Below, piece by piece: positions 1-64,000 of a DNA stretch of 64,000 nucleotides; positions within the stretch are counted from its first letter, which is position 1; each line of letters starts with the position of its first letter. Position numbers and translations under genes: made by a program. The stretch spans positions 62,001 to 126,000 of IMG/VR virus record IMGVR_UViG_3300040801_001224. The stretch is one strand, 5' to 3'. The notes beneath the pieces are model-generated. The model made no database searches, was not told where the DNA came from, and was given only the letters and a program-made list of their open reading frames with translations. The stretch is from a virus.

Positions 1-420
1 TGATTTGCCTGCATTTGTGTGTGCTGTTCCAGATGCATTACCCGGTATCATTACATCACTAAATGCTTGTGGATAAGATCCTAACCAAAAACAATTGGTA
101 ATATCACCATTAATAAAGCCGACAATAACTTTTGTGCCGATATCTGGCGGTACCATCCACATGCCATATGAGGTTTGTGTTGCTTCAAATGTTTCTTTTT
201 TGTCTAGACCGTATATACTTGTAGCTCCCATAAATGGTGAGCAATATTGCGCCATAACCCAATTACGTGGATTCTTTCTTTCTGCCACTGAGCCACCTGA
301 AATGTCAGCAATGAAAACTTGTAGACGTCCTGCTCCTTGGCCATCAACGATGTCCATGATTTCTGCTACATACAGTCCATAATATTTCTTTGATGGATCT
401 TTAGTACGACCGTAACTCAT
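1..420 (-). CDS. gp5: Baseplate central spike/hub protein, gp5-like OB-fold domain (partial)
   Basis: The minus-strand frame starts with ATG at 420 and stays open to the window edge, giving 140 N-terminal residues of a longer protein. It begins MSYGRTKDPSKKYYGLY and contains GAGRLQVFIADISG, PPDIGTKVIVGF and NGDITNCFWLGSYP. This is the pattern of the gp5/VgrG oligonucleotide-binding domain that starts the T4 membrane-puncturing spike. The start overlaps the stop of the upstream hub gene by one base (TAATG), which implies translational coupling. Any lysozyme or beta-helix part would lie outside the window. I am fairly sure of the OB domain but cannot say whether a lysozyme domain follows. Confidence 0.75.
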   Translation of the reverse strand, partial: MSYGRTKDPSKKYYGLYVAEIMDIVDGQGAGRLQVFIADISGGSVAERKNPRNWVMAQYCSPFMGATSIYGLDKKETFEATQTSYGMWMVPPDIGTKVIVGFINGDITNCFWLGSYPQAFSDVMIPGNASGTAHTNAGKS

Positions 421-2429
421 TAACTACTCCCCAAGTTTTCTTCAATTTGATCAGGAAATACTCTGACTTCCTTAACACAATTTAATAGCTGTACAAATTT
501 GCCACCTTGGAATTTACTTGTAAGGGACAATACGTAGTAAAGTCCATTTATAACATTACCTTTAGCATTTTCATTTACATTATAAAGACCCGTGTTTTCG
601 TCATAAAGACCAGGTGGCAGTAGTCTGAACGCAACCATTGGCGGACTGTCAACAAATTGTATTTCCCTTCCACTTGTATCGTCAGCAGTTGGGCCATTGT
701 CAGCAAGTCCTTGGAAAGCAAATGGGTTTGATAGTCTTTCTTTTGATTGCCCAGCAAGCTCTAGTCTATTGAAATCAACAGTGTCAGTTGAGAATCCCTT
801 GCCCAACCAATCTGGATCACCTTTAATGTCCAATTCAATTTTAATTAGGTCACCGCTTTGCATTGATTGTGACAGCAACGAGTTAAAGAATGATCTATCC
901 CCAGTTGATGTTGATTCTAAGTTATGCATCATACCATCTGGATTTTTTCCTGTTGATGCGAGTATTTCTGTTTCAGTCCCGCCATTTTCTAAACAACTAG
1001 CGATGAGTTTTTCTGTTCTCTTCTTATCCCTTTCCTGTTCGTCAGCAATGTTGATGTTTTCTGCCCCTTGTGCATTTTGGGCATCTTTATTCCTAAGTGT
1101 AGATGTAAATGGAATTAGGAATGCTGTATTAAAGTTTAAATCAAAGTCATTCACTTGATCGTTTCGTCCAGTGAAAATGTAATCATATCTTTTTCTGACT
1201 AGATCTTGTATTTCATCCATCCTTTCTTTTGATGTTTGCTTCGTCACAATGTTCTGGTTGTCGATATATAATTTTGGTGTATCGTGTTTCATAATATAAT
1301 ACACGATTAATTTGCTGTAGTCTCCCGATTCAGTATTTATGTCAACTGGGTCAGATAATTCTCCACTCTCAAGTATTTCAGGTTTTAGTACATTTAAATT
1401 TGATTGCGGTGGAAATCCATTTTCCGGATTTATAGGGACCACTTTAGTGAGTACCTTAAACATTGGCACCTTAGTGACCTTATCACATCCCTTTTTGTCG
1501 TTTATGCGAACTATTTCCCTAACTTCTTCAAATAATCCCGTAACTGACATGACATTGTTTATCACATCAATGACTGGTGTCCCTAATGCCCAAGATAAAG
1601 TCTTCTTACCACCGGCAGAACCGTCACTAAACCTATCGGTATTAGTGGGTGTGTTTGGTTCAATTTTTTTAGTATTGAAGTCTAAATTTTTTAAATTTGG
1701 ATCCACATGTATGTAGTATTTGTTTTTGTAAATCCTCTTGTTAGCGTTTGACTTATTTGTGTTTACGTTAGGATCAGCACCCACGTTCATCAACTTCTCT
1801 AACTCGTTGAACACAGCACCGGCACTGTCAATATCTCCTTCAGGTTGGAAGTCCTGCGGTAGTGTGCCGTGTGAATCCGAGTATCCAAGGTCGTCATAAA
1901 TCAATGCTTCAAAGTCATATGATGCACCACTTGAATTAACATTCAGTGAAACATTTTTAACAATGATTGGATAGATCCATCTGCGATCAAGCCTTGTTGG
2001 CAACGACTCGGGTTGTGATCTACCCAAGAAAGATAGGTCCATCAAATATGAACATTTAACAAAGGAATCATTCCCAAGTACCTGTGCCGCCAATTTCATT
2101 TCATCAAAAAAGGTAGCAGAGCTTGGTTCAATGATTGTGAAATTCAAAACTGTTGCCGTTCCGGTTTTTGTTTCTTCGGAATGTGAAGGATAATATTGTA
2201 ACTCAACATTGTCAATAGCAACTCGACTTGCTCCTGTTTCAGCAAGTAGGATTGGATCTGTTACTGAGTTAGGTTTTGAGTTAGGATCGATAGTTGAAAT
2301 ATCTGTATATCCACCATTAAACCCTGGAACTTGGACTCTACCCTTTTCACGAAACATAAAGAATCGGAAATGGTAAGTTGGACTATCCACTGAGTCAAGA
2401 ATATTATCGGTAATTTTGTCAAATGCCAT
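420..2429 (-). CDS. Virion structural protein, probable baseplate hub (gp27-like position)
   Basis: This encodes a 669-residue protein starting MAFDKITDNILDS at 2429. An in-frame ATG at 2483 exists but would overlap the upstream gene by 50 bases. The chosen ATG sits six bases downstream of the gp53-like stop. The C-terminal part has the features of a tail hub protein: KIELDIKGDPDWLG, then INGLYYVLSLTSKFQGG shortly before the end, a pattern common to gp27/gpD-type hubs. It lies between the gp53-like wedge and the gp5-like spike, where a hub is expected. There are no membrane segments. The exact T4 counterpart is uncertain. Confidence 0.6.
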   Translation of the reverse strand: MAFDKITDNILDSVDSPTYHFRFFMFREKGRVQVPGFNGGYTDISTIDPNSKPNSVTDPILLAETGASRVAIDNVELQYYPSHSEETKTGTATVLNFTIIEPSSATFFDEMKLAAQVLGNDSFVKCSYLMDLSFLGRSQPESLPTRLDRRWIYPIIVKNVSLNVNSSGASYDFEALIYDDLGYSDSHGTLPQDFQPEGDIDSAGAVFNELEKLMNVGADPNVNTNKSNANKRIYKNKYYIHVDPNLKNLDFNTKKIEPNTPTNTDRFSDGSAGGKKTLSWALGTPVIDVINNVMSVTGLFEEVREIVRINDKKGCDKVTKVPMFKVLTKVVPINPENGFPPQSNLNVLKPEILESGELSDPVDINTESGDYSKLIVYYIMKHDTPKLYIDNQNIVTKQTSKERMDEIQDLVRKRYDYIFTGRNDQVNDFDLNFNTAFLIPFTSTLRNKDAQNAQGAENINIADEQERDKKRTEKLIASCLENGGTETEILASTGKNPDGMMHNLESTSTGDRSFFNSLLSQSMQSGDLIKIELDIKGDPDWLGKGFSTDTVDFNRLELAGQSKERLSNPFAFQGLADNGPTADDTSGREIQFVDSPPMVAFRLLPPGLYDENTGLYNVNENAKGNVINGLYYVLSLTSKFQGGKFVQLLNCVKEVRVFPDQIEENLGSS

Positions 2430-2433
2430 TGTG

Positions 2434-2730
2434 TTATGTTCTGTTTCCGCCTCTTGCAGGAACCCATATTTGTGTGCCAGCAAGGAAATCGTTTATTGGA
2501 TCAATTAATATATCTTTGTTACGCATAGCAAGTCTCCACCAAAGTGTGGAGTCACCAAAATGATCATACGCAAACAAGTCAGGACGTCTGTCATACTTTG
2601 ACTCAATAGTAACTTGCTCGTCATCATCAGTAGGCTCAATCTCTAAATTGTCAGCATTCCAAATATCTAAATAGAAGTCTGTAATTTCGGTATCTTTATA
2701 TCGACTGTTAGTTCCGTAAATATTTGCCAT
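2434..2730 (-). CDS. gp53: Baseplate wedge protein, gp53-like (LysM-like)
   Basis: This encodes 98 residues with the core YDRRPDLFAYDHFGDSTLWW followed by AMRNKDILIDP and IWVP. This is the typical T4 gp53/LysM-like block (R.D..AY..yGd..LWW..A..N...DP...). T4 gp53 is about twice as long, so this is a short version of the wedge component. A strong AGGAGG lies upstream of the ATG, and the start overlaps the stop of the upstream gene (TAATG). It belongs to the minus-strand baseplate operon transcribed from a late promoter near 3395. Confidence 0.7.
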   Translation of the reverse strand: MANIYGTNSRYKDTEITDFYLDIWNADNLEIEPTDDDEQVTIESKYDRRPDLFAYDHFGDSTLWWRLAMRNKDILIDPINDFLAGTQIWVPARGGNRT

Positions 2731-3371
2731 TAGATAAATCCTCCTGAATTTTTATTCTTAAGAAAATCACCTTTTCTAAATCCGGATAGGGTAAAGTTAT
2801 CCCTAAGTGTCTTAACATTAAATTGCGGTTTTAATGTCACCGTTATTGACATATGGATTGGCACCCAAGTTTGATTTTCACCAAAGTTTACTGGAACGTA
2901 ATCAACATCCTTTGGGTATGAAAATGCCGCAGTAGTAAAAACGACAGGAACATTTCTAAATTGGTACGCACCTAGGTAGTTAAAGTTATAGACACCAGGC
3001 GGAACACCACGTTGCTCGTCTTTTATACCAAATCCACCTTTCATTGAACCACGTAAAAAATGGGTTACTGCCAACATATATTGTGCTTCTTCATGTGTGT
3101 TCGCAGTGAAGTCACCAGTGATTGTAATGTCACCCGGATCACTATATTGCCAACTATTGAACGCATAGTTTGAGTGTGCGAAGTTCTGCGGATCATATGC
3201 GGCATTCGGTATTATTTGGACATCTGGCGTGTAAGGAAATACCAATCCTTGCGACTTTTGTCGCAATGGATATAATACTGGGTTCTCTTCAGGGTTATCT
3301 GGACCCAATAGATCATCCCAGCCGCCTGGCTTGGGTCTAATCGATGCTCTTCTATCTGTTTGGTCTACCAT
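2730..3371 (-). CDS. Baseplate/tail tube cap protein (gp48-like)
   Basis: This encodes 213 residues starting MVDQTDRRASIRPKPGGW. A longer reading to 3413 is possible, but AAGGAAA sits correctly only before the 3371 start. The protein has VLYPLRQKSQGLVFPYTPDV near the N-terminus and a tube-protein-like core (DITITGDFTANTHEEAQYML, HFLRGSMKGGFG). I infer a gp48/gp54-type tail-tube initiator or cap, which would join the hub and tube. It is the first gene of the baseplate operon, with the late promoter 20-30 bases upstream. Confidence 0.5.
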   Translation of the reverse strand: MVDQTDRRASIRPKPGGWDDLLGPDNPEENPVLYPLRQKSQGLVFPYTPDVQIIPNAAYDPQNFAHSNYAFNSWQYSDPGDITITGDFTANTHEEAQYMLAVTHFLRGSMKGGFGIKDEQRGVPPGVYNFNYLGAYQFRNVPVVFTTAAFSYPKDVDYVPVNFGENQTWVPIHMSITVTLKPQFNVKTLRDNFTLSGFRKGDFLKNKNSGGFI

Positions 3372-3391
3372 AAAAGTATTTCCTTTTTTTA

Positions 3392-3399
3392 TATTTATC
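3392..3399 (-). promoter_or_regulatory. Late promoter (GATAAATA, minus strand)
   Basis: The minus strand reads TGATAAATA here, about 20 bases before the start of the gp48-like gene. The same octamer precedes many structural genes in the window and resembles the T4 late promoter TATAAATA. Confidence 0.65.
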
Positions 3400-3425
3400 A
3401 TAACAATTAACACACGTTATAAAGG

Positions 3426-3454
3426 TTGACAAACATAGTGAAAGATAGTATAAT
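3426..3454 (+). promoter_or_regulatory. Consensus sigma70 early promoter
   Basis: TTGACA (3426-3431), 17 bases, then TATAAT (3449-3454). It is divergent from the baseplate operon and drives gp55-gp47-gp46. Confidence 0.85.
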
Positions 3455-3487
3455 ATTGCTTATAACTGCATAACTATGGATGGTATT

Positions 3488-4384
3488 ATGGCAAGAGCAA
3501 AAAAGACAAATTATCTTAATAACAAGGATATGTTATTAGAGATACACAAGAGTAAAACGTCATTCTCAGAGTATGATGGCCCTGAGTATGAAACACCCAG
3601 CTACATACTTGAAAATAGAGAAATGGACGTAAAAAAAATTCGTTCAGGTATCTACGAAGTACGTAACCCACAGGAATTATATGACTTTATTACTTCAGAA
3701 GAAGTCATAACAGAAGCAAAAGCTAATCTAGCAAAACGTCTACAACAAGAAGCTTATCAAGCGGCATTAAAATCAAAGCCTGATGAGAAAATCAAGGCAA
3801 ATGAATTTGTTGTAGATCCAGACACGCTAACTAATGATGATCTTGTTTTCCGCGTATTGACATTCGCTCATATACCAGAAGATCTAGAACGTAAAAAGAC
3901 ACATAAAACTGTCGCCGACCGTCACGTTCAATTAAACTTTAATCCCTACAAACATTATGTTATTGATGGCGATAAGTTACGTGAAGTTGGACGTAGTCAT
4001 TATAAGAATGGTGAGTTCGATCCTGAATGCGGCCAGATCACAAATACGTTGGCAAAGATGTTTATGTTACTAGTTGAACGATATGCTGAGCGTTCTAACT
4101 GGCGTGGGTACACTTACATTGATGAAATGAAAGGCCAGGCACTCTTACAATTAAGTCATCGTGGCTTACAATTTGAAGAGATGAAGTCGAATAATCCGTT
4201 CGCATACTTTACCGCGGTTTTGACTAACAGCTTCACCAGGGTGCTAAATATAGAGAAGAATAATCAAAACTTGCGTGACAATCTGCTAGAATCATTTGGG
4301 CAGATGCCAAGCTTTTCACGTCAATTAAAGTATGAAGAAGACGCACGTAAACACCGCGAAGAAATAGACAAAGACAACTTTTAA
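3488..4384 (+). CDS. gp55: Late-transcription sigma factor, gp55-like
   Basis: This encodes 298 residues starting MARAKKTNYLNNKDML. An in-frame ATG at 3476 is possible, but GGATGG is well placed only for 3488. T4 gp55 begins similarly (NYVNNKELL) and both share a central stretch on a GY.Y..EM...A motif (RGYTYIDEMKGQALL) and NPFAYFTAVLTNSFTRVLNIEK, which matches the sigma region 2-like core that binds RNA polymerase. gp55 directs host polymerase to late promoters; many GATAAATA-type sites here are its likely targets. It is longer than T4 gp55 (185 residues) because of an insertion at about residues 30-175. It has a strong early promoter of its own. Confidence 0.85.
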   Translation: MARAKKTNYLNNKDMLLEIHKSKTSFSEYDGPEYETPSYILENREMDVKKIRSGIYEVRNPQELYDFITSEEVITEAKANLAKRLQQEAYQAALKSKPDEKIKANEFVVDPDTLTNDDLVFRVLTFAHIPEDLERKKTHKTVADRHVQLNFNPYKHYVIDGDKLREVGRSHYKNGEFDPECGQITNTLAKMFMLLVERYAERSNWRGYTYIDEMKGQALLQLSHRGLQFEEMKSNNPFAYFTAVLTNSFTRVLNIEKNNQNLRDNLLESFGQMPSFSRQLKYEEDARKHREEIDKDNF

Positions 4385-4438
4385 GGAAGACACATTGAGC
4401 AAATTGTTCAAGATTCATTATATTATTGAAGCCGTAAT

Positions 4439-4446
4439 GATAAATA
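4439..4446 (+). promoter_or_regulatory. Late promoter (GATAAATA)
   Basis: GATAAATA lies 25 bases before the homing endonuclease start at 4471, inside the early operon. Confidence 0.55.
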
Positions 4447-4470
4447 ATCATATACACTAAGGATTTAATA

Positions 4471-5235
4471 ATGTTTATATATCGAATCACGGCCGATGGG
4501 TTAAATTATATTGGAATGGACACTAATCCGTCGCATAAAGAAAAGAGATGGAGAGAGCATTGTCGTCTTGTTGAAAAAGGCGATACACGGTATCTCATAC
4601 ATAAAACTATGGCCGCCGTGGGTATTGAAAAGTGTGAGTTCTCAATAGTTGAAGACGGATTTAAAGACGTGCTGTCATTAGCATTGGCTGAAATATATTA
4701 TATTAAAAAATACGATTCAAAAAATAATGGACTAAATTCAACATATGGTGGGGACGGTTTAGGCTATCATCTTCACACTATGTCAGAAGAAGAAATTGAT
4801 AAGATTAAAAAAGCACTATCAAAATCAATGACAGAGTATAACTGCTCCACCAAATGGGCCAACACTACTGAAGAAGATAGAAAAAAGCTTACCAGGCATC
4901 TTCACAACGAAGAAGTATACACCAAAAAAAGCGAAACATTGAAAAAGTTTTATGACCTTAACCCCGACATTAAACAAGAAAAATATACAGCCATTAAAAA
5001 ATGGCGTGAGGAAAATCCAGAACAGTTAAAGGAACAGAATCGGAAAGCAGGCTTACTCGGAGCGGCAAAGGTTTCGAAAAAAGTCAAAGTAATTAATCCT
5101 GAAGGTGAGGAAAAGATATATCCAAGCAAATCTTCGTTTGTTCGAGAACATGGTCATATTATCAATTATATATTAATGAAAACTAAGGAAGGAAAATGTC
5201 ACAAAGGATGGAAAGGATGGGAGATAAATGAGTAG
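4471..5235 (+). CDS. GIY-YIG family homing endonuclease
   Basis: This encodes 254 residues. The N-terminus FIYRITADGLNYIGM carries the GIY-YIG signature in the form Y-R-I / Y-I-G, followed by a conserved-type arginine/histidine stretch (KRWREHC) and a glutamate region (LALAEIYYIKKY, then N..YGGDG). The C-terminal half is basic and probably binds DNA. Such enzymes cut intron-less or gene-free alleles to spread themselves. The gene sits between gp55 and gp47, an ordinary insertion place for free-standing phage homing genes. Its end overlaps the gp47 start by eight bases, so it has become part of the operon. Confidence 0.8.
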   Translation: MFIYRITADGLNYIGMDTNPSHKEKRWREHCRLVEKGDTRYLIHKTMAAVGIEKCEFSIVEDGFKDVLSLALAEIYYIKKYDSKNNGLNSTYGGDGLGYHLHTMSEEEIDKIKKALSKSMTEYNCSTKWANTTEEDRKKLTRHLHNEEVYTKKSETLKKFYDLNPDIKQEKYTAIKKWREENPEQLKEQNRKAGLLGAAKVSKKVKVINPEGEEKIYPSKSSFVREHGHIINYILMKTKEGKCHKGWKGWEINE

Positions 5236-6250
5236 CAAAACTTTTTTCAAGAAAGCCGCTTGTTTTACTGATCTGCATTATGGCCTTAAAAATAACTCGA
5301 GGCAACACAATAACGATTGTGAAGAGTTTATCAAGTGGTTTATAGAGAAAGCGAAAGAAGAAGGATGCGAAACATGTATCTTCCTTGGTGATTTTCACCA
5401 CCATCGCGCTTCTGTGAACGTGTCTACACTCAACTATATGGTGAGTGGCCTTAAGATGCTCAGTGAAGGATTTGAAAATGTATATTTCATTACTGGTAAT
5501 CACGATTTGTTTTACAGAGAGAAACGTGAGATACACTCGGTTCCAATGGGTGAGCTCTTTGACAATATCCATATGATTGATGAAGTAATGGTTGAAGGCG
5601 ATGTTGCCATTGTCCCTTGGTTAGTTGGTGATGAGCATAAAGAAATTGTAAAGCTTAAAACCAAATACATGTTTGGACACTTTGAGATTCCTGGCTTTAA
5701 ACTTAACGCAATGATTGAGATGCCAGACCATGGTGGCTTAAAGCGCAATATGTTTAAGCACCAGGATTATGTTTTCTCAGGCCATTTCCATAAAAGACAG
5801 TGGGGTGACAATGTTCATTATATCGGCAACCCCTTTGGCCATAATTATTCTGATGTATGGGACTTCGATAGAGGTTGTATGATATTGGAATGGGGTAGTG
5901 AGCCACAATACATTAACTGGGAAGATGGTCCCAAGTATGTAAATGTTTTATTGTCAGACCTTGCAGAACATCCTGATGATTATTTACTTGAAAATGCCAA
6001 CGTTAAAGTTGTCATTGATTTACAATTATCATATGAAGAAGTAAATTATATGAAGGAACTTTTCTCTAGTCAGTATAATATACGTGAACTAAAAATGGTT
6101 CCACAAAAGAATGAAGACTTAACAAATGCCTCAGAGACAGATATTGCCTTTGAGACTGTTGATCAAATTGTTGTAGATCAGATCACTGCTATGGAATCTG
6201 AAAAGTACAGCACACAAACACTTTTAACAATTTATAGAAACTTGGACTAA
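5228..6250 (+). CDS. gp47: Recombination endonuclease subunit gp47 (SbcD/Mre11-like)
   Basis: This encodes 340 residues with the calcineurin-type metallophosphoesterase motifs in order: FTDLHYG (D15, H17), GDFHHH (D55), GNHD (91-93), GH (150-151) and SGHFHKR (H186, H188). These residues bind the two metal ions of Mre11/SbcD nucleases. In T4, gp47 with gp46 processes double-strand ends for recombination-dependent replication and host DNA breakdown. The stop overlaps the gp46 start (TAATG), so the two subunits are coupled. Confidence 0.95.
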   Translation: MSSKTFFKKAACFTDLHYGLKNNSRQHNNDCEEFIKWFIEKAKEEGCETCIFLGDFHHHRASVNVSTLNYMVSGLKMLSEGFENVYFITGNHDLFYREKREIHSVPMGELFDNIHMIDEVMVEGDVAIVPWLVGDEHKEIVKLKTKYMFGHFEIPGFKLNAMIEMPDHGGLKRNMFKHQDYVFSGHFHKRQWGDNVHYIGNPFGHNYSDVWDFDRGCMILEWGSEPQYINWEDGPKYVNVLLSDLAEHPDDYLLENANVKVVIDLQLSYEEVNYMKELFSSQYNIRELKMVPQKNEDLTNASETDIAFETVDQIVVDQITAMESEKYSTQTLLTIYRNLD

Positions 6251-8007
6251 TGCTTAAATTTAAAACGTTAACTATTAAGAACTTTATGTCTGTTGGTAAT
6301 ATTACCCAGACTATACAGCTTGACACTGGCGAATTAAACCTTGTACTAGGTGAGAACTTAGACTTAGGTGGTGACGATAACCGGAACGGTGTTGGTAAGT
6401 CGAGTATCCTAAATGCTATTTCATATGTATTATATGATGGCGCATTAACAAAGATACGAAAAGACAACCTCGTCAATAAAACTAATTCTAAAGACATGTA
6501 TGTTACGCTTGACTTTGAAAAAGATGGCACGGAGTATCGATTAGAGCGTGGACGTAAGCCAAACACCTTAAAGTTTTTTATTGATGGAAATGAATTACAA
6601 GAAGATAAGAATGAGGCGCAGGGTGACATGCGTGTCACGCAGACTGTGGTTGAAGAGGTTATCGGAATCAGTCACACAATGTTTAAAAATATTGTTGGTC
6701 TTAATACTAACAGTGAACCGTTCTTGGGTATGCGAGCTAATGACCAGCGTGACGTTATTGAGCAGTTACTTGGCATTACAAAGTTGTCCGAGAAAGCTGA
6801 AAGCCTTAAAATACTATTAAAGAACACAAAGGATTTAATTAAAGACGAAGAGTATCACATTAAAGCTATTAGTGACGCCAACGAAACTATTGAAAAAAAC
6901 ATTAAATCGCTAGATATGAAGTCTAATGTGTGGGTTAAAAATAACGCTGATGACATTGAAAGCACAGAACTTGCTATTGATGAATTAAAGAAAGTAGACA
7001 TTGATGCTGAAATTGAAGCCCATAAACAAGCAGGTTTAGCACAAGAATACCAACGTAAACATAAAGGGTATGATAAAGAAATTAATAGTTTTAAGCGTGA
7101 AATAACCCTATTAGAAAAGGCTATATCACGTTCCGAAGGGCAATTACACACAACTAATGACAAGAAATGCCACACATGTGGACATGCTCTTGATGACGAC
7201 AAACATCAGGAATTACACGAAAAGATAGAAACAGAACATAAGAAAGACAAGGGCAAACTAACTGATGTTAGAGTCCATTTAAACGAAGTTATCAGTAAAC
7301 AGGATGCCCTGGAAGAAGTAGAAATGCCCGAAACTTTCTACGAAACAGTAGACGAAGCGTACTCACATAGAAGCAAAATAGAGTCTTTAACGGCTCATTT
7401 AACAGGCCTTAAGAACGCACAAAACCCTTATGTTGAGCAAATAGAATCACTAAAAGAAGACGGTCTTAAGACTATTGACTACAGTAGTTTAAATGATTTA
7501 GTCATGCTCAGGGACCACCAGGAGTTCTTATTAAGGCTATTGACAAATAAAGATAGCTTTGTGCGTAAGCGTATTATTGATCAAAATCTTAATTATTTAA
7601 ACGCCAGACTTGAACATTACCTAATAAAAGTAGGTTTGCCGCACGAAGTTACGTTTGTTAGTGATTTAAGTGTGGAAATATCAGAGCATGGTCGTAACCT
7701 AGACTTTGATAATTTATCACGCGGTGAAAAGACACGACTTATCCTTAGTTTAAGTTGGGCATTCCGTGATGTATTTGAAAGCTTAAATGGACGTATCAAT
7801 ATACTGTTTATTGACGAGTTAATGGACAACGGTTTAGATACAAGCGGTGTAGAAAATGCCCTACGTGTCCTAAAACATATTACACGTGATCTAAATAAGA
7901 GCATATTCCTAATCTCACATCGTGAAGAACTTATTGGTCGAGTTGATAACATTGTAAAAGTTATTAAGACTGGTGGCTTTACTACTATTGAAGATTATGA
8001 TGAATGA
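6250..8007 (+). CDS. gp46: Recombination endonuclease subunit gp46 (SbcC/Rad50-like ATPase)
   Basis: This encodes 585 residues in standard SMC/Rad50 order. A Walker A motif GVGKSS is near residue 48. A long coiled coil is split by a zinc hook CHTCGH (C307, C310). The ABC signature LSRGEKTRL is near residue 489, Walker B ILFIDE at 518-523, and a D-loop/H-loop follows (LISHRE). It partners the upstream gp47. The length is close to that of T4 gp46 (560 residues). The 3' end contains a late promoter motif for the next small gene. Confidence 0.95.
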   Translation: MLKFKTLTIKNFMSVGNITQTIQLDTGELNLVLGENLDLGGDDNRNGVGKSSILNAISYVLYDGALTKIRKDNLVNKTNSKDMYVTLDFEKDGTEYRLERGRKPNTLKFFIDGNELQEDKNEAQGDMRVTQTVVEEVIGISHTMFKNIVGLNTNSEPFLGMRANDQRDVIEQLLGITKLSEKAESLKILLKNTKDLIKDEEYHIKAISDANETIEKNIKSLDMKSNVWVKNNADDIESTELAIDELKKVDIDAEIEAHKQAGLAQEYQRKHKGYDKEINSFKREITLLEKAISRSEGQLHTTNDKKCHTCGHALDDDKHQELHEKIETEHKKDKGKLTDVRVHLNEVISKQDALEEVEMPETFYETVDEAYSHRSKIESLTAHLTGLKNAQNPYVEQIESLKEDGLKTIDYSSLNDLVMLRDHQEFLLRLLTNKDSFVRKRIIDQNLNYLNARLEHYLIKVGLPHEVTFVSDLSVEISEHGRNLDFDNLSRGEKTRLILSLSWAFRDVFESLNGRINILFIDELMDNGLDTSGVENALRVLKHITRDLNKSIFLISHREELIGRVDNIVKVIKTGGFTTIEDYDE

Positions 8008-8015
8008 TATAAATA
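8008..8015 (+). promoter_or_regulatory. Late promoter (TATAAATA)
   Basis: Exact T4 late consensus, straddling the end of gp46, 29 bases before the Lar-like gene start. Confidence 0.55.
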
Positions 8016-8044
8016 TAGTAGAGGACAATAAGGAAACCGATCTA

Positions 8045-8251
8045 ATGAGCATTAGACCAAATAACTGTGATAGCTGTGGTCGTGTGCCAAGCTTCGTTCA
8101 AGACAGAAATGGGCATTTTGTTATTTGTATTTGCGGAGAACGATCACAGCACATGAAGACAAGAAAAGAATCCATTCTAATGTGGAATCATGACCACACT
8201 GGCTTTAAACAGCCAGAATGGACTAAGGATGCCAATGACCATAACTGGTGA
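8045..8251 (+). CDS. Lar-like (restriction alleviation family) zinc-ribbon protein
   Basis: This encodes 68 residues starting MSIRPNNCDSCG. In-frame upstream ATGs exist at 7973 and 8001, but AAGGAAA precedes only 8045 at the right distance. It has the pattern of Lar/Com-like small proteins: an N-terminal CDSCGR, then CICGER, then the tail IxMWNHDH that matches the usual IxxWN ending of Lar proteins. Four cysteines would bind zinc. Lar proteins of Rac prophage modulate host type I restriction; the function here is inferred from the family only. Confidence 0.6.
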   Translation: MSIRPNNCDSCGRVPSFVQDRNGHFVICICGERSQHMKTRKESILMWNHDHTGFKQPEWTKDANDHNW

Positions 8252-8767
8252 TTAGAATTTATACTTAGATTCCCAACCTTCAGTAAGGGCTCTCTTGTTA
8301 GGGAGCCTTTTCTTTTGGATACGTGATATGCTGTACTTCTTTTCTAGTTCCGTTTCCGGCTTTAATTTGAACTTCATGTTAGCGATCATACCATTATAAT
8401 AAGCTGGTGTGCCATCCGGGAGAGTAGCTCTGAGTACGTCTTCAACAATCTGTAATTCTACTTCCCTATAATGTAGTGAAGCTTTGGATTCGTGAAGTGA
8501 TTCAATTAGGAATGTGAATTGTTCTTTTCCCCTCTTTTCAATCTCCTCCTTCAACCATTTGGACGAGCTACAATAAGACTTCCAATCAGATTCCTTGATT
8601 ACACGTTTGCGGTTCTTGCGACCTTTCACTATTTTACGGCGAGTACTGAAGAAGAATTTTTTTCCAATATACTGCATGCCAGTTTCATTATCAATTATTC
8701 GATAGATGAAACCAACCCAATCTTCTATATTAAATTCTCTGGGATATTCCCAATGACCCATATCCAT
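8252..8767 (-). CDS. Putative GIY-YIG-type endonuclease
   Basis: This encodes 171 residues. GFIYRI followed by MQYIGKK (residues 19-38) resembles the GIY-YIG core. A basic stretch (RRKIVKGRKNRKR), WKSYCSSS and the E-rich helix HYREVELQIVEDVL supply the later conserved arginine, serine and glutamate positions. Related proteins are frequent in T4-like phages. No ribosome binding site is visible; a CATAAATA late-promoter match ends six bases before the ATG, so the message may be leaderless. It is convergent with the gp46 operon. It may be mobile or a resident phage nuclease. Confidence 0.6.
   Translation of the reverse strand: MDMGHWEYPREFNIEDWVGFIYRIIDNETGMQYIGKKFFFSTRRKIVKGRKNRKRVIKESDWKSYCSSSKWLKEEIEKRGKEQFTFLIESLHESKASLHYREVELQIVEDVLRATLPDGTPAYYNGMIANMKFKLKPETELEKKYSISRIQKKRLPNKRALTEGWESKYKF
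8285..8316 (+). terminator. Terminator for the gp55-gp46 operon
   Basis: An AAGGGCTC / GAGCCTTTT hairpin with one bulged G and a T-rich tail lies just after the Lar-like gene, inside the 3' end of the convergent gene. Confidence 0.5.
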
Positions 8768-8773
8768 ATATTG

Positions 8774-8781
8774 TATTTATG
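8774..8781 (-). promoter_or_regulatory. Late promoter variant (CATAAATA, minus strand)
   Basis: The motif ends six bases before the ATG at 8767, so transcription would begin at or beside the start codon. Confidence 0.45.
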
Positions 8782-8861
8782 TGACCAAGAAATAGTGGTG
8801 CTCTGTTCCTGGCACAGATATATACCGGTATAATTACTACAAAAATATTACTAAATAATAC

Positions 8862-8890
8862 TTGACAAAACACATTTTATACCGTATAAT
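8862..8890 (+). promoter_or_regulatory. Consensus sigma70 early promoter upstream of a gene-free region
   Basis: TTGACA (8862-8867), 17 bases, TATAAT (8885-8890). No convincing coding region follows for 1.4 kb on this strand, which suggests that its product is RNA. Confidence 0.85.
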
Positions 8891-9254
8891 AGATATATCA
8901 TAAAAGGAATTCCTGGTTTTATTGTTTCCAGGCCAAAAAAAATTACTCAACGCCCATTCAAAATATATAGACAATTTAAAACGCACTAACAAGTGGCATC
9001 GTGGCAGGAAGGTAAAAGTCCTGCACCTTACGAGGCCGGTACAGGGATGTATGCGGTCGGATGTGTTTGGTAGCCACCTACGTCAGGAACTACGTAGTAA
9101 ATATAAGGACCGACCAACACTACACAAGTAAACCGGCTGAGGAGCCGACAAGAATTGCCACACAGACACAGACAACTGATAACTTGTGTGAGTACTTGAG
9201 TAGATCGAGGTCAGAAAGATTATGCTCTGGCAGAAAAAGAGTTAGGTCCGGCCT

Positions 9255-9310
9255 AACGCCAACATAGGGCTATATAGCTTTTAGAACTCCAACACAGGGT
9301 TATATAGTTT
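9255..9310 (+). repeat. Two-copy direct repeat, 26-base unit, period 30
   Basis: Copies at 9255-9280 and 9285-9310 share the pattern AAC.CCAACA.AGGG.TATATAG.TT. They lie inside the candidate structured RNA. Confidence 0.7.
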
Positions 9311-9412
9311 GCGGCATTTTCCGTCACAACGGAATCGGAGTCACTAATGGGATGATGGTGCCCGCCCAGCGTAGTATTAGCGTTTGTACTGTAGTCGTGG
9401 TGTTATGGAGTG

Positions 9413-9440
9413 GCACACTGCATTGAAATGTGCTTTTTTT
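9413..9440 (+). terminator. Intrinsic terminator of the candidate ncRNA
   Basis: GCACA (9413-9417) and TGTGC (9429-9433) form the stem, followed by seven Ts (9434-9440). Confidence 0.6.
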
Positions 9441-9775
9441 AAACTTCGCCGGCAACGGCGAAGCTATGGCTTCTACAATGAAATGAATAGGTCATTAGGT
9501 CATATGATAAAAATCTTCTTTCCCCTTTAAGTATAATCGAATCTTTAGAACAAAGCCGATAGGCGAAGTGATAAAGATGAAGATTAAGGCCTTTAGGCCT
9601 TTTCACTATTACCCATAATAATGTTAATGACTCTGAACTACTTCGTGTGTTATAGCGCACGATGATGTTCTGATTAAAAATATCAAGACCTTTCAGAGAT
9701 CTTTCCGACAAAAAAAATTGAGTTAAATGGGAATCGTCACCCGGCGATTAAGCCGGGATCAGATTGGCTGAGGAG
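9441..9775. other. Gene-free interval with strong hairpins
   Basis: There is no convincing coding frame. Three perfect hairpins stand out: CTTCGCCG/CGGCGAAG with a GCAA tetraloop (9444-9463), AAGGCC/GGCCTT (9586-9601) and CCCGGC/GCCGGG (9740-9757). An 11-base sequence GGCTGAGGAGC at 9766-9776 repeats one at 9135-9145 in the preceding RNA region. The GCAA hairpin looks like an RNA element rather than a terminator. The interval may be a second structured RNA or the trailer of the minus-strand gene at 9776. Confidence 0.4.
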
Positions 9776-10291
9776 CTATTTCCACTCACGACGTGAGTAT
9801 AATCTTTTGATGTTCTTAGCGAGGTCTTCGTCAGTAATTGCTTCTGCAAAGTCTTTGTTGATATGCATGTTTACAGCGACCACGTCATCACCGACGCTAT
9901 CGAATGAAACGATACCGCTGAATTTCTTGTAAACTGTGGTAATGAAAGCACCTATGCGTAGTTCTAAGCTACCACGGATTTCTTCTTCAAAGTCAAAGGT
10001 GTCTCTTGGCGCATGGGCGATCCATTTGATTTCGCCTTTATTGATTGCCACATATGTGGTTAGTTCATCACCCTTTAGTTGCTTAGTATATATCTTACCA
10101 GTATAGCCTTCAATGTTATAGGCATCATGCTTGACGTTAAATTTATCGTCTGCAAATGGTTGCCATTCAACATGTTGGAAGTCAAACAAGATTGAAGTCT
10201 GTTGTACCTTATTAAACTTTGGGTACTGTGTCCATGCTTCAACACTTGTTTGTGGACTTTTCTCTACTATAATGTCTGTTATGTCTGTCAT
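9776..10291 (-). CDS. Conserved hypothetical protein (tail-gene neighbour)
   Basis: This encodes 171 residues, acidic, without membrane segments or catalytic motifs that I recognise. It starts MTDITDIIVEKSP, three bases downstream of the stop of the -1 frame of the preceding gene, so it belongs to that minus-strand tail operon. The sequence reads as a compact alpha/beta protein (SILFDFQHVEWQPF, then GKIYTKQLKGDELTTYVAI). No function can be assigned. Confidence 0.65.
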   Translation of the reverse strand: MTDITDIIVEKSPQTSVEAWTQYPKFNKVQQTSILFDFQHVEWQPFADDKFNVKHDAYNIEGYTGKIYTKQLKGDELTTYVAINKGEIKWIAHAPRDTFDFEEEIRGSLELRIGAFITTVYKKFSGIVSFDSVGDDVVAVNMHINKDFAEAITDEDLAKNIKRLYSRREWK

Positions 10292-10294
10292 ATG

Positions 10295-10522
10295 TTAATC
10301 ACCCAATAGTTCAGGTGCTCCACTTTCTATTCGTCTGTATTTACTAACTCTTTTTGCAATTCTCTGCCGTTGCCTAAAACTCATCCCCCATGCATCCGAC
10401 CAACTAATCCTTGCAAAGTAGACTAAATCAATTATCTCATCTTCTAGAGCTAATTGCTCGTCTTTAAAACCATTAATAAACTTAACGATCTTTTCGGGGT
10501 CAGAGTTTACAAGGACTCTGTA
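10295..10522 (-). CDS. -1 frame extension of the tail-assembly protein (frameshift product)
   Basis: An open minus-strand frame of 75 codons has no ATG, GTG or TTG start and overlaps the end of the gene at 10507 in the -1 frame. It is entered naturally by slippage on T TTT TTT (10528-10522): zero-frame ends ...ATFF-TESL-stop, the shifted product continues ...ATFF-YRVLVNSDPEKIV and ends at a TAA at 10295-10297. The extension contains FARISWSDAWGMSF followed by RQRQRIAKRV. This W..W.m.fr.R.r arrangement resembles the T or E' part of the frameshifted tail chaperones of lambda (G/GT) and P2 (E/E+E'). The full product would be 356 residues. Confidence 0.7.
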   Translation of the reverse strand, partial: YRVLVNSDPEKIVKFINGFKDEQLALEDEIIDLVYFARISWSDAWGMSFRQRQRIAKRVSKYRRIESGAPELLGD

Positions 10523-11364
10523 AAAAAAGTTGCTGGATTAAAATCAATTGGAACACTCCAGCTATGTTCACAGTTACTACATGTGGCTTCGTAATCTTTC
10601 TTTATGCCAATGTTATTTATTCTATCTAGAACGTCTTGTATTTTTTTAATATCATTACGTCCAATGTTATTTATAAATTCTGCAATTTGTTTATGATTGG
10701 TAACGTCAATCGTCTCTTCTTCAGTAGCACCTTCTTTATAAACTCTCATTACACAATGTGAAACAAGTTCAAAGTTTAGTTTTGATAATGAACTAATTGA
10801 ATCGCCAATAATTTTGATCTTTTGCTCTTCACTAAAGCTAGGATTCTCAATATTACGTATAACATTGTTCTGTTCAAATGCTTTCTTAATAGCAACTAAA
10901 CTGTCGTCAAAGTTATAAGGGCGAATGAACGCTGTCAATCCATTATCCAAATTAACAGGATATTCTGCATCTAGTTTCTCTGCCGATGTTAATGTCATAT
11001 CCATAGATAATGCAAATGAATTATCTTCTCCACACTCTGGACATTTAGCGTTAATATCTAACTCATCACCATAACTAGCGTGGCGTATACCAACTACAAT
11101 TGCGTCAATGTCGTTTGTTAATAAATTGTCAACATTCTTAATTGCTGGCACACAAGATGCGATAACATCTTTAATTGCCTTGCCATTTAATAATGCGTCT
11201 GGATTACGGAATAAAACTTCGTCAGCGGCTGTCATTGGTAAGATACCAACTTCGTCATTACCTGTTAATTCTACAACGCTATCGTCATAAAACTTACCGC
11301 CTGAAGGCAATGAAACGTATAATTGCTCTTTTCTGTAAAACTGTTGTAATGGGTTGTTGCTCAT
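10507..11364 (-). CDS. Tail/baseplate assembly protein (gp26-like), zero-frame product
   Basis: This encodes 285 residues starting MSNNPLQQFYRKEQ after AAAAGGG; the open frame extends to 11406 without an RBS. Residues 1-120 (LYVSLPSGGKFYDDS, ILPMTAADEVLFRNPDALL) match the cyanophage and T4-like family annotated as gp26 baseplate hub subunit. Two zinc-ribbon pairs occur, CPECG near residue 120 and CSNC near 265. The 3' end carries a slippery T TTT TTT just before the stop, giving an alternative longer product. It is divergent from a tape-measure-like gene, the usual place of tail chaperones. Confidence 0.65.
   Translation of the reverse strand: MSNNPLQQFYRKEQLYVSLPSGGKFYDDSVVELTGNDEVGILPMTAADEVLFRNPDALLNGKAIKDVIASCVPAIKNVDNLLTNDIDAIVVGIRHASYGDELDINAKCPECGEDNSFALSMDMTLTSAEKLDAEYPVNLDNGLTAFIRPYNFDDSLVAIKKAFEQNNVIRNIENPSFSEEQKIKIIGDSISSLSKLNFELVSHCVMRVYKEGATEEETIDVTNHKQIAEFINNIGRNDIKKIQDVLDRINNIGIKKDYEATCSNCEHSWSVPIDFNPATFFTESL
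10522..10528 (-). promoter_or_regulatory. Slippery heptamer for programmed -1 frameshift
   Basis: Seven Ts on the minus strand are phased as T TTT TTT, 12 bases before the zero-frame stop codon. This is the X XXY YYZ form used for -1 frameshifting in phage tail chaperone genes. Confidence 0.7.
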
Positions 11365-11388
11365 ATTAAATACCCTTTTAATCTGTGT

Positions 11389-11396
11389 GATAAATA
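11389..11396 (+). promoter_or_regulatory. Late promoter (GATAAATA), plus strand of a divergent pair
   Basis: It serves the tape-measure-like gene at 11459 and lies 27 bases from the opposite-strand copy at 11424-11431. Confidence 0.65.
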
Positions 11397-11423
11397 CAAT
11401 AAGCACTCATGCTAATGTATGAG

Positions 11424-11431
11424 TATTTATC
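11424..11431 (-). promoter_or_regulatory. Late promoter (GATAAATA), minus strand of a divergent pair
   Basis: It faces the gp26-like gene starting at 11364. Confidence 0.65.
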
Positions 11432-11458
11432 ACAGCATTTAACAGGTATCTGAAGATT

Positions 11459-13909
11459 ATGGCCGAACAATTTGACCAACGTACAGCAGAAGAGCTAGGC
11501 GATTTAAATAAAAACTTAAAAGAGTTAATAGACAAACTTGGATCTTCTTCTGGTGGAGCCACTAAATCCACGTCTTCTAGTGGTATGTCTGCCCTAGCTA
11601 AAGCCGCAGAAGAAGCGGCCAAGCATACTAATGAAGCTACTGAAGAAAAGAAGAAAGAAACAGAGCAAATCAAAGAGATTCATAGAGAAACAGCCAAGCG
11701 CATTGAAGTTACACGTGACTTAACTGATGAAACCAAGAAGTACTTGGAAGAGCATGGTACGATGACTCAGAAGCTTGCTATGATGAATAATAGTTTTGAT
11801 GAGCAAGCATTGGCTTCAGTCAATAAATCTTTTGCTTCAAACTTGGGTCCATTGGGAAAGGGGTTCGAAGATTTTGCTAAAAATAACGCAGTATTAGGCA
11901 CGTCCATAGCAGTTGCAGGCATTGCTGTTGGTGCTTTCGCTGGCAAGGTAATGAATGTCTTAGAATCATTTGATTCATTAGCCAAGAGTGGTGTAACAGT
12001 GGGTGGCGGTTTTGCAGGACTTATGACTGCGTCGGCAGGCCTAAACATGTCAATGGATCAGTTTGCTAGTTTAGCAACAGAACATGCTAGAACAATTAAT
12101 AAATTTGGCATACAAGAATTCCAAGCAGGAGCATTAGGTATACGTGATAGCATGATGGGGTTAGGTTTAACTACATCTGAAACAAGTGAATACTTAGCTG
12201 ATTACTTGGAAACTCAACGCTTAACAGGTGCGATGGCACAGATGTCTGGAAATCAACAAGCACAGGCGGCACAAAGATTAATGAGTCAGACAGATTCATT
12301 AGCAGTAGCATTCGGTGCGTCTAGGGAGGCGGTACTTGACGGTGTTGTGAAAGCGTATGACGATCCAATGATACAGGCAACACTAAGGGGGCTTCCACAA
12401 GGAGCCAAAGAAGCGTTTGACAAGTCGATGGCATTCTTCAGCGCATCTGTGCCGGCAATGGCTGATAGTATCCAGGAACTAATGGGTTCAGCTATTCCTC
12501 AAATGACCGACGCCTACCAGAACGCAATGCAGGCTGGCGTGCCTGGCGTAGCAACTGCTATGATGGAATTCACTAATAATATTAAAGCTGGCATGGATTC
12601 AGAAGAAGCAAGAAATAAATTGCTCAGCAAAATGGCAACGCAGGATACACATCGTTTAAGAATACTTGCTTCTGCAGGTGACGAAAATGCTAAGTCGATG
12701 TTAGCACAGGTGGAACAAGCAAAGCAGGCAATGGAAGCACGTAAACTTGAGACTGAGGCAGAAAAGAAAGCAAGACTTGAGAATCAGAAATCAGCATCCG
12801 GTGTAAGGCAGGCATTTGAACAATTGGGCACATTTGGTGATAAGGTAATGGCTGGATTGCTTGGGTCTTTAGGTGGATCAGGCGGTGTTGAAGCAGGCGT
12901 TAAGAAATTAAGTGGAGTAGTGTCTGATTTTGCCAACTGGCTAGGTGATACAGCAATCCCTTCAGCAATTAAGTTTGGAGAAGCCATGGGGCCTGTTGTA
13001 TCAGGGTTAGGATTAGTAGGTTCAGCGATTGGATCTGTTTTTGGCGTTTTCCGTGATATTGGTGTTGGTCTTGGTGAAGTTGCTGGCCATATTGTTATGA
13101 ATTTTGACGATATAGGGGAAAACTTTAAACACCTTATTAAGGGAATGGGTCTTGCCTTACTTGATATCTTGCCAACCGGTATGTCAGATGGAATTCTTAG
13201 TTTTTTCAATGGCGTTACTGAGATGTTTTCTGGTGTGTCTAGAGCAATTGATAATCTTATGGATGGCGGTAGTATCATAGGCTTCCTAGGTGAAATGTTT
13301 GATGGGTTGTTGCAGATGGTAACCTACCCAATAACAGCTCTAATTGATTATATTGGTGGCACTGATATTTCAGGTATGTTGTCTGAGTTTGGGTTCACTG
13401 GGATGATAATGGAAGGTATTGGTAATCTGTTTGACAAAATAGTTGACACTATTACTAGTATTGAGTTGCCGTCAGTATCAGACCTCATAGGTGGTGAATG
13501 GCTTGGGTTTGGTGGTAATGAAGAAGCAGACGATAATGCTCGATTAAGAATGTTAGCAAGTGCTGGTGACCTTGACGCAAGGGCACAATTAGAACAGCAA
13601 GATTCACCAGGACTGCTCAATAGAATAGGCAACTTCTTTGGCTCAGACGATCAAGCAGAAGTGTTAAGCCCTGCGGCATCGACAGAATTAGCCACAACAA
13701 GCGAAAAAATAAGCCAAATAACACAAGTGTCGGAAAAACAGGACACTGTTGTGACGGAGCAGATAAATACAAACAGAGAAGTAGTTCAATCATCTGGTGA
13801 ACAAATTGCTGTATTAAGAGAAGTAGCGGCTGGGATTAAATCCCTGGCTGACGGCAATAAGAAGATTACAACTGCTATTAAGGAGAACGGCACAACGTTC
13901 TTACGTTAA
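11459..13909 (+). CDS. Tail tape-measure-like protein
   Basis: This encodes 816 residues. The N-terminal 110 residues are charged coiled coil (DLNKNLKELIDKL, EATEEKKKETEQIK). The middle is glycine/alanine-rich with hydrophobic stretches (residues about 140-165 SIAVAGIAVGAFAGKVM and about 500-640). The C-terminus is again coiled (KISQITQVSEKQ). This is the usual build of a tape-measure protein, which fills the tail tube and sets its length. Two copies of R[LI]R.LASAGD lie near residues 400 and 695. T4 gp29 is 590 residues. It is divergent from the probable frameshifted tail chaperone, as expected for such a pair. Confidence 0.65.
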   Translation: MAEQFDQRTAEELGDLNKNLKELIDKLGSSSGGATKSTSSSGMSALAKAAEEAAKHTNEATEEKKKETEQIKEIHRETAKRIEVTRDLTDETKKYLEEHGTMTQKLAMMNNSFDEQALASVNKSFASNLGPLGKGFEDFAKNNAVLGTSIAVAGIAVGAFAGKVMNVLESFDSLAKSGVTVGGGFAGLMTASAGLNMSMDQFASLATEHARTINKFGIQEFQAGALGIRDSMMGLGLTTSETSEYLADYLETQRLTGAMAQMSGNQQAQAAQRLMSQTDSLAVAFGASREAVLDGVVKAYDDPMIQATLRGLPQGAKEAFDKSMAFFSASVPAMADSIQELMGSAIPQMTDAYQNAMQAGVPGVATAMMEFTNNIKAGMDSEEARNKLLSKMATQDTHRLRILASAGDENAKSMLAQVEQAKQAMEARKLETEAEKKARLENQKSASGVRQAFEQLGTFGDKVMAGLLGSLGGSGGVEAGVKKLSGVVSDFANWLGDTAIPSAIKFGEAMGPVVSGLGLVGSAIGSVFGVFRDIGVGLGEVAGHIVMNFDDIGENFKHLIKGMGLALLDILPTGMSDGILSFFNGVTEMFSGVSRAIDNLMDGGSIIGFLGEMFDGLLQMVTYPITALIDYIGGTDISGMLSEFGFTGMIMEGIGNLFDKIVDTITSIELPSVSDLIGGEWLGFGGNEEADDNARLRMLASAGDLDARAQLEQQDSPGLLNRIGNFFGSDDQAEVLSPAASTELATTSEKISQITQVSEKQDTVVTEQINTNREVVQSSGEQIAVLREVAAGIKSLADGNKKITTAIKENGTTFLR

Positions 13910-13920
13910 AGGATACTTAA

Positions 13921-15642
13921 ATGAGCTGGAAAAAATATTTCAAGCCTGTTGCAGGCGTACAATACAAAGCGAACTCTTCAACTGGAGGTAACGCTTCTGT
14001 AAGTAAGTTCAGTAACTGGCTACCAGAAGTATACCAAGGACCACCTAACAGACTACAGCGTTATGTTCAGTATGAGCAAATGGATTTAGACCATGAAGTT
14101 AATGCGTCACTGGACACCCTAGCTGAGTTCTCAACACAGATGGACGAGCGCACAGGCATTCCATTCCAAGTACGCTGGAAAGACGAACCAAGTCAATCAG
14201 AGATTAAAATCCTGGAAGAAGTCCTAAAGAAATGGTGTTACTTAAATGAGTTCCCTCAGCGTATATTTCGTATATTCCGTTCAACATTAATTTATGGTGA
14301 TCAGTTCTTTATACGTGATCCAGAAACATTCAAATTAGTTTGGATGGATCCTAACTCAGTTGAGTCTGTAATTGTAAACGAATCAAAAGCAAAAGACATT
14401 GAAATTTATTTCATGAACGATGTGTCACTTAATCTACAGACGTTGACTGGCACAGACATGTCCAAAAAGAATAGAGGCGGTTATGGTTCAGCTGATTCTG
14501 TATTCCCTAATGCTACACTGGGCGCACAAGCCAACTATAACACGGCTAACGCTACTCCAGCATTAAACAATGGTGGCACTTATTCAACAGGTGGCGAATC
14601 ATTCCCAGTTGATGCGAGTCACGTTGTACAAATTAGTTTAACAGAAGGTATGGATAGCGCATGGCCTTTTGGTATTAGTGTACTTGAACCAATATTTAAA
14701 GTATATAAGCAAAAAGAATTATTGGAAGACTCTGTGCTAATTTACAGAATACATAGAGCACCAGAACGTCGAGTATTTAAAATCGACGTAGGTACTATGC
14801 CTCCTCAGAAGGCACAGCAGTACCTAGAAAAAATTAAGTATGAAGTACAGCAGAAGCGTATTCCATCTAGAACAGGTGGTGGTGCGTCAATTATTGACAG
14901 CTCATACAACCCAATGAGTATGTTAGAAGATTATTACTTTGCCCAAACATCAGACGGTCGTGGTTCAGATGTAACTACGTTACCAGGCGGTGAGAACATG
15001 GGTGAGATTGATGACCTAAGATACTTTAATAACAAGATGATGCGAGCCCTAGGCGTACCTAGCTCGTACTTAGCTACTGGTCCAGAAGATGGAACAGATG
15101 GTTACAATGATGGTCGAGTAGGCACAGCATTCATCCAGGAATTCCGTTTCAGTAAAACGTGTCAGAGACACCAGGAAAAGATTATTGAACCACTTGATCA
15201 AGAGTTCAAGCTATACCTTAAGAAGAAAGGTTATGACGGCATTGACACATCAATGTTTGAACTTAAGTTTACTGAACCTCAGAACTTTAGTAAGTACCGC
15301 CAGATAGAACTAGACAGTTCAATGCTAGGTAATTTTGGTAATGTTATTGATATACCATTTATCAGTAAACAATTTGCTTTTAAGAAATACCTAGGATGGT
15401 CTAAAGAAGAGATTGCTGAAAATGAAAAGCTTTGGGAAAAAGAAAATCCTAAAGAAAACTTTGATAACATGTCAGATGCTGACTTAGGTGTTGGCGCAGG
15501 CATGGGTGAAGTAGGCCTTGGCATGGGTGGCGGTGATTTTGATATGGGTGAAGAAGGTGAATTCGATACAGATGACGCCGAAGCTGATATCGATATGGAA
15601 GGATCAGGTGATATTGAGCCGGGTCCAGACTTTGGAGAATAA
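13921..15642 (+). CDS. gp20: Portal vertex protein gp20
   Basis: This encodes 573 residues, close to T4 gp20 (524). Family landmarks are PEVYQGPPNRLQRYVQYEQM near the N-terminus, STLIYGDQFFIRD, HRAPERRVFKIDVG, YNPMSMLEDYYFAQ, and ALGVPSSYL about residue 380. The portal forms the twelve-subunit channel at the unique head vertex and is the start point of prohead assembly. The C-terminal 80 residues are a glycine- and aspartate-rich tail (GMGEVGLGMGGGDFDMG). The start lies 12 bases after the tape-measure gene, and the prohead genes follow immediately. Confidence 0.95.
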   Translation: MSWKKYFKPVAGVQYKANSSTGGNASVSKFSNWLPEVYQGPPNRLQRYVQYEQMDLDHEVNASLDTLAEFSTQMDERTGIPFQVRWKDEPSQSEIKILEEVLKKWCYLNEFPQRIFRIFRSTLIYGDQFFIRDPETFKLVWMDPNSVESVIVNESKAKDIEIYFMNDVSLNLQTLTGTDMSKKNRGGYGSADSVFPNATLGAQANYNTANATPALNNGGTYSTGGESFPVDASHVVQISLTEGMDSAWPFGISVLEPIFKVYKQKELLEDSVLIYRIHRAPERRVFKIDVGTMPPQKAQQYLEKIKYEVQQKRIPSRTGGGASIIDSSYNPMSMLEDYYFAQTSDGRGSDVTTLPGGENMGEIDDLRYFNNKMMRALGVPSSYLATGPEDGTDGYNDGRVGTAFIQEFRFSKTCQRHQEKIIEPLDQEFKLYLKKKGYDGIDTSMFELKFTEPQNFSKYRQIELDSSMLGNFGNVIDIPFISKQFAFKKYLGWSKEEIAENEKLWEKENPKENFDNMSDADLGVGAGMGEVGLGMGGGDFDMGEEGEFDTDDAEADIDMEGSGDIEPGPDFGE

Positions 15643-15647
15643 TAAAA

Positions 15648-15893
15648 ATGAAAGCAAAAGACCTCTTAGTCGAGTTTTATGATGAGTCAGCTACTGACGA
15701 ATTCGGTTATATATCAAGTGCTGATGAGGACGAACTGGAGCCACTTAAGAAAGGTGATACTAGAAAGCGTCCTAAACTAACACTTAAGCACTTAAATAAG
15801 CTACGTAAGTTAAAGCAAGTTAAGCGTAAAGAGAAGATTAAACACTTAGATTTAGTTCAGAGAATGTACGGCAATAAGCCTGACATGGAATAA
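15648..15893 (+). CDS. Small basic/acidic protein in the gp67 position
   Basis: This encodes 81 residues. The first 35 are acidic (DEFGYISSADEDELEP) and the rest strongly basic (RPKLTLKHLNKLRKLKQVKR). The size and place, directly after the portal gene, match prohead core protein gp67 of T4 (80 residues). Sequence support for gp67 is weak, so the call is positional. It starts six bases after the gp20 stop. Confidence 0.6.
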   Translation: MKAKDLLVEFYDESATDEFGYISSADEDELEPLKKGDTRKRPKLTLKHLNKLRKLKQVKRKEKIKHLDLVQRMYGNKPDME

Positions 15894-15943
15894 ACTAGCA
15901 TAAAATTTCTGGGTCACCTCCGCTAAATACTATACAAACTTCC

Positions 15944-15970
15944 GAAAAGGCGCCTTTTGGGTGCTTTTTC
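15944..15970 (+). terminator. Terminator after the portal operon
   Basis: An AAAAG(g)CGCC / GGTGCTTTT stem with a T run follows the small gene; the left part is also a perfect AAAAGGCGCCTTTT palindrome. Confidence 0.6.
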
Positions 15971-16005
15971 CCCCTTCATATTACAATTCCGTTAAATACG
16001 TATAG

Positions 16006-16013
16006 AATAAATA
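16006..16013 (+). promoter_or_regulatory. Late promoter variant (AATAAATA)
   Basis: It lies 32 bases before the acidic prohead gene; a second variant, CTAAATAC, is at about 15923. Confidence 0.4.
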
Positions 16014-16045
16014 TATTCTGACGAATTCAAGGAGATTTTACCATT

Positions 16046-16834
16046 ATGTCAAAGAAACTAGAGCAGGTATTAGAATGCCTGATTAACGAAGAATCTGATC
16101 GTGCTAGTGAGTTACTTCATGACGTTATCGTTGAGAAGGCTCGTGGTCTATACCAAGAACTAGTGAACGAAGAAGATGATATGGAGTTAGAAGAAGAAGT
16201 CGTAGAGGAAGAAGAAGCAGTTGAAGAAGGTGAAGACTGTGATTCAGACGACGAAGAAGAGCTAAAAGAGTTTGCTGGAGACGAAGAAGACTTCGGTGGC
16301 GATATGGCTGACGACTTCGATAGCGAAATTGAAGCAGACATGACTGACGACGAAGGCGAATTCGACGCTGAAGAAAGCGACGAAGAAGAAGTTGAAGATC
16401 GTGTTGAGGACTTAGAAGCGGCATTAGCTGACTTACGTGCTGAGTTCGACGCTTTAATGGACGAAGAATTAGAAGAACCACACCACGACGCAGAAGACTT
16501 TGAAGTTGATGCTGACGACATGGACATGGAAGATGACATGGACGAAAGCATGATGGAAGCTACTAAGTTACAGGACAAAGTTGCTGAACCAAGCAATGTT
16601 GAAGGTGCTGATAACAAAGAAGCTCCATACACTAAAGCTCCAAGCAAGCGTTTAGACGGTGCGGATCCAGTTGATTTTGCTGGCGACGCAGAAGAGCAAG
16701 GTATGAAAGCTGAAAAAGGTTCAGACCACACTCCATCAGATAACATTGATGAAGAGCCAAGTGCTACACCAGCGGCTAAGCAAAGCGACAAAGCAGACGA
16801 AAAACACTCTTTATTCACTAAGGAGCCTAAGTAA
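16046..16834 (+). CDS. Highly acidic prohead core-type protein (gp68 position)
   Basis: This encodes 262 residues. Residues 45-175 are almost entirely Asp and Glu with a short coiled segment (DRVEDLEAALADLRAEFDAL). The N-terminus (MSKKLEQVLECLINEESDRA) is a helix of the type that starts several prohead core proteins. It lies between the portal and the gp21 protease, where T4 has gp67/gp68, so a scaffolding or internal core role is inferred. It has a perfect AAGGAG. The opposite strand is open for long stretches only because of the GAA/GAC codon bias. Confidence 0.65.
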   Translation: MSKKLEQVLECLINEESDRASELLHDVIVEKARGLYQELVNEEDDMELEEEVVEEEEAVEEGEDCDSDDEEELKEFAGDEEDFGGDMADDFDSEIEADMTDDEGEFDAEESDEEEVEDRVEDLEAALADLRAEFDALMDEELEEPHHDAEDFEVDADDMDMEDDMDESMMEATKLQDKVAEPSNVEGADNKEAPYTKAPSKRLDGADPVDFAGDAEEQGMKAEKGSDHTPSDNIDEEPSATPAAKQSDKADEKHSLFTKEPK

Positions 16835-16836
16835 TA

Positions 16837-17466
16837 ATGCGTCAGCTTTACGAGTACATGTCGTTTGATAAGGCACACGCCTTAGTTGAATCTGTTGAAG
16901 AGAATGGTGAAAAGCATACTTATATGAACGGTATCTTTATCCAAGCTGAGCAAAAGAATCAAAACGAACGTGTTTACCCGTTAAATGAAATTAGAACGGC
17001 CGTTACTTCTATTAACGAGAAGATTAAAAACGGCTTTTCAGTATTAGGTGAGTTAGATCACCCAGAAGAATTAACAATTAACCTAGACAGAGCATCACAC
17101 ATCATCACAGAAATGTGGATGGATGGCAACGACGGTTACGGAAAGCTAAAACTACTTGAAACACCAATGGGTAAGATAGCTGAAAGTATGCTTAAGTCAG
17201 GTGTTAAGTTAGGTGTTAGTTCGAGAGGTTCTGGAAACGTAGATGAGTCAGGTCACGTTAGCGATTTTGATATCGTTACTGTTGATATTGTAGCACAACC
17301 AAGTGCGCCAAATGCGTATCCTAGAGCCATTTATGAAAGTTTGTTTAATATGCGTGGCGGATCTGTCATTCACGAAACTGCGAAAGCGGCTAGTGAAGGA
17401 GATGTCATAGCATCTAAGCATTTACCAAACGAGATCGTTAAGTTCATTAACGATCTGAAACTTTAG
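16837..17466 (+). CDS. gp21: Prohead core protease gp21
   Basis: This encodes 209 residues, matching T4 gp21 (212). It contains VLGELDHPEE with the likely catalytic histidine at 75, and GVSSRGSG with the likely nucleophile serine at 128 or 129. These are the core motifs of the U9/U35-type phage maturation protease. The enzyme sits in the prohead core and trims scaffold, core and capsid proteins after Glu residues. It starts two bases after the acidic core gene and is followed by the scaffold gene. Confidence 0.93.
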   Translation: MRQLYEYMSFDKAHALVESVEENGEKHTYMNGIFIQAEQKNQNERVYPLNEIRTAVTSINEKIKNGFSVLGELDHPEELTINLDRASHIITEMWMDGNDGYGKLKLLETPMGKIAESMLKSGVKLGVSSRGSGNVDESGHVSDFDIVTVDIVAQPSAPNAYPRAIYESLFNMRGGSVIHETAKAASEGDVIASKHLPNEIVKFINDLKL

Positions 17467-17477
17467 GAGAACTTGCA

Positions 17478-18590
17478 ATGACTAAAAAGTTTGAACAAAT
17501 CTTGAGTGAGAGTGGCTTTGATAAAGAAGCTAAAGCTCAGATTCAAGAAGCTTGGGATAGCAAATTAGCAGAAGCAAAAGAAGTTCAAGCTTCAGAGCTA
17601 CGTGAAGAATTTGCACAACGCTTTGAGCATGACAAATCAGTTCTTGTTGAATCTATTGATAGCTTTCTATCAAACAAGATTAAAGAAGAAATGAAAGAAT
17701 TTGCCGCTGACCGTGAAAAGTTAATTGCTGAACGTATCCAATACAAGAACAACGTTAAGAAACATGCAGAAATGCTAAATAAATTCGTTACAGAAACTGT
17801 TGCCAAAGAAGTTAAAGAACTTCACGGTGATAAGGTTGCAATGAAGGAAAATGTTACTAAGCTGGAAAACTTTGTATTACAACAACTAGCTGAAGAAATC
17901 AAAGACTTCCATTCTGATAAGAAGGAATTGGTTGAACAGCGTGTTAAGTTAGTACGTGAAGGCAAAGCCCAACTTCAAGAAGCAAAGAAAGCGTTTATTG
18001 AACGTGCCTCTAAATTAGTAGAGACTACAATTAATAACACTTTACGCTCAGAAATTACACAGTTAAAAGAAGACATTACAGCCGCTCGTGAAAATGAGTT
18101 CGGTCGTAAGTTATTCGAAACATTCCGCAAAGAGTTCCTATCATCACACTTAAACGAAGGTACGGAAGTATCTAAGTTCAAGAAACAACTTGATGAGCAG
18201 AAAGCTCTTAACGAATCTCTAAAGTCTAAGTTAGCTGAAGGTAGAAAGCTACTTGAGTCTGCCCAGATTCAAGCTAAAGCCTCAAAAGACTTAGCCAATA
18301 GAAAAGAAATTATGTCTGAAATGTTACGTCCGCTAAACGCAAGTCAGCGCACTATCATGAAGGACTTATTAGAGTCAACTCAAACATCAAAACTTGAAGC
18401 GACTTTCAACAAGTATTTGCCAACTGTTCTAAACGAAACAGCTGAAACCAAAGCACAAGCTTCGAAAGAAACTTTAACTGAAGGTCAGCGTACTGTTAAG
18501 ACAGGCGACAAAGTAGAAAAGGGCACAGCCCATGACAACTCAGATGTTGTCGAACTTGACCAGATCCGTAAATTGGCTGGTTTAAATTAA
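17478..18590 (+). CDS. gp22: Prohead scaffold protein gp22
   Basis: This encodes 370 residues, charged and almost wholly alpha-helical coiled coil, with many short Glu sites suited to gp21 cleavage. It starts MTKKFEQILSESGFDKEAKA and ends near ELDQIRKLAGLN, a C-terminal motif shared by gp22 proteins of T4-like phages. It forms the internal scaffold around which the gp23 shell assembles. A good AGGAG is present, and it is placed between gp21 and gp23 as in T4. Confidence 0.88.
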   Translation: MTKKFEQILSESGFDKEAKAQIQEAWDSKLAEAKEVQASELREEFAQRFEHDKSVLVESIDSFLSNKIKEEMKEFAADREKLIAERIQYKNNVKKHAEMLNKFVTETVAKEVKELHGDKVAMKENVTKLENFVLQQLAEEIKDFHSDKKELVEQRVKLVREGKAQLQEAKKAFIERASKLVETTINNTLRSEITQLKEDITAARENEFGRKLFETFRKEFLSSHLNEGTEVSKFKKQLDEQKALNESLKSKLAEGRKLLESAQIQAKASKDLANRKEIMSEMLRPLNASQRTIMKDLLESTQTSKLEATFNKYLPTVLNETAETKAQASKETLTEGQRTVKTGDKVEKGTAHDNSDVVELDQIRKLAGLN

Positions 18591-18611
18591 TAAATTAAGG
18601 AGTTCATGAAA

Positions 18612-19784
18612 ATGACTAAATTATTTGAATCTAACTGGGCAAAAACTAAAGAAGCACTTTTAGAAGGCGTTTCTGGTGCCCGTCGTCAATCTCTTGACGT
18701 TGTGTTTGAAAACACTAAATCACAAATGTTACGTGAATCTGCAAGTGCTGGTGCTACAGCGGCAGGTAACATTGCTACAATTAACAAGGTTATGCTACCA
18801 CTTATTCGTCGTGTAATGCCAACGGTTATTGCTAACGAAATCATGGGTGTACAGCCAATGACTGGTCCAGTAGGCCAGATCCACACATTACGTACTCGTT
18901 ACGCTGACACAGCTGACGGTGTTACTGCTGGTACTGAAGCACTATCTCCATTCGATATTGCTCGTGCTTACTCTGGTAACAACGTTGACGCTGATCCAGC
19001 GGCGGCAGGTACAGCGGCTCTAGAAGGTCGTCCAGGTAAGCGTATGTCTATCCAGATTCTAAAGGAAACTGTAGAAGCTAAGACACGTAAGCTATCTGCA
19101 CGTTGGACTTTCGAAGCGGCACAAGATGCTAATGCTGTTCACGGTATTGACATCGAAGCAGAAATTATGCAAGCTCTAGCTCAAGAAATTACTGTTGAAA
19201 TCGACCAAGAAATGTTAAACAACCTACGTTCACTTTCTGGTGCGGCTCCAGTAACTTATGACCAGGCGGCAGTTTCTGGTACAGCAACTTACGTTGGTGA
19301 CGAACACGCGGCACTAGCTATCATGATTAACGAGCAGGCTAACTTAGTAGCGGCACGTACACGTCGTGGTGCGGCTAACTGGGCTGTTGTTTCTCCAACT
19401 GCTTTAACTATCCTACAGTCAGCGACTACTTCTAGCTTCGCACGTACTACTGAAGGTCAGTTCGAAGCTCCAACTAACACTAAGTTAGCTGGTACATTAA
19501 ACAGCACTATGAAGATCTTCGTAGACCAGTACGCGGCTTCAGACGAAGCAGTACTATTAGGTTACAAAGGTACTACAGAAACAGACGCGGCGGCATTCTA
19601 CTGCCCATACATTCCATTAATGAGCACAGGCCCAGTAATGGATCCACAGACATTCGAGCCAGTTGTTAGCTTCATGACACGTTATGGATACGTAGAGCTT
19701 ACAAACAGCGCGAACTCTCTTGGTAACGCGGCTGATTACTTAAGCAAAGTCGGCATCGACGGCACAACTCTTACATTCTTCTAA
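18612..19784 (+). CDS. gp23: Major capsid protein gp23
   Basis: This encodes 390 residues from the ATG at 18612; an ATG two codons earlier (18606) has only three bases after AAGGAG, whereas 18612 has nine. Landmarks are LPLIRRVMPTVIANEIMGVQ, MTGPVGQIHTLR, the internal ARWTFEAAQDANAVHGID, and a C-terminal YYCPYIP-like segment (FYCPYIPLM) with VSFMTRYGYVE. T4 gp23 is longer (521), but marine T4-like capsid proteins are often shorter. Residues up to roughly 60 probably include the prosegment removed by gp21. Codon use is strongly optimised (GCGGC, CGT, AAC), as expected for the most abundant virion protein. Confidence 0.95.
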   Translation: MTKLFESNWAKTKEALLEGVSGARRQSLDVVFENTKSQMLRESASAGATAAGNIATINKVMLPLIRRVMPTVIANEIMGVQPMTGPVGQIHTLRTRYADTADGVTAGTEALSPFDIARAYSGNNVDADPAAAGTAALEGRPGKRMSIQILKETVEAKTRKLSARWTFEAAQDANAVHGIDIEAEIMQALAQEITVEIDQEMLNNLRSLSGAAPVTYDQAAVSGTATYVGDEHAALAIMINEQANLVAARTRRGAANWAVVSPTALTILQSATTSSFARTTEGQFEAPTNTKLAGTLNSTMKIFVDQYAASDEAVLLGYKGTTETDAAAFYCPYIPLMSTGPVMDPQTFEPVVSFMTRYGYVELTNSANSLGNAADYLSKVGIDGTTLTFF

Positions 19785-19810
19785 GAACTGTTTAAGTTTA
19801 TTGCTATTAA

Positions 19811-19839
19811 AAAGACTCGCTTTATGCGGGTCTTTTTTT
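19811..19839 (+). terminator. Intrinsic terminator after gp23
   Basis: An AAAGACTCGC / GCGGGTCTTT stem (10 bp, one G-T pair) with loop TTTAT and seven Ts. Confidence 0.9.
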
Positions 19840-19847
19840 GTGTCTAT

Positions 19848-19855
19848 GATAAATA
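19848..19855 (+). promoter_or_regulatory. Late promoter (GATAAATA)
   Basis: Located between the gp23 terminator and the homing endonuclease start at 19881. Confidence 0.6.
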
Positions 19856-19880
19856 CGTATAACACAGGTGCGAAGGTAAT

Positions 19881-21548
19881 ATGAACGAACGAGAACAAAT
19901 TATAGAACTTATCAAACAAAAACCAAAACATGTAACACAAATTATTAAAAGAGATGATCGGTTATCGATGTATGTATCGGATAATAAAAGAGTTAGTTCG
20001 GCTATATACGCAGAAGAAGTGTATTCGGCTATATACCCAGAAACAACGAACATATGTCCTAATAATAACTTAAAAAAGTTTAAATCGATTAAAGCCGGTT
20101 ATGCTTTTTGTGGCAGGGCAAACTCGTGCGAATGCGCTCGAAAGTCTGTGTCAGATAGTGTGTCGGCGAGTAAATCGAAATTTACAGATAACGATATATT
20201 AAATATTAACCGCAAACGAGAAGCAACCAATATAAAAAAATACGGAGTAAGCAATGTTGGACAGACAGCAAAAGCCAAAGCCAATCACCAAGCATATTAC
20301 GCAGACGACAATAATGTGTCTAAAACTGTTAAACAAATCGAACAAACAAAATTAGATAATTGGGGCAATAAGCATTATAATAATAGTCAGCAAATATCCT
20401 CTACCTGGCGGCAAAAGTCAGATAACGAAAAACAAAGAATAACCAAACAACGATTAAAAACGTATGCTGATAAGTATGGAGATAAGTCACTTCACCTTCT
20501 TCAGTCTTGGTATGATAAATTATGTGATTTTTTCGAAACTCACTACGATGTCAGTATGCTAACAAGCAAAGAAGAATACGTGGGTGTAAGTAACCAACAA
20601 TATTACGAGTTTAAGTGTAATAAATGCGAAGCAGAATTTACTACATACATAGATAATGGCCATCCGCCAATTTGTAAAAAATGTAATCCATCTCCTAAGT
20701 CTCAACCAGAACAAGATATACATGATTGGCTTGTAATGCATGGCATAGATCACGAGATGAACAACAAAACTATTTTAGATGGCAAAGAACTTGACATATA
20801 CATACCGGAAAAAAATATAGCAATTGAATATTGCGGTCTATATTGGCATTCGGATTTTCATAGTAGGATTGACAAATGGTATCACTACGACAAATGGAAA
20901 CAATGCCGAGACAAGAACATCCATCTTATAACTATATTCTCAGACCAATGGGTTCATAAGCGTGATATTGTACTTAAACGTCTTGAAACTAAATTAAAGA
21001 TAAATGTTAAATCTATCGGGGCTCGGAAAACACGTATACGCGAACTAACGAACACAGAAGAAAAAGAATTCTTCTTATTTAATCACATACAAGGCTACAA
21101 TCCAAGTAGAGTGGCTTATGGTTTAATAGAAAATGGCGAAATTGTAGCGGCCATGAGTTTTAAAAAGGTAAGATACCATAGCAAAGATTTATCAAAGGAC
21201 GACTGGGAATTACTAAGGTTTGCTTCATGTAAAAATGTGCAAGGCGGTGCAAGTAAACTTTTTAGGCATTTTATTAAAACAGTCGCCCCTTCGAAAATAG
21301 TTAGTTATAGTGATAATGACTGGAATACAGGGGGATTATATGAACAACTAGGGTTTACGTTGTCGAGGATTAGTGGACCATCATACTGGTACGCCAATGT
21401 CAACGATGATATTAGGTATCATCGGTTTAATTTTAGGAAGAAGGACACCGACCCTGACATGCCAGAAAATCAACGTGTATTTGAATCGCATAAATATCTA
21501 AGGTTTTGGGATACAGGCAATACTCGTTGGATATGGCAAGCCAGTTAA
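19881..21548 (+). CDS. Vsr-like (EDxHD-type) homing endonuclease with zinc ribbon
   Basis: This encodes 555 residues. The nuclease core is around residues 274-318: QPEQDIHDWL, then ELDIYIPEKNIAIEYCGLYW and H-S. This is the pattern of phage homing nucleases with the Vsr/PD-(D/E)XK fold such as I-Bth0305I. Cysteine pairs before it (CNKCEAEF, CKKC, residues 250-270) form a zinc ribbon, and the N-terminus carries basic NUMOD-like repeats (KKYGVSNVGQTAKAK). The last 180 residues look like a GNAT-type domain. It sits directly behind the major capsid gene, a favoured homing site. The AT-rich codon use differs from gp23. Confidence 0.8.
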   Translation: MNEREQIIELIKQKPKHVTQIIKRDDRLSMYVSDNKRVSSAIYAEEVYSAIYPETTNICPNNNLKKFKSIKAGYAFCGRANSCECARKSVSDSVSASKSKFTDNDILNINRKREATNIKKYGVSNVGQTAKAKANHQAYYADDNNVSKTVKQIEQTKLDNWGNKHYNNSQQISSTWRQKSDNEKQRITKQRLKTYADKYGDKSLHLLQSWYDKLCDFFETHYDVSMLTSKEEYVGVSNQQYYEFKCNKCEAEFTTYIDNGHPPICKKCNPSPKSQPEQDIHDWLVMHGIDHEMNNKTILDGKELDIYIPEKNIAIEYCGLYWHSDFHSRIDKWYHYDKWKQCRDKNIHLITIFSDQWVHKRDIVLKRLETKLKINVKSIGARKTRIRELTNTEEKEFFLFNHIQGYNPSRVAYGLIENGEIVAAMSFKKVRYHSKDLSKDDWELLRFASCKNVQGGASKLFRHFIKTVAPSKIVSYSDNDWNTGGLYEQLGFTLSRISGPSYWYANVNDDIRYHRFNFRKKDTDPDMPENQRVFESHKYLRFWDTGNTRWIWQAS

Positions 21549-21564
21549 ATCTAACAAATTGTGA

Positions 21565-21765
21565 TTAGTGTTTTCGAAACACTTCAGAGCTTAAGAAGTA
21601 AAATAATATGAAGCAGATCATGTATGAAAGGTATGGTGTGTGGAAGGCAGGCGCACATTCAACGCTTATTATCACATAAACGAAAGCGAGTAAGCCGCCT
21701 GATACTATGTTATCAGTGGAGCTTGCGATTAGGCCAGCTAACAGTATTAAAAGTATAATTTCCAT
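21565..21765 (-). CDS. Small membrane protein
   Basis: This encodes 66 residues with two hydrophobic segments (about 3-30 and 42-60), no charged motif and no recognised family. A TATAAATA late promoter on the minus strand ends five bases before the ATG, and there is no ribosome binding site, so the message would be leaderless. It could be a phage inner-membrane effector or a holin-like protein, but the position next to the capsid region gives no support for either. Confidence 0.5.
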   Translation of the reverse strand: MEIILLILLAGLIASSTDNIVSGGLLAFVYVIISVECAPAFHTPYLSYMICFILFYFLSSEVFRKH

Positions 21766-21770
21766 ACTAT

Positions 21771-21778
21771 TATTTATA
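21771..21778 (-). promoter_or_regulatory. Late promoter (TATAAATA, minus strand)
   Basis: Exact T4 late octamer immediately before the small membrane protein. Confidence 0.55.
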
Positions 21779-21837
21779 TAAAAGTGGTCCTTCTAAAATG
21801 TCGACTAGTTCACAAATTTAAAAAATGTTATTGAATT

Positions 21838-21845
21838 GATAAATA
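21838..21845 (+). promoter_or_regulatory. Late promoter (GATAAATA)
   Basis: 29 bases before the fibre gene at 21874. Confidence 0.65.
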
Positions 21846-21873
21846 CGATATAATACGTTTAGGATTTCATTCT

Positions 21874-23826
21874 ATGTCAAAAATAATAAAATTACAAGGC
21901 GCAACACCAACATATGAGATTAAATCATCTACTCCGGGTGGTGTTGTGGGATTCCAAGTTGGTGGCGACGCAGTCATTGACGGAAATCTAACAGTTCAAG
22001 GAACAACTACAACTATTGAATCAGAAACACTTTCTGTTGCTGACAATAGCATTCTTCTTAATAGCAACTTTTTAAGTGGCGCACCAACAGAAGATTCAGG
22101 TATTGAGGTTTCACGTGGTGATGAACCGAATGTTTTCTTACAGTGGAACGAGACTACTGATGCCTGGCAACTAACTGATAACACGGGTACATTCTATGAT
22201 ATTATACATCAGGGAGTCACTGGATCAGGCTCAGGATTAGATGCTGATACACTTGATGGTGTAGATAGTACTGAATTTGCGATTAAAGACATTAATGAAA
22301 TAGTTTCTGGACGATGGACGTTTGATGCGTCACAAGGCTCAACACCATTGAATAGTACTTACATAGAACTAAATGGTATTGATAACTCAAATATTAACTT
22401 TGAAAATGCCGGGACATTGCGTATGCAGGCCAGCGCATCGGCAACTAATTTTGCGTTAAGAAGACATGATGTTACGGGAACATTTATAGAGTCAAATCTT
22501 GTTGTAAATCTTGACTCAGGTGTAATGACATTGGCGTCTGATGATACAATTATATTGGACACGCCAAGATTATTAGGAATAGCAGACCAAGATTTAACTA
22601 TTATAGCAGGGTCTAACACTGTATTAAATGGCGACGGCTATGATCTAGTACTGAGACCAGGCGTAGCAAACGGAACAGGTAATGAAGGTAAAGTAGTTGT
22701 AGGTGGCTCAACACCTGAATTAACATCACTATCTAGCCTTGCGCTAACGGCTACAGGTGATTTAAGTATACAGGGTTTAGTGTACCCAAGCGCAGATGGA
22801 ACATCGGGCCAAGCAATACTTACTGATGGTGCTGGCAACTTAACGTTTGGTTCTATTGATCTAGATGGTGTGTTAGCATCAGATCTACAAGGCCCTAACG
22901 AAATTATTAGAATGAATGCCGCTGGAACGGCATGGGAATATGTTGTAGATTTCCAGGAACTATCTCAAGATACAACACCACAACTAGGTGGCAACTTAGA
23001 TGTTAACGGCAATAGTATTGTGGGTGATATTGTTCTTGACCCAACGACTAACATTGTTGTTGATGGTGGAATTAAAGCTACTGACGATACAGCACTCACA
23101 ATTGGTGCGGGTAATTCGACAGGGACAGGTGCCGATTTAATCCTAGAGCCGGGTACAGGCACAACGGCTGACGGAAACGTAGTCATTGGCACACCATCTT
23201 CAGATACAGTAATTGAGGCGCCTTCAGGCAACTTAATATTTGATATACAGGACGGCTCAAGTGTTATTATTGGTGATAGCTCATCAGCTAGTCCACAACT
23301 AAGTCCAGACACAGGCGTTGATCTAACTGTTTCAGGTGGAGATAGCATAGCGCCTGATACTGCCGATGGCGGTGATTTAATACTTCGTGGTGGCATTTCA
23401 GACTTAGGCACACCAGGTAGAGTTGTTATTGACAGCGACGTAGTGTTTAATGGAAACGCACCCACTGGCACACCATACCCAATTAACTTTTTTATACATG
23501 ACTTGTTCACAACTGGCGCCAACGCAAATGCGGTTATGTCAGGACACGGTGTTACTGATGATGCGACATTGTCAGCAACAGGCCATGTAGGCCAAGCGTT
23601 TATTGCTTCGGCCACAACATTTAGCTATATTATTAGACGTTTACGTGGGGCGACCTCAACTGACATAGGTACTATTGAATTCTCGGCTGGTAACGGAATA
23701 GCTACAAACTTTACTATCACGGATAGTACATTATTAGCAGGTGATGTGTTGTTGATTGTCAATCCACCAACCCCGGATTCTAACATAGATCACATCACTA
23801 TCACGCTTAAATCTACTACATCGTGA
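21874..23826 (+). CDS. Tail fibre / virion structural protein
   Basis: This encodes 650 residues, rich in Gly, Thr, Ser, Asp. The N-terminus has the fibre pattern GDAVIDGNLTVQGTTTTIES then DNSILLNSN, followed by LDADTLDGVDSTEF, a beta-solenoid/trimer segment often seen in marine phage fibres. Later parts have repeated LTIGAGNSTGTGADLILEPG-like strands, so a beta-helical shaft is probable. The C-terminal 100 residues form a compact domain. It opens the adhesin region that runs to 49824. The receptor is unknown. Confidence 0.7.
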   Translation: MSKIIKLQGATPTYEIKSSTPGGVVGFQVGGDAVIDGNLTVQGTTTTIESETLSVADNSILLNSNFLSGAPTEDSGIEVSRGDEPNVFLQWNETTDAWQLTDNTGTFYDIIHQGVTGSGSGLDADTLDGVDSTEFAIKDINEIVSGRWTFDASQGSTPLNSTYIELNGIDNSNINFENAGTLRMQASASATNFALRRHDVTGTFIESNLVVNLDSGVMTLASDDTIILDTPRLLGIADQDLTIIAGSNTVLNGDGYDLVLRPGVANGTGNEGKVVVGGSTPELTSLSSLALTATGDLSIQGLVYPSADGTSGQAILTDGAGNLTFGSIDLDGVLASDLQGPNEIIRMNAAGTAWEYVVDFQELSQDTTPQLGGNLDVNGNSIVGDIVLDPTTNIVVDGGIKATDDTALTIGAGNSTGTGADLILEPGTGTTADGNVVIGTPSSDTVIEAPSGNLIFDIQDGSSVIIGDSSSASPQLSPDTGVDLTVSGGDSIAPDTADGGDLILRGGISDLGTPGRVVIDSDVVFNGNAPTGTPYPINFFIHDLFTTGANANAVMSGHGVTDDATLSATGHVGQAFIASATTFSYIIRRLRGATSTDIGTIEFSAGNGIATNFTITDSTLLAGDVLLIVNPPTPDSNIDHITITLKSTTS

Positions 23827-23832
23827 TAAATA
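23825..23832 (+). promoter_or_regulatory. Late promoter (GATAAATA)
   Basis: Overlaps the stop of the fibre gene; 45 bases before the next gene. Confidence 0.65.
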
Positions 23833-23877
23833 CATAGAACATTATATTTAATTAATTTTTTATAGGAGAATATTAAA

Positions 23878-24285
23878 ATGGCATTAGTAGTACCAAATTC
23901 AGCAGAAGGCTTTATCTTAGGCTACATTGTTGGAACTGATACACCAGAAGCATTAACTATTCGTTTATTTGGAAACGATTACACACCAACTGAAATTGAC
24001 ACAGTAGCGGCTTACACTGAAGTTACTGGCGGTGGTTATGCGGGAATTAGCTTAAGTTCACTTAACTGGACTATTACTGACGGCGATCCTTCACTAGCAG
24101 AGCATACTCAGGTTTCATGGACATTTGACGCAACTGCGGCATCTGTAGGTAACGTTTACGGTTACTATGTAACTCGTGATACTTCTAGTGATTTAGTATG
24201 GGCTGAGCGTTTCACAAACGGTCCTTACAACATCCAGACTGAAAACGATCAAATCAGAATTACACCACGTCTAACTGCTAACTAA
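23878..24285 (+). CDS. Small virion structural protein
   Basis: This encodes 135 residues, predicted mostly beta, with a codon-optimised sequence similar to gp23. It starts MALVVPNSAEGFILGYIVGT after a strong TAGGAG. No catalytic or membrane motif is present. Its own late promoter and optimised codons suggest an abundant virion component, possibly a head or tail decoration protein. The function is not assigned. Confidence 0.6.
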   Translation: MALVVPNSAEGFILGYIVGTDTPEALTIRLFGNDYTPTEIDTVAAYTEVTGGGYAGISLSSLNWTITDGDPSLAEHTQVSWTFDATAASVGNVYGYYVTRDTSSDLVWAERFTNGPYNIQTENDQIRITPRLTAN

Positions 24286-24295
24286 GGAGTAGATT

Positions 24296-24802
24296 ATGTC
24301 TAAGGACTTTAAATCTACCGTAGATCAGACCGTGGCACGTAAGGTTGCAGAAAAATCTGCAATCGTAGAAGCTGAAAAGAAAGCTGTTCGAGAACAAGAG
24401 CAAATGGCTCAAATTACCGAACAGTTTTCTAACACCTTCATGGTCGAGAAAGTTGTTCACAAGATTAAAGAGCAAATGGCAGAAGATTTTCGTCAAGAGC
24501 TTGAAGAGGGACTTGCTGTTCAGATTGCAGAGTCAGTTCGTGAAGAAGTGACTGAGCAAGTTCGAGGTGAACTAAAGCAACAGTTAGACGAAAGAGTTCT
24601 TGAGTCTAACTTATTACTCATTAAAGCTATAAAAGCATTATCGGATAAAATTGAGAGTGTTAACGAAAGCTTAAATGTCGAAGTACCAACGCCAGTGGTT
24701 CATATGAACATGCCAACGATTACACGTAAAGTTAATCGTGGTGACAACGGTTTAGTTGAAAGTATTACGGAAGAATTTGACAATAACAATAGCGAGGAGT
24801 AA
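24296..24802 (+). CDS. Coiled-coil protein of the structural cluster
   Basis: This encodes 168 residues. Residues 1-125 are an uninterrupted charged helix (EKSAIVEAEKKAVREQEQM, VREEVTEQVRGELKQQLDERV) that should form a coiled coil. The end has VHMNMPTITRKVNRGD and an acidic tail. A good AAGGAG precedes the ATG. It lies between two structural genes with short gaps and is probably a linker or attachment subunit, but I do not recognise a family. Confidence 0.6.
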   Translation: MSKDFKSTVDQTVARKVAEKSAIVEAEKKAVREQEQMAQITEQFSNTFMVEKVVHKIKEQMAEDFRQELEEGLAVQIAESVREEVTEQVRGELKQQLDERVLESNLLLIKAIKALSDKIESVNESLNVEVPTPVVHMNMPTITRKVNRGDNGLVESITEEFDNNNSEE

Positions 24803-24805
24803 TAA

Positions 24806-25759
24806 ATGGCTGACAATACTCAGTTAAATGAAAACTCAACGCCAGGGGATATTATCGCTACCGATGACATCGGTGGGGTTAAACACCAGCGTGTAAAAGT
24901 ACAGTATGGTCCAGACGGCAGTGCGACTGACGTTACAGAGACTACTCCCCTTCCAGTTACAGTAACTAACCAAGATGACGGTCCAATCGAAATTACAATT
25001 GTTGAGACACCAAACCCAACAACTGTACCAGTTGATGTATACGGTGAGATCATTGGAAATGCGTATACAACTGCGAATGTCGACGGTTTTGACGTTTGGC
25101 GTGGTGGTGAATTAACACCTGCACCGTCTATTGCTAATATTCAAAGAATTCCATTGCCAGCAAGTGCTGGTGAGCAGATGGAAATTGTTTCTGAAAGCGG
25201 ATCAAACTCAGCGGCCGGCACAGGCATAAGAACACTGCGTATCGTATACCTGGATCCAGCGGGAAATGAGTTATTTGAAGATATTACTTTAAACGGAACT
25301 ACACCAGTAACATCTACGGCCACTGATATCGCTTTTGTTCAGAACTTATTCGCATTAACAGTTGGCACGAACGGGTCAGCAACCGGCCATATTAAAGTGC
25401 GTAGAGTTGGCACAACCAACTTAGTATTTAATATGATTGCCGCAGGTGATAACAGCTCAGGCATTTCACAATATAAAGTTCCAGCGGGCAAGACACTTGT
25501 CCTAAAAAGCTGGAATGCGTCGGAAGCATTTAGTCGACGAGTAACTTATCGTGTACGTTCAACTGATGAGAGCGGAATATTAGTTCCAGATGTATTCATT
25601 TCAAAAGGATCTGTAGCATTGGACAATATTACATCAGGGTCACTTGTACTTAACGCAAGAATCCCACCACTGTCTGTTGTTAAAGTTACCGGATTTGGTG
25701 ACCAGATTGACTGGGGTGGCTCAGTTTCGTGGTATGGCGAACTCATAGATAACCCATAG
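24806..25759 (+). CDS. Virion structural protein
   Basis: This encodes 317 residues. The opening DIIATDDIGGVKHQRVKVQY and GPDGSATDV followed by PLPV is a stock beginning of structural proteins in many tailed phages. The C-terminal half is a beta-rich domain (SGISQYKVPAGKTLVLKSW) resembling capsid-decoration or fibre-attachment domains. It starts four bases after the coiled-coil gene and is followed by the giant repeat protein. It may connect that fibre to the virion. Confidence 0.65.
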   Translation: MADNTQLNENSTPGDIIATDDIGGVKHQRVKVQYGPDGSATDVTETTPLPVTVTNQDDGPIEITIVETPNPTTVPVDVYGEIIGNAYTTANVDGFDVWRGGELTPAPSIANIQRIPLPASAGEQMEIVSESGSNSAAGTGIRTLRIVYLDPAGNELFEDITLNGTTPVTSTATDIAFVQNLFALTVGTNGSATGHIKVRRVGTTNLVFNMIAAGDNSSGISQYKVPAGKTLVLKSWNASEAFSRRVTYRVRSTDESGILVPDVFISKGSVALDNITSGSLVLNARIPPLSVVKVTGFGDQIDWGGSVSWYGELIDNP

Positions 25760-25770
25760 TGAGGTAAGAC

Positions 25771-28700
25771 ATGCCATTGCTCTTACCCTTACGCCTTAAC
25801 ATTGATGGAGAAGCGCCGGATATTGTATTTGGCGGACATTCTAACGACTATCAAATATTTGCAGGCGAAGAAATAGTATTTGGCGGTGAAGCTGAAACGG
25901 GCTTCTCTCAAGGCTACATTCCAAATCCAAACGGCACAGACGAAGACATAGTCTTCGGAGTGTGTATAGAACCATCAGTTGCTTTTGAGAACATAGCAAC
26001 AGCGACTGGTATATCTGTTACGGCAAATATAGGCACTCCAAAGACTAAAAGATTAGTCGTAATCGCTCTTAGCGATGAAGGGGCATATCCTGAAGAGTTC
26101 CAAGGCGATGTATTTGTGGACGGCAAACTTGCTACGCGAATCGCGGTAGCACAAAACACTGCCGGTTTACAAAACCACCAAGAAATGTTTGCTATTCACG
26201 AGGATCAACTTGGCACATCATCAGGGACAGTTAATGTAACATATACGGGTGGCAATGCAGGCTGGGGCATAAGAGCAATGCTATACACTGGTATTAAGAG
26301 TGTTATTCCTTTTGATGTTGGGATTGATAATACAAACATAGGACCGGATTTAGTAACAACAACACTTGATACTCCACCCGGCGGTTTATTAGTTTACGGT
26401 GTTAGTAATGGTTGGGAATTTGAAACTATTGAGTATCCTGCGCCAATAAATAAGAGAAATATTGGCCTTAACGATCCACCAGATTCAGTAAAATTTACGA
26501 TAGGTGACGTAATTGGAACACCTGACGAAACAGACGCAGTGTATACGGCCGATCCAGGACCTCAATTACGCAGTACAGGCATTGCCGCGTCTTGGGAAAG
26601 AGCTAATTGTGATGCTACGGGCTCACCCTCGTTTACAGTCAATATTAATACTCCACCATCAGCCGCAGATCTTTTTGTACGCTTTACTAGAACAGATAAC
26701 TCAACAACAGGAACGGCTGACCGTGTACCTAACAACGGTGGCGTTCACATATTAAAGCTAGACCCATCTGACAATTACGGTCGATATACAGCCTCAGCGC
26801 AAGGTCTTATCACAGCAACCGAATCAGACATGGTTCTTGACACAACTATTGAGCAAGATCCTGGTATTACACGAGTAGGAAATTCAGTAACATTAGCCAA
26901 CACAGGACGTTACTTAGTTCATTATGAAATGGACTTACAGCATTCTTCAGCAAATGATAGAACAGATGCCACAGCGTTTATTGAAGCAAACGGTACAAGA
27001 ATAGATGGCACTAGATCTTATGCGTATATGCGTGGCCTTGATGGCACTAATGACGGCGCATTAACATGGACAGGCATAATTGATATAAATGCTGGAGATT
27101 CAATTACAGTACGACATCAAAAAACTGATGGGCAAGATTCAACAATTAACCCATCTACCACATTCTTGCAGATTTGGGAAATACCTGCCAACGGTGACGA
27201 AGTAATAATGGAAGCCACTACCGGCGATTTCAATGCTAATGGCATATTTACATACGACACGTTACCGCATATAGACACTGACTCATTTACAGCTACCGCC
27301 GGTGGCAATAGCATTACAGTTGATCAGCAAGATCACGTACTATCGTTCGCTACAATGGGTAGATCTACTCAAACAGCACCACGAGCATATCCAGAAGTAC
27401 GTTTTGTTCTTGATGGAACAACACTTGACTACATGTCGGCCGGTGTATACGAACGTGATTCTGGCGGCCAAGCTCTTGCTAATAATGTTGCCGGTATTAT
27501 TCCTTCAGTTGACGCTAATGGTGTTATACAGGTAGAAACTACACAAGCATCAGGACAAGGTGGTACAGTAACTAATACTGAAGGACAGTTTGCGTTACTA
27601 TCGTTAGAGTCTGTATTTGGACCTTATACATATCCACCAACAGCAACATCAAATAGTAGTATTGGTGACTTTTTAATACTTAGTAATAATGGGTTGTCAG
27701 ACGCACTAGGTACTGCCGGAACACTAGATCCGAATTGGGATACAGTGGTAGCACAACAAGGTTCGGTAGGATCATACAACAACGGAAAATTTTCTCTAAG
27801 ACCAGGCAAATATTTAATAATGTATTCAGAGAAGTTTGCGACTCTAAATACGACAAACAATGAACGTTTTGAAATACAAGGTGAGATAGTTCAAGACGGT
27901 GTTGGTGTCATAGGTGGACGTGGATCAGACTATATACGCAAATCTTCTGGACAACAATCATGTATAGTGTCTGGTGCGATGATTGTGGATATTCCTGGTG
28001 AAGATCTACCTGACGACATAATATTTAATGGCGAAGCGGAAACTTCTAATGCTGAAATATTTGATTACGACCCAGTGACAGACAGCATAATATTTAACGG
28101 CGATTCCGGTAACGATACAGAGATTTCTATAGGCTATGATCCAGTAACTGATCCAAATGATAATTTAATTTTCAACGGCTCGGCAGAAACAGGGTTCGAC
28201 CAGATCTATGTACCAAATCCAAATGGCACTGACATAGATATTGTATTTAATGGCACAGCAGTCGTTACATTTGTTGATACATTTGAATATGAACCACATC
28301 CAGGTGATGTAAACATTGTGTTTGGTGGCGATGCTGATGACACAGGCGTGTCATTCGACTTTAATCCTAATCCAAATGGTACTGATGTTGACATTGTGTT
28401 TGATGGAAACGCAGGTGATGATGTAGAAGTAACGTTTATTTACAATACAAATCCAGATGGAACAGATGAAGACTTAATATTTAACGGCAGTGCTGGTGAT
28501 GATGTGGAAGTAACATTCACATATAACCCAAATCCAGATGGAACAGATGAAGACTTAATATTTAACGGCAATGCTGGTGATGATGTTAGCGTATCATTTG
28601 GATATTTGCCTAATCCGAGTGATAATGTTGTAGATATAGTATTTGATGGCAACGCAGGTGATGACGTTGGTATTACTGTTAATATTAATCCAGAAACAGA

Positions 28701-31700
28701 TGCTGGCGGCGATTTAATATTTAATGGCAATGCTGGTGATGATGTAGAAGTAACCTTTACCTATAATCCAAACGAAGATGGAACAGATGAAGATGTTGTG
28801 TTTAACGGCAACTCAGGTGATGATGTTGGTCGTGACTTTGCTTACATTCCAAACCCACAAGGCTTTGACACTGACATTGTATTTGATGGCGGTAGTTCAG
28901 AAACAGGATTCACACAAAATTATAACCCAGAATTCATACTTGGTAGAGATGATGACATTGAATTTGGTGGTGAAGCAGTAGTAGTTGTCGCAGAAGCATT
29001 TGAATGGATACCAAACCCAGTAGACAATAATATTATATTTGATGGTAACTCTGGTGATGATGTTGGCATTGAGTTAGGATTTGATTCTAATCCAGATGGG
29101 ACAATTGTTGATCTAGTATTTAATGGAACAGCGATAACAGAATTTACAGTTAATGTTGATGTTAACCCAGACGGTACAGATGAAGACCTAATATTCAACG
29201 GTAACTCAGGTGATGATGTTGGAGTAACATTCACTGTACTGCCTAATGATGGCGATACAAACGTTACTGACATCGTATTCAATAGCGACACTGACGATAC
29301 AGGTATAACATTTAACTATATTCCAAATCCATTTGATGCAGATATTGATATATTATTTGCAGGTGCTGGCATCCAAGTAGTTACACGAGTCTATGATACG
29401 AATCCAAATGGCACAGACGAAAACATCGTTTTTGATGGCAACTCCGGTGACGACGTTAATATTGAATTAGGGTACATTCCAAATCCAGATTCTACAGATG
29501 AAGACATTGTATTCAATAGTAATACTGACGATACAGGAATTACGTTTAACTATATTCCAAACCCAACTGACAATGATGTTAATATCGTGTTTGCAGGTAA
29601 TGCGAGTCTCGATACAGAAGTAAGTTTGGGATATACACCAAACCCAACTGGAAGCGATCTTGATATAGTATTCAACGGAGAGGCGATAGTCTCGAATTCA
29701 GAAGTTAATGAATGGATACCACATCCGGGTGACATAAACATCGTGTTTAATGATCACGCCATAACAGGATTTGACCAGAACTATATTCCAAATCCAAATG
29801 GCACAGATGAAGATTTAATATTCAATGGTAATGCAGGTGATGATGTTGAAGTAACATTCACATATAATCCAAACGAAGATGGCACAGATGTTGACATCAT
29901 ATTTGATGGAAATGCCGGCGATGACACTGGAATTACAATAAATATTGACCCAGAAACAGGTGCTGGCGGTGACCTAATATTTAACGGTAATGCATCTGAT
30001 GACGTAGAGATAAGCTTAGGATACTTGCCAAACAATGGCAATACTAACGTTGTTGATCTATTATTTAACGATCACGCCGTAACAGGATTTGACCAGAACT
30101 ATATTCCAAATCCAGACGGCACAGATGAAGATCTAATATTTAACGGCAATACTGACGATACAAACGTTATAATTAATATTGATCCTGAAAACGACAACAA
30201 CGGTGACTTAGTATTTAACGGCAACGCAGGTGATGATGTAGGCGTAGAGCTCGGATACATCCCTAATCCAGATGGTACAGATGTAGATGTTGTCTTTAAC
30301 AGTAATACTGACGATACAGGAATTACGTTTAACTATATTCCGAATGCTGATGGTACCGATGAAGACCTAGTATTCAACGGTGAAGCAATTGTCACATTTG
30401 TTAATGTGTACATTTACGAATCACATCCAGGCGTTAACAGTATTCTGTTTAACGGCAATGCTGGAGATGATGTTGGTATTGAATTAGGGTATAACCCTAA
30501 TCCAAATGGTACAGATGAAGACCTAATCTTTAACGGACATGCTGATACACCATTTGTTGTTAACGTTGATCCGGATACTGACGCTAACGGTGATTTGATA
30601 TTTAATGGCAACGCTAGTGATGACGTCGAAGTAACATACAATGTATTGCCTAATGATGGTGACACAAATATCACTGACCTTGTCTTTAATAGTAACACTG
30701 ACGATACAGGAATTACGTTTAATTATGTTCCAAATGCAGATGGCACAACTACTGACATCTTATTTGATGGCAGTACATCGGACATTAGTTTCGATTTCGG
30801 ATGGACACCAGACCCATTTGATGAAAACATAATATTCGACGGTGACCCTACGTTTGGGTTTACACAAAATTATATTCCAAACCCATCGCTTGGACAGACT
30901 GACATTAGGTTCCTTGGCACTGCTATTGTGGAAGTTGACATCGCTGAGAATAACATATTCGAGTACATCCCTAATCCTACTGGAAATGATGTTGATATAA
31001 TATTTAACGGTGAAGCGCAAGTATACACTAACTACTTGCCTAACCCTGACTTAGATATTATTGACATTGAATTTGATGGTGATGCAGAAGTCACAGTATG
31101 CTGGACGGTGGAACCAGAAAACGACAACAACGGTGATTTAGTATTTAACGGTAACGCTGATACTGATTTCGATGACACATTTGAATATATTCCAAATCCA
31201 GATGGCACTACTGTTGACATAGTATTTGATGGTGATGGAACTGCCTCATTCTGCATTAATGTCGATCCTAACCCAGATGGAACAGATGTAGATATAATAT
31301 TTAACGGCCATGCGGATGTGGTTGCTGATATCACATATGTTCCGAATCCAGACGGTACGGATGAAGACATAATATTTAACGGTCATGCTGACACTTCATT
31401 TGGCGATGAGAAAGGCGGACGTGGTGTTAACAAGACAGGTGCAACTAAGTCACCAGCACGTAGAGCAAGAACTCAAAGAATACTTGTACAGCACGAACCA
31501 TCATTAATGAGAGCAGACGCAAAGGTTGGTTTTGCTGGACACGCCGATGCCCAGTTCTACTCAGCGACATGGTCACCATTAGCTCACCCAGATATGGTGG
31601 AGAGCAAATTCTCACTGATCAATACATTAGACGCTCCAAAGAAATCTCTACAGCTTACGGAATCAACTGAAGAGAAGAAGAAACCAAAAGTTGAACTACT

Positions 31701-31887
31701 GCCGGCAGTATATGATTATGAAGGCAACGCAAAAATTGAAATAGATTTAGATGGTGAGTCAGACGTAGAACACTATGACCACCATAAATATTTGGAAAAT
31801 GAAGATGAAAAGATTATTGAATCACTGTTGAATGAACAAACAAGGATGTTTAGCTATATAATATTCAATAAACCAGAAGTCAAATAA
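25771..31887 (+). CDS. Giant repetitive adhesin / tail fibre (2038 residues)
   Basis: This is the longest gene in the window. The N-terminal 90 residues hold two degenerate repeats, then come beta-rich domains (about 90-280) and two C1q/jelly-roll-like domains (about 290-480 and 490-740). Residues about 750-1870 consist of about 44 units of roughly 25 residues built on [IL][VI]FNGNAGDD followed by Y.PNP.GTDED. The C-terminus (about 1870-2038) is different, with a basic stretch (KSPARRARTQR) and an acidic end. Repeats are asparagine/aspartate-rich and may bind metal or form a beta-solenoid. It probably reaches out from the virion to bind the host surface. Confidence 0.75.
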   Translation: MPLLLPLRLNIDGEAPDIVFGGHSNDYQIFAGEEIVFGGEAETGFSQGYIPNPNGTDEDIVFGVCIEPSVAFENIATATGISVTANIGTPKTKRLVVIALSDEGAYPEEFQGDVFVDGKLATRIAVAQNTAGLQNHQEMFAIHEDQLGTSSGTVNVTYTGGNAGWGIRAMLYTGIKSVIPFDVGIDNTNIGPDLVTTTLDTPPGGLLVYGVSNGWEFETIEYPAPINKRNIGLNDPPDSVKFTIGDVIGTPDETDAVYTADPGPQLRSTGIAASWERANCDATGSPSFTVNINTPPSAADLFVRFTRTDNSTTGTADRVPNNGGVHILKLDPSDNYGRYTASAQGLITATESDMVLDTTIEQDPGITRVGNSVTLANTGRYLVHYEMDLQHSSANDRTDATAFIEANGTRIDGTRSYAYMRGLDGTNDGALTWTGIIDINAGDSITVRHQKTDGQDSTINPSTTFLQIWEIPANGDEVIMEATTGDFNANGIFTYDTLPHIDTDSFTATAGGNSITVDQQDHVLSFATMGRSTQTAPRAYPEVRFVLDGTTLDYMSAGVYERDSGGQALANNVAGIIPSVDANGVIQVETTQASGQGGTVTNTEGQFALLSLESVFGPYTYPPTATSNSSIGDFLILSNNGLSDALGTAGTLDPNWDTVVAQQGSVGSYNNGKFSLRPGKYLIMYSEKFATLNTTNNERFEIQGEIVQDGVGVIGGRGSDYIRKSSGQQSCIVSGAMIVDIPGEDLPDDIIFNGEAETSNAEIFDYDPVTDSIIFNGDSGNDTEISIGYDPVTDPNDNLIFNGSAETGFDQIYVPNPNGTDIDIVFNGTAVVTFVDTFEYEPHPGDVNIVFGGDADDTGVSFDFNPNPNGTDVDIVFDGNAGDDVEVTFIYNTNPDGTDEDLIFNGSAGDDVEVTFTYNPNPDGTDEDLIFNGNAGDDVSVSFGYLPNPSDNVVDIVFDGNAGDDVGITVNINPETDAGGDLIFNGNAGDDVEVTFTYNPNEDGTDEDVVFNGNSGDDVGRDFAYIPNPQGFDTDIVFDGGSSETGFTQNYNPEFILGRDDDIEFGGEAVVVVAEAFEWIPNPVDNNIIFDGNSGDDVGIELGFDSNPDGTIVDLVFNGTAITEFTVNVDVNPDGTDEDLIFNGNSGDDVGVTFTVLPNDGDTNVTDIVFNSDTDDTGITFNYIPNPFDADIDILFAGAGIQVVTRVYDTNPNGTDENIVFDGNSGDDVNIELGYIPNPDSTDEDIVFNSNTDDTGITFNYIPNPTDNDVNIVFAGNASLDTEVSLGYTPNPTGSDLDIVFNGEAIVSNSEVNEWIPHPGDINIVFNDHAITGFDQNYIPNPNGTDEDLIFNGNAGDDVEVTFTYNPNEDGTDVDIIFDGNAGDDTGITINIDPETGAGGDLIFNGNASDDVEISLGYLPNNGNTNVVDLLFNDHAVTGFDQNYIPNPDGTDEDLIFNGNTDDTNVIINIDPENDNNGDLVFNGNAGDDVGVELGYIPNPDGTDVDVVFNSNTDDTGITFNYIPNADGTDEDLVFNGEAIVTFVNVYIYESHPGVNSILFNGNAGDDVGIELGYNPNPNGTDEDLIFNGHADTPFVVNVDPDTDANGDLIFNGNASDDVEVTYNVLPNDGDTNITDLVFNSNTDDTGITFNYVPNADGTTTDILFDGSTSDISFDFGWTPDPFDENIIFDGDPTFGFTQNYIPNPSLGQTDIRFLGTAIVEVDIAENNIFEYIPNPTGNDVDIIFNGEAQVYTNYLPNPDLDIIDIEFDGDAEVTVCWTVEPENDNNGDLVFNGNADTDFDDTFEYIPNPDGTTVDIVFDGDGTASFCINVDPNPDGTDVDIIFNGHADVVADITYVPNPDGTDEDIIFNGHADTSFGDEKGGRGVNKTGATKSPARRARTQRILVQHEPSLMRADAKVGFAGHADAQFYSATWSPLAHPDMVESKFSLINTLDAPKKSLQLTESTEEKKKPKVELLPAVYDYEGNAKIEIDLDGESDVEHYDHHKYLENEDEKIIESLLNEQTRMFSYIIFNKPEVK
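28015..31400 (+). repeat. Array of about 44 coding repeats, mean 75-78 bases
   Basis: Repeats encode the unit [IVL]xFNGNAGDD...PNP.GTDED. Copies vary in length and sequence, with block-level duplicates (for example units near 28450-28580 and 29790-29860), which suggests unequal recombination. It is inside the 2038-residue fibre gene. Confidence 0.85.
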
Positions 31888-31903
31888 CAGTGCTAATAAG
31901 ACT

Positions 31904-31911
31904 GATAAATA
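31904..31911 (+). promoter_or_regulatory. Late promoter (GATAAATA)
   Basis: 23 bases before the gene at 31934. Confidence 0.65.
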
Positions 31912-31933
31912 GATAAAACAATAAGGACGAAAC

Positions 31934-32170
31934 ATGGCAACCCAACAAGGAACGGTATTATTTAAAAACAAAAGTATTGAAATGCTTGAATGTAAAATTC
32001 AGGCTGTCAACACTGCGACTGCCGTCCTATCTTGGGATGGAGTTGGGTCAAACAACGATGGCGATGGGTTTTATAGCGCAACCTGTGTATTAGTTGACAG
32101 CACAACGATCCAGGTTTTTCGTAGAGCAGATTCCGAGCAAGTGTTAGTACATTGGGAGATAACTGACTAA
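31934..32170 (+). CDS. Small protein of the fibre cassette
   Basis: This encodes 78 residues (MATQQGTVLFKNKSIEMLEC), mostly predicted beta, of no family that I recognise. Its last base is shared with the next ATG. It begins the group of small fibre-tip genes behind the giant fibre. A role in the adhesin complex is inferred from position only. Confidence 0.6.
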   Translation: MATQQGTVLFKNKSIEMLECKIQAVNTATAVLSWDGVGSNNDGDGFYSATCVLVDSTTIQVFRRADSEQVLVHWEITD

Positions 32171-33000
32171 TGAGCAATTTTTATGTAAAAGTGAACTCTA
32201 ACAGAATTGTTGTCGCAGTGATGGACCTGGGTGCTGAGTACACGAAAAATAATTATTACCCGATTGATGAGTACAACACAGACTTGTTAGGAACTCAACT
32301 TGCACCAGGAATCTTACCTGGAACTCCAGTGACTATAGGTGATTTTGAAGAAAACCCCGATATTGCTGATGTCGATAATGATGGCATTTCTGTACTTAGT
32401 TCAGGCACAAGCTCATGCTGTTTATGGTTTCCTGAAACAATAGTTAAAACATACAACGTCAATCTTAAGGGCAACAGGATGACGGTCTATAATACTGACA
32501 GTAGCTCATTTTGGTCTTATTTTGCTTATGGCGGAACATATGAATATTGGGACGCTACTACGAGGTATTTCACAAATAATACCTCAAATCAAACTATCGT
32601 TGATATTGAAGGTCAAGGAGTTTTGACAAACGTTATTTGTCCAGTGCCCAATTCATGGAACAGTACCGTTACGGTGATTGTAACTGTTGATGGGGTAGAG
32701 AACGTATTTGTGTCTAGATCTAACGATACAGTAAGTAGATACTGTTTGGGATTCTTAGCACCAGAGTATGACAGTAGTGACGATGATGACGATCACATAC
32801 AATATCCGTCAGCAAACTGGAGAGAAGAAGACAGGGAAATGTTTGTGTTAATACCACCGACTGCTTTGTCACGAGGGCGTTCAGGAATTAAATTCAATTC
32901 AAGCTTAAAAGTTGACGTAAAAAGTAGCAGTGGTTGGCAATATGGTAATGATAGCATCGGCGGTGTATCATACCTAACATACATTCCGTTTGGATTATAG
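32170..33000 (+). CDS. Fibre-tip-like protein, paralog 1
   Basis: This encodes 276 residues. Residues about 85-276 form a domain shared with two other proteins in this window (33010-33849 and 43506-44321). Shared motifs are CLWFPETIV, FWSYFAYGGTYEYWD, QGVLTNVICP, RYCLGFLAPEYD, an acidic DDDDD patch, and the ending SYLTYIPFG. The N-terminal part differs between copies (MSNFYVKVNSNRIVVAVMD). It is probably a distal adhesin or adaptor. The start is coupled to the stop of the preceding gene. Confidence 0.6.
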   Translation: MSNFYVKVNSNRIVVAVMDLGAEYTKNNYYPIDEYNTDLLGTQLAPGILPGTPVTIGDFEENPDIADVDNDGISVLSSGTSSCCLWFPETIVKTYNVNLKGNRMTVYNTDSSSFWSYFAYGGTYEYWDATTRYFTNNTSNQTIVDIEGQGVLTNVICPVPNSWNSTVTVIVTVDGVENVFVSRSNDTVSRYCLGFLAPEYDSSDDDDDHIQYPSANWREEDREMFVLIPPTALSRGRSGIKFNSSLKVDVKSSSGWQYGNDSIGGVSYLTYIPFGL

Positions 33001-33009
33001 GATTAAAAT

Positions 33010-33849
33010 ATGACATTTTATGTACAACTAGACGCAGATGATACAGTTAATGCGGTTTTGGACTTAGACGGCACTGTCAGTGATCCTAGTCTTTATCCAA
33101 TTGCTTCTTTTAATTTGAGTTACTTAGGATTAAAATACACTGGCAGTGGAGATAACACTCAACAAGTAAATTTAGATGATTTTGAAAGTGCGCCCGGCAC
33201 CCCGTTTGATCCCACTGATCCAGACAATCCAAATTCACCAGTTTCCACTGGAAAATGCTTGAAATTTCCTGAAACAATCGTTAATAACGAAAATTTGAAT
33301 CTTAAAGGCAATAAGATGGCTAGTTATAATACTGACGATAATAGCTTCTGGTCTTATTTTGGTGCAGGCGGGACTTACGAATACTGGGATTCCACAGTGT
33401 ATTATGCGTATGATAACTACGAAGATCAGACGATTGTGGAACTCGAAGGCTCTGGTATTTTAACTAATGTGATCTGCCCATCGCCGAAGTCAAACAATAG
33501 CACGGTGACAGTAACGATAACGCTTGATGGGGTGGAGTATATGTTTACGTCACGAGAAAATGATGCTAATCGTAGATATTGTCTGGGATACTTAGCGCCA
33601 GATTACGATGGTAACGAAAACAACGATGATGATGATACGAGGATAGAATACCCGGCTTCGAATTGGAAAGAAGTTGATAGGGAAATGTTTGTATTGATTC
33701 CGCCAACAGCATTACAGCGTGGCCAATCAGGATTAAAATTTAAAGAGAGTATGAAAGTTCAGATAAGGAGCAGTTCAGGCTGGTCGAGATCGGGACGTGA
33801 TGAATTTTCCGGCGCATCCTATCTAACATACATACCATTTGGAGTATAA
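33010..33849 (+). CDS. Fibre-tip-like protein, paralog 2
   Basis: This encodes 279 residues, closely similar in its last 190 residues to the protein encoded just upstream (KCLKFPETIV, FWSYFGAGGTYEYWD, ILTNVICPSP, RYCLGYLAPDYD, SYLTYIPFGV). The N-terminal 85 residues are diverged. Tandem duplication followed by divergence of the N-terminus is the simplest explanation. It lies before a chaperone-like gene, which suggests the pair is assembled together. Confidence 0.6.
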   Translation: MTFYVQLDADDTVNAVLDLDGTVSDPSLYPIASFNLSYLGLKYTGSGDNTQQVNLDDFESAPGTPFDPTDPDNPNSPVSTGKCLKFPETIVNNENLNLKGNKMASYNTDDNSFWSYFGAGGTYEYWDSTVYYAYDNYEDQTIVELEGSGILTNVICPSPKSNNSTVTVTITLDGVEYMFTSRENDANRRYCLGYLAPDYDGNENNDDDDTRIEYPASNWKEVDREMFVLIPPTALQRGQSGLKFKESMKVQIRSSSGWSRSGRDEFSGASYLTYIPFGV

Positions 33850-33852
33850 ATT

Positions 33853-34293
33853 ATGACAATAATAGTATTAAACCCAGCAACGAAGGAACCATTGGACCCT
33901 CAACGTACGCCAGTGAATGGTGATCTAGTTGAAGAAATCATGCCTGGCGGTATGAAAAAACGATATACATTTTTAGATTTAGTAGAGCCAGAGCCGATTC
34001 CAATTAGAATTATTTCAGTGAGATCTTTTCTAAATAGATTTACTTTACCAGAAAGAATTGCCTTACGAACAGCGGTGGGTGTAGATCCAATTGTAGAAGA
34101 CTTAATGGAAAGTTTAAAACTTGCGGCATTCATTGATTTGGATGATCCAATTATCCCGCCAGGCTTAGGCTACATTGCTGGTATGTCACAAGCACCAGAT
34201 CCAGTAATCGCCCAACCCATAATTTCGCCAACACGCATACCAGAATTATTAGTGGACGGTGAAGAATACGAAGAATATACAGGCTTCCGTTAA
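33853..34293 (+). CDS. Tail-fibre assembly chaperone-like protein, copy 1
   Basis: This encodes 146 residues. The N-terminus (NPATKEPLDPQRTPVNGD) is matched by the copy at 44323. The C-terminal domain SFLNRFTLPERIALRTA, then FIDLDDP, is the F..RFT..Er.ai...DP.v..l...l..a..idLddp.l..gL signature found at the end of many phage fibre-assembly chaperones. Four proteins in the window carry it (33853, 39218, 44323, 44821). Each follows a fibre or tip gene. The domain call is moderately certain; the chaperone activity is inferred. Confidence 0.6.
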   Translation: MTIIVLNPATKEPLDPQRTPVNGDLVEEIMPGGMKKRYTFLDLVEPEPIPIRIISVRSFLNRFTLPERIALRTAVGVDPIVEDLMESLKLAAFIDLDDPIIPPGLGYIAGMSQAPDPVIAQPIISPTRIPELLVDGEEYEEYTGFR

Positions 34294-34296
34294 AAT

Positions 34297-34899
34297 TTAT
34301 TTTAAGTAACGGTCTGTTGTTTCAGTCATTAATAAGAAAACCTCTTTGTAGTGAAGTAGGTTTTCTTTTACGTTATTGAGTACTGATAGTTCTCTTTCGA
34401 TGTGTTTATTTGAAACTTGGTGAAGGTGCCTTTGTTGGAAACGACTGATTGAAGCGTAGTCATAATCAATGGCTTTGATTAAGGCATTAAACCAATCTGA
34501 ATCTTTGAATAATTTCAGTATCCAGCGGTGGGTAGCATTGCTTTTGTTGAAGTAAAATAATGTTTTCTGTAATTCGTTATATAATGCTGTGACTGGATTG
34601 ATCCCTTTTCTATATTTTGACATGACTGTTGGGAACATAAATAATGATGATTGTGTTTGGAACCCTGATGTTAGGAGTTCTAAGTCTTGATTAAAGTCAT
34701 TGATGAGATTTGTCTTTCTATTTTTCTTTTCTTCTCTAAGACCATTTAGTGTTGCCTGATAACCAACATATTTTTTTGAATAGGAAGGGAGATTGCCCTC
34801 AATGACTAACGGCAAATTCTTGTGTATGTGGCCGTGCGTCTCTGTATAACGCAAATAAGCCGCAATACGTGCTTTGTTGAAATTTATTATCTTGCTCAT
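34297..34899 (-). CDS. Hypothetical protein
   Basis: This encodes 200 residues, helical and basic, starting MSKIINFNKARIAAYLRYTE. No recognised motif is present. Its start overlaps the stop of the Nudix gene upstream by four bases (ATGA), so both are expressed together. Its end converges on the chaperone-like gene with only three bases between them. Confidence 0.6.
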   Translation of the reverse strand: MSKIINFNKARIAAYLRYTETHGHIHKNLPLVIEGNLPSYSKKYVGYQATLNGLREEKKNRKTNLINDFNQDLELLTSGFQTQSSLFMFPTVMSKYRKGINPVTALYNELQKTLFYFNKSNATHRWILKLFKDSDWFNALIKAIDYDYASISRFQQRHLHQVSNKHIERELSVLNNVKENLLHYKEVFLLMTETTDRYLK

Positions 34900-35327
34900 T
34901 TATGTTGTTCAATTATTAATTGTAGTTTTTCATAAGCTTTGGCAGTACAAAAACTTTTCCTCGCACCAACGTGCATCGGCTTAGGCCACAACCCTAATTT
35001 AATCCATGCGTATCCTATATTTTCAGAATTTAAAATTGGTGTAAATTCTTCGTCGACAATACATATAAAGGTATAATACTTAAACATTTTGTCTCGACTT
35101 TCATAGATATCGAATGGATAAAACCTTTCTATATCTGGCACATTGCCCATCTCTTCAGACATTTCACGTAGCAGACAATCCTTGGGATTCTCGCCATTTT
35201 CGTGCATCCCGCCCCATATGCTCCAGTGCATACTGTGTGTTTTGTGTGGGGCTCTTAGAGAAAGCATTACCCTTTCTGTCTTAGGACATAAGATCAATGC
35301 CCCCGAGCCAGTCTTTTGTGCCTTCAT
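34896..35327 (-). CDS. Nudix hydrolase
   Basis: This encodes 143 residues with a complete Nudix box at 40-62: G(x5)E(x7)REMSEEMG, all catalytic glutamates present. The preceding WSIWGG is typical. Nudix enzymes cleave nucleoside diphosphates linked to another group; T4 NudE acts on ADP-ribose and Ap3A, and other T4-like phages carry similar genes. The substrate here is unknown. There is no clear ribosome binding site; GGTAAATA, a late-promoter variant, ends a few bases before the ATG, so the message may be leaderless. Confidence 0.85.
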   Translation of the reverse strand: MKAQKTGSGALILCPKTERVMLSLRAPHKTHSMHWSIWGGMHENGENPKDCLLREMSEEMGNVPDIERFYPFDIYESRDKMFKYYTFICIVDEEFTPILNSENIGYAWIKLGLWPKPMHVGARKSFCTAKAYEKLQLIIEQHK

Positions 35328-35381
35328 AATAATATTTACCGGAGGTTAAAGTGGTTTGTTAGGTAATGCGAAGAAAAGCGT

Positions 35382-36761
35382 TTATTTTGAACTGTATAGA
35401 CGCCAATAACCCGGATTAAATTCACCTAAATAAGTGAATATCCATTCACCGTTCACATATTTATAGTGTTGCATGTTGAATGAATTAACTGTATAAGCGA
35501 TGTCATTCTGGGTAGCGGCTTCAAATACAACTTGCCATTGGGCACCGTTATATTGGATGATATCATTAGGATAAGCTCGCAACGCACCCCAAGCGCCTGA
35601 TGTGACATCAATAGCAGGTTCTTCACCGTTACTTGTATCTGATGTTATTAAATAACGCTGACCAGTAATCGCCCCTGGAAGTTCATTACCTGGTGAGCGT
35701 TTAACTGGATTGACAATTCTGTTGATAGGACTAATGCCAGCAGTAGTGCCAGGCACAGTGTCTTGGTCAATGGCAACTTTAACAACATCTGGTTCATTAG
35801 TTAGATCAATTTGACCAATAATGTCTCCATCTTCAGATTCAATATCATTATCAGTTTTAATATATAAATCGGTAAACTCGATGTCTAGGCCATATGTTTC
35901 AGTTAATAGTGAATTCCAATCAGGAGTTTCATCAGGATCATTACTTATAAGTTTAGCAACAACATCCTGCCCTTCATATCCAACTTCTAACTTATAATCG
36001 CCTGGCGTAACAATTAATCGATCTAATTCGTTGAAACAGCCCAGTGGATCTTCTAATGTTAAATCAATCTCACGATCACTTAAATCATTAATTTCAACTA
36101 TGTTGGTTACAACTTGTTCAATCCATTGCTTACTCTTTAACTTGGCCGGTGGATTTAGCCATATAGGTGCTTCGAATGTTAGTGATGTAATTTCACGATC
36201 AGTAACAGAGCCTTGCGGAATACTTCTAGAAGACCACTGTGTGTTTGTTAGTTGTAACTCAAATATATTTGTCCAATCATAAGCGTTATCATTTTGTTGT
36301 AACGTTAGTGCATCATTGAACCAGACTAAAATTTGTTCCAATAATTGTAGCTTAGTCGTTGTTGACGTAGTCCAAATGTCTAATTGGAATGTTAACTTAT
36401 ATGGCACTGGCATGTAACGCTGTAGGGTATACATGTTGCCTGCTTCAGTTCCGTAACCAGTGTCTTTATCGTAGTTTCTTTCAACAATATTTTTTGTATC
36501 GTTAAACATTGGGTCACGTCTGCGACCAGGATCCATTTCAATATCTCTAATCCATGCGCTCATCATAGGCGATGGCATAACAACGTTTTCACTATTTTCA
36601 CGTAAAATACTTGCTACCATACGGTTTGGATCACCGTACATAATTGGCACACGTTCAGTAACAAGAGCACCGCCACGAGTTTCCTGGTAGCTTAGGTCAG
36701 CAAATACACGAATGAACTGTAGTAAGTAACGTCTAATCTGTTGGTCGTAGAAAAAATCCAT
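35382..36761 (-). CDS. gp15: Tail sheath stabiliser / completion protein gp15
   Basis: This encodes 459 residues starting MDFFYDQQIRRYLLQFIR after AAAAGGA; a longer frame to 36788 lacks an RBS. Similarity to T4 gp15 is clear in the first 180 residues: FFY...RRY, VPIMYGDPNR, PSPMMSAWIRDIEM, YMPVPYKLTFQLDIWT and LLEQILVWFND. gp15 forms the hexameric ring at the head-proximal end of the sheath. The C-terminal 250 residues have no T4 counterpart and resemble fibre-like beta domains (ALRAYPNDIIQYNGAQW). So this may be an extended or decorated gp15. Confidence 0.8.
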   Translation of the reverse strand: MDFFYDQQIRRYLLQFIRVFADLSYQETRGGALVTERVPIMYGDPNRMVASILRENSENVVMPSPMMSAWIRDIEMDPGRRRDPMFNDTKNIVERNYDKDTGYGTEAGNMYTLQRYMPVPYKLTFQLDIWTTSTTTKLQLLEQILVWFNDALTLQQNDNAYDWTNIFELQLTNTQWSSRSIPQGSVTDREITSLTFEAPIWLNPPAKLKSKQWIEQVVTNIVEINDLSDREIDLTLEDPLGCFNELDRLIVTPGDYKLEVGYEGQDVVAKLISNDPDETPDWNSLLTETYGLDIEFTDLYIKTDNDIESEDGDIIGQIDLTNEPDVVKVAIDQDTVPGTTAGISPINRIVNPVKRSPGNELPGAITGQRYLITSDTSNGEEPAIDVTSGAWGALRAYPNDIIQYNGAQWQVVFEAATQNDIAYTVNSFNMQHYKYVNGEWIFTYLGEFNPGYWRLYSSK

Positions 36762-36774
36762 GATATCCTTTTTC

Positions 36775-36782
36775 GATAAATA
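36775..36782 (+). promoter_or_regulatory. Late promoter (GATAAATA), plus strand of a divergent pair
   Basis: Serves the gene at 36815; the partner on the other strand is at 36792-36799. Confidence 0.65.
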
Positions 36783-36791
36783 TAACAATAC

Positions 36792-36799
36792 TATTTATC
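36792..36799 (-). promoter_or_regulatory. Late promoter (GATAAATA), minus strand of a divergent pair
   Basis: About 30 bases before the gp15 start at 36761. The two promoters face through each other, so each lies in the leader of the other. Confidence 0.65.
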
Positions 36800-36814
36800 A
36801 CAAAGAGAGACTAT

Positions 36815-37252
36815 ATGGATCAAGACCACGAATACTGGCAGAATTTGGAATACCCAAAGAAGCCAAATCCTACTGAAGTGGAATTATTTACGGAATATTC
36901 TTTTGGTAGTGTGTTATTACTTGGGGAAACCAAGGCCCTTCAACCCCATTGTACTGAAGCTGTGGATATGTTTCCATCAGGTTTTGCTTATCAGGGTGAT
37001 TGGTTTAGATTAGACAAACACTACAACACAATCATAGGCGACGGTGTCATTAATATTACCGGGATGGATCTAGTAGATGCTCTAAAATCAAAATGTGATA
37101 GACTAATCGTTAGAGTGTTTGGCCCAGAGCTTGAGCACAAGTATCCCTGGAAATATGCCAAATATTTTCCTGATACTTTTCCAGGAGCGTTAGATGTGTT
37201 CGAAACGCAACTGGGCTGTAGATTCGTTATCTGGGATTTTACTCGTCCTTAG
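36815..37252 (+). CDS. Hypothetical protein with methyltransferase-like N-terminus
   Basis: This encodes 145 residues (MDQDHEYWQNLEYPKK). FGSVLLLGETKAL followed by PHCTEAVDMFP resembles the first nucleotide-binding strand and loop of class I SAM-dependent proteins, and short proteins of this kind occur in T4-like marine phages. It lacks the later substrate-binding elements, so activity is doubtful. It has its own late promoter and its end overlaps gp14 convergently by 14 bases. Confidence 0.55.
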   Translation: MDQDHEYWQNLEYPKKPNPTEVELFTEYSFGSVLLLGETKALQPHCTEAVDMFPSGFAYQGDWFRLDKHYNTIIGDGVINITGMDLVDALKSKCDRLIVRVFGPELEHKYPWKYAKYFPDTFPGALDVFETQLGCRFVIWDFTRP

Positions 37253-38270
37253 GACGTACAACTTTACTTAGTGCGACTTTTTCATCAGTTAACGTGCCAT
37301 CAGTATTCTTGGTGATGTTGTCGTTATTGATGAATGTATCAATTGATTTGTTAGTGCCAGTCCATTCCACACGTCTGTCTTTTTCAACATTACGGAAACA
37401 AGATCCTTCCTTACGGAATAAACGGTAAGGGTCAAAGTCAGTGCGTAGGAAATACTCGCCATCCTGTAAATCTTCAGGGAACGCATCACCTTCACCAGCT
37501 AATGGGCAACCATTGTCTGGTATAACATCATCACCCTTCCAGAATACACCAGGAGACCCATCTTCCATTACACCGATGTAGTAATGTTCTGCTTGGAAAT
37601 ACACAGGATCATAAGGAACATTCTCAGCGGCTTCTTCAATAATACCATCTGTGATTTCCTGTTGCTTACACCACGTGCTTAGTTCGTTACGAATGTCGCC
37701 TTCTTCACTGCCATCACCAATAATGTCACGGAACTCTGTGCTATCTGAAATAAGTTTTAAACGAACACGCCAGAAATGCGACCACCAACGTGGACCATAT
37801 CCCTGTCCATAGTTAGCGGCATCTTCAACGACATAGTAACGATTTACAGCACCGCGTTCTTCGTCTAGAGGGTAAAGCTCACGTAAGTGTGGCAGTTCAA
37901 TAACATCGCCTGACATAATCTTACGTCCTAAGCGATCAACCATATTGGATAGATGGAAAACAAGTTGAAGTGTATCATCAGAAAACATCAAGCCAAATTG
38001 CGTAAGATCAAAATCTCTATCACTTGGATCATAGTGGCCACGTAGCTCGTAAATTTCATCATCATAGTTACGTTCACGATTTTCTAAAAACAGTACGTCT
38101 TGTATTGTCGTTTCAGTAACATCACGTGTATCACCATCTTCTAACTTTGGTCCTACATATTTATGGACATAGCATCCAGTAGCACCGAGGTCAGTAACCT
38201 CACCTGCGATTTGGTCTATGAATTTATAATCGTTAGTCTTGTATGGTGACCATAAACTGATCTTTGGCAT
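37239..38270 (-). CDS. gp14: Neck protein gp14
   Basis: This encodes 343 residues with the gp14 landmarks DVLFLENRERNYDDEIYELR, LTQFGLMFSDDTLQLVFHL, and LPHLRELYPLDE followed by RYYVVEDAANYGQGYGPRWW. gp14 with gp13 forms the neck that closes the filled head and accepts the tail. AAAGGAAA precedes the ATG. A late promoter lies about 25 bases upstream. The length is somewhat above T4 gp14 (256). Confidence 0.85.
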   Translation of the reverse strand: MPKISLWSPYKTNDYKFIDQIAGEVTDLGATGCYVHKYVGPKLEDGDTRDVTETTIQDVLFLENRERNYDDEIYELRGHYDPSDRDFDLTQFGLMFSDDTLQLVFHLSNMVDRLGRKIMSGDVIELPHLRELYPLDEERGAVNRYYVVEDAANYGQGYGPRWWSHFWRVRLKLISDSTEFRDIIGDGSEEGDIRNELSTWCKQQEITDGIIEEAAENVPYDPVYFQAEHYYIGVMEDGSPGVFWKGDDVIPDNGCPLAGEGDAFPEDLQDGEYFLRTDFDPYRLFRKEGSCFRNVEKDRRVEWTGTNKSIDTFINNDNITKNTDGTLTDEKVALSKVVRPKDE

Positions 38271-38295
38271 AGCGTTTTCCTTTAAAATATAACAG

Positions 38296-38303
38296 TATTT
38301 ATC
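38296..38303 (-). promoter_or_regulatory. Late promoter (GATAAATA), minus strand of a divergent pair
   Basis: Upstream of gp14. Confidence 0.65.
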
Positions 38304-38337
38304 ACGGCCATAAACTTTCCTATAATACAGTTATCCT

Positions 38338-38345
38338 GATAAATA
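38338..38345 (+). promoter_or_regulatory. Late promoter (GATAAATA), plus strand of a divergent pair
   Basis: Upstream of the fibre gene at 38428. The leader (38350-38427) contains a GCGTTCG/CGAACGT hairpin at about 38372-38412. Confidence 0.65.
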
Positions 38346-38427
38346 AGAATAAAGTACGTAACCATAGACTAGTAGCGTTCGTTGCTAGACGGGTCTCAAA
38401 GGCTCGAACGTTGGAGAAAAAAATTAA

Positions 38428-39216
38428 ATGGCTGTAACATTAAACGCAAAGGCAACTTCGTTTCCTAGTTTCACGATAGGTAAGAAGGGCGTCACTTTAT
38501 TTCAGGGAGATTCTACTCCTGCTTCACCAAACGCTGGTGACTTTTGGTTCCAACCGACCGCAGGAAGAATTCAAACATACACTGGAACTGAATGGGCAAG
38601 TCTAGCAAGCGAATCGTTTACACTAATCACATCAGCACATACAGCCACATCAGGTGAGCGATTAGCAGTTGACACTTCTGGTGGCGCATTTACTATTACT
38701 CTCCCAGCATCACCAAGTGCTGGTGACATTGTTGAGTTCGTTGACAACGGCAATTTTGCTTCCAACAATCTTACTATAGATCGCAATGGCAGTAACATCG
38801 ATGGCACGGCAGATGACCTCGTGGTGTCAGACAACAATACCCATTTTTGGTTACAGTATAAAGACGGCACGACAGGATGGGAAGTATTTGGTGTAGTAGG
38901 CGTAGTAACGTCTGGCGGCGATTCGTCAACAACGTCCACTACGTCATACTCAGGTGGTGGAACGTTGGCATTAGGCCCAGTGATATTGTTGACCGATAGC
39001 TTAACATACACTCTACCATCAGCTGATAGTGTGTCAAATGGAGAATCAATGTTAATTGAACTGCCTTCAACATATAGTAGTTCAACACCTACGGTACAAC
39101 GTGCGGGAACAGATTTAATACGATATAGCGGTGGTACAGATACATCATACCAGTATACAAATGGCGCCCAATCAGTAAGATTTATATCGAATGGAACAGA
39201 TGAGTGGATGATATAA
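38428..39216 (+). CDS. Tail fibre / adhesin
   Basis: This encodes 262 residues. The N-terminus has the fibre pattern KGVTLFQGDSTPASPNAGDF followed by GRIQTYTGTEW, also present at the start of the S74 fibre at 46217 (VKIFQGNATPTGMNANDVW). The middle (FTITLPASPSAGDIVEFVDN) is a short beta-rich domain common in phage fibres. The C-terminus is a variable tip ending DEWMI. It is followed by a chaperone-like gene one base after the stop. Confidence 0.65.
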   Translation: MAVTLNAKATSFPSFTIGKKGVTLFQGDSTPASPNAGDFWFQPTAGRIQTYTGTEWASLASESFTLITSAHTATSGERLAVDTSGGAFTITLPASPSAGDIVEFVDNGNFASNNLTIDRNGSNIDGTADDLVVSDNNTHFWLQYKDGTTGWEVFGVVGVVTSGGDSSTTSTTSYSGGGTLALGPVILLTDSLTYTLPSADSVSNGESMLIELPSTYSSSTPTVQRAGTDLIRYSGGTDTSYQYTNGAQSVRFISNGTDEWMI

Positions 39217-39217
39217 G

Positions 39218-39706
39218 ATGAAAAGTTTAAGGGATACATTAAATATTACAGTAGGCGGTGGAACAGCACAATTCAATATGCTTAGAACAATGGCGTTAAT
39301 TGAAGATGGTGTTGTGACCAATAAAATTAAAGCTGACCCCATTCAACTTCCAGATTGGGTTGACGTAACAGACATTGAGTGTGGTATAGGATGGATAGCT
39401 AATGAAGATGGAAGCTTTACCAAGCCTCCAATCAGAGTACTAGCAGTACAATCATTCTTACAGAGATTTACTCAAGCAGAACGTATCGCTATTCGTAACT
39501 CTACAGATGATATAGTTGTTGATTTATATGAATTAATTAAAGTGTCTACATACATTAATTTGGATGATCCGAATATTGGACCGGGTCTTTTATATATTTC
39601 AGGACAAACAGATCCTGCGATAACATCGCCAATAATTGATCCATTAAGAATACCAGATTTAATGGCAGATGGAACTGACGAGGAAGCTCACAACGGTATA
39701 CTGTAA
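39218..39706 (+). CDS. Tail-fibre assembly chaperone-like protein, copy 2
   Basis: This encodes 162 residues. The C-terminal half (SFLQRFTQAERIAIRNSTDD, YINLDDPNIGPGLLYISGQ) is nearly the same as in the copy at 44323, while the N-terminus (MLRTMALIEDGVVTNKI) differs. It is read with the fibre gene just upstream, so a fibre-folding role is inferred. The ending LMADGTDEEAHNGIL is also shared. Confidence 0.6.
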   Translation: MKSLRDTLNITVGGGTAQFNMLRTMALIEDGVVTNKIKADPIQLPDWVDVTDIECGIGWIANEDGSFTKPPIRVLAVQSFLQRFTQAERIAIRNSTDDIVVDLYELIKVSTYINLDDPNIGPGLLYISGQTDPAITSPIIDPLRIPDLMADGTDEEAHNGIL

Positions 39707-39742
39707 TGCTAAATATAACTATAAAAATGGAGAATACTTTTA

Positions 39743-42700
39743 ATGCCAATTAATTCTTTTGACGCATTTCCAATTAATGCTTCTCAGTTAACCGGTACTG
39801 ACAAATGGCAAGACGGTGATAACTGGGATATCATTCCACTGGTCGATTCTTCAGGCACAGCGCACATTGGATTAAGACTAGACTTCCATAACGAAGATTC
39901 AAAAACCATTGCTACTGATGCTTATGACTGGAGAATTACTGCTGGCATTGATAATGCTCCCCTAAAATTCATTAATGACGCTGGCACTGAAGTATTTGAA
40001 TTTGGTAACGACGGCAATCTAACGATGTCAGGCGACACCATTTCTATTAATGGTGGCACAACTGATATACAACTTACTGCCAATAAAACTATTGATTGGA
40101 CACTAGCAAGCCAGGGCACTATTGATGCTACTAACCTACCGGCCATCGCTATAAGTGAAGTGTTTACTGTGGCCAGTGAAGCGGCACAAATAGCACTAAC
40201 AGCCCAATCAGGTGATGTAGCAATACGTACTGATTTAAATAAATCTTATGTTCACAATGGCGGCTCTGCTGGCACAATTGCTGACTGGTCAGAACTATTA
40301 ACTCCGACTGATGCCGTATTAAGTGTTGATGGACAAACAGGCGCAGTTAGTCTGTCAGGCACATATGCGCCACTAAGCCACACTCACGTTATTGGTGACA
40401 TAACAAATTTACAAACAACATTAGATAGCAAATATGACTCAAGTAACTTTGTGGCAGGTACAGATTACCAGACGCCACTAAGTAATGTTGCTTTCACTAA
40501 CGTAGCAAATACATTTGTGTCCGATCAGTTAATACAAGGCACAATAAGAACACCACTGACGTTAGAAAGAACAAGTTCACAAGAAAATATTAATATTGAA
40601 TATAAAGGCCCAACTAATTCTTATTACGCAGGTTTCACAACAGGTGGTGTATTTAAAGTTGGCGATACAGACTTGTTGGCTACTGGTGGCGACACAGTAT
40701 TAACTGATGCGAACTTTGTTGCCGGTACTGATTATCAAGCACCATTAAGTAATGTGGCTTTTACGAATGTAGATAATAACTTTACTACTACACAAACTTT
40801 ACCACAAACACCAACAACTTCTGGATTAAATGTAGGCTCGTTTAATGTCCAAAGTGTAGGAAACACTAACGGTTTTGTTGGTAATAATGGTTATTGGGAT
40901 GGCACTGACTGGATTCTTAAAGAAAATGGTTCGAGCGCATTGCTCCAATTTATTAATGACAGAATATCATTAAGGTCTACTCCATCTGGTACATCAGGTG
41001 GTTCTGTATCTATTACTACATTGATGGATTTAAGTATTACTGACGGAGTTAAAGTTTATGATAATTTTACTCCAGATACAGATTCTTCGTATGACATAGG
41101 TACGTCTACTCTTAAATTTAAAGATTTATATGTAGATAATATTGATAATCCAATATTAAGTGCGTATCGAGTAGCACAGACAGCTGACCCAGATGAAGGG
41201 TCAGTTCTTAAATACCCAGCCGCAACAACTGTAAGCACAGGAAGTTCTTCAAACGACATTGTTATTGATTTGCCAGTATCAGGAAATAATGTTTTTATTA
41301 GTTTAGTTCTGGTTATACAAGATAGTTATGGCCCAAGAACTAAAGTTGAATTGGGGGGCTATTATAGAGGTGCAACCTCAGACTGGATTAATACTTTCAT
41401 TACTTCATATGAATCAAGTGTTAACAATATAATTTCTTCTGTTACTTTTGGGTTATCTGCAACAAATACAAGTCACATCATTCTTACTTCAAAATCGGGA
41501 ACGTGGCAAAGTTATCCTCGAATATACATTGAAGAAGTTAGTATGGGGTGGACTGGGGCAGATGATGTTGTATGGAATACACCTTCAAATTATTCGATTT
41601 CATTGCCAACTACTAATCCGACACTTTCTGTATTTAGTATCACCCGTCCTGAAAGCGCAATAGTGAAATCAATATATCAAAACACTGGTGCGGCAGTTCT
41701 TGGTGTAGAAGACAGCGTAGCAGGGACTTTAACAGTTCATGGTGGTAATGCTGGAGTAGGAGCCAAGGTAAGACTCCATAATGGTGCTAATGATGATACA
41801 GATATAGACTTTTTCGATATCGAAGCAGATGCTGGTTATCTTGATATACGAAAAGATGCCATAAACCTTCTTAGACTTGGCGGCACACTAACAACAGATG
41901 CTCAGATATTAGCAGGATCGCAGGGTGCAAACAGAGCATTATTTTACTTGTATGGTGGTGCTACTACCAATGGCTCACAATTGCGTTTATATGCTGGTAA
42001 CACAGTTCCCGTAGGTGCTAACTATTATTATCGTAATTTCATAAGTACTTCAGGCGATTGGATATTTGATGTTCAGGGTGGAACATCAGGGCATACAGGT
42101 AATTTGATTACTGTTGATGCTAGTGCATCAGGGCTTATTAATGTCAATCCTCCTATTAATCTTAATTCGTCTGTCACTATCCCTAACGGAAGTCTGACTG
42201 TTGGTACAGCAGATACAACATTTGGTGCTTTGCGTCTTGAATCTAGTAGTACGTCTCAGGGCGGTTTAATTAGTTTAGTAAACGGTCCAAACCAAGATAC
42301 AGACGTTGATGTCTGGCGTCTTGAAGCAGATGCCGCAGGACGTTTTAGGGTCTTTGTTGATGGCGGTACACACTCAGGCGCTAGTCCGTTTATCATTAAT
42401 GATGACATGACTCAGATATTCATGCCAGGTACATCGACGGCGGCAACGACTGGGGTTGCGTTATCACTGGGTACTGACCAAGAACGCTACGGACAGATAA
42501 ACATGTATGGTAACAACGGCAACCAAGGCCCAGTGCTTAACATGTTCAATGCGGCCAACGAAGACACTGACATTGACTATTTCCAGATACAACCAAACGG
42601 TGCTTCTCTGCTATTTAGAGCAGTAGGCCAAGAGTCAGGCAACGACACCCTAGTATCAATGAATTGGATAGGCGACAGCGGCTCTCCAGAAGATATTTTA

Positions 42701-43225
42701 CGTGTTCAAACTAACATAGGCGTTAACGGATTTTATCCGGGTTACTTGTATCTGGAAGGTAATGATGATACTACATCGGGACGATTGTACATAAGGAACG
42801 GTGCTAACTCTGATACAGAAACTGACGCTTGGTTAATCTATTCAAATACGGCTGGTGATTTTAAAATTAATGGACAATCAGGCACAGCAAATCTCGGTGA
42901 TGTGTTGACAATCAATAGGTCAACAGGACATATAATAGTTGAAGGTGGCATCACAGACAGGAATGTGTCTACATCAGCCACTTCTAAGACAGCAACACCT
43001 GGAGAAACGGTATATATTAGTGCTAGTGGTCAGACAGTGACACTGCCGGCGAACCCGATATCAGGCACGATGGTAAGAGTACACGTAGGAAACTTTACGA
43101 ATACAGTGGTAGCAAGAAACGGACAAAGAATTATGAGTTTATTAGAAAATATGACAATTGATATTCCAGATGTAACGGTAACATTTGAATTTATTGATTC
43201 AACAAGAGGATGGGCGGCATCATGA
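39743..43225 (+). CDS. Long tail fibre-like protein (1160 residues)
   Basis: The protein is repetitive and beta-rich. Two direct repeats of NFVAGTDYQ(T/A)PLSNVAF near residues 232 and 327 mark a duplicated shaft unit. Later repeats include HNGANDDTDIDFFDIEAD, a motif that recurs at least four times (VNGPNQDTDVDVWRLEAD, FNAANEDTDIDYFQI, RNGANSDTETDAWLI). The end (VYISASGQTVTLPANPISGT) is a small domain typical of fibre tips. A GCTAAATA late-promoter variant lies at 39708. The last bases overlap the next gene (ATGA). Confidence 0.7.
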   Translation: MPINSFDAFPINASQLTGTDKWQDGDNWDIIPLVDSSGTAHIGLRLDFHNEDSKTIATDAYDWRITAGIDNAPLKFINDAGTEVFEFGNDGNLTMSGDTISINGGTTDIQLTANKTIDWTLASQGTIDATNLPAIAISEVFTVASEAAQIALTAQSGDVAIRTDLNKSYVHNGGSAGTIADWSELLTPTDAVLSVDGQTGAVSLSGTYAPLSHTHVIGDITNLQTTLDSKYDSSNFVAGTDYQTPLSNVAFTNVANTFVSDQLIQGTIRTPLTLERTSSQENINIEYKGPTNSYYAGFTTGGVFKVGDTDLLATGGDTVLTDANFVAGTDYQAPLSNVAFTNVDNNFTTTQTLPQTPTTSGLNVGSFNVQSVGNTNGFVGNNGYWDGTDWILKENGSSALLQFINDRISLRSTPSGTSGGSVSITTLMDLSITDGVKVYDNFTPDTDSSYDIGTSTLKFKDLYVDNIDNPILSAYRVAQTADPDEGSVLKYPAATTVSTGSSSNDIVIDLPVSGNNVFISLVLVIQDSYGPRTKVELGGYYRGATSDWINTFITSYESSVNNIISSVTFGLSATNTSHIILTSKSGTWQSYPRIYIEEVSMGWTGADDVVWNTPSNYSISLPTTNPTLSVFSITRPESAIVKSIYQNTGAAVLGVEDSVAGTLTVHGGNAGVGAKVRLHNGANDDTDIDFFDIEADAGYLDIRKDAINLLRLGGTLTTDAQILAGSQGANRALFYLYGGATTNGSQLRLYAGNTVPVGANYYYRNFISTSGDWIFDVQGGTSGHTGNLITVDASASGLINVNPPINLNSSVTIPNGSLTVGTADTTFGALRLESSSTSQGGLISLVNGPNQDTDVDVWRLEADAAGRFRVFVDGGTHSGASPFIINDDMTQIFMPGTSTAATTGVALSLGTDQERYGQINMYGNNGNQGPVLNMFNAANEDTDIDYFQIQPNGASLLFRAVGQESGNDTLVSMNWIGDSGSPEDILRVQTNIGVNGFYPGYLYLEGNDDTTSGRLYIRNGANSDTETDAWLIYSNTAGDFKINGQSGTANLGDVLTINRSTGHIIVEGGITDRNVSTSATSKTATPGETVYISASGQTVTLPANPISGTMVRVHVGNFTNTVVARNGQRIMSLLENMTIDIPDVTVTFEFIDSTRGWAAS

Positions 43226-43506
43226 GTTTATTGACAGATTTTTACGGTGGTGGTTCTAGTGGCGGTGGCGGCATCAAGTCGGTACAGACAGTTAATGGTT
43301 TTTTAAATAATGTAAATACTGCGGATGTTACTATTACTGCGGTTGACTTAACAAAAACATTTATAACAATGAGTGATCGGCCAAGCGGTACTAGCTTAAG
43401 AGACCTGTGTACTGCTGAATTGACATCCTCAACTAATGTTAGGATACAAAAAAGCCAGACGTCAGGTGTAGCTACGTATAGAATTTTTGTCGTGGAGTTC
43501 AACTAA
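43222..43506 (+). CDS. Small fibre-associated protein
   Basis: This encodes 94 residues starting MSLLTDFYGGGSSGGGG; the ATG overlaps the stop of the fibre gene (ATGA), so it is translationally coupled. A glycine linker is followed by a beta-rich domain (SVQTVNGFLNNVNTADVTI). The last base of its stop is the first base of the next start. It could be a removable tip subunit. Confidence 0.6.
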   Translation: MSLLTDFYGGGSSGGGGIKSVQTVNGFLNNVNTADVTITAVDLTKTFITMSDRPSGTSLRDLCTAELTSSTNVRIQKSQTSGVATYRIFVVEFN

Positions 43507-44321
43507 TGATTAAAGTAATTGGGATAGATGAGAACAACATAGTTATTAGCATTAAAGAGGTTAAGGATGGATACGTTTTCCAGCCTAACGAACATGATGT
43601 GACAGGATTAACAGAGTATTTTGAGTTACTTGGTGAATATGACCCAGCAGGCCCAACATATACGCCACCCGAAAGTGTTGATCCATTGGTGTTATCTAGT
43701 TCAGGAATGGTCGATGAACCAGACATGTATTCACAAGGAAAACTAACATTTCCTGAATCAGTTATTGGTGACACTGAACTAAACATTGAAGGCAGTAATG
43801 CTAATGTTTATGACAGTGATGAGAGTAATTTCTGGACGACAGTGGAAGCAAAAACAAGTGAACGTTGGACTGGTGCGTATATTACGTCAATGGCCAATAG
43901 TAACGAGCAGACGATCATCAATGTACAGGGTCAGGGAATCTTAACGAATGTGGTCGGCGCATGTCCAAAAAATAATAATTCTACCGTAACTATTAGGATC
44001 ATTATTGATGGTTATGAAAAAGTATTCACTGCTGAAGATGTAGATAAAAATAATCGTTATGTGTTGGGATATTTGAGTAATAATCGCCAAACAGAGTCTA
44101 ACCGCTGGGGCTGGACAAGCAAGTGGTTTGGCAACGGCTGGGCATTGAACAACAACAAACTGTTAACGACACCAGAAGATTCTGTGTATGATCACAGGGC
44201 TGGTTTAAAATTTGAAGAATCACTTAAAGTTACGATACAATGTGACGGAGATATGACGAGCTCCAACTTTGAAAATAGAGCTGGCGTGACATATTTAACA
44301 TATATTCCAAAGGGCTATTAA
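43506..44321 (+). CDS. Fibre-tip-like protein, paralog 3
   Basis: This encodes 271 residues. It shares the C-terminal domain of the proteins at 32170 and 33010 (LTFPESVIGDTELNIEGSNA, FWTTVEAKTSERWTGAYI, GILTNVVGACP, NRYVLGYLSN, TYLTYIPKGY) but is the most diverged. The N-terminal 80 residues are unrelated. It is followed by a chaperone-like gene, repeating the order seen at 33010-34293. Confidence 0.6.
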   Translation: MIKVIGIDENNIVISIKEVKDGYVFQPNEHDVTGLTEYFELLGEYDPAGPTYTPPESVDPLVLSSSGMVDEPDMYSQGKLTFPESVIGDTELNIEGSNANVYDSDESNFWTTVEAKTSERWTGAYITSMANSNEQTIINVQGQGILTNVVGACPKNNNSTVTIRIIIDGYEKVFTAEDVDKNNRYVLGYLSNNRQTESNRWGWTSKWFGNGWALNNNKLLTTPEDSVYDHRAGLKFEESLKVTIQCDGDMTSSNFENRAGVTYLTYIPKGY

Positions 44322-44322
44322 T

Positions 44323-44745
44323 ATGACAATTGAAATATTAAATAAAGAGACAGGGGAATTAATTGATCCGCAAAGAGCACCAGTTGAAGGCGACTGGGTA
44401 CGTGAAACCGTTGGTGGTGTAGTAACTGAATATGAATACCATGAGCCAGTAGTCACTACAGAACCTGCCATTCGAATCATTACTGTGAGACAGTTCTTAA
44501 AACGTTTTACACAGGCAGAACGTATTGCTATGCGTAATTCAACTGACGATATTGTTATTGACTTATACACGGATTTAACACTAGCATCATATGTGGATTT
44601 AGATGATCCAGAGCTAATTCCAGGTTTGATGTATATTTCAGGACAAACTGATCCTGCTATATCATCGCCAATTATATTACCAAGTCGTATCGCTGACTTA
44701 ACAGTAGACGGTACGCAACAGGAAGCATACAACGGTATCCTATAA
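44323..44745 (+). CDS. Tail-fibre assembly chaperone-like protein, copy 3
   Basis: This encodes 140 residues. The N-terminus (NKETGELIDPQRAPVEGDWV) matches copy 1 and the C-terminus (QFLKRFTQAERIAMRNSTDD) matches copy 2, so it bridges the two. It starts one base after the preceding stop. It is probably dedicated to the fibre encoded at 39743-43225 and its tip proteins. Confidence 0.6.
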   Translation: MTIEILNKETGELIDPQRAPVEGDWVRETVGGVVTEYEYHEPVVTTEPAIRIITVRQFLKRFTQAERIAMRNSTDDIVIDLYTDLTLASYVDLDDPELIPGLMYISGQTDPAISSPIILPSRIADLTVDGTQQEAYNGIL

Positions 44746-44785
44746 GATGCCGTTTTAACATAGAGTATTTATATTTACTTTTAAA

Positions 44786-44793
44786 TATAAATG
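44786..44793 (+). promoter_or_regulatory. Late promoter variant (TATAAATG)
   Basis: It directly precedes the left arm of the RBS-sequestering hairpin at 44794-44813. Initiation six to seven bases downstream would leave out most or all of that arm. Confidence 0.5.
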
Positions 44794-44813
44794 CTCCTTT
44801 ACAAACAAAGGAG
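44794..44813 (+). promoter_or_regulatory. Hairpin that masks the RBS of the 44821 gene
   Basis: CTCCTTT (44794-44800), loop ACAAAC, AAAGGAG (44807-44813): a perfect seven-base stem whose right arm is the Shine-Dalgarno sequence. Confidence 0.6.
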
Positions 44814-44820
44814 ATTTATC

Positions 44821-45600
44821 ATGGCTAATGAGCTATACCCACTAGAAGATCTTGAGTTCAAAAAATATGGACCTCAAGTTACAATCGGCGGCAATCCATA
44901 CGTTGTGTGGTTTTGGATGACTGATGATTTTGGCACAGGCGCAGGCTATACACCAGCCCCAAAGACGGCCTCAGGATGGTCTTACGATGACGACGATACT
45001 GAAGCAGACGCATATCAGATGGGACTATCACCAATTAAACTAGGCAGTACTGGTTACACTAATGGCACATTTGTTAAGTCAAAAGACAAGACATACGCAG
45101 TAGCAAGTGCTAACCCACTTACATTAAAAAGAAACGGCAAAGAGCCAAGCTTCGTAATGGAGCAGTTCATTGAACGAGTTCAGAAATATATTGATGATCA
45201 TCGTTTAGATGGTGAATTAACATCTTTTGAATTCAGTGAAGAAGGCGTGAAATTACCACTTAACCCTACATTAACAGAAACACTGTTAGCATATATGAAT
45301 CAAGGATTGAAGCCAGTTGAGCCACCGAAGCCAATCCGTAAGATTACAGTAAGACATTTTATGCGTAGATTCCCACAGGAAGTACGTATAGTAATTAGAT
45401 CTTCAGATAATCCTTACGTTATTGATATGTACGAGGACTTAAAGTTAGCGACATTTGTTGATTTAGATGATCCTGAACTACTCAAAGGTTTAGAAGAACT
45501 GAAGAAGCACGTTGATATTTCTGATGAAGTCATGGAGCTATTGTTAGCTGACGGCACTGAAGAAGAAGAGATGGCAGAGAAAAAGGGCGTTTTCCTCTAA
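44821..45600 (+). CDS. Fibre-cassette protein with C-terminal chaperone-like domain
   Basis: This encodes 259 residues from the ATG at 44821 behind AAAGGAG; a longer frame from 44791 lacks an RBS. Residues 1-60 (KKYGPQVTIGGNPYVVWFWM then TDD) are shared with the next gene. Residues 170-240 (KITVRHFMRRFPQEVRIVI, FVDLDDPELLKGL) carry the fibre-chaperone-like domain seen in three other genes. It seems to be a fusion of a cassette-specific head with that domain. Read-through translation is probably limited by the hairpin before the start. Confidence 0.6.
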   Translation: MANELYPLEDLEFKKYGPQVTIGGNPYVVWFWMTDDFGTGAGYTPAPKTASGWSYDDDDTEADAYQMGLSPIKLGSTGYTNGTFVKSKDKTYAVASANPLTLKRNGKEPSFVMEQFIERVQKYIDDHRLDGELTSFEFSEEGVKLPLNPTLTETLLAYMNQGLKPVEPPKPIRKITVRHFMRRFPQEVRIVIRSSDNPYVIDMYEDLKLATFVDLDDPELLKGLEELKKHVDISDEVMELLLADGTEEEEMAEKKGVFL

Positions 45601-45651
45601 TTAAGAGGCTAACAAAAAACACAAATCCATTAATACCATAAGGAGGATATA

Positions 45652-46110
45652 ATGGCAAATGAAATACATTTTATGAGAGACTCTGAGGACAAGAAGTTTG
45701 GAGTTCAATTTAGAGTTGGCGGTCAACCATATGTAATATGGATGTGGATGACTGATGACACCGCAGACGATGCAGATAGAGATGCGGACGCATACCAAGT
45801 ACAGGTTTCACCAATCGTATTGAAAGGTAATGTGTACACAAACGGTAGTGCGGTTAAAACTGAAGACGGAACATTGGTCTTACAAGCAATTAATAAATGG
45901 CGAGTCGATAATCAGTTCGACGGCAGTGTAATTAAACTATACGAATCTTTCTTAGAGAAAGTTAACAAATTTATTAAAGAAAACACAAAGGAGGATGACG
46001 TGCCAGCAGACGTAGCCGGGTTTCCCGTGGATGGTACGATTACTGAACAACTTATTTGGTTGGTTCAGAAAGGTACTAAGATAGAGAACGGCGAAGTTAA
46101 GCGCAAGTAA
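45652..46110 (+). CDS. Fibre-cassette protein, short paralog
   Basis: This encodes 152 residues. The N-terminal 60 residues (KKFGVQFRVGGQPYVIWMWM then TDD) match the upstream protein, but the chaperone-like C-terminal domain is absent. AGGAGG precedes the start. The rest is helical and charged (YESFLEKVNKFIKENTKEDD). The function is unknown; duplication of the N-terminal module is evident. Confidence 0.6.
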   Translation: MANEIHFMRDSEDKKFGVQFRVGGQPYVIWMWMTDDTADDADRDADAYQVQVSPIVLKGNVYTNGSAVKTEDGTLVLQAINKWRVDNQFDGSVIKLYESFLEKVNKFIKENTKEDDVPADVAGFPVDGTITEQLIWLVQKGTKIENGEVKRK

Positions 46111-46140
46111 GCCGTAATCTCTAACTCTCTAATGAAAATT

Positions 46141-46169
46141 AGGCGACTATCTATGAGTCGCCTTTTTTA
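46141..46169 (+). terminator. Intrinsic terminator
   Basis: An AGGCGACT / AGTCGCCT stem with a seven-base loop and a T run. Confidence 0.85.
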
Positions 46170-46181
46170 TGTCAGAAATGT

Positions 46182-46189
46182 GATAAATA
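46182..46189 (+). promoter_or_regulatory. Late promoter (GATAAATA)
   Basis: 28 bases before the S74 fibre gene, directly after a terminator. Confidence 0.65.
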
Positions 46190-46216
46190 AAGTAAATATT
46201 GGAGATACTAAAAACA

Positions 46217-49087
46217 ATGGCTGTACAGTATATTAATGTAGAAGGCATAAGCAACGCTACAAATACATTCCAGATTGGTGAGAATGGTGTTAAAATATTC
46301 CAGGGTAACGCTACGCCAACAGGCATGAATGCCAATGACGTTTGGATTAACACTAACGATGGTTCGATTAAATCATACAGTGGTTCATCATGGGATAACT
46401 TATCATTCGACAACCTTCGTATATCTGGAAATACTATTTCATCAGTGTCAGGCAGTATAGAAATAACGCCTGCTCTGGGTCAAGACGTTACAGTCAATGG
46501 GACACCAGTTTTAACGTCAGGCGCATCAAGCACAGACGACCTAACCGAAGGATCTAATTTATTCTTTACAGATGCCAGAGCAAGAAACGCAATCAGTTTA
46601 ACCACAAGTAATACAGGTGGTCTAAGCTCATTATCATTATCATATAACCCAACAACTGGACAATTTGATTTCGTAGGCCCAACGACAATTAACTTAGGTA
46701 CTGAAACAACTGGTGATTACCTATCATTTGTGACACAAGGTGATGGAATCACTGTTACTGGTACTCCTGGCGAAGGCGCATCACCAACTGTGGCAGTTAA
46801 TAATACAGTAGTCAGAACAACTGGTGCTCAGAGCATCGCAGGCACAAAAACATTTACTGATACAATTGATGGTGATATTACAGGTAACGCAGTCACGTCG
46901 GATGCGTGGTCAACAGCAAGAACGATAACCCTAACAGGCGCCGTGTCAGGTAGCACGTCAATAGATGGTTCAGGCAACGCGACAATCGCTACTACAGCGG
47001 GCGCATCAACAACACCTGCGATACTTTCAAATGGAACAGCACCGTCACTGAATGCTGGAATCACTGACGTAGAGATTCGCACTTTAATAGACGCACAACA
47101 GGCTGGCACGTACAACACAGTGATTGGTACTGATGTTGATTTAGATTTCACCGGCGCCAACATACTAGGGTCGATTGAACTGACTGACGGTGTGGTAACA
47201 GCATACTCAACCCGCACGTTATCTCCAGCAGATATTGGCGCACAGCCGGCAGGAACGTATAATACTATAATCGGTACTGATGTTGATTTAGATTTCACAG
47301 GTGCTAATGTGTTAGGATCGATTGATTTAACTGATGGCGTCGTAACAGCATATTCGAATCGCACATTAACGCCAAGCGATATTGGCGCACCACAGACTGA
47401 TGGTACAGGAGCAACAGGCACGTGGCCAATCAGCATAACGGGTAATGCGGCAACTGCTTCGGCTACGGCGCAAGCAACAGTGGCAGATCGTTGGACAACT
47501 GCCAGAACAATTACACTAACAGGTGATGTATTAGGTTCTGTGTCAATTGATGGTTCAGGAAACGTATCGTTAGCAACGACATTTTCAGGCGGTGGCAACT
47601 ATATCCACCCAACGTTTGATGGCGATGACATTAATATTGATACTACGCCGTTAACTGGCGCTACAGTCATTAGTGATTTAGACATTAATATTACAACAAA
47701 TAATGAAGGCCACGTAACCGACGCCAATGGCACTGTCTCAACACGTAACCTAACACCGGCAGATATTGGCGCACCAAGCACGACGGGTACTGGCGCAACA
47801 GGCACATGGCCTATTAGCATAACAGGTAATGCGGCAACAGCAACTACCGCATCGTCTGCGACAACTGCCACAAGCGCAACCACCGCAAATACAGCAACTA
47901 CCGCCAACAGATGGACTACAAGCAGAACATTAACTCTTGCTGGTGACATAACTGGTAGTGTGTCATTTGATGGGTCAAGCAATGTTACACTTAACACCAA
48001 CTTAGCAACTGTTGGTTATACCCACCCAACATTCACTGGCGATGATATTGACATCGACACTGGTGTCTTAGCTGGCGCCACTGTTATTAGTGATTTAGAC
48101 TTCAACATTACAACAAACACTGAAGGCCATGTTGTTGACGCAAACGGAACAGTATCTACGAGAAACTTAGTGCCATCAGACATAGGCGCACCGAGTACAA
48201 CAGGTGTTGGCGCTACAGGCACGTGGGGTATTAATGTCACAGGTACTGCGGCTTCAGCTACTACTGCGAGTCAACTAAGTAACGCAAGGACAATTAGTTT
48301 AACTGGTGATGTAACTGGTTCAACATCATTTAACGGTACTGCTAATGTTAGTATTGCGGCAACGGTAGCAAATGATAGTCACACTCATACATTTGATAAC
48401 TTAACTAGTAAAACTTTAGGAACAGGAAACTATTCTACAAATGGCTATTTCCAGGCCGGCAGAGGCTCTGGCAGTGTAGCAATGACGGTTAATGATGGTT
48501 CTGGCAATGCCAATGTTACCTTCAATCATATAGCTGGCACACCAGATGCCACTGGTAGCGCAGGCAGAATAGTATGTAACGTAGATTCACCAACTGCCGG
48601 AATGTTATTCCAGTTGGCCAACAATGCTACATCGGGCGTTGGTGTTGCTACACCTAACTCGTTTGGAATGACAACTTCCACCGTTACGTCGTATGTTGAC
48701 TTTGCCGTACAGGGAAGTGCTACAGTCACAGGCACAATGACGGCCAGTTCATATAATACTAGCTCGGATATGACCAAGAAAGAAAACGTGGAAGAATTCA
48801 TGTCATCAGATAATGAAATACAAGCATACACGTATAATTTCATAGATGATAAAGAAAAGCGAATTCATGTTGGTTATATTGCTCAGGATGTACAGAATAG
48901 TAGTTTAGACTTCACCGTGTCCACTGACACTGAAGGGAAGTTAGCATTAGACTACACTAGTATTCACACTGCTAAAATAGCAAAATTAGAGCAAGAAGTA
49001 GAAGACTTAAAACAAATTTCTAAAAACCAAGCAGAACAAATAGAAAGACTGTTTGATATAATCGATAGGTACATGGATGGCCTATAA
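46217..49087 (+). CDS. Tail fibre with C-terminal S74 intramolecular chaperone
   Basis: This encodes 956 residues from the ATG at 46217; a TTG at 46199 is upstream. The shaft has repeated segments (for example YNTVIGTDVDLDFTGAN twice and GATGTWPISITGNAATA three times) typical of trimeric beta-helical fibres. The C-terminal 110 residues are a peptidase S74 domain: NTSSDMTKKENVEEF with the self-cleavage Ser-Asp, VGYIAQDVQ, then DYTSIHTAKIAKLEQEVEDL forming the terminal coiled coil. S74 domains trimerise the fibre and then cut themselves off. Confidence 0.85.
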   Translation: MAVQYINVEGISNATNTFQIGENGVKIFQGNATPTGMNANDVWINTNDGSIKSYSGSSWDNLSFDNLRISGNTISSVSGSIEITPALGQDVTVNGTPVLTSGASSTDDLTEGSNLFFTDARARNAISLTTSNTGGLSSLSLSYNPTTGQFDFVGPTTINLGTETTGDYLSFVTQGDGITVTGTPGEGASPTVAVNNTVVRTTGAQSIAGTKTFTDTIDGDITGNAVTSDAWSTARTITLTGAVSGSTSIDGSGNATIATTAGASTTPAILSNGTAPSLNAGITDVEIRTLIDAQQAGTYNTVIGTDVDLDFTGANILGSIELTDGVVTAYSTRTLSPADIGAQPAGTYNTIIGTDVDLDFTGANVLGSIDLTDGVVTAYSNRTLTPSDIGAPQTDGTGATGTWPISITGNAATASATAQATVADRWTTARTITLTGDVLGSVSIDGSGNVSLATTFSGGGNYIHPTFDGDDINIDTTPLTGATVISDLDINITTNNEGHVTDANGTVSTRNLTPADIGAPSTTGTGATGTWPISITGNAATATTASSATTATSATTANTATTANRWTTSRTLTLAGDITGSVSFDGSSNVTLNTNLATVGYTHPTFTGDDIDIDTGVLAGATVISDLDFNITTNTEGHVVDANGTVSTRNLVPSDIGAPSTTGVGATGTWGINVTGTAASATTASQLSNARTISLTGDVTGSTSFNGTANVSIAATVANDSHTHTFDNLTSKTLGTGNYSTNGYFQAGRGSGSVAMTVNDGSGNANVTFNHIAGTPDATGSAGRIVCNVDSPTAGMLFQLANNATSGVGVATPNSFGMTTSTVTSYVDFAVQGSATVTGTMTASSYNTSSDMTKKENVEEFMSSDNEIQAYTYNFIDDKEKRIHVGYIAQDVQNSSLDFTVSTDTEGKLALDYTSIHTAKIAKLEQEVEDLKQISKNQAEQIERLFDIIDRYMDGL

Positions 49088-49824
49088 TGTCAGATTTTAA
49101 AAACAATGGTGTTGATTTAGATAGCCTATTTGAGTTGGGAGACACAGGAGCTCCTGCGACAGGATACTTGAATAATGGCCAAAACCTAGCGGATCGTTAC
49201 CAGGCCCTCGCTCGCGATCAGCAAATCCCAGATATTGATTATGAAAATAACGGCACAAATTTGTCACAAATTTTCATGGGCAATGCTGGGCAATACACGC
49301 TAACAAATAATAGACTTAATATTACAAGAACTATACCGTGGAACGGAAATATTGATGCGAGATTTACGGTGACGTTTTCTAATGTCACCGCCCGAACTAA
49401 CTTTTTTACGTTTGGTGGTAGAATTAAGATAAGTGGTTCACGAACAGGTGGCTCAAGCACACCTAAAAATACAGATTGGTCAAATATTTTGGCCGCAATG
49501 GGTACAATAGAATTAGGAAAAACGGCAACATACACTGGAACAAGTCAGACCAGCACTGTCGGATCTGATGACCTAACGGGTACTGATCAGGTGATCTATA
49601 ATGGATCAAATACTGGATCAGGTGTGTACGCTGAGAATGATCTAATAGTGTATGCCAGATCAACAAGTTCAAACGTAGTTGATTTCCGCATATTGTTGAG
49701 AGACCAAGACATAGGCGATCCAACAGTTGATGAAAATGTTGACGGAACATTAACGTTTGATGTAGACGAAAGACGCCATCCCACACAGAGCGCACCGACA
49801 TACACACTGACGAACGCATTATAA
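49087..49824 (+). CDS. Fibre-associated structural protein
   Basis: This encodes 245 residues. Two copies of a short motif, NNGQNLADRYQAL and NNGTNLSQIF, near residues 30 and 55 are probable virion-docking sequences shared by some phage structural proteins. The remaining part is a beta-rich domain (ARFTVTFSNVTARTNFFTFG). It is coupled to the S74 fibre gene (ATG overlaps the stop). It ends the adhesin region. Confidence 0.6.
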   Translation: MSDFKNNGVDLDSLFELGDTGAPATGYLNNGQNLADRYQALARDQQIPDIDYENNGTNLSQIFMGNAGQYTLTNNRLNITRTIPWNGNIDARFTVTFSNVTARTNFFTFGGRIKISGSRTGGSSTPKNTDWSNILAAMGTIELGKTATYTGTSQTSTVGSDDLTGTDQVIYNGSNTGSGVYAENDLIVYARSTSSNVVDFRILLRDQDIGDPTVDENVDGTLTFDVDERRHPTQSAPTYTLTNAL

Positions 49825-49827
49825 ATA
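49820..49827 (+). promoter_or_regulatory. Late promoter (TATAAATA)
   Basis: Overlaps the stop of the previous gene and lies five bases before the sigma70 promoter at 49832, so the GGDEF-EAL unit may be read both early and late. Confidence 0.5.
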
Positions 49828-49831
49828 AAGG

Positions 49832-49860
49832 TTGACAATGCCACTATTATATAGTATACT
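49832..49860 (+). promoter_or_regulatory. Sigma70 early promoter
   Basis: TTGACA (49832-49837), 17 bases, TATACT (49855-49860). Confidence 0.8.
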
Positions 49861-49920
49861 GAGTAGGATTGTGTGGTTCTAAGCCAGATAGTCCTATGCT
49901 TGTCTTAAGGAGGACAGTTG

Positions 49921-50055
49921 ATGTTGTATAAGAGTGATTATGTTTCTGAAGAAGAACGTAAAGATATTGAAAAAGCGTACAGTAGCAAAAAACAGAAACG
50001 TAAGTTACAAAATACAATACCTGTAAAAGGAAATGACAGAAGAAGTCAGAATTAA
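49921..50055 (+). CDS. Small basic protein preceding GGDEF-EAL
   Basis: This encodes 44 residues (MLYKSDYVSEEERKDIEK..., then KKQKRKLQ) with an ideal AAGGAGG. It overlaps the GGDEF-EAL start by 23 bases, so it may couple translation. The family is unknown. Its strong RBS and early promoter suggest a real product. Confidence 0.6.
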   Translation: MLYKSDYVSEEERKDIEKAYSSKKQKRKLQNTIPVKGNDRRSQN

Positions 50056-52009
50056 TTTTTATAAGATTGCTCTTGTATACTGGGTAGTGTTTGCTCTATT
50101 TGAGCTTCTGATGCACAGCATTTATATGAGTGGAGCAGGCGCTTATAGCAAAGTTGCCATCGTCGAAGCGATTTTATTTATATCTGGCATTGTGCTAACA
50201 ATACTTGCCAAAAATTCTCTCAAAGACGAAAGCAAAAAGATATATGATGAGCAGTATGAGAGAAAGATCAGGGATCTAGCATCACGTTCACCAACAATGG
50301 GAAGTGACGAATATTTCTCAGTCCTAACAAAAAACATTATTGATGCTGTTGGCTGTGATTATGTTGTTATTGGACAAATAAATTATACTGATAATACTAG
50401 TAAACCATACATAACAACTAAGTCAGCTCGTGGTAGAAATAGAGAGTATCTCCAAACTGAAGTATTATTAAAGACGAGCAACTGTCAAGTAACTGTTCAG
50501 GACATTGAAGATGCTGACCTATCTAGAATATTTAAGGGCAAAAAAGGCAGACACATAAACATGCCACTAGTGTCTAGTGATAACGATATCCATGGTATCC
50601 TGTCTTGTATTTGGATCGGCCCTGATCATCCGCCCAAAACTGCCAAAAACGTACTCAAAATATTTTCGACACAGTGTCAGTCAGAACTTGAGCGATTACT
50701 TACTGAAGAAAAACTTAAATATCAGGCAACTCACGATGAGTTAACTGGCCTACCAAATCGAAACTTTGTAATGGAAAAGTTAAAAGGTATAGTTACTAAA
50801 TACAATTCGGGTGTCATAACTAATAAAACATATAACGTTTATTTTATTGACCTGGATGATTTTAAAGAAGTTAATGACGAATTTGGGCATGACGCTGGCG
50901 ACCAGTTATTAGTGGAGATATCAAGAAGATTGGAGTCATGTGTGAGGGAAGAAGACACGGTGGCAAGACTAGGAGGCGATGAGTTTGTTATTGTTGAAGC
51001 AGGATCAACGAATGTTTCTTCAATTTCGCTATCAGATAGAATTATCAATAAATTACAGCAAGCCGTAAATCTTCATGACAACGTTTCTGTTACCGTGACT
51101 GCTTCAGTCGGGCATTTATGTATTCCTGAAGATTCACAAGATGTGACTGAAATATTCAAGTATGCTGACTTTGCCATGTATTACGCTAAATCACTGGGTA
51201 AGAATGTTGGTGTTAAATTTACTCAAGAACTATTCCGTGATTGTCAGCAAGAAAAAGTTATTGAAGGAAAGCTCATTAGTGCCATTGAGAATAAAGAAAT
51301 TGACATGGCCATCCAGCCAATTGTTGATCATAATCAAAAGATAGTGAAAGGTGAGGTACTGGCAAGATGGTTCTCAGATGACATTAGTCTAACAATTGAA
51401 GATGTGATTAACATTGCTGAGAGACGTGGCCTTATCGTTGCGTTCAGTAAACACATATTTGAAAAGTCAGCTGAATACTGCTCAGAACTTAAATTCGAAC
51501 ATGGCATTTATGCTAGACTCGCTGTTAACTGCTCGCCACTACTGTTTAAGGATCCAGAGTTTGTGCCATATATTTCCAGTGTGTTTGATAAGTATAACAT
51601 AAGTCCTAAACAAATTACTCTTGAAATTACAGAGTCAGTAGCAAGTAAGCACAAGGAAATATTGCCTACTATTGTCGACTTAAAGAGTAGGGGATTTGAA
51701 CTGGCACTTGACGATTTCGGCAAGGGATATTCATCATTGAGTTTTCTAGAAACCTTGCCAATTGATGTAGTGAAACTTGATAGGGCATTGGTTACAGACG
51801 CAATTGGCAACAAGAAGAAGTCTACATTATTGAAAGCCGTAGCTGAGATTTGTAAGGTGTATGAATACAAGTTGGTTGCCGAGGGAATTGAAACTAAAAA
51901 AGACTTTGAGTTTTTGAAAAAATTGGGGTATGACTGGCTACAAGGATATTACTTTTCTAGACCGGTACCATCAGAAGAATACACAAAGTTATTGACACAG
52001 GAGAAATAA
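50033..52009 (+). CDS. Membrane GGDEF-EAL protein (cyclic-di-GMP synthesis/degradation)
   Basis: This encodes 658 residues. Two membrane helices (about 10-31 and 40-59) are followed by a GAF-like sensor region (about 80-225). The GGDEF domain starts at HDELTGLPNR (234) and has an intact GGDEF active site (314-318) with the inhibitory RxxD site (REED, 305-308) five residues before it. The EAL domain follows from about 405: EVL (441-443) in place of EAL, NCS, EITES, DDFGKGYSSL (560-569), EGIET and QGYYFSRP; the metal-binding and catalytic residues I can check are present. It can be a cyclase, a phosphodiesterase or both. It is transcribed early. Phage genes of this type are rare. Confidence 0.93.
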   Translation: MTEEVRINFYKIALVYWVVFALFELLMHSIYMSGAGAYSKVAIVEAILFISGIVLTILAKNSLKDESKKIYDEQYERKIRDLASRSPTMGSDEYFSVLTKNIIDAVGCDYVVIGQINYTDNTSKPYITTKSARGRNREYLQTEVLLKTSNCQVTVQDIEDADLSRIFKGKKGRHINMPLVSSDNDIHGILSCIWIGPDHPPKTAKNVLKIFSTQCQSELERLLTEEKLKYQATHDELTGLPNRNFVMEKLKGIVTKYNSGVITNKTYNVYFIDLDDFKEVNDEFGHDAGDQLLVEISRRLESCVREEDTVARLGGDEFVIVEAGSTNVSSISLSDRIINKLQQAVNLHDNVSVTVTASVGHLCIPEDSQDVTEIFKYADFAMYYAKSLGKNVGVKFTQELFRDCQQEKVIEGKLISAIENKEIDMAIQPIVDHNQKIVKGEVLARWFSDDISLTIEDVINIAERRGLIVAFSKHIFEKSAEYCSELKFEHGIYARLAVNCSPLLFKDPEFVPYISSVFDKYNISPKQITLEITESVASKHKEILPTIVDLKSRGFELALDDFGKGYSSLSFLETLPIDVVKLDRALVTDAIGNKKKSTLLKAVAEICKVYEYKLVAEGIETKKDFEFLKKLGYDWLQGYYFSRPVPSEEYTKLLTQEK

Positions 52010-52012
52010 AAA

Positions 52013-52378
52013 ATGGAATTTGAAAAGCCGAGTTATACTTATAACGCAACACTTTTGAAAGTTATTGATGGTGATACGATTGATGTAATGATTGATTTGG
52101 GTTGCTACACAAGCGTAAGAAAGCGTCTACGCTTCTTAGAGATTGACACTGAAGAATTGCGTGATCGTGATATTGAACGTAGAGAAGATGCGGCAGAAGC
52201 TAAAGAAAGAGTTACTAACTTATTGGAAAATGCTGATAAAATATATGTTCAAACCGTTATGGATTCAACAGGAAAATATGGGCGTCTATTAGCTTATGTT
52301 TGGTATGAAGATGAGTACGGTGTACAGAATTTAAATACTCAATTGTTGAGGGAAGGCTTCCAGAAGAAACCTAGATAA
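52013..52378 (+). CDS. Staphylococcal-nuclease-like (SNase) protein
   Basis: This encodes 121 residues, nearly all one SNase domain: ATLLKVIDGDTIDV (metal-binding D19, D21), KRLRFLEIDTEELRD, then KYGRLLAYVWY and NLNTQLLREGF. The catalytic Arg/Glu/Arg pattern appears present. No signal peptide is visible, so it works in the cytoplasm, perhaps on host DNA or RNA. It starts four bases after the GGDEF-EAL stop in the same operon. Confidence 0.85.
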   Translation: MEFEKPSYTYNATLLKVIDGDTIDVMIDLGCYTSVRKRLRFLEIDTEELRDRDIERREDAAEAKERVTNLLENADKIYVQTVMDSTGKYGRLLAYVWYEDEYGVQNLNTQLLREGFQKKPR

Positions 52379-52403
52379 AAAAAGCGGCTAAAGCCGCTTT
52401 TTT
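52377..52403. terminator. Bidirectional terminator
   Basis: GCGGC TAAA GCCGC flanked by seven As and six Ts; serves the SNase gene and the convergent gene at 52428. Confidence 0.9.
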
Positions 52404-52427
52404 CATGTTTCAAAGTTTGATCACTTA

Positions 52428-52817
52428 TTAAGCGTCAACGTCAGTGTCATCACCTAAATCTGCATCTACTGAATCAGTAGCTGAATCAGCTTCTTTTGTA
52501 ATGTCACTCCATACGTAAAAACCACCAGCGAAACCGTATACACGGTGTGCCGTAATTTTACGTGCGTAGTCTGCTCCACCGTTAATTGCAATGCTCATTT
52601 CGCCTGGTGCCGCCGGAGCGCCATCAACTAATTTGCATACCAATGTAGTTAAGCCGGTAGCCGCATCAGCCACCTCAAACTTGCGGTTCGAACGTTGACG
52701 AACAATGTAACATGCTTCAGCCGCAATCCCGCCTTCAAACCATGCGGAACCAGTGATCTGAAATCCATCGCCACCTGCGTCAGGTCCGAAATACTTAGAA
52801 TCAATCGGTCTACCCAT
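52428..52817 (-). CDS. Probable virion protein
   Basis: This encodes 129 residues starting MGRPIDSKYFGPDAGGDGF, compact and beta-rich with a negatively charged end (DSVDADLGDDTDVDA). TAGGAGA precedes the ATG and a late promoter lies 34 bases upstream. Similar MGRP-type small proteins occur near structural genes of T4-like marine phages. The function is unknown. Confidence 0.6.
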   Translation of the reverse strand: MGRPIDSKYFGPDAGGDGFQITGSAWFEGGIAAEACYIVRQRSNRKFEVADAATGLTTLVCKLVDGAPAAPGEMSIAINGGADYARKITAHRVYGFAGGFYVWSDITKEADSATDSVDADLGDDTDVDA

Positions 52818-52850
52818 TTTTAAATTCTCCTATATAAATGGTTGTACCGA

Positions 52851-52858
52851 TATTTATC
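52851..52858 (-). promoter_or_regulatory. Late promoter (GATAAATA), minus strand of a divergent pair
   Basis: Upstream of the gene starting at 52817. Confidence 0.65.
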
Positions 52859-52878
52859 ACAATCATACAGAAAAAATA

Positions 52879-52886
52879 GATAAATA
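52879..52886 (+). promoter_or_regulatory. Late promoter (GATAAATA), plus strand of a divergent pair
   Basis: Ends seven bases before the ATG at 52894, so the transcript would be almost leaderless. Confidence 0.6.
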
Positions 52887-52893
52887 TAGGACT

Positions 52894-53190
52894 ATGGAAA
52901 AAATAAATTATACACCGGATATTAACGCAATTGTGTCTATCCCTGAGATAGCAGAAGCTTTAGGTACCGCAGTATCAGTATTAGATGTTTGGTTCCCTCA
53001 CGTATCAAAGAATATAGTCTTACGATGGGGCAAGCCAGAATTCGCTGAATACTATGGCACCCTTGTTCAGACAACACGCCCTCACAGGCAAGGATTCCCT
53101 TTTGATGCCCTAAATGAAATAAGCATCATAGCAGACGTCCATAATGAACTATTCCCACAATACAAATCAGACCTAAGAATATTCATGTAG
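52894..53190 (+). CDS. Hypothetical protein
   Basis: This encodes 98 residues (MEKINYTPDINAIVSIPEIA). There is no recognised motif. The ATG is about two bases from the predicted late transcription start and no RBS precedes it beyond TAGGAC, so it may be translated as a leaderless message. Confidence 0.55.
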   Translation: MEKINYTPDINAIVSIPEIAEALGTAVSVLDVWFPHVSKNIVLRWGKPEFAEYYGTLVQTTRPHRQGFPFDALNEISIIADVHNELFPQYKSDLRIFM

Positions 53191-53261
53191 GTGTTATAGT
53201 CAGGTATAACACCCTGTTACATTTTCTTCACTTTTCGTTACACTCTATTAATATTTTAATC

Positions 53262-53269
53262 TATAAATA
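53262..53269 (+). promoter_or_regulatory. Late promoter (TATAAATA)
   Basis: Exact consensus, 25 bases before the small membrane gene at 53295. Confidence 0.6.
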
Positions 53270-53294
53270 TTAGTATAGAACAAGGAGAAGTGTG

Positions 53295-53438
53295 ATGTCT
53301 ATTCTATTAATTATATTTGTTTCAATGCTGTTAGCTTGGAACTATTTTGAGCAACCAGAATGGTGTAGATCGTTTTGGGAGTGGATTTCTAACGTCTGGA
53401 ATAGTCCGGAAAAAGAAAAAGAAGTGGAGGAAAAATAA
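53295..53438 (+). CDS. Small single-span membrane protein
   Basis: This encodes 47 residues (MSILLIIFVSMLLAWNYFEQ...) with one N-terminal membrane helix, several tryptophans and a charged C-terminus (PEKEKEVEEK). AAGGAGA is well placed. Its stop overlaps the next start (TAATG). This pair could be lysis-related or envelope-modifying; no family is recognised. Confidence 0.6.
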   Translation: MSILLIIFVSMLLAWNYFEQPEWCRSFWEWISNVWNSPEKEKEVEEK

Positions 53439-53602
53439 TGGGTATTGTAATAGCAACAGGTCTAAGCATAGCGGCAATTATTGCGGCACGTAGACATAAA
53501 AATAGTGATCCGGGCACCGGTAAAGTGGTAGCAGGATTTGGTATATTTTTACTATTAGTTGCCATAGGCAACGCAGGCCATCAAACATGGCACATTTGTT
53601 AA
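53438..53602 (+). CDS. Small two-span membrane protein
   Basis: This encodes 54 residues (MGIVIATGLSIAAIIAARRH..., then VVAGFGIFLLLVAIG) with two hydrophobic helices and a short loop. AGTGGAGG precedes the start. It is coupled to the preceding membrane protein. A holin-like role is possible from size and shape but unproven. Confidence 0.6.
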   Translation: MGIVIATGLSIAAIIAARRHKNSDPGTGKVVAGFGIFLLLVAIGNAGHQTWHIC

Positions 53603-53631
53603 CTAAATAGTTCTGTTAACCCATATACTGG

Positions 53632-53660
53632 TTGACAGGACCACTTTCTTCCTGTATAAT
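53632..53660 (+). promoter_or_regulatory. Consensus sigma70 early promoter
   Basis: TTGACA (53632-53637), 17 bases, TATAAT (53655-53660), ahead of rIIA. Confidence 0.85.
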
Positions 53661-53696
53661 GATGTTATTAAGTTAACAAATGCAGGAAGGAAGTTT

Positions 53697-55823
53697 ATGA
53701 AAAAGATACAAGAAAATGGCTTAGACATTGGTTTAGAGTCACATCAATTTCAAATGAAAGCGTCAGCTAAGGCGTTCTCAATTCTTTCAAGTGGTTTGTA
53801 TTCAAATAAAGTACAAGCTGTAATCCGTGAATTATCATGTAATGCGTATGATGCTCAAGTTGAAGCTGGTAACGCAGACCTCCCGTTCGACGTAAAACTT
53901 CCAGACAATAACTATGGCAAGGACACTTTTTATGTTCGTGACTATGGCACTGGTTTAACTGAAGAGCAGATCTACAATGTGTACACAACTTACTTTGAGT
54001 CTACTAAAACAGAATCAAACGATTATGTCGGTGCGTTAGGCTTAGGTTCCAAATCACCATTCTGTTTAACAGATTCTTTTACTGTTGAATCATTTGTTGA
54101 CGGCAAACTATTAACATTCCTGGCTTTCATTGGTAAAGAAGGTATGCCGGAAATATCTAAAGTTGGTGAAGCAGAGACTACTGAATCAAATGGTTTGAAG
54201 GTGTCTTTTGAAACTGACGCGGGTCCTGGAAAGTTTCGTCGAGAAGCCAGGAACCTTTTCAAATGGTTCCCGGTTGTGCCAAATTTCATAACAAATGAAG
54301 AATTGGCCGTTGAAACTGTTGAGCCATTGCGTACATTGAGTGACACTGTTAAGGTTTACCCGGGTAACGTATTCGGTTACGATGAGCGTATCCTTGTGAA
54401 GCAGGGCACAGTGGTTTATCCGATTCCGGAAAGCATTATGCGACAGCATTTTGCGGAATTTGAATATCTATCATCAATGAGATTGGTCATTGAAGTTGAC
54501 CTCGGTCAAGTGGATATCACTGCCAGCCGTGAGTCATTAAGTTTTGTTGAAATGACAGTCACTAACATGAAAGCTAAGTTTCAGGAAATTGACACTTTAG
54601 TTAGAGGTGCAATTACTGAAGAGCTAGATGTGCAGGAGGGTAATATCTGGAAGCTTACTGAAGCGACGGAAAGACTTGGTCATATCTACCCAAGTAGTTT
54701 AATTTGGGAACATGAAATTGTGCGTAGCCATCCACAGTATGATTCTAATGACTTTAGGTTGCCTGAAACCGAGTACCTTAATAAGAAATCTGAAACTGTT
54801 ACTATTAAAAAGTACAGCACATGGAGTAACCGCATTAAGGGCGGATCCGGCAAGGAGTATCCTTTCCATAGTACGTTTGGTAAAGAGGTGACTGTTAAGG
54901 CCAAAACAAATACTGTGTTTATGGTCAACGACACAACTCGTGGACCATTAAATGTTGCTCGAGAGTACTTGAAAAAGAACACTGTTTCACAGCTTATTGT
55001 AATTGATTACGTTAATCGTAGGAATTATTCTAAGCGTGTTGTTAACCGTATTCTGAAGGAGTTCGAGAATCCAACTAACGTAGTGTTTGTTAGTGATTTG
55101 CCTAAACCGACTCGTATGACGACTAAAATTGATCCTAAAGAGATTCGTATCCGCCAAGCAAATAATATGGACGTTCAGTATTGGGATGCAGATTGGACTA
55201 CACGTAGTTACAATGAAGAACGTGACGGTGATGCTTACTTTGTAAACCTGGAACGTTCTACTATTGTGGATGGCGACTTCGATGGAAAGATTGATGAGAT
55301 GAAGCGCATTGTGGAAAACGTATTCCCTAATTTTTACAATAAGGTTAAGGTGTGTGGTATTCCAAAAGCACAAAAGCACAAGTTGGCTAAGGCTGGCATC
55401 GAGCTTAATTCATTCATTGACTTATTGAAAGAAAAAGTTGCTGAGATTACAGTCAACGACATCCGAATTAAGTCATTCATTGACTTGCCAGATTGGGCTG
55501 ACACAGGTGAGTTTAAGAAGGCTTTTGAAAACGGTGACATCACTGAGCCTAGAGTGGTTGAGATGATGACCCGGTACACCCTTTCTTCAGCAAAGTCTAA
55601 GAATGGTGTTAGCAAGCGATACCTGAAGAACTTAGCATTAAGGTTTGGTATCGAGCTTGCTCCGGAAGTCAAAAACTTCCTGGACAAGGATCCTGAAGCT
55701 ACTGAGGATTACCGAGCCAATGTTACTGCTATTGAAGAGTCATTCCCAATGGTTAAGTTCCACAGGGCAGGTTGGAATACAGACGATGCAACAAAAGCGT
55801 TGGTGGATTACTTAAACGGATAA
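53697..55823 (+). CDS. rIIA: rIIA-like protein (GHKL ATPase fold)
   Basis: This encodes 708 residues, close to T4 rIIA (725). GHKL motifs are intact: IRELSCNAYDA (N49), DYGTGL (D82, G84) and GLGSKSPF (114-122). The order and the following EATETTESNGLKV-like region match rIIA. rIIA and rIIB of T4 act at the membrane against exclusion systems and affect lysis timing. No rIIB partner is adjacent, so it may be elsewhere or absent. AGGAAGG precedes the start and the promoter is of the strong early type. Confidence 0.85.
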   Translation: MKKIQENGLDIGLESHQFQMKASAKAFSILSSGLYSNKVQAVIRELSCNAYDAQVEAGNADLPFDVKLPDNNYGKDTFYVRDYGTGLTEEQIYNVYTTYFESTKTESNDYVGALGLGSKSPFCLTDSFTVESFVDGKLLTFLAFIGKEGMPEISKVGEAETTESNGLKVSFETDAGPGKFRREARNLFKWFPVVPNFITNEELAVETVEPLRTLSDTVKVYPGNVFGYDERILVKQGTVVYPIPESIMRQHFAEFEYLSSMRLVIEVDLGQVDITASRESLSFVEMTVTNMKAKFQEIDTLVRGAITEELDVQEGNIWKLTEATERLGHIYPSSLIWEHEIVRSHPQYDSNDFRLPETEYLNKKSETVTIKKYSTWSNRIKGGSGKEYPFHSTFGKEVTVKAKTNTVFMVNDTTRGPLNVAREYLKKNTVSQLIVIDYVNRRNYSKRVVNRILKEFENPTNVVFVSDLPKPTRMTTKIDPKEIRIRQANNMDVQYWDADWTTRSYNEERDGDAYFVNLERSTIVDGDFDGKIDEMKRIVENVFPNFYNKVKVCGIPKAQKHKLAKAGIELNSFIDLLKEKVAEITVNDIRIKSFIDLPDWADTGEFKKAFENGDITEPRVVEMMTRYTLSSAKSKNGVSKRYLKNLALRFGIELAPEVKNFLDKDPEATEDYRANVTAIEESFPMVKFHRAGWNTDDATKALVDYLNG

Positions 55824-55840
55824 TCATAGCGCAAAAACTT

Positions 55841-55897
55841 AACTCCTATTTGATAAATATTGTATAATAACAATATATACAGATAGGAGTTTTTTTT
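55841..55897 (+). terminator. Terminator/RBS-masking hairpin with an embedded late promoter
   Basis: AACTCCTAT (55841-55849) pairs with ATAGGAGTT (55883-55891), followed by a T run; an inner ATATTGT/ACAATAT stem lies between. The right arm is the RBS of the lipase gene and the late promoter (55852-55859) is in the loop. Confidence 0.75.
55852..55859 (+). promoter_or_regulatory. Late promoter (GATAAATA) inside the hairpin
   Basis: Transcripts starting about 55866 would lack the left arm, freeing AGGAG (55885-55889). Confidence 0.65.
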
Positions 55898-55898
55898 C

Positions 55899-56693
55899 AT
55901 GTCCAGTTTTCTTGAAATCCGCAATGTTGTGGCTAAAGAAATCGACTTAAACAATTGTGATAAAAAATATGATCACAAATATTTCTTAGCATCAATGTAC
56001 TTTGCCCAGCTAGTCTATTTTCGATGGGAGTTTGTCATCTGTTCATTGAAGTCTTTACCTGGTTATGTTTCTCATGAAATATATGATATAGATGGCGTCC
56101 AAGCATTCATGGTAGAATTTGAGAAAACAGCGTGGGTGTCATTCCGTGGCACTGAAATGAAGATCAACGACTGGAAAACAATCCTTAAATTTTGGCAAAA
56201 CGACTACAATAATACTGAAGCTCATGATGGCTTTGCCAGTGCGTTGAGTAAGATCAAAGATCCCGTACTTCGAAAAATTACACAAATGCGAGTAGCTGGC
56301 AAGAGAATACATTTCGTTGGCCATTCAATGGGTGGCGCTCTAGCTACCCTGTTGGCAATTACCCATAAGCCGGAATCCTTAATTACTTTTGGTTGCCCTA
56401 GAGTACTTAAAGGTGATTACTATAAAGAATACTTTCTTTCATTCCCATTTTTTAGAATGGAAAAGCAATGGGATCCTATCACACACATTCCGTGGGCAAT
56501 GCCATTCATCACAACATATAGACATGTTGGCAAGGCGATTGAAATGCCGGGTGAATTTGCCTTCATAAAAAATCATTTCATCAAATCATATTTAAGAACA
56601 GCATTGAACGAATACTATGCTGAATCAACTGGTATCCCAACATCTTTCGCCAGAGTATCAGCAAGAGATCTAAAGCGTATAAAATCATCTTGA
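55899..56693 (+). CDS. Class 3 lipase-like alpha/beta hydrolase
   Basis: This encodes 264 residues with the class 3 lipase pattern: AWVSFRGTE, NTEAHDGFASAL, HFVGHSMGGALATLLA (nucleophile S143 in GHSMG), ITFGCPRV, an aspartate at 192 (QWDPIT) and the catalytic histidine at 209 (YRHVG). All three catalytic residues seem present. No signal peptide is visible, so it would act in the cytoplasm or at the inner membrane, perhaps on host phospholipids during lysis. Its RBS is hidden in the preceding hairpin in read-through RNA and exposed in late RNA, the same arrangement as T4 lysozyme gene e. Confidence 0.85.
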   Translation: MSSFLEIRNVVAKEIDLNNCDKKYDHKYFLASMYFAQLVYFRWEFVICSLKSLPGYVSHEIYDIDGVQAFMVEFEKTAWVSFRGTEMKINDWKTILKFWQNDYNNTEAHDGFASALSKIKDPVLRKITQMRVAGKRIHFVGHSMGGALATLLAITHKPESLITFGCPRVLKGDYYKEYFLSFPFFRMEKQWDPITHIPWAMPFITTYRHVGKAIEMPGEFAFIKNHFIKSYLRTALNEYYAESTGIPTSFARVSARDLKRIKSS

Positions 56694-56718
56694 CAAAACC
56701 ACTACACTATGTTATAAT
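56690..56718 (+). promoter_or_regulatory. Consensus sigma70 early promoter
   Basis: TTGACA (56690-56695), 17 bases, TATAAT (56713-56718). A leader of about 215 bases precedes the CYTH gene. It contains ACCCTGAGGGT at 56869-56879 and no recognised riboswitch. Confidence 0.85.
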
Positions 56719-56939
56719 GTTAGTGTATAGAGGTAAAACTCGTGTGGACGTTCGCGGTGTAAGGGGCTCGTCGGCTGATCTCAATATGAATAACTCAACA
56801 CACCACATACATAGAAGTGTTGACGTTTCTTATAGTAGGCAAAAAACCGCATAATACATGTAAATGACCCTGAGGGTGGTTCTCTATACTTGACATCAGA
56901 AATGATGAGTGATCCGCCCACATATATAAAGGAACTAAT

Positions 56940-57413
56940 ATGAGTAAAGAAATCGAACGAAAGTTTTTAGTAAATCAGAAACAATTGCCAGCATTATTTG
57001 ATCCAGACTATATCATCCAGGGATATTTACATTCTGATGAAAACAAATCAATCCGAGTGCGTGTCAACAGTGATGGATATAATGCTAAAGGCACACTGAC
57101 AGTTAAGAGTCGTCGTGTAGGCTTAACCTGTGACGAATATGAATATGAAATCCACCCAGACGATGCTCAAGAAATGCTTGATAATATGTGTGACAAAACA
57201 ATGTGTAAAGAACGCTATTACATCAAGCACGATGATCATATGTGGGAGATTGACGTGTTCCAGGGTGATAGTGAAGGGCTTGTTATTGCTGAAATAGAAC
57301 TGTCTACTGAAGGTGAGAAGTTTCCATTTCCAGACTGGGTTGATGCCGAGATATCAGATGATCCCAAGTATTTGAATGTCAATTTATTGGAAAATCCTTA
57401 TAAAAATTGGTAA
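56940..57413 (+). CDS. CYTH domain protein (triphosphate-processing family)
   Basis: This encodes 157 residues with the ExExK-type signature EIERKF at 4-9, then SIRVRV, LTVKSRR, EYEYEI and IAEIELSTEG. These residues line the triphosphate tunnel of CYTH enzymes (inorganic triphosphatase, thiamine triphosphatase, CyaB-type adenylate cyclase). The product could hydrolyse triphosphates or make a cyclic nucleotide; the sequence does not decide. AAGGAA precedes the start. It stands next to the flagellar genes and after the c-di-GMP enzyme, so a signalling role is possible. Confidence 0.85.
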   Translation: MSKEIERKFLVNQKQLPALFDPDYIIQGYLHSDENKSIRVRVNSDGYNAKGTLTVKSRRVGLTCDEYEYEIHPDDAQEMLDNMCDKTMCKERYYIKHDDHMWEIDVFQGDSEGLVIAEIELSTEGEKFPFPDWVDAEISDDPKYLNVNLLENPYKNW

Positions 57414-57422
57414 TTTACATTC

Positions 57423-57450
57423 TGTAACATTCGTAACATTCGTAACACTT
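57423..57450 (+). repeat. Three-copy 9-base tandem repeat upstream of flagellin
   Basis: Near-identical units of CGTAACATT (TGTAACATT, CGTAACATT, CGTAACACT), 93 bases before the flagellin start. It could be a binding site. Confidence 0.6.
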
Positions 57451-57498
57451 AACAGGCTCAAAATACCCGTAACCGACCCAAAACCAGGGTACTCAAAG

Positions 57499-57506
57499 CA
57501 TAAATA
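57499..57506 (+). promoter_or_regulatory. Late promoter variant (CATAAATA) of the flagellin operon
   Basis: 36 bases before the flagellin ATG. A TATAAT at 57522-57527 lacks a good -35. Confidence 0.5.
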
Positions 57507-57542
57507 AAAGTGTAGAGCATATATAATCGAGGAGAAAGGAAT

Positions 57543-58358
57543 ATGATTACTATTAATTCAAACACATTGGCTTCATCTATTAGTAATAACTTTAATAGTA
57601 TTAGCAAGCGCATCGATGATGTTTCACGTTCAATTGCGTCAGGCAAGAGAATTAACTCAGCTAAGGATGACCCTGCTGGCTTATTCCAAGCAAACGCATT
57701 ACGCACACAGACGAGCTCATACAACGTAGTTCGCAATAACTTAACATTTGGTACTTCACTATTGGAAACAGCAAGTTCAGCATTAAGCACAGTCGTAAAT
57801 GACTTGGGCAAGATGCGTGACCTAGCTGTCCAGGCGGCAAGTGGCACACTTTCAACAGAAGGTCGTGCGGCACTACAGGCAACATTTGCAGAATACCAGT
57901 CACAGATTGATGATACGGTATCTAACGCATCAGTATTCGGCCAGAACTTAGTTTCGGCGGCCGCGGCAGATGTTGATATCCAGTCAGGCATCAACGCAGG
58001 TCAGACAACTACCGTTACAGCGGCGGCTTCAGATGCTACGACATTGGGTGTTAATGCGTTAGACTTAACTTCAGAAGCAAATGCGTCAGCGGCTATCACA
58101 GCCATTGATACTGCTATTGCTACGGCCGGTACTAACCAGTCTACGTTTGGTGCCCAGTTAAATCGCATTGAATCAATTGACGCAAATGTGGCTAACATTG
58201 TTGAAAATTTAGAATCAGCACGTTCACGTATTGAGGATGCTGATGTAGCACAGCTAACAACAGACCTAGCACAGTTGCAGGTTCAACAGCAGTTAGCGTC
58301 AGCAATGTTAGGAATTGCTAACCAGTTACCACAGAGCTTCTTAACACTATTACGTTAA
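57543..58358 (+). CDS. fliC: Flagellin (complete, D0/D1-type)
   Basis: This encodes 271 residues beginning MITINSNTLASSISNNFNS. The N-terminal D0/D1 domain is canonical: SGKRINSAKDDPAGL (residues about 33-47), NVVRNNLTFGTSLLETA. The C-terminal half ends in LNRIESIDANVANIVENLES, ARSRIEDADVAQ and IANQLPQSFLTLLR, the classic flagellin C-terminal helix. The central region is short and Ala/Thr-rich, so no large D2/D3 domain is present. All segments needed for export by the flagellar type III system and for filament assembly look intact. A GGAGAAAGGA RBS and a late-type promoter suggest abundant, late expression. FlaG and FliS genes follow. Confidence 0.93.
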   Translation: MITINSNTLASSISNNFNSISKRIDDVSRSIASGKRINSAKDDPAGLFQANALRTQTSSYNVVRNNLTFGTSLLETASSALSTVVNDLGKMRDLAVQAASGTLSTEGRAALQATFAEYQSQIDDTVSNASVFGQNLVSAAAADVDIQSGINAGQTTTVTAAASDATTLGVNALDLTSEANASAAITAIDTAIATAGTNQSTFGAQLNRIESIDANVANIVENLESARSRIEDADVAQLTTDLAQLQVQQQLASAMLGIANQLPQSFLTLLR

Positions 58359-58371
58359 AGGGTGAATAACA

Positions 58372-58722
58372 ATGGACGTTGGCCAAGTTAAATCACAGTA
58401 TAGCTTAGTAGCAGGGAATAAAGGAGACATCAAACCTCCCGAGCCTCCTAAAGGAACTGCTACTGAACCGCTCGTTCGTGATTACAGCATTGAAGAGATG
58501 CAGGATTTGGCTCGGGCGGCAAATGCTTCTATGCCCAATAGTAGTATTCGTTTTAAGATTGATGAACAAGGCGAGCCGCCTATCATTGTCATTATTGATC
58601 CAGAAACAGATGAAATAGTAAGACAGATACCTCCAGAAGAGATTCAAAATATCAGAGATATGGTTGAGTCTCTTCAAAATGGAGAAAGTTACATAACTAA
58701 TTTTATAGATAGGTACGCATAA
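58372..58722 (+). CDS. flaG: FlaG family protein
   Basis: This encodes 116 residues. The C-terminal half has the FlaG pattern: SIRFKIDEQGEPPIIVIIDP, then ETDEIVRQIPPEEI (residues 58-92). The N-terminal 35 residues are a flexible, proline-rich segment (KPPEPPKGTATEP). FlaG is encoded beside flagellin in many bacteria and influences filament length. Its start is 14 bases after flagellin and its last base is shared with the next ATG. Confidence 0.88.
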   Translation: MDVGQVKSQYSLVAGNKGDIKPPEPPKGTATEPLVRDYSIEEMQDLARAANASMPNSSIRFKIDEQGEPPIIVIIDPETDEIVRQIPPEEIQNIRDMVESLQNGESYITNFIDRYA

Positions 58723-59072
58723 TGAATACAGGCATAGATGCTTATAAAAAAGTTTCAGTAGAAACATCCACTCCGGAAGATCTTTCAATGAAGGTCATTA
58801 ACAGTATCCTTTCATACATTAAGGAAGCACAACTCCTGCCATTGGAGACACCAAAGTACAAAGAGTGTTTACTTAATGCTCAGATGCTTTGTGTGGGCGC
58901 CATATTTAGTCTATCAGGCAATGAGCGCACAAAGGCTAATGTTGTACTGACTAACGTATTTGACAGTGTTCAAAGTGAACTATTGCTTGTTTTAAAAGAT
59001 GGTACCGGTGACCTAAACCAATGTAAGCGTCTACTAAGCCTATTAACTGAAAAGCCAGAATACATAGGATAG
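58722..59072 (+). CDS. fliS: FliS-like flagellin chaperone
   Basis: This encodes 116 residues. The N-terminus GIDAYKKVSVETSTPEDL is the FliS signature (AY..v.v.T.sPe.L). The rest is a four-helix bundle of the expected length (FliS is about 125 residues). FliS binds the C-terminal helix of flagellin in the cytoplasm and delivers it for export. It is coupled to FlaG (TAATG-type overlap). The combination with flagellin and FlaG makes the assignment strong, although the middle helices are diverged. Confidence 0.85.
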   Translation: MNTGIDAYKKVSVETSTPEDLSMKVINSILSYIKEAQLLPLETPKYKECLLNAQMLCVGAIFSLSGNERTKANVVLTNVFDSVQSELLLVLKDGTGDLNQCKRLLSLLTEKPEYIG

Positions 59073-59073
59073 T

Positions 59074-59081
59074 GATAAATA
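59074..59081 (+). promoter_or_regulatory. Late promoter (GATAAATA)
   Basis: 33 bases before the exported coiled-coil gene at 59114. Confidence 0.65.
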
Positions 59082-59113
59082 AGTGTACTAATAACCATTT
59101 AATGGAGTACACA

Positions 59114-59755
59114 ATGAAATATATATTACTTGCGATTACACTTGCCTTCACACTTATCACACAAGCAAGTGATGAAAAATCCGTTAATCAAATACCACAA
59201 GCGGCGACTAAGTCACTTGATAGGCTACTTAAATCACAAGACAACAGCGCCGAAGCTCGCTTAAAGAGACAAGTCATCCAGCTACAGAATGAACTTCGCT
59301 CAGCCAATCGAGCTTATTACGCATTGTCTAAAGAAAACGAAGATCTTAGAATTCAACTTGAAGCATCACAGCAATCTGAAGCATATGCCGAACCTGAAGA
59401 AGAATTATATACAGCTGAGCAAGTTGAAGAACTAGTCCAGAACGCACAGAACGAAGTGTGGTCAGACAGCATGATCTACAGAATTGCTGAGCGTGAATAC
59501 TTACTGGCTCAAGACAATATCGTTCATGGAAAATTTATAGTAGAAGATATGTTAGCTTCAGATTATGCTAACCTACGCTCAGTATATGGCGAAGATTTTG
59601 ATTTTAGCTCTTATGTAGGTAAAGCAGTTGAAGAGTACAGAACTTACTTTGAAGCCAGATTCCCGCGTGGTGAAGAGTTACATAAAGCAACCACTGAAAT
59701 ATTATCAGCAATGTGTACAGTGGGTCCACAAGAACCAGAATTAGGAATTGAATAA
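59114..59755 (+). CDS. Exported coiled-coil protein
   Basis: This encodes 213 residues from MKYILLAITLAFTLITQA, a clear signal peptide with cleavage probably after QAS or nearby; a longer frame from 59072 would bury it. GGAG lies upstream of 59114. A coiled coil (ARLKRQVIQLQNELRSANRA) runs from about 50 to 95, followed by a helical acidic domain. It is exported to the periplasm and follows the flagellar genes. It may link to the envelope or motor; the family is unknown. Confidence 0.6.
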   Translation: MKYILLAITLAFTLITQASDEKSVNQIPQAATKSLDRLLKSQDNSAEARLKRQVIQLQNELRSANRAYYALSKENEDLRIQLEASQQSEAYAEPEEELYTAEQVEELVQNAQNEVWSDSMIYRIAEREYLLAQDNIVHGKFIVEDMLASDYANLRSVYGEDFDFSSYVGKAVEEYRTYFEARFPRGEELHKATTEILSAMCTVGPQEPELGIE

Positions 59756-59758
59756 AAA

Positions 59759-60214
59759 ATGCCACCAGAAGATAACAGAGAAGGTATTCTATTAGAAATA
59801 TCACCAATACAGTTTGTGAGTGTAGTTGGAACAATAGCATCTGCTATCGTTGGCGTTACTATATATGTTGTTTTAAACTACACACCACTCAACTCGCACA
59901 CGACTCTATCACAGAAACATGATGCTCTATCAGGAAAGACTACTACGATTATCGAAGAGAACGCAAAGGTGCCAGTGGCACTGGACGTTATGTCCAGTAA
60001 AATCGTTGATCTAACCCAAGACATTGACAGCAAAATAGCAGAAGTTGAAGAAAGAAATCTAACCCTACGTAGGAATGTGTTGATACGTATCAAGGACGAC
60101 GTTGGCGGTGTTGCCAACATGAAAAAAGAACATCGTGCTGAACTACGTGACATTGAAGACATTATGCTACAGCAAGGATACTTATCCCCAGCCTCGAGGA
60201 CACAGGGCCTGTAA
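59759..60214 (+). CDS. Single-span membrane coiled-coil protein
   Basis: This encodes 151 residues. One membrane helix is at about 19-40 (FVSVVGTIASAIVGVTIYVV), followed by a long helical domain (SSKIVDLTQDIDSKIAEVEE). It starts four bases after the exported coiled-coil gene. The pair resembles a two-component envelope device such as a spanin or an envelope-anchored complex, but neither matches a known spanin. The topology is inferred. Confidence 0.6.
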   Translation: MPPEDNREGILLEISPIQFVSVVGTIASAIVGVTIYVVLNYTPLNSHTTLSQKHDALSGKTTTIIEENAKVPVALDVMSSKIVDLTQDIDSKIAEVEERNLTLRRNVLIRIKDDVGGVANMKKEHRAELRDIEDIMLQQGYLSPASRTQGL

Positions 60215-60220
60215 AATAGG

Positions 60221-60249
60221 TTGACAGCACCACTTATTTGTAGTATAAT
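60221..60249 (+). promoter_or_regulatory. Consensus sigma70 early promoter
   Basis: TTGACA (60221-60226), 17 bases, TATAAT (60244-60249). Confidence 0.85.
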
Positions 60250-60272
60250 ATATACATAAATAAGGAGACTGT

Positions 60273-60419
60273 GTGAGACAGGTTTTCAAATACCGCCACC
60301 ACAAGATACGTAGTATACAAAAGTGGGGCAAAAATTCACCAACTAGGAAACACAAGGAGCCTAGTAATGATGAAGCACAACTACATAGCAGTACTACAGG
60401 AAAGACTAAGTCGGTTTAA
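60273..60419 (+). CDS. Small basic protein (GTG start)
   Basis: This encodes 48 residues from GTG at 60273, five bases after AAGGAG: MRQVFKYRHHKIRSIQKW..., very basic. It overlaps the next gene by about 50 bases. The family is unknown. The strong promoter and RBS support it; the overlap and lack of homologues in memory weigh against it. Confidence 0.45.
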   Translation: MRQVFKYRHHKIRSIQKWGKNSPTRKHKEPSNDEAQLHSSTTGKTKSV

Positions 60420-60774
60420 CGGTGACATAGAAGTAACAGTTAAAGATGACTGTTTAATACTGGATGGAGTTACTCAAAAAGTACACTCAATGTTACAGCT
60501 TCAGTTTAGAGCACCGCATTATATGGATGATGTAGGAAGAACAGTTGTGCCATTTGAAGATCCTTTGGCACGTATCTTGACGAGCAACGAACACGCTCTT
60601 CTCGACGAGCTTATTGATGGCCTCTCTCTTCCCTTATTGTTAGTAAACTTTGGTATCAGAGAATATGATCCTAAAATGGGTTATATAAAATTTGTATCCG
60701 AGGAAGATATTTTCGCAATGGAGTTCCGCATGATTGAGAACGCCATTGATCATGAAGATACCTTAATGGTTTGA
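60367..60774 (+). CDS. Hypothetical protein
   Basis: This encodes 135 residues (MMKHNYIAVLQERLSRFNGD); the second ATG (60370) is equally possible. AAGGAG is well placed. It is an alpha/beta protein with no recognised motif and is transcribed from the early promoter at 60221. Confidence 0.6.
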   Translation: MMKHNYIAVLQERLSRFNGDIEVTVKDDCLILDGVTQKVHSMLQLQFRAPHYMDDVGRTVVPFEDPLARILTSNEHALLDELIDGLSLPLLLVNFGIREYDPKMGYIKFVSEEDIFAMEFRMIENAIDHEDTLMV

Positions 60775-60780
60775 TAAATA
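60773..60780 (+). promoter_or_regulatory. Late promoter (GATAAATA)
   Basis: Overlaps the preceding stop. The leader (60787-60880) has two ACACCTGC copies (60787 and 60815) and a GGTGT/ACACC hairpin. Confidence 0.55.
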
Positions 60781-60880
60781 TTCGTATACACCTGCCTTAG
60801 GACCGGTGTGTGCGACACCTGCAAGGAATACTGATTCGCTACCAGGAAAACAGAGTGGTGTGACAGAGGGAGAGACCCAT

Positions 60881-61084
60881 ATGATAGAAAGAATAAATTT
60901 CAAAGAGTTGAACGACTGGTTCGACATCCCCCTCAAAAAAGATATCACTAAAAAAGAATTTGAAGAAATATACAATTGGGTAGAGGAAAACGCAGAATAC
61001 GATTATATTGTTGGTTTCGCGTATGTGAGTTTTCAAGATGAACAAGACGCCTTTACCTTTAGTATGAATTTTGGAGTAGGATAA
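60881..61084 (+). CDS. Hypothetical protein
   Basis: This encodes 67 residues starting MIERINFKELNDWFDIPLKK behind GAGGGAGA; the frame extends to 60806 but lies in the leader. Its last base is the first of the next ATG. Acidic, helical; no family recognised. Confidence 0.55.
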   Translation: MIERINFKELNDWFDIPLKKDITKKEFEEIYNWVEENAEYDYIVGFAYVSFQDEQDAFTFSMNFGVG

Positions 61085-61482
61085 TGGAACAACTACTTAT
61101 TGATTATCTTTCGTTTTATAAGCCTTTACTAGAAGGATCTGGCGAAGCAGGCCCATTTTTTCTACTCGCCATAGGATTATGGCACGTTGGTCTGTTACAC
61201 ATTCTATTGAAGGTGATAGAAAAAACACCTGGCTTTTACCGCAAGTTTATCAGGAAAGATGAGTTTGCTTTAGGCTGGGATTACGATGTCGCTATACAGC
61301 GTGATCGGGATGATCCATATGATAAAATATATTACAAGGATGGTCAATTATTTAGACGATCCAAAGACATAGTGCGTAGCAAATCATACGCAAGGCAAGC
61401 GAATGCCGCAAAGAAAATAATGCTTAAACAAGGACGTAGAAAATATGGCAAATCTAAATATAGCTTCAAATCCAAACCCTAA
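61084..61482 (+). CDS. Membrane-anchored protein with a basic tail
   Basis: This encodes 132 residues. One hydrophobic segment at about 22-46 (GPFFLLAIGLWHVGLLHILL) and a highly basic C-terminus (KIMLKQGRRKYGKSKYSFKS). The function is unknown. It overlaps the next gene by 38 bases. Confidence 0.55.
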   Translation: MEQLLIDYLSFYKPLLEGSGEAGPFFLLAIGLWHVGLLHILLKVIEKTPGFYRKFIRKDEFALGWDYDVAIQRDRDDPYDKIYYKDGQLFRRSKDIVRSKSYARQANAAKKIMLKQGRRKYGKSKYSFKSKP

Positions 61483-61732
61483 TCCACTGCTTTCGGTCAG
61501 TAGTGTTGGCGGCATGAAATCGGGACAACTTGTTATGGCCAATGGGTCAGGAGGATTTTCCACGACAGATGGCCTTGAAACTACGTATCTTACATTAAAG
61601 CAGGGTGATGAAGAGCTAATACTTTCATTTGATGACTTAAAGAATATTAAGGAACTGTTGGACTTCATTAACAATTCAAGCCTCAAAGAAGAATACGAAG
61701 AGTTTAAATTATTTAAAAGGTTAAAAGAATGA
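61445..61732 (+). CDS. Small structural-type protein, paralog family member A
   Basis: This encodes 95 residues (MANLNIASNPNPNPLLSVSS). Its C-terminus LLDFINNSSLKEEYEEFKLF matches the ends of the next two proteins. The N-terminal part (KSGQLVMANGSGGFSTTDG) recalls fibre-associated proteins. Its stop overlaps the next start. Confidence 0.55.
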   Translation: MANLNIASNPNPNPLLSVSSVGGMKSGQLVMANGSGGFSTTDGLETTYLTLKQGDEELILSFDDLKNIKELLDFINNSSLKEEYEEFKLFKRLKE

Positions 61733-61905
61733 CACCTGATATAGAATATAATGGCGAAGGACTCTATGTTAATGATGGTAAGGGTAACAAACATAATCTA
61801 GTTGAATTGCTTGAAGACGTAATGTTAATTAAGGAGTTTTTGGAAGAGTCTTCACTCACTGAAGAGTTTAACGAATATAAATCGTTTTGGAAATTAAAGA
61901 AATGA
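61729..61905 (+). CDS. Small protein, paralog family member B
   Basis: This encodes 58 residues (MTPDIEYNGEGLYVNDGKG). The end KEFLEESSLTEEFNEYKSF is shared with members A and C. It is coupled by overlaps at both ends. The function is unknown. Confidence 0.6.
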   Translation: MTPDIEYNGEGLYVNDGKGNKHNLVELLEDVMLIKEFLEESSLTEEFNEYKSFWKLKK

Positions 61906-62078
61906 GTGCAATTGAGCAACCTAAACAATTTGTAAAGATGCAGGATGTTGTCCAGACACTAATCGATTCTGTCAATGAGTTGAACGGTGAACTGGAGGAC
62001 ATGAGAGAATTTATAGAAGAAAGTAGCCTTTCGGAAGAATACCGAAAGCATAAGATGGTAAATACCTTAAAGAAATAA
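61902..62078 (+). CDS. Small protein, paralog family member C
   Basis: This encodes 58 residues from ATG at 61902 (MSAIEQPKQFVKMQDVVQTL). The end REFIEESSLSEEYRKHKMV matches A and B. It ends just before the tmRNA gene. Confidence 0.6.
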   Translation: MSAIEQPKQFVKMQDVVQTLIDSVNELNGELEDMREFIEESSLSEEYRKHKMVNTLKK

Positions 62079-62084
62079 GGCGTT

Positions 62085-62421
62085 CGGATAAGGGCTGGTA
62101 TCCCGGAGAACTCACTGGCTGAAGAAGCTATAGACCTCCTTAAGTGCCATTGCGTAAAGCATAAATCAGTTCGCCGTTTTAATTCGATGAAGTAATTTAA
62201 TGATACTGTGGACGCCAGTTCGAATCTGGCCATCTCCACCAAATCTATGGGGATGAATTAGGTTTCGACAGGGTATACTGAGAATTATGGAGAATCAGTC
62301 AATGCTAAAGGCTGTGAGGATTGGGAGTAACACCTTTAATGGTGCTCGGTCGAAGAAGCAAAAAAATAATTGAAAATGATGAAATTTTCGCATTAGCGGC
62401 ATAGACCGTTAACGGGGTTTT
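62085..62421 (+). ncRNA. ssrA: Circularly permuted (two-piece) tmRNA
   Basis: The acceptor half comes first: T arm GCCAG-TTCGAAT-CTGGC (62214-62230), then CATCTCC-A-CCA (62231-62241). After only seven bases the 5' half starts with GGGGATG (62249-62255), which pairs with CATCTCC (seven pairs, one G-U), followed by the tmRNA-typical GGTTTCGACAGGG. The tag frame, aligned on E. coli GCAAAAAAUAGUC-GCA, resumes at GAA (62372) and reads ENDEIFALAA-stop (62372-62404), very close to the E. coli tag. The 5' limit of the acceptor half is approximate. Two-piece tmRNA genes are found in alphaproteobacteria and some cyanobacteria. It rescues stalled ribosomes and tags proteins for degradation. Confidence 0.92.
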
Positions 62422-62458
62422 ACACCGTCTTCCTTGTTATCAAAAGACGGTGTCTTTA
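62422..62458 (+). terminator. Terminator after tmRNA
   Basis: A perfect ten-base stem ACACCGTCTT / AAGACGGTGT (62422-62431, 62444-62453) with a short T-rich tail; overlaps the end of the convergent gene. Confidence 0.7.
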
Positions 62459-63096
62459 TGTATGCTATAGTGTTGGCGTAACCCGTTCACTGACTTTTCT
62501 TCTCCGCAAATAATACAAGAACATTTTATTCTGCTACTATTATTTTTAGAAATTTTTTCTCTGGTAGTTTTGGATAATTTTCTTCCCTTCCCTTGCCCAG
62601 TGCGATCTATGTTTCTTATCTTCGGGTCATGCATTGGGTTGTTGTTTTTTAATCGTTCCGAAGCTTGCCGGCGTTGTTCGTTAGTCCATTCGTACCCTCC
62701 ACCACCTGGTCTAGATACTCCTTTATTTGACTCAGATATTTTTCTTTTGTGTTCTTCAGAAAAAGATCGTCCAGTATTGGCCTGACTTATTGTTTTTTTG
62801 TGTTCGTCAGATATTACCCTCGGTCCACCATCTGTTCCGTTTTCTATAGCAAGATTTGCCCATTCTTTTGATTCTACGATTTGGTTTAGCTTTGAAAAAA
62901 GTGTAGAAAATCTTTTTAGCTTTTCTAAGCTTTTGAATTCCTTATACCACAAGGTATCGATAAATTTGCCGTGTTTCTTGATGTGACGTAACCAGTATTT
63001 GCCCGATCCGGCATATTTAGTCGGCTCATTTTTTGTCTTGCCGAAATATTTGAGCCCGGTTTTCTGGTGCTGTTTTATATATAGATAAATACTCAT
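62440..63096 (-). CDS. GIY-YIG homing endonuclease with NUMOD3 repeats
   Basis: This encodes 218 residues from ATG at 63096 behind TAGGAG; the frame opens to 63138. The N-terminus MSIYLYIKQHQKTGLKYFGK is the GIY-YIG core (Y-L-Y / Y-F-G), then KYAGSGKYW. NUMOD3-type DNA-binding repeats GRSFSEEHKRKISESNKG and GRKLSKTTREKIS follow, and the C-terminus has CIICGEEK, part of a zinc element. It is inserted right behind the tmRNA gene and may home into it. Confidence 0.85.
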   Translation of the reverse strand: MSIYLYIKQHQKTGLKYFGKTKNEPTKYAGSGKYWLRHIKKHGKFIDTLWYKEFKSLEKLKRFSTLFSKLNQIVESKEWANLAIENGTDGGPRVISDEHKKTISQANTGRSFSEEHKRKISESNKGVSRPGGGGYEWTNEQRRQASERLKNNNPMHDPKIRNIDRTGQGKGRKLSKTTREKISKNNSSRIKCSCIICGEEKSVNGLRQHYSIHKDTVF

Positions 63097-63156
63097 GCTG
63101 ATACTCCTATTCAGTATTAGAGTAGTCGGATACGCCAATATCGCGGACTACATTTT

Positions 63157-63164
63157 TATTTATC
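63157..63164 (-). promoter_or_regulatory. Late promoter (GATAAATA, minus strand)
   Basis: About 60 bases before the homing endonuclease start, back to back with the early promoter at 63172. Confidence 0.5.
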
Positions 63165-63171
63165 ATTTTAC

Positions 63172-63200
63172 TTGACATTTAACGATTTCATTGCTATAAT
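63172..63200 (+). promoter_or_regulatory. Consensus sigma70 early promoter
   Basis: TTGACA (63172-63177), 17 bases, TATAAT (63195-63200). The expected start (about 63207) coincides with the ATG of the next gene. Confidence 0.85.
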
Positions 63201-63206
63201 AGATCT

Positions 63207-63470
63207 ATGACTGATAAAATTTTTTATATGACCGAAATAGAGCCCCATGGATGGATAGTTACTTCTACAAAAGATGACCTCTTAGAAATAGACTACGAAA
63301 TGTCTAAAGATGGCAGAGGCTTTAGTAACACCCCAGCAGTTGAAGTTCGTCGTAGACCAGGGCATAGCATACCGGATAAATACAAACGGGCATTCTTTGA
63401 ATTAGATATTCTTTATTCTAGGTTTATTTATATTGCAGAAAACTGTGTTCCGTGGTTGGAAAAAGTTTAA
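63207..63470 (+). CDS. Hypothetical protein, possibly leaderless
   Basis: This encodes 87 residues (MTDKIFYMTEIEPHGWIVTS). No RBS precedes the ATG, which coincides with the predicted transcription start. No motif is recognised. Confidence 0.55.
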   Translation: MTDKIFYMTEIEPHGWIVTSTKDDLLEIDYEMSKDGRGFSNTPAVEVRRRPGHSIPDKYKRAFFELDILYSRFIYIAENCVPWLEKV

Positions 63471-63489
63471 CATGCTTTAGCGGGGTTTC

Positions 63490-63521
63490 AAGGGCACCTG
63501 GCAACAGAAGCCCTTTCTTTT
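63490..63521 (+). terminator. Terminator
   Basis: An AAGGGC / GCCCTT stem with a 14-base loop and a T-rich tail, after the early gene. Confidence 0.6.
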
Positions 63522-63530
63522 ATAAAGGAA

Positions 63531-63538
63531 GATAAATA
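63531..63538 (+). promoter_or_regulatory. Late promoter (GATAAATA)
   Basis: 62 bases before the gene at 63593, with a terminator-like hairpin between them. Confidence 0.6.
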
Positions 63539-63556
63539 CTATTAACGTTTATTTTA

Positions 63557-63581
63557 ATAGGGCGTTACGCCCTATTTTTTT
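63557..63581 (+). terminator. Terminator-like hairpin in the leader of the 63593 gene
   Basis: An ATAGGGCG / CGCCCTAT stem, TTA loop, seven Ts. It lies between a late promoter and the RBS, so it may act as an attenuator. Confidence 0.75.
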
Positions 63582-63592
63582 AAGGAAACATT

Positions 63593-64000
63593 ATGAGACT
63601 CAATGAATTAAAGGGCCAAACAATTCACCAAAAAGTAGACAATTTTATAACATCTGTTAGTGAACAGTATGGCACATCATGGTTATTTGACACACACGTA
63701 TCTAATAGAATGTGGACACGTGGTGATGGCAAACGTTATAAAGAATTATCGAGAATTACGTCATTTTTCAATACTGACCAAATAAAGACCAGAGCGCCTA
63801 AAGATTTAAAGGATCTACCAGATGAAATACAAGATACGCCGGGTGTTATAGACTTACTTTGGAAAGAAATCGAATCTAAAGGCAAGCACGTAGGTCAGTT
63901 GTCAGACGAGTTTCCAAGTATCCCACGTGGTGATTGCTATGTATTAGATAAGGTGTTATATGTACGTAGAGGTGGTATAGACATCATACAGTATGGTTCA
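63593..64000 (+). CDS. Hypothetical protein (partial, runs off the window)
   Basis: The frame starts MRLNELKGQTIHQKVDNFIT after AAGGAAA and is open to the window end (136 residues). Recognisable features are few: WLFDTHVSNRMWTRGDGKRY, then DLPDEIQDTPGVIDLLWKEI. The function is unknown. Confidence 0.65.
   Translation, partial: MRLNELKGQTIHQKVDNFITSVSEQYGTSWLFDTHVSNRMWTRGDGKRYKELSRITSFFNTDQIKTRAPKDLKDLPDEIQDTPGVIDLLWKEIESKGKHVGQLSDEFPSIPRGDCYVLDKVLYVRRGGIDIIQYGS

What the first reader, a model, noticed from the sequence alone, without database searches (positions are those of the whole stretch)
57543..59072. Phage-borne flagellin with FlaG and the FliS chaperone in one operon
Three contiguous, coupled genes encode a full-length flagellin with intact D0/D1 ends, a FlaG protein and a FliS-like chaperone, among unmistakable T4-like phage genes. 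A flagellin brought with its own chaperone suggests a functional filament subunit, not a fossil. Possible effects: altered filament that escapes competing flagellotropic phages or grazers, changed swimming of infected cells, or a virion/filament-derived structure. I know of no characterised phage with this triad, but cannot search.
Basis: partly seen in the sequence, partly recalled or inferred. Interest (0 to 1): 0.95.

Follow-up and report, generated by a model that had tools for sequence, protein, structure and literature searches.

The report
Jumbo phage carries flagellar filament genes
A giant virus of bacteria, apparently one that kills its host outright, carries its own compact set of genes for the bacterium's swimming propeller (the filament protein, its export chaperone and a length regulator), which suggests that it takes over or rebuilds the propeller of the cell it infects.

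Summary
Confirmed. Window 57543-59072 is a compact cassette of flagellin (full D0/D1 fold), FlaG and FliS inside a 328-kb, probably complete PA5oct-like jumbo phage. A host chimera is unlikely: flanks are collinear with PA5oct, the record's ends overlap by 23 bp, flagellin codon use fits the phage, and no bacterial flagellin found exceeds about 43% identity. FliS is weak by sequence, but an unguided model has FliS structures as its five best PDB matches. Gene order equals the bacterial filament operon (flagellin-FlaG-FliD-FliS) minus FliD. The cassette follows a phage early promoter. A GGDEF-EAL c-di-GMP protein with intact motifs lies 5.5 kb upstream; the relatives searched lack both. Other T4-like metagenomic contigs carry solitary flagellins. 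The closest published case is the temperate phage FRphi (flagellin plus the repressor TldR); no TldR and no tyrosine integrase were found here, but FlaG and FliS are added. Most likely the phage loads its own flagellin into the host's flagellar export gate and remodels the filament of infected cells. Flagellar arrest is a real rival, because 27 of 65 conserved flagellin positions are changed. Nothing was tested experimentally.

The parts
57543..58358 (+). flagellin, 271 aa, D0/D1 only
   Evidence: Pfam PF00669 1e-25 and PF00700 5e-18; AF2 and Foldseek match to flagellar filaments
58372..58722 (+). FlaG, 116 aa
   Evidence: PF03646 2.9e-12; RQIPPEE block
58722..59072 (+). FliS-like flagellin export chaperone, 116 aa; start overlaps the FlaG stop by 1 nt
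   Evidence: weak sequence matches, all to FliS; FliS fold
56690..56718 (+). phage early promoter upstream of the CYTH gene and the cassette
   Evidence: TTGACA-N17-TATAAT, 12 of 12, with CCACT in the spacer
56940..57413 (+). CYTH-domain protein, first gene recognised after the early promoter; possible operon member
   Evidence: PF01928 1.3e-6; role in the cassette not shown
57499..57506 (+). CATAAATA, one-base variant of the late promoter motif, 44 nt before flagellin
   Evidence: function uncertain
59074..59081 (+). late promoter GATAAATA of the next gene, marking the end of the cassette
   Evidence: motif family, sequence
59114..59755 (+). next gene (likely true start ATG 59114), signal-peptide-like N terminus; probably not part of the cassette
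   Evidence: no Pfam match
50033..52009 (+). membrane-anchored GGDEF-EAL c-di-GMP protein, possible partner module
   Evidence: PF00990 2.6e-39 and PF00563 2.1e-56; motif residues present

Best explanation
A phage-domesticated, streamlined bacterial filament operon (flagellin-FlaG-FliS, FliD dropped) that acts on the infected cell. Proposed mechanism: an early phage promoter drives the cassette; phage FliS keeps phage flagellin unpolymerised and delivers it to FlhA of the host's own flagellar type III export gate; the host's hook, junction proteins and FliD cap let it polymerise at the growing tip; phage FlaG tunes how much is exported by opposing FliS at FlhA. The filament is thus partly replaced by a divergent phage subunit while host gene expression declines. 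Likely benefit: control of swimming, and/or of flagellum-dependent superinfection, during a long jumbo-phage infection, possibly together with the phage's GGDEF-EAL protein. Shown: identity, fold, order, phage residence, promoter context. Inferred: expression, export, assembly, benefit.
For: Identity and fold of the three proteins. Same order as in bacterial loci, mostly gamma/betaproteobacterial: flagellin, FlaG, a 1.3-2.1 kb gap where FliD usually lies, FliS. FliD_N is absent from the phage and present in 5 of 5 bacterial genomes searched, so host parts would be needed. The cassette lies downstream of an early promoter with no + strand terminator found and is followed by a separate late promoter. 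Flagellin codon preference ranks 25 of 319 phage genes (capsid 7), suggesting long residence and strong expression. FlaG and FliS compete at FlhA in Campylobacter jejuni (PMC12445086), so the three genes can form one export-control unit. A GGDEF-EAL protein with intact motifs is present here and not in the relatives searched. Precedent that a phage flagellin can replace host flagellin: FRphi (PMC13418256).
Against: No expression or protein data. 27 of 65 conserved flagellin positions are changed, more than in any of 64 bacterial flagellins, so copolymerisation with host subunits is doubtful. Unlike FRphi no TldR repressor of host flagellin was found; how host flagellin would be displaced is unknown. 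The 129-nt gap before flagellin and the CATAAATA variant leave the timing open. FliS remains below curated sequence thresholds.
Confidence: 0.55

Rival explanations
1. Flagellar arrest: the cassette blocks or shortens host flagella. The divergent flagellin poisons the growing tip or clogs export, while phage FlaG and FliS crowd FlhA. This would save energy or remove flagella as receptors for competing phages.
For: 27 of 65 conserved flagellin positions changed; FlaG limits filament length in C. jejuni (PMC12445086); no FliD carried.
Against: A poison would not obviously need its own export chaperone; the predicted D0/D1 fold is whole and codon use suggests strong expression.
Confidence: 0.22
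2. Passenger DNA: a captured operon with no current function that happens to remain open.
For: Absent from all related phages searched; FlaG codon use is unlike the phage (z -2.2); fast flagellin evolution.
Against: Three open frames and recognisable folds kept despite about 40% flagellin identity to any bacterium; flagellin codons match the phage; other phage lineages also keep flagellins.
Confidence: 0.1
3. Virion or extracellular structure: flagellin is built into the particle or forms a separate fibre released at lysis.
For: Late-like CATAAATA before the gene; capsid-like codon bias; in some other contigs the flagellin lies among tail or capsid genes.
Against: The early promoter context and the FlaG/FliS partners fit flagellar export, not virion assembly; Foldseek of the model against predicted viral proteins gives no match at E<=0.001.
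Confidence: 0.08
4. Assembly chimera with host DNA.
For: Uncultivated metagenomic record; reads not available.
Against: 23-bp end overlap; PA5oct-collinear genes on both sides; phage promoters around and within the region; flagellin codons match the phage; no close bacterial relative.
Confidence: 0.02

Closest known systems
FRphi / FliCP-TldR flagellin-remodelling prophages (Enterobacter; PMC13418256)
   Same: Phage-encoded flagellin with a D0/D1 core; in FRphi it is shown to replace host flagellin and alter the filament.
   Different: FRphi is a temperate siphophage with an RNA-guided repressor and a flagellin with large outer domains. This is a jumbo T4-like phage with no tyrosine integrase or TldR found, and a minimal D0/D1 flagellin plus FlaG and FliS.
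Bacterial polar-flagellar filament operon fliC-flaG-fliD-fliS (as in Pseudomonas, Shewanella)
   Same: Same gene families and order.
   Different: FliD missing, genes tightly packed, flagellin and FliS strongly diverged, located in a phage.
Pseudomonas phage PA5oct (Arenbergviridae)
   Same: Capsid 78.6% identical, collinear core genes.
   Different: PA5oct has rIIB and an oligopeptidase gene between rIIA and gp292; no flagellin, FliS, FlaG or EAL match.
Solitary flagellins of T4-like metagenomic contigs (loci L110, L114, L115, L116, L117, L119)
   Same: Full-length D0/D1 flagellins in phage contigs, with portal, sheath, capsid, tail or DNA polymerase genes in five of the six.
   Different: No FlaG or FliS match in those records; kinship of the window flagellin with their main clade neither shown nor rejected (p-AU 0.41).

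Membership tests
Flagellin | N- and C-terminal D0/D1 domains (PF00669 and PF00700) | tested here: met
   Both above the gathering cut-off; D0/D1 helices and beta strands in the model
Flagellin | conserved core residues of bacterial flagellins | tested here: inconclusive
   38 of 65 kept, 27 changed; bacterial maximum of changes is 12
Flagellin | assembly into a filament | not testable with these tools
   needs experiment
FlaG | PF03646 match and RQIP.EE block | tested here: met
FliS | curated sequence threshold (Pfam, NCBIfam) | tested here: not met
   13.6 bits against 26.7; 16.1 against 53.75. It is therefore called FliS-like by sequence
FliS | FliS helical-bundle fold | tested here: met
   single-sequence AF2 model of moderate confidence (pLDDT 69.6); best five PDB hits are FliS, TM 0.59-0.65, though E is only 0.03-0.25
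FliS | binds the flagellin C terminus and FlhA | not testable with these tools
   needs experiment
FRphi flagellin-remodelling phages | TldR (TnpB-like) repressor beside the flagellin | tested here: not met
   no significant TnpB-type domain in the genome
FRphi flagellin-remodelling phages | temperate, integrating phage | tested here: inconclusive
   no tyrosine integrase (PF00589) match; serine integrases were not searched
PA5oct-like jumbo phages (Arenbergviridae) | homologous capsid and collinear core genes | tested here: met
   no formal family-level phylogeny was made

The most novel reading that the evidence does not exclude
A lytic jumbo phage carries a two-part motility-takeover programme: its own flagellin-FlaG-FliS unit, which gains priority at the host export gate and rebuilds the filament, and a c-di-GMP enzyme that resets the swim/stick decision, so that infected cells keep (or lose) motility on the phage's terms.
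Probability: 0.35. Interest if true: 0.92.

Novelty: new variant of a known kind. Interest (0 to 1): 0.78.

Why it matters
It would extend flagellar remodelling from temperate phages, where it changes a lasting lysogen, to a phage that apparently kills its host, where the gain must come within one infection. It shows a phage carrying the export chaperone and the length regulator along with the subunit, which makes the question of what a doomed cell's motility is worth to a virus directly testable. It also shows that flagellins have entered phages several times.

Tried and rejected
Single-protein scans of viral contigs with the flagellin, rIIA and FlaG found no relatives; an alignment-based flagellin scan did, an alignment-based FlaG scan did not. 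INPHARED tblastn hits to flagellin are unannotated records, many of them short, that look like host DNA, so they were not counted as phage flagellins. A FliS profile built from the bacterial loci did not pick out the phage FliS, and hhalign against 11 FliS gave only 14.6% probability; FliS identity therefore rests on three weak but agreeing sequence libraries, the fold and the position. The flagellin donor could not be placed. CsrA and PilZ were sought in the phage and not found. A sigma-28 promoter upstream of flagellin was looked for by eye and was not convincing. Many IMG/VR flagellin hits (L139-L178) match the C terminus only, and most lie near contig ends; they were set aside as probable prophage borders. 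L121 and L136, with a TnpB-like ORF after fliC, look like FRphi (by eye only).

Full report
What is there. The three ORFs are present at the stated coordinates. The 271-aa flagellin matches both flagellin domains of Pfam far above threshold; an AlphaFold2 model built with 19 homologues has mean pLDDT 84.9 and shows D0 and D1 with no D2/D3, closest to the Shewanella oneidensis FlaA filament subunit (TM 0.83). FlaG matches PF03646 at 3e-12 and keeps the RQIP.EE block that is invariant across the FlaG proteins aligned here. The third ORF is below curated thresholds for FliS, yet FliS is the best family in Pfam and NCBIfam, the only PDB sequence match at E<=10, and the source of the five best structural matches of a model made from this one sequence; it is also the only FliS candidate at E<=1 in the 328-kb genome. 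I take it as FliS by fold and position, FliS-like by sequence. The genes are 13 nt apart and then overlap by 1 nt.

Where it is. The window lies in a 328,096-bp virus record whose ends overlap by 23 bp, as for a complete circularly permuted genome; it carries 26 predicted tRNA genes. The capsid protein is 78.6% identical to that of Pseudomonas phage PA5oct, and the core genes are collinear with PA5oct. The cassette sits in an accessory slot between rIIA and the homologue of PA5oct gp292; PA5oct has rIIB and an oligopeptidase gene there. None of 42 related records, including eight of 210-469 kb, has a flagellin. No tyrosine integrase was found, so a lytic lifestyle is likely but not proved.

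Not a chimera, not fresh host DNA. Phage-type promoters lie around and inside the region. I derived them from the genome itself: an early type TTGAC-N17-19-TATAAT, 83 copies on one strand against 3 on the other, 41 of the 83 with CCACT in the spacer, and a late type GATAAATA, found upstream of 70 ORFs against 7.6 expected. Flagellin uses the phage's frequent codons, ranking 25th of 319 genes after correction for amino-acid content (capsid 7th); FlaG does not (z -2.2), and FliS is average. The best bacterial flagellins are about 40% identical (43% over 241 columns).

Expression. The cassette follows the early promoter at 56690, with the CYTH gene between, and no + strand terminator was found. 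The gene after FliS, whose likely true start is ATG 59114 with a signal-peptide-like N terminus, has its own GATAAATA at 59074. A one-base variant, CATAAATA, stands 44 nt before flagellin, so a late contribution is possible.

Origin. In 15 bacterial loci with all of these genes, mostly gamma- and betaproteobacterial, the order is flagellin, FlaG, a 1.3-2.1 kb stretch where FliD normally lies, FliS; in all but one (L265) the flagellin is on the same strand as the others. The phage has the same order with that stretch removed, and FliD_N is not found anywhere in the phage. FlaG's nearest relatives are mostly gammaproteobacterial. The flagellin itself has a branch of 1.8-1.9 changes per column and cannot be placed. 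It departs from bacterial flagellins at 27 of 65 conserved positions, against at most 12 in 64 bacterial sequences. That is either adaptation to a different assembly partner or loss of normal polymerisation; the data do not decide.

Recurrence. An alignment-based scan found full-length flagellins in other phage contigs: beside a T4-like capsid gene (L117), with portal and sheath (L114), tail or baseplate genes (L110, L119), DNA polymerase (L116), terminase (L111). L110, L114, L115 and L119 form a supported clade of viral sequences only (100/98), while L116 and L111 group with different bacteria, so phages probably acquired flagellins several times and at least one lineage kept and diversified them. 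None of those searched has FlaG or FliS, and no FlaG relative was found in viral contigs or INPHARED.

A second motility-related gene. ORF 50033-52009 is a GGDEF-EAL protein with two hydrophobic N-terminal stretches and with GGDEF, the RxxD inhibitory site and the expected EAL-domain motif residues (EAL written EVL) all present; its nearest solved structures include the 'Motility regulator' entry 4rnh. Among 20 phage records it is found only here. Two accessory modules touching motility within 9 kb strengthen the reading, though they are not shown to act together and the direction of any c-di-GMP change is unknown.

Mechanism. In C. jejuni, FliS shuttles flagellin to FlhA and FlaG antagonises it there (PMC12445086). 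A phage that brings flagellin, FliS and FlaG thus brings the export-control trio and needs the rest from the host. FRphi shows that a phage flagellin can replace the host's (PMC13418256); its authors call it the first known prophage-encoded flagellin and concluded that phage resistance was unlikely to be its main benefit, so escape from flagellotropic phages should not be assumed here. I give host-filament remodelling 0.55, flagellar arrest 0.22, passenger DNA 0.10, virion or extracellular structure 0.08, chimera 0.02.

Limits. No reads, transcripts or proteins were available; the host is unknown (a polarly flagellated gamma- or betaproteobacterium is an inference). 'No relative' results hold only for the collections and sensitivities used, and the tools state that records very near this genome may be left out. 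The literature search covered open-licence papers only.

Noticed in passing
window 50033-52009: GGDEF-EAL c-di-GMP protein with all motif residues present, followed by a thermonuclease-like ORF (52013-52378); EAL not found in the related phages searched.
   Followed up: partly
window 62140-62495: Permuted tmRNA gene (Rfam RF04321, 95.6 bits; tag ENDEIFALAA), next to a NUMOD3-containing ORF (62440-63138). Permuted phage tmRNAs are known from marine phages (PMC9004378).
   Followed up: partly
window 63392-63518: Weak second match to alpha_tmRNA (40 bits, below the gathering score), possibly chance.
   Followed up: no
L015:6270-6347: tRNA gene with a predicted four-base anticodon (tttg) in the tRNA cluster; could be a frameshift-suppressor tRNA or a misprediction.
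   Followed up: no
whole record (G000): Clear early (TTGACA..CCACT..TATAAT) and late (GATAAATA) promoter families, with early sites almost all on one strand.
   Followed up: yes
window 55899-56693: Class 3 lipase gene with its own late promoter motif, between rIIA and the flagellin cassette.
   Followed up: no
L110, L114, L115, L119: A clade of flagellins from uncultivated T4-like phage contigs, 100/98 support.
   Followed up: partly
L121:9989-12587 and L136:9989-12807: Prophage flagellin followed by a TnpB-like ORF, by eye the FRphi FliCP-TldR arrangement.
   Followed up: no
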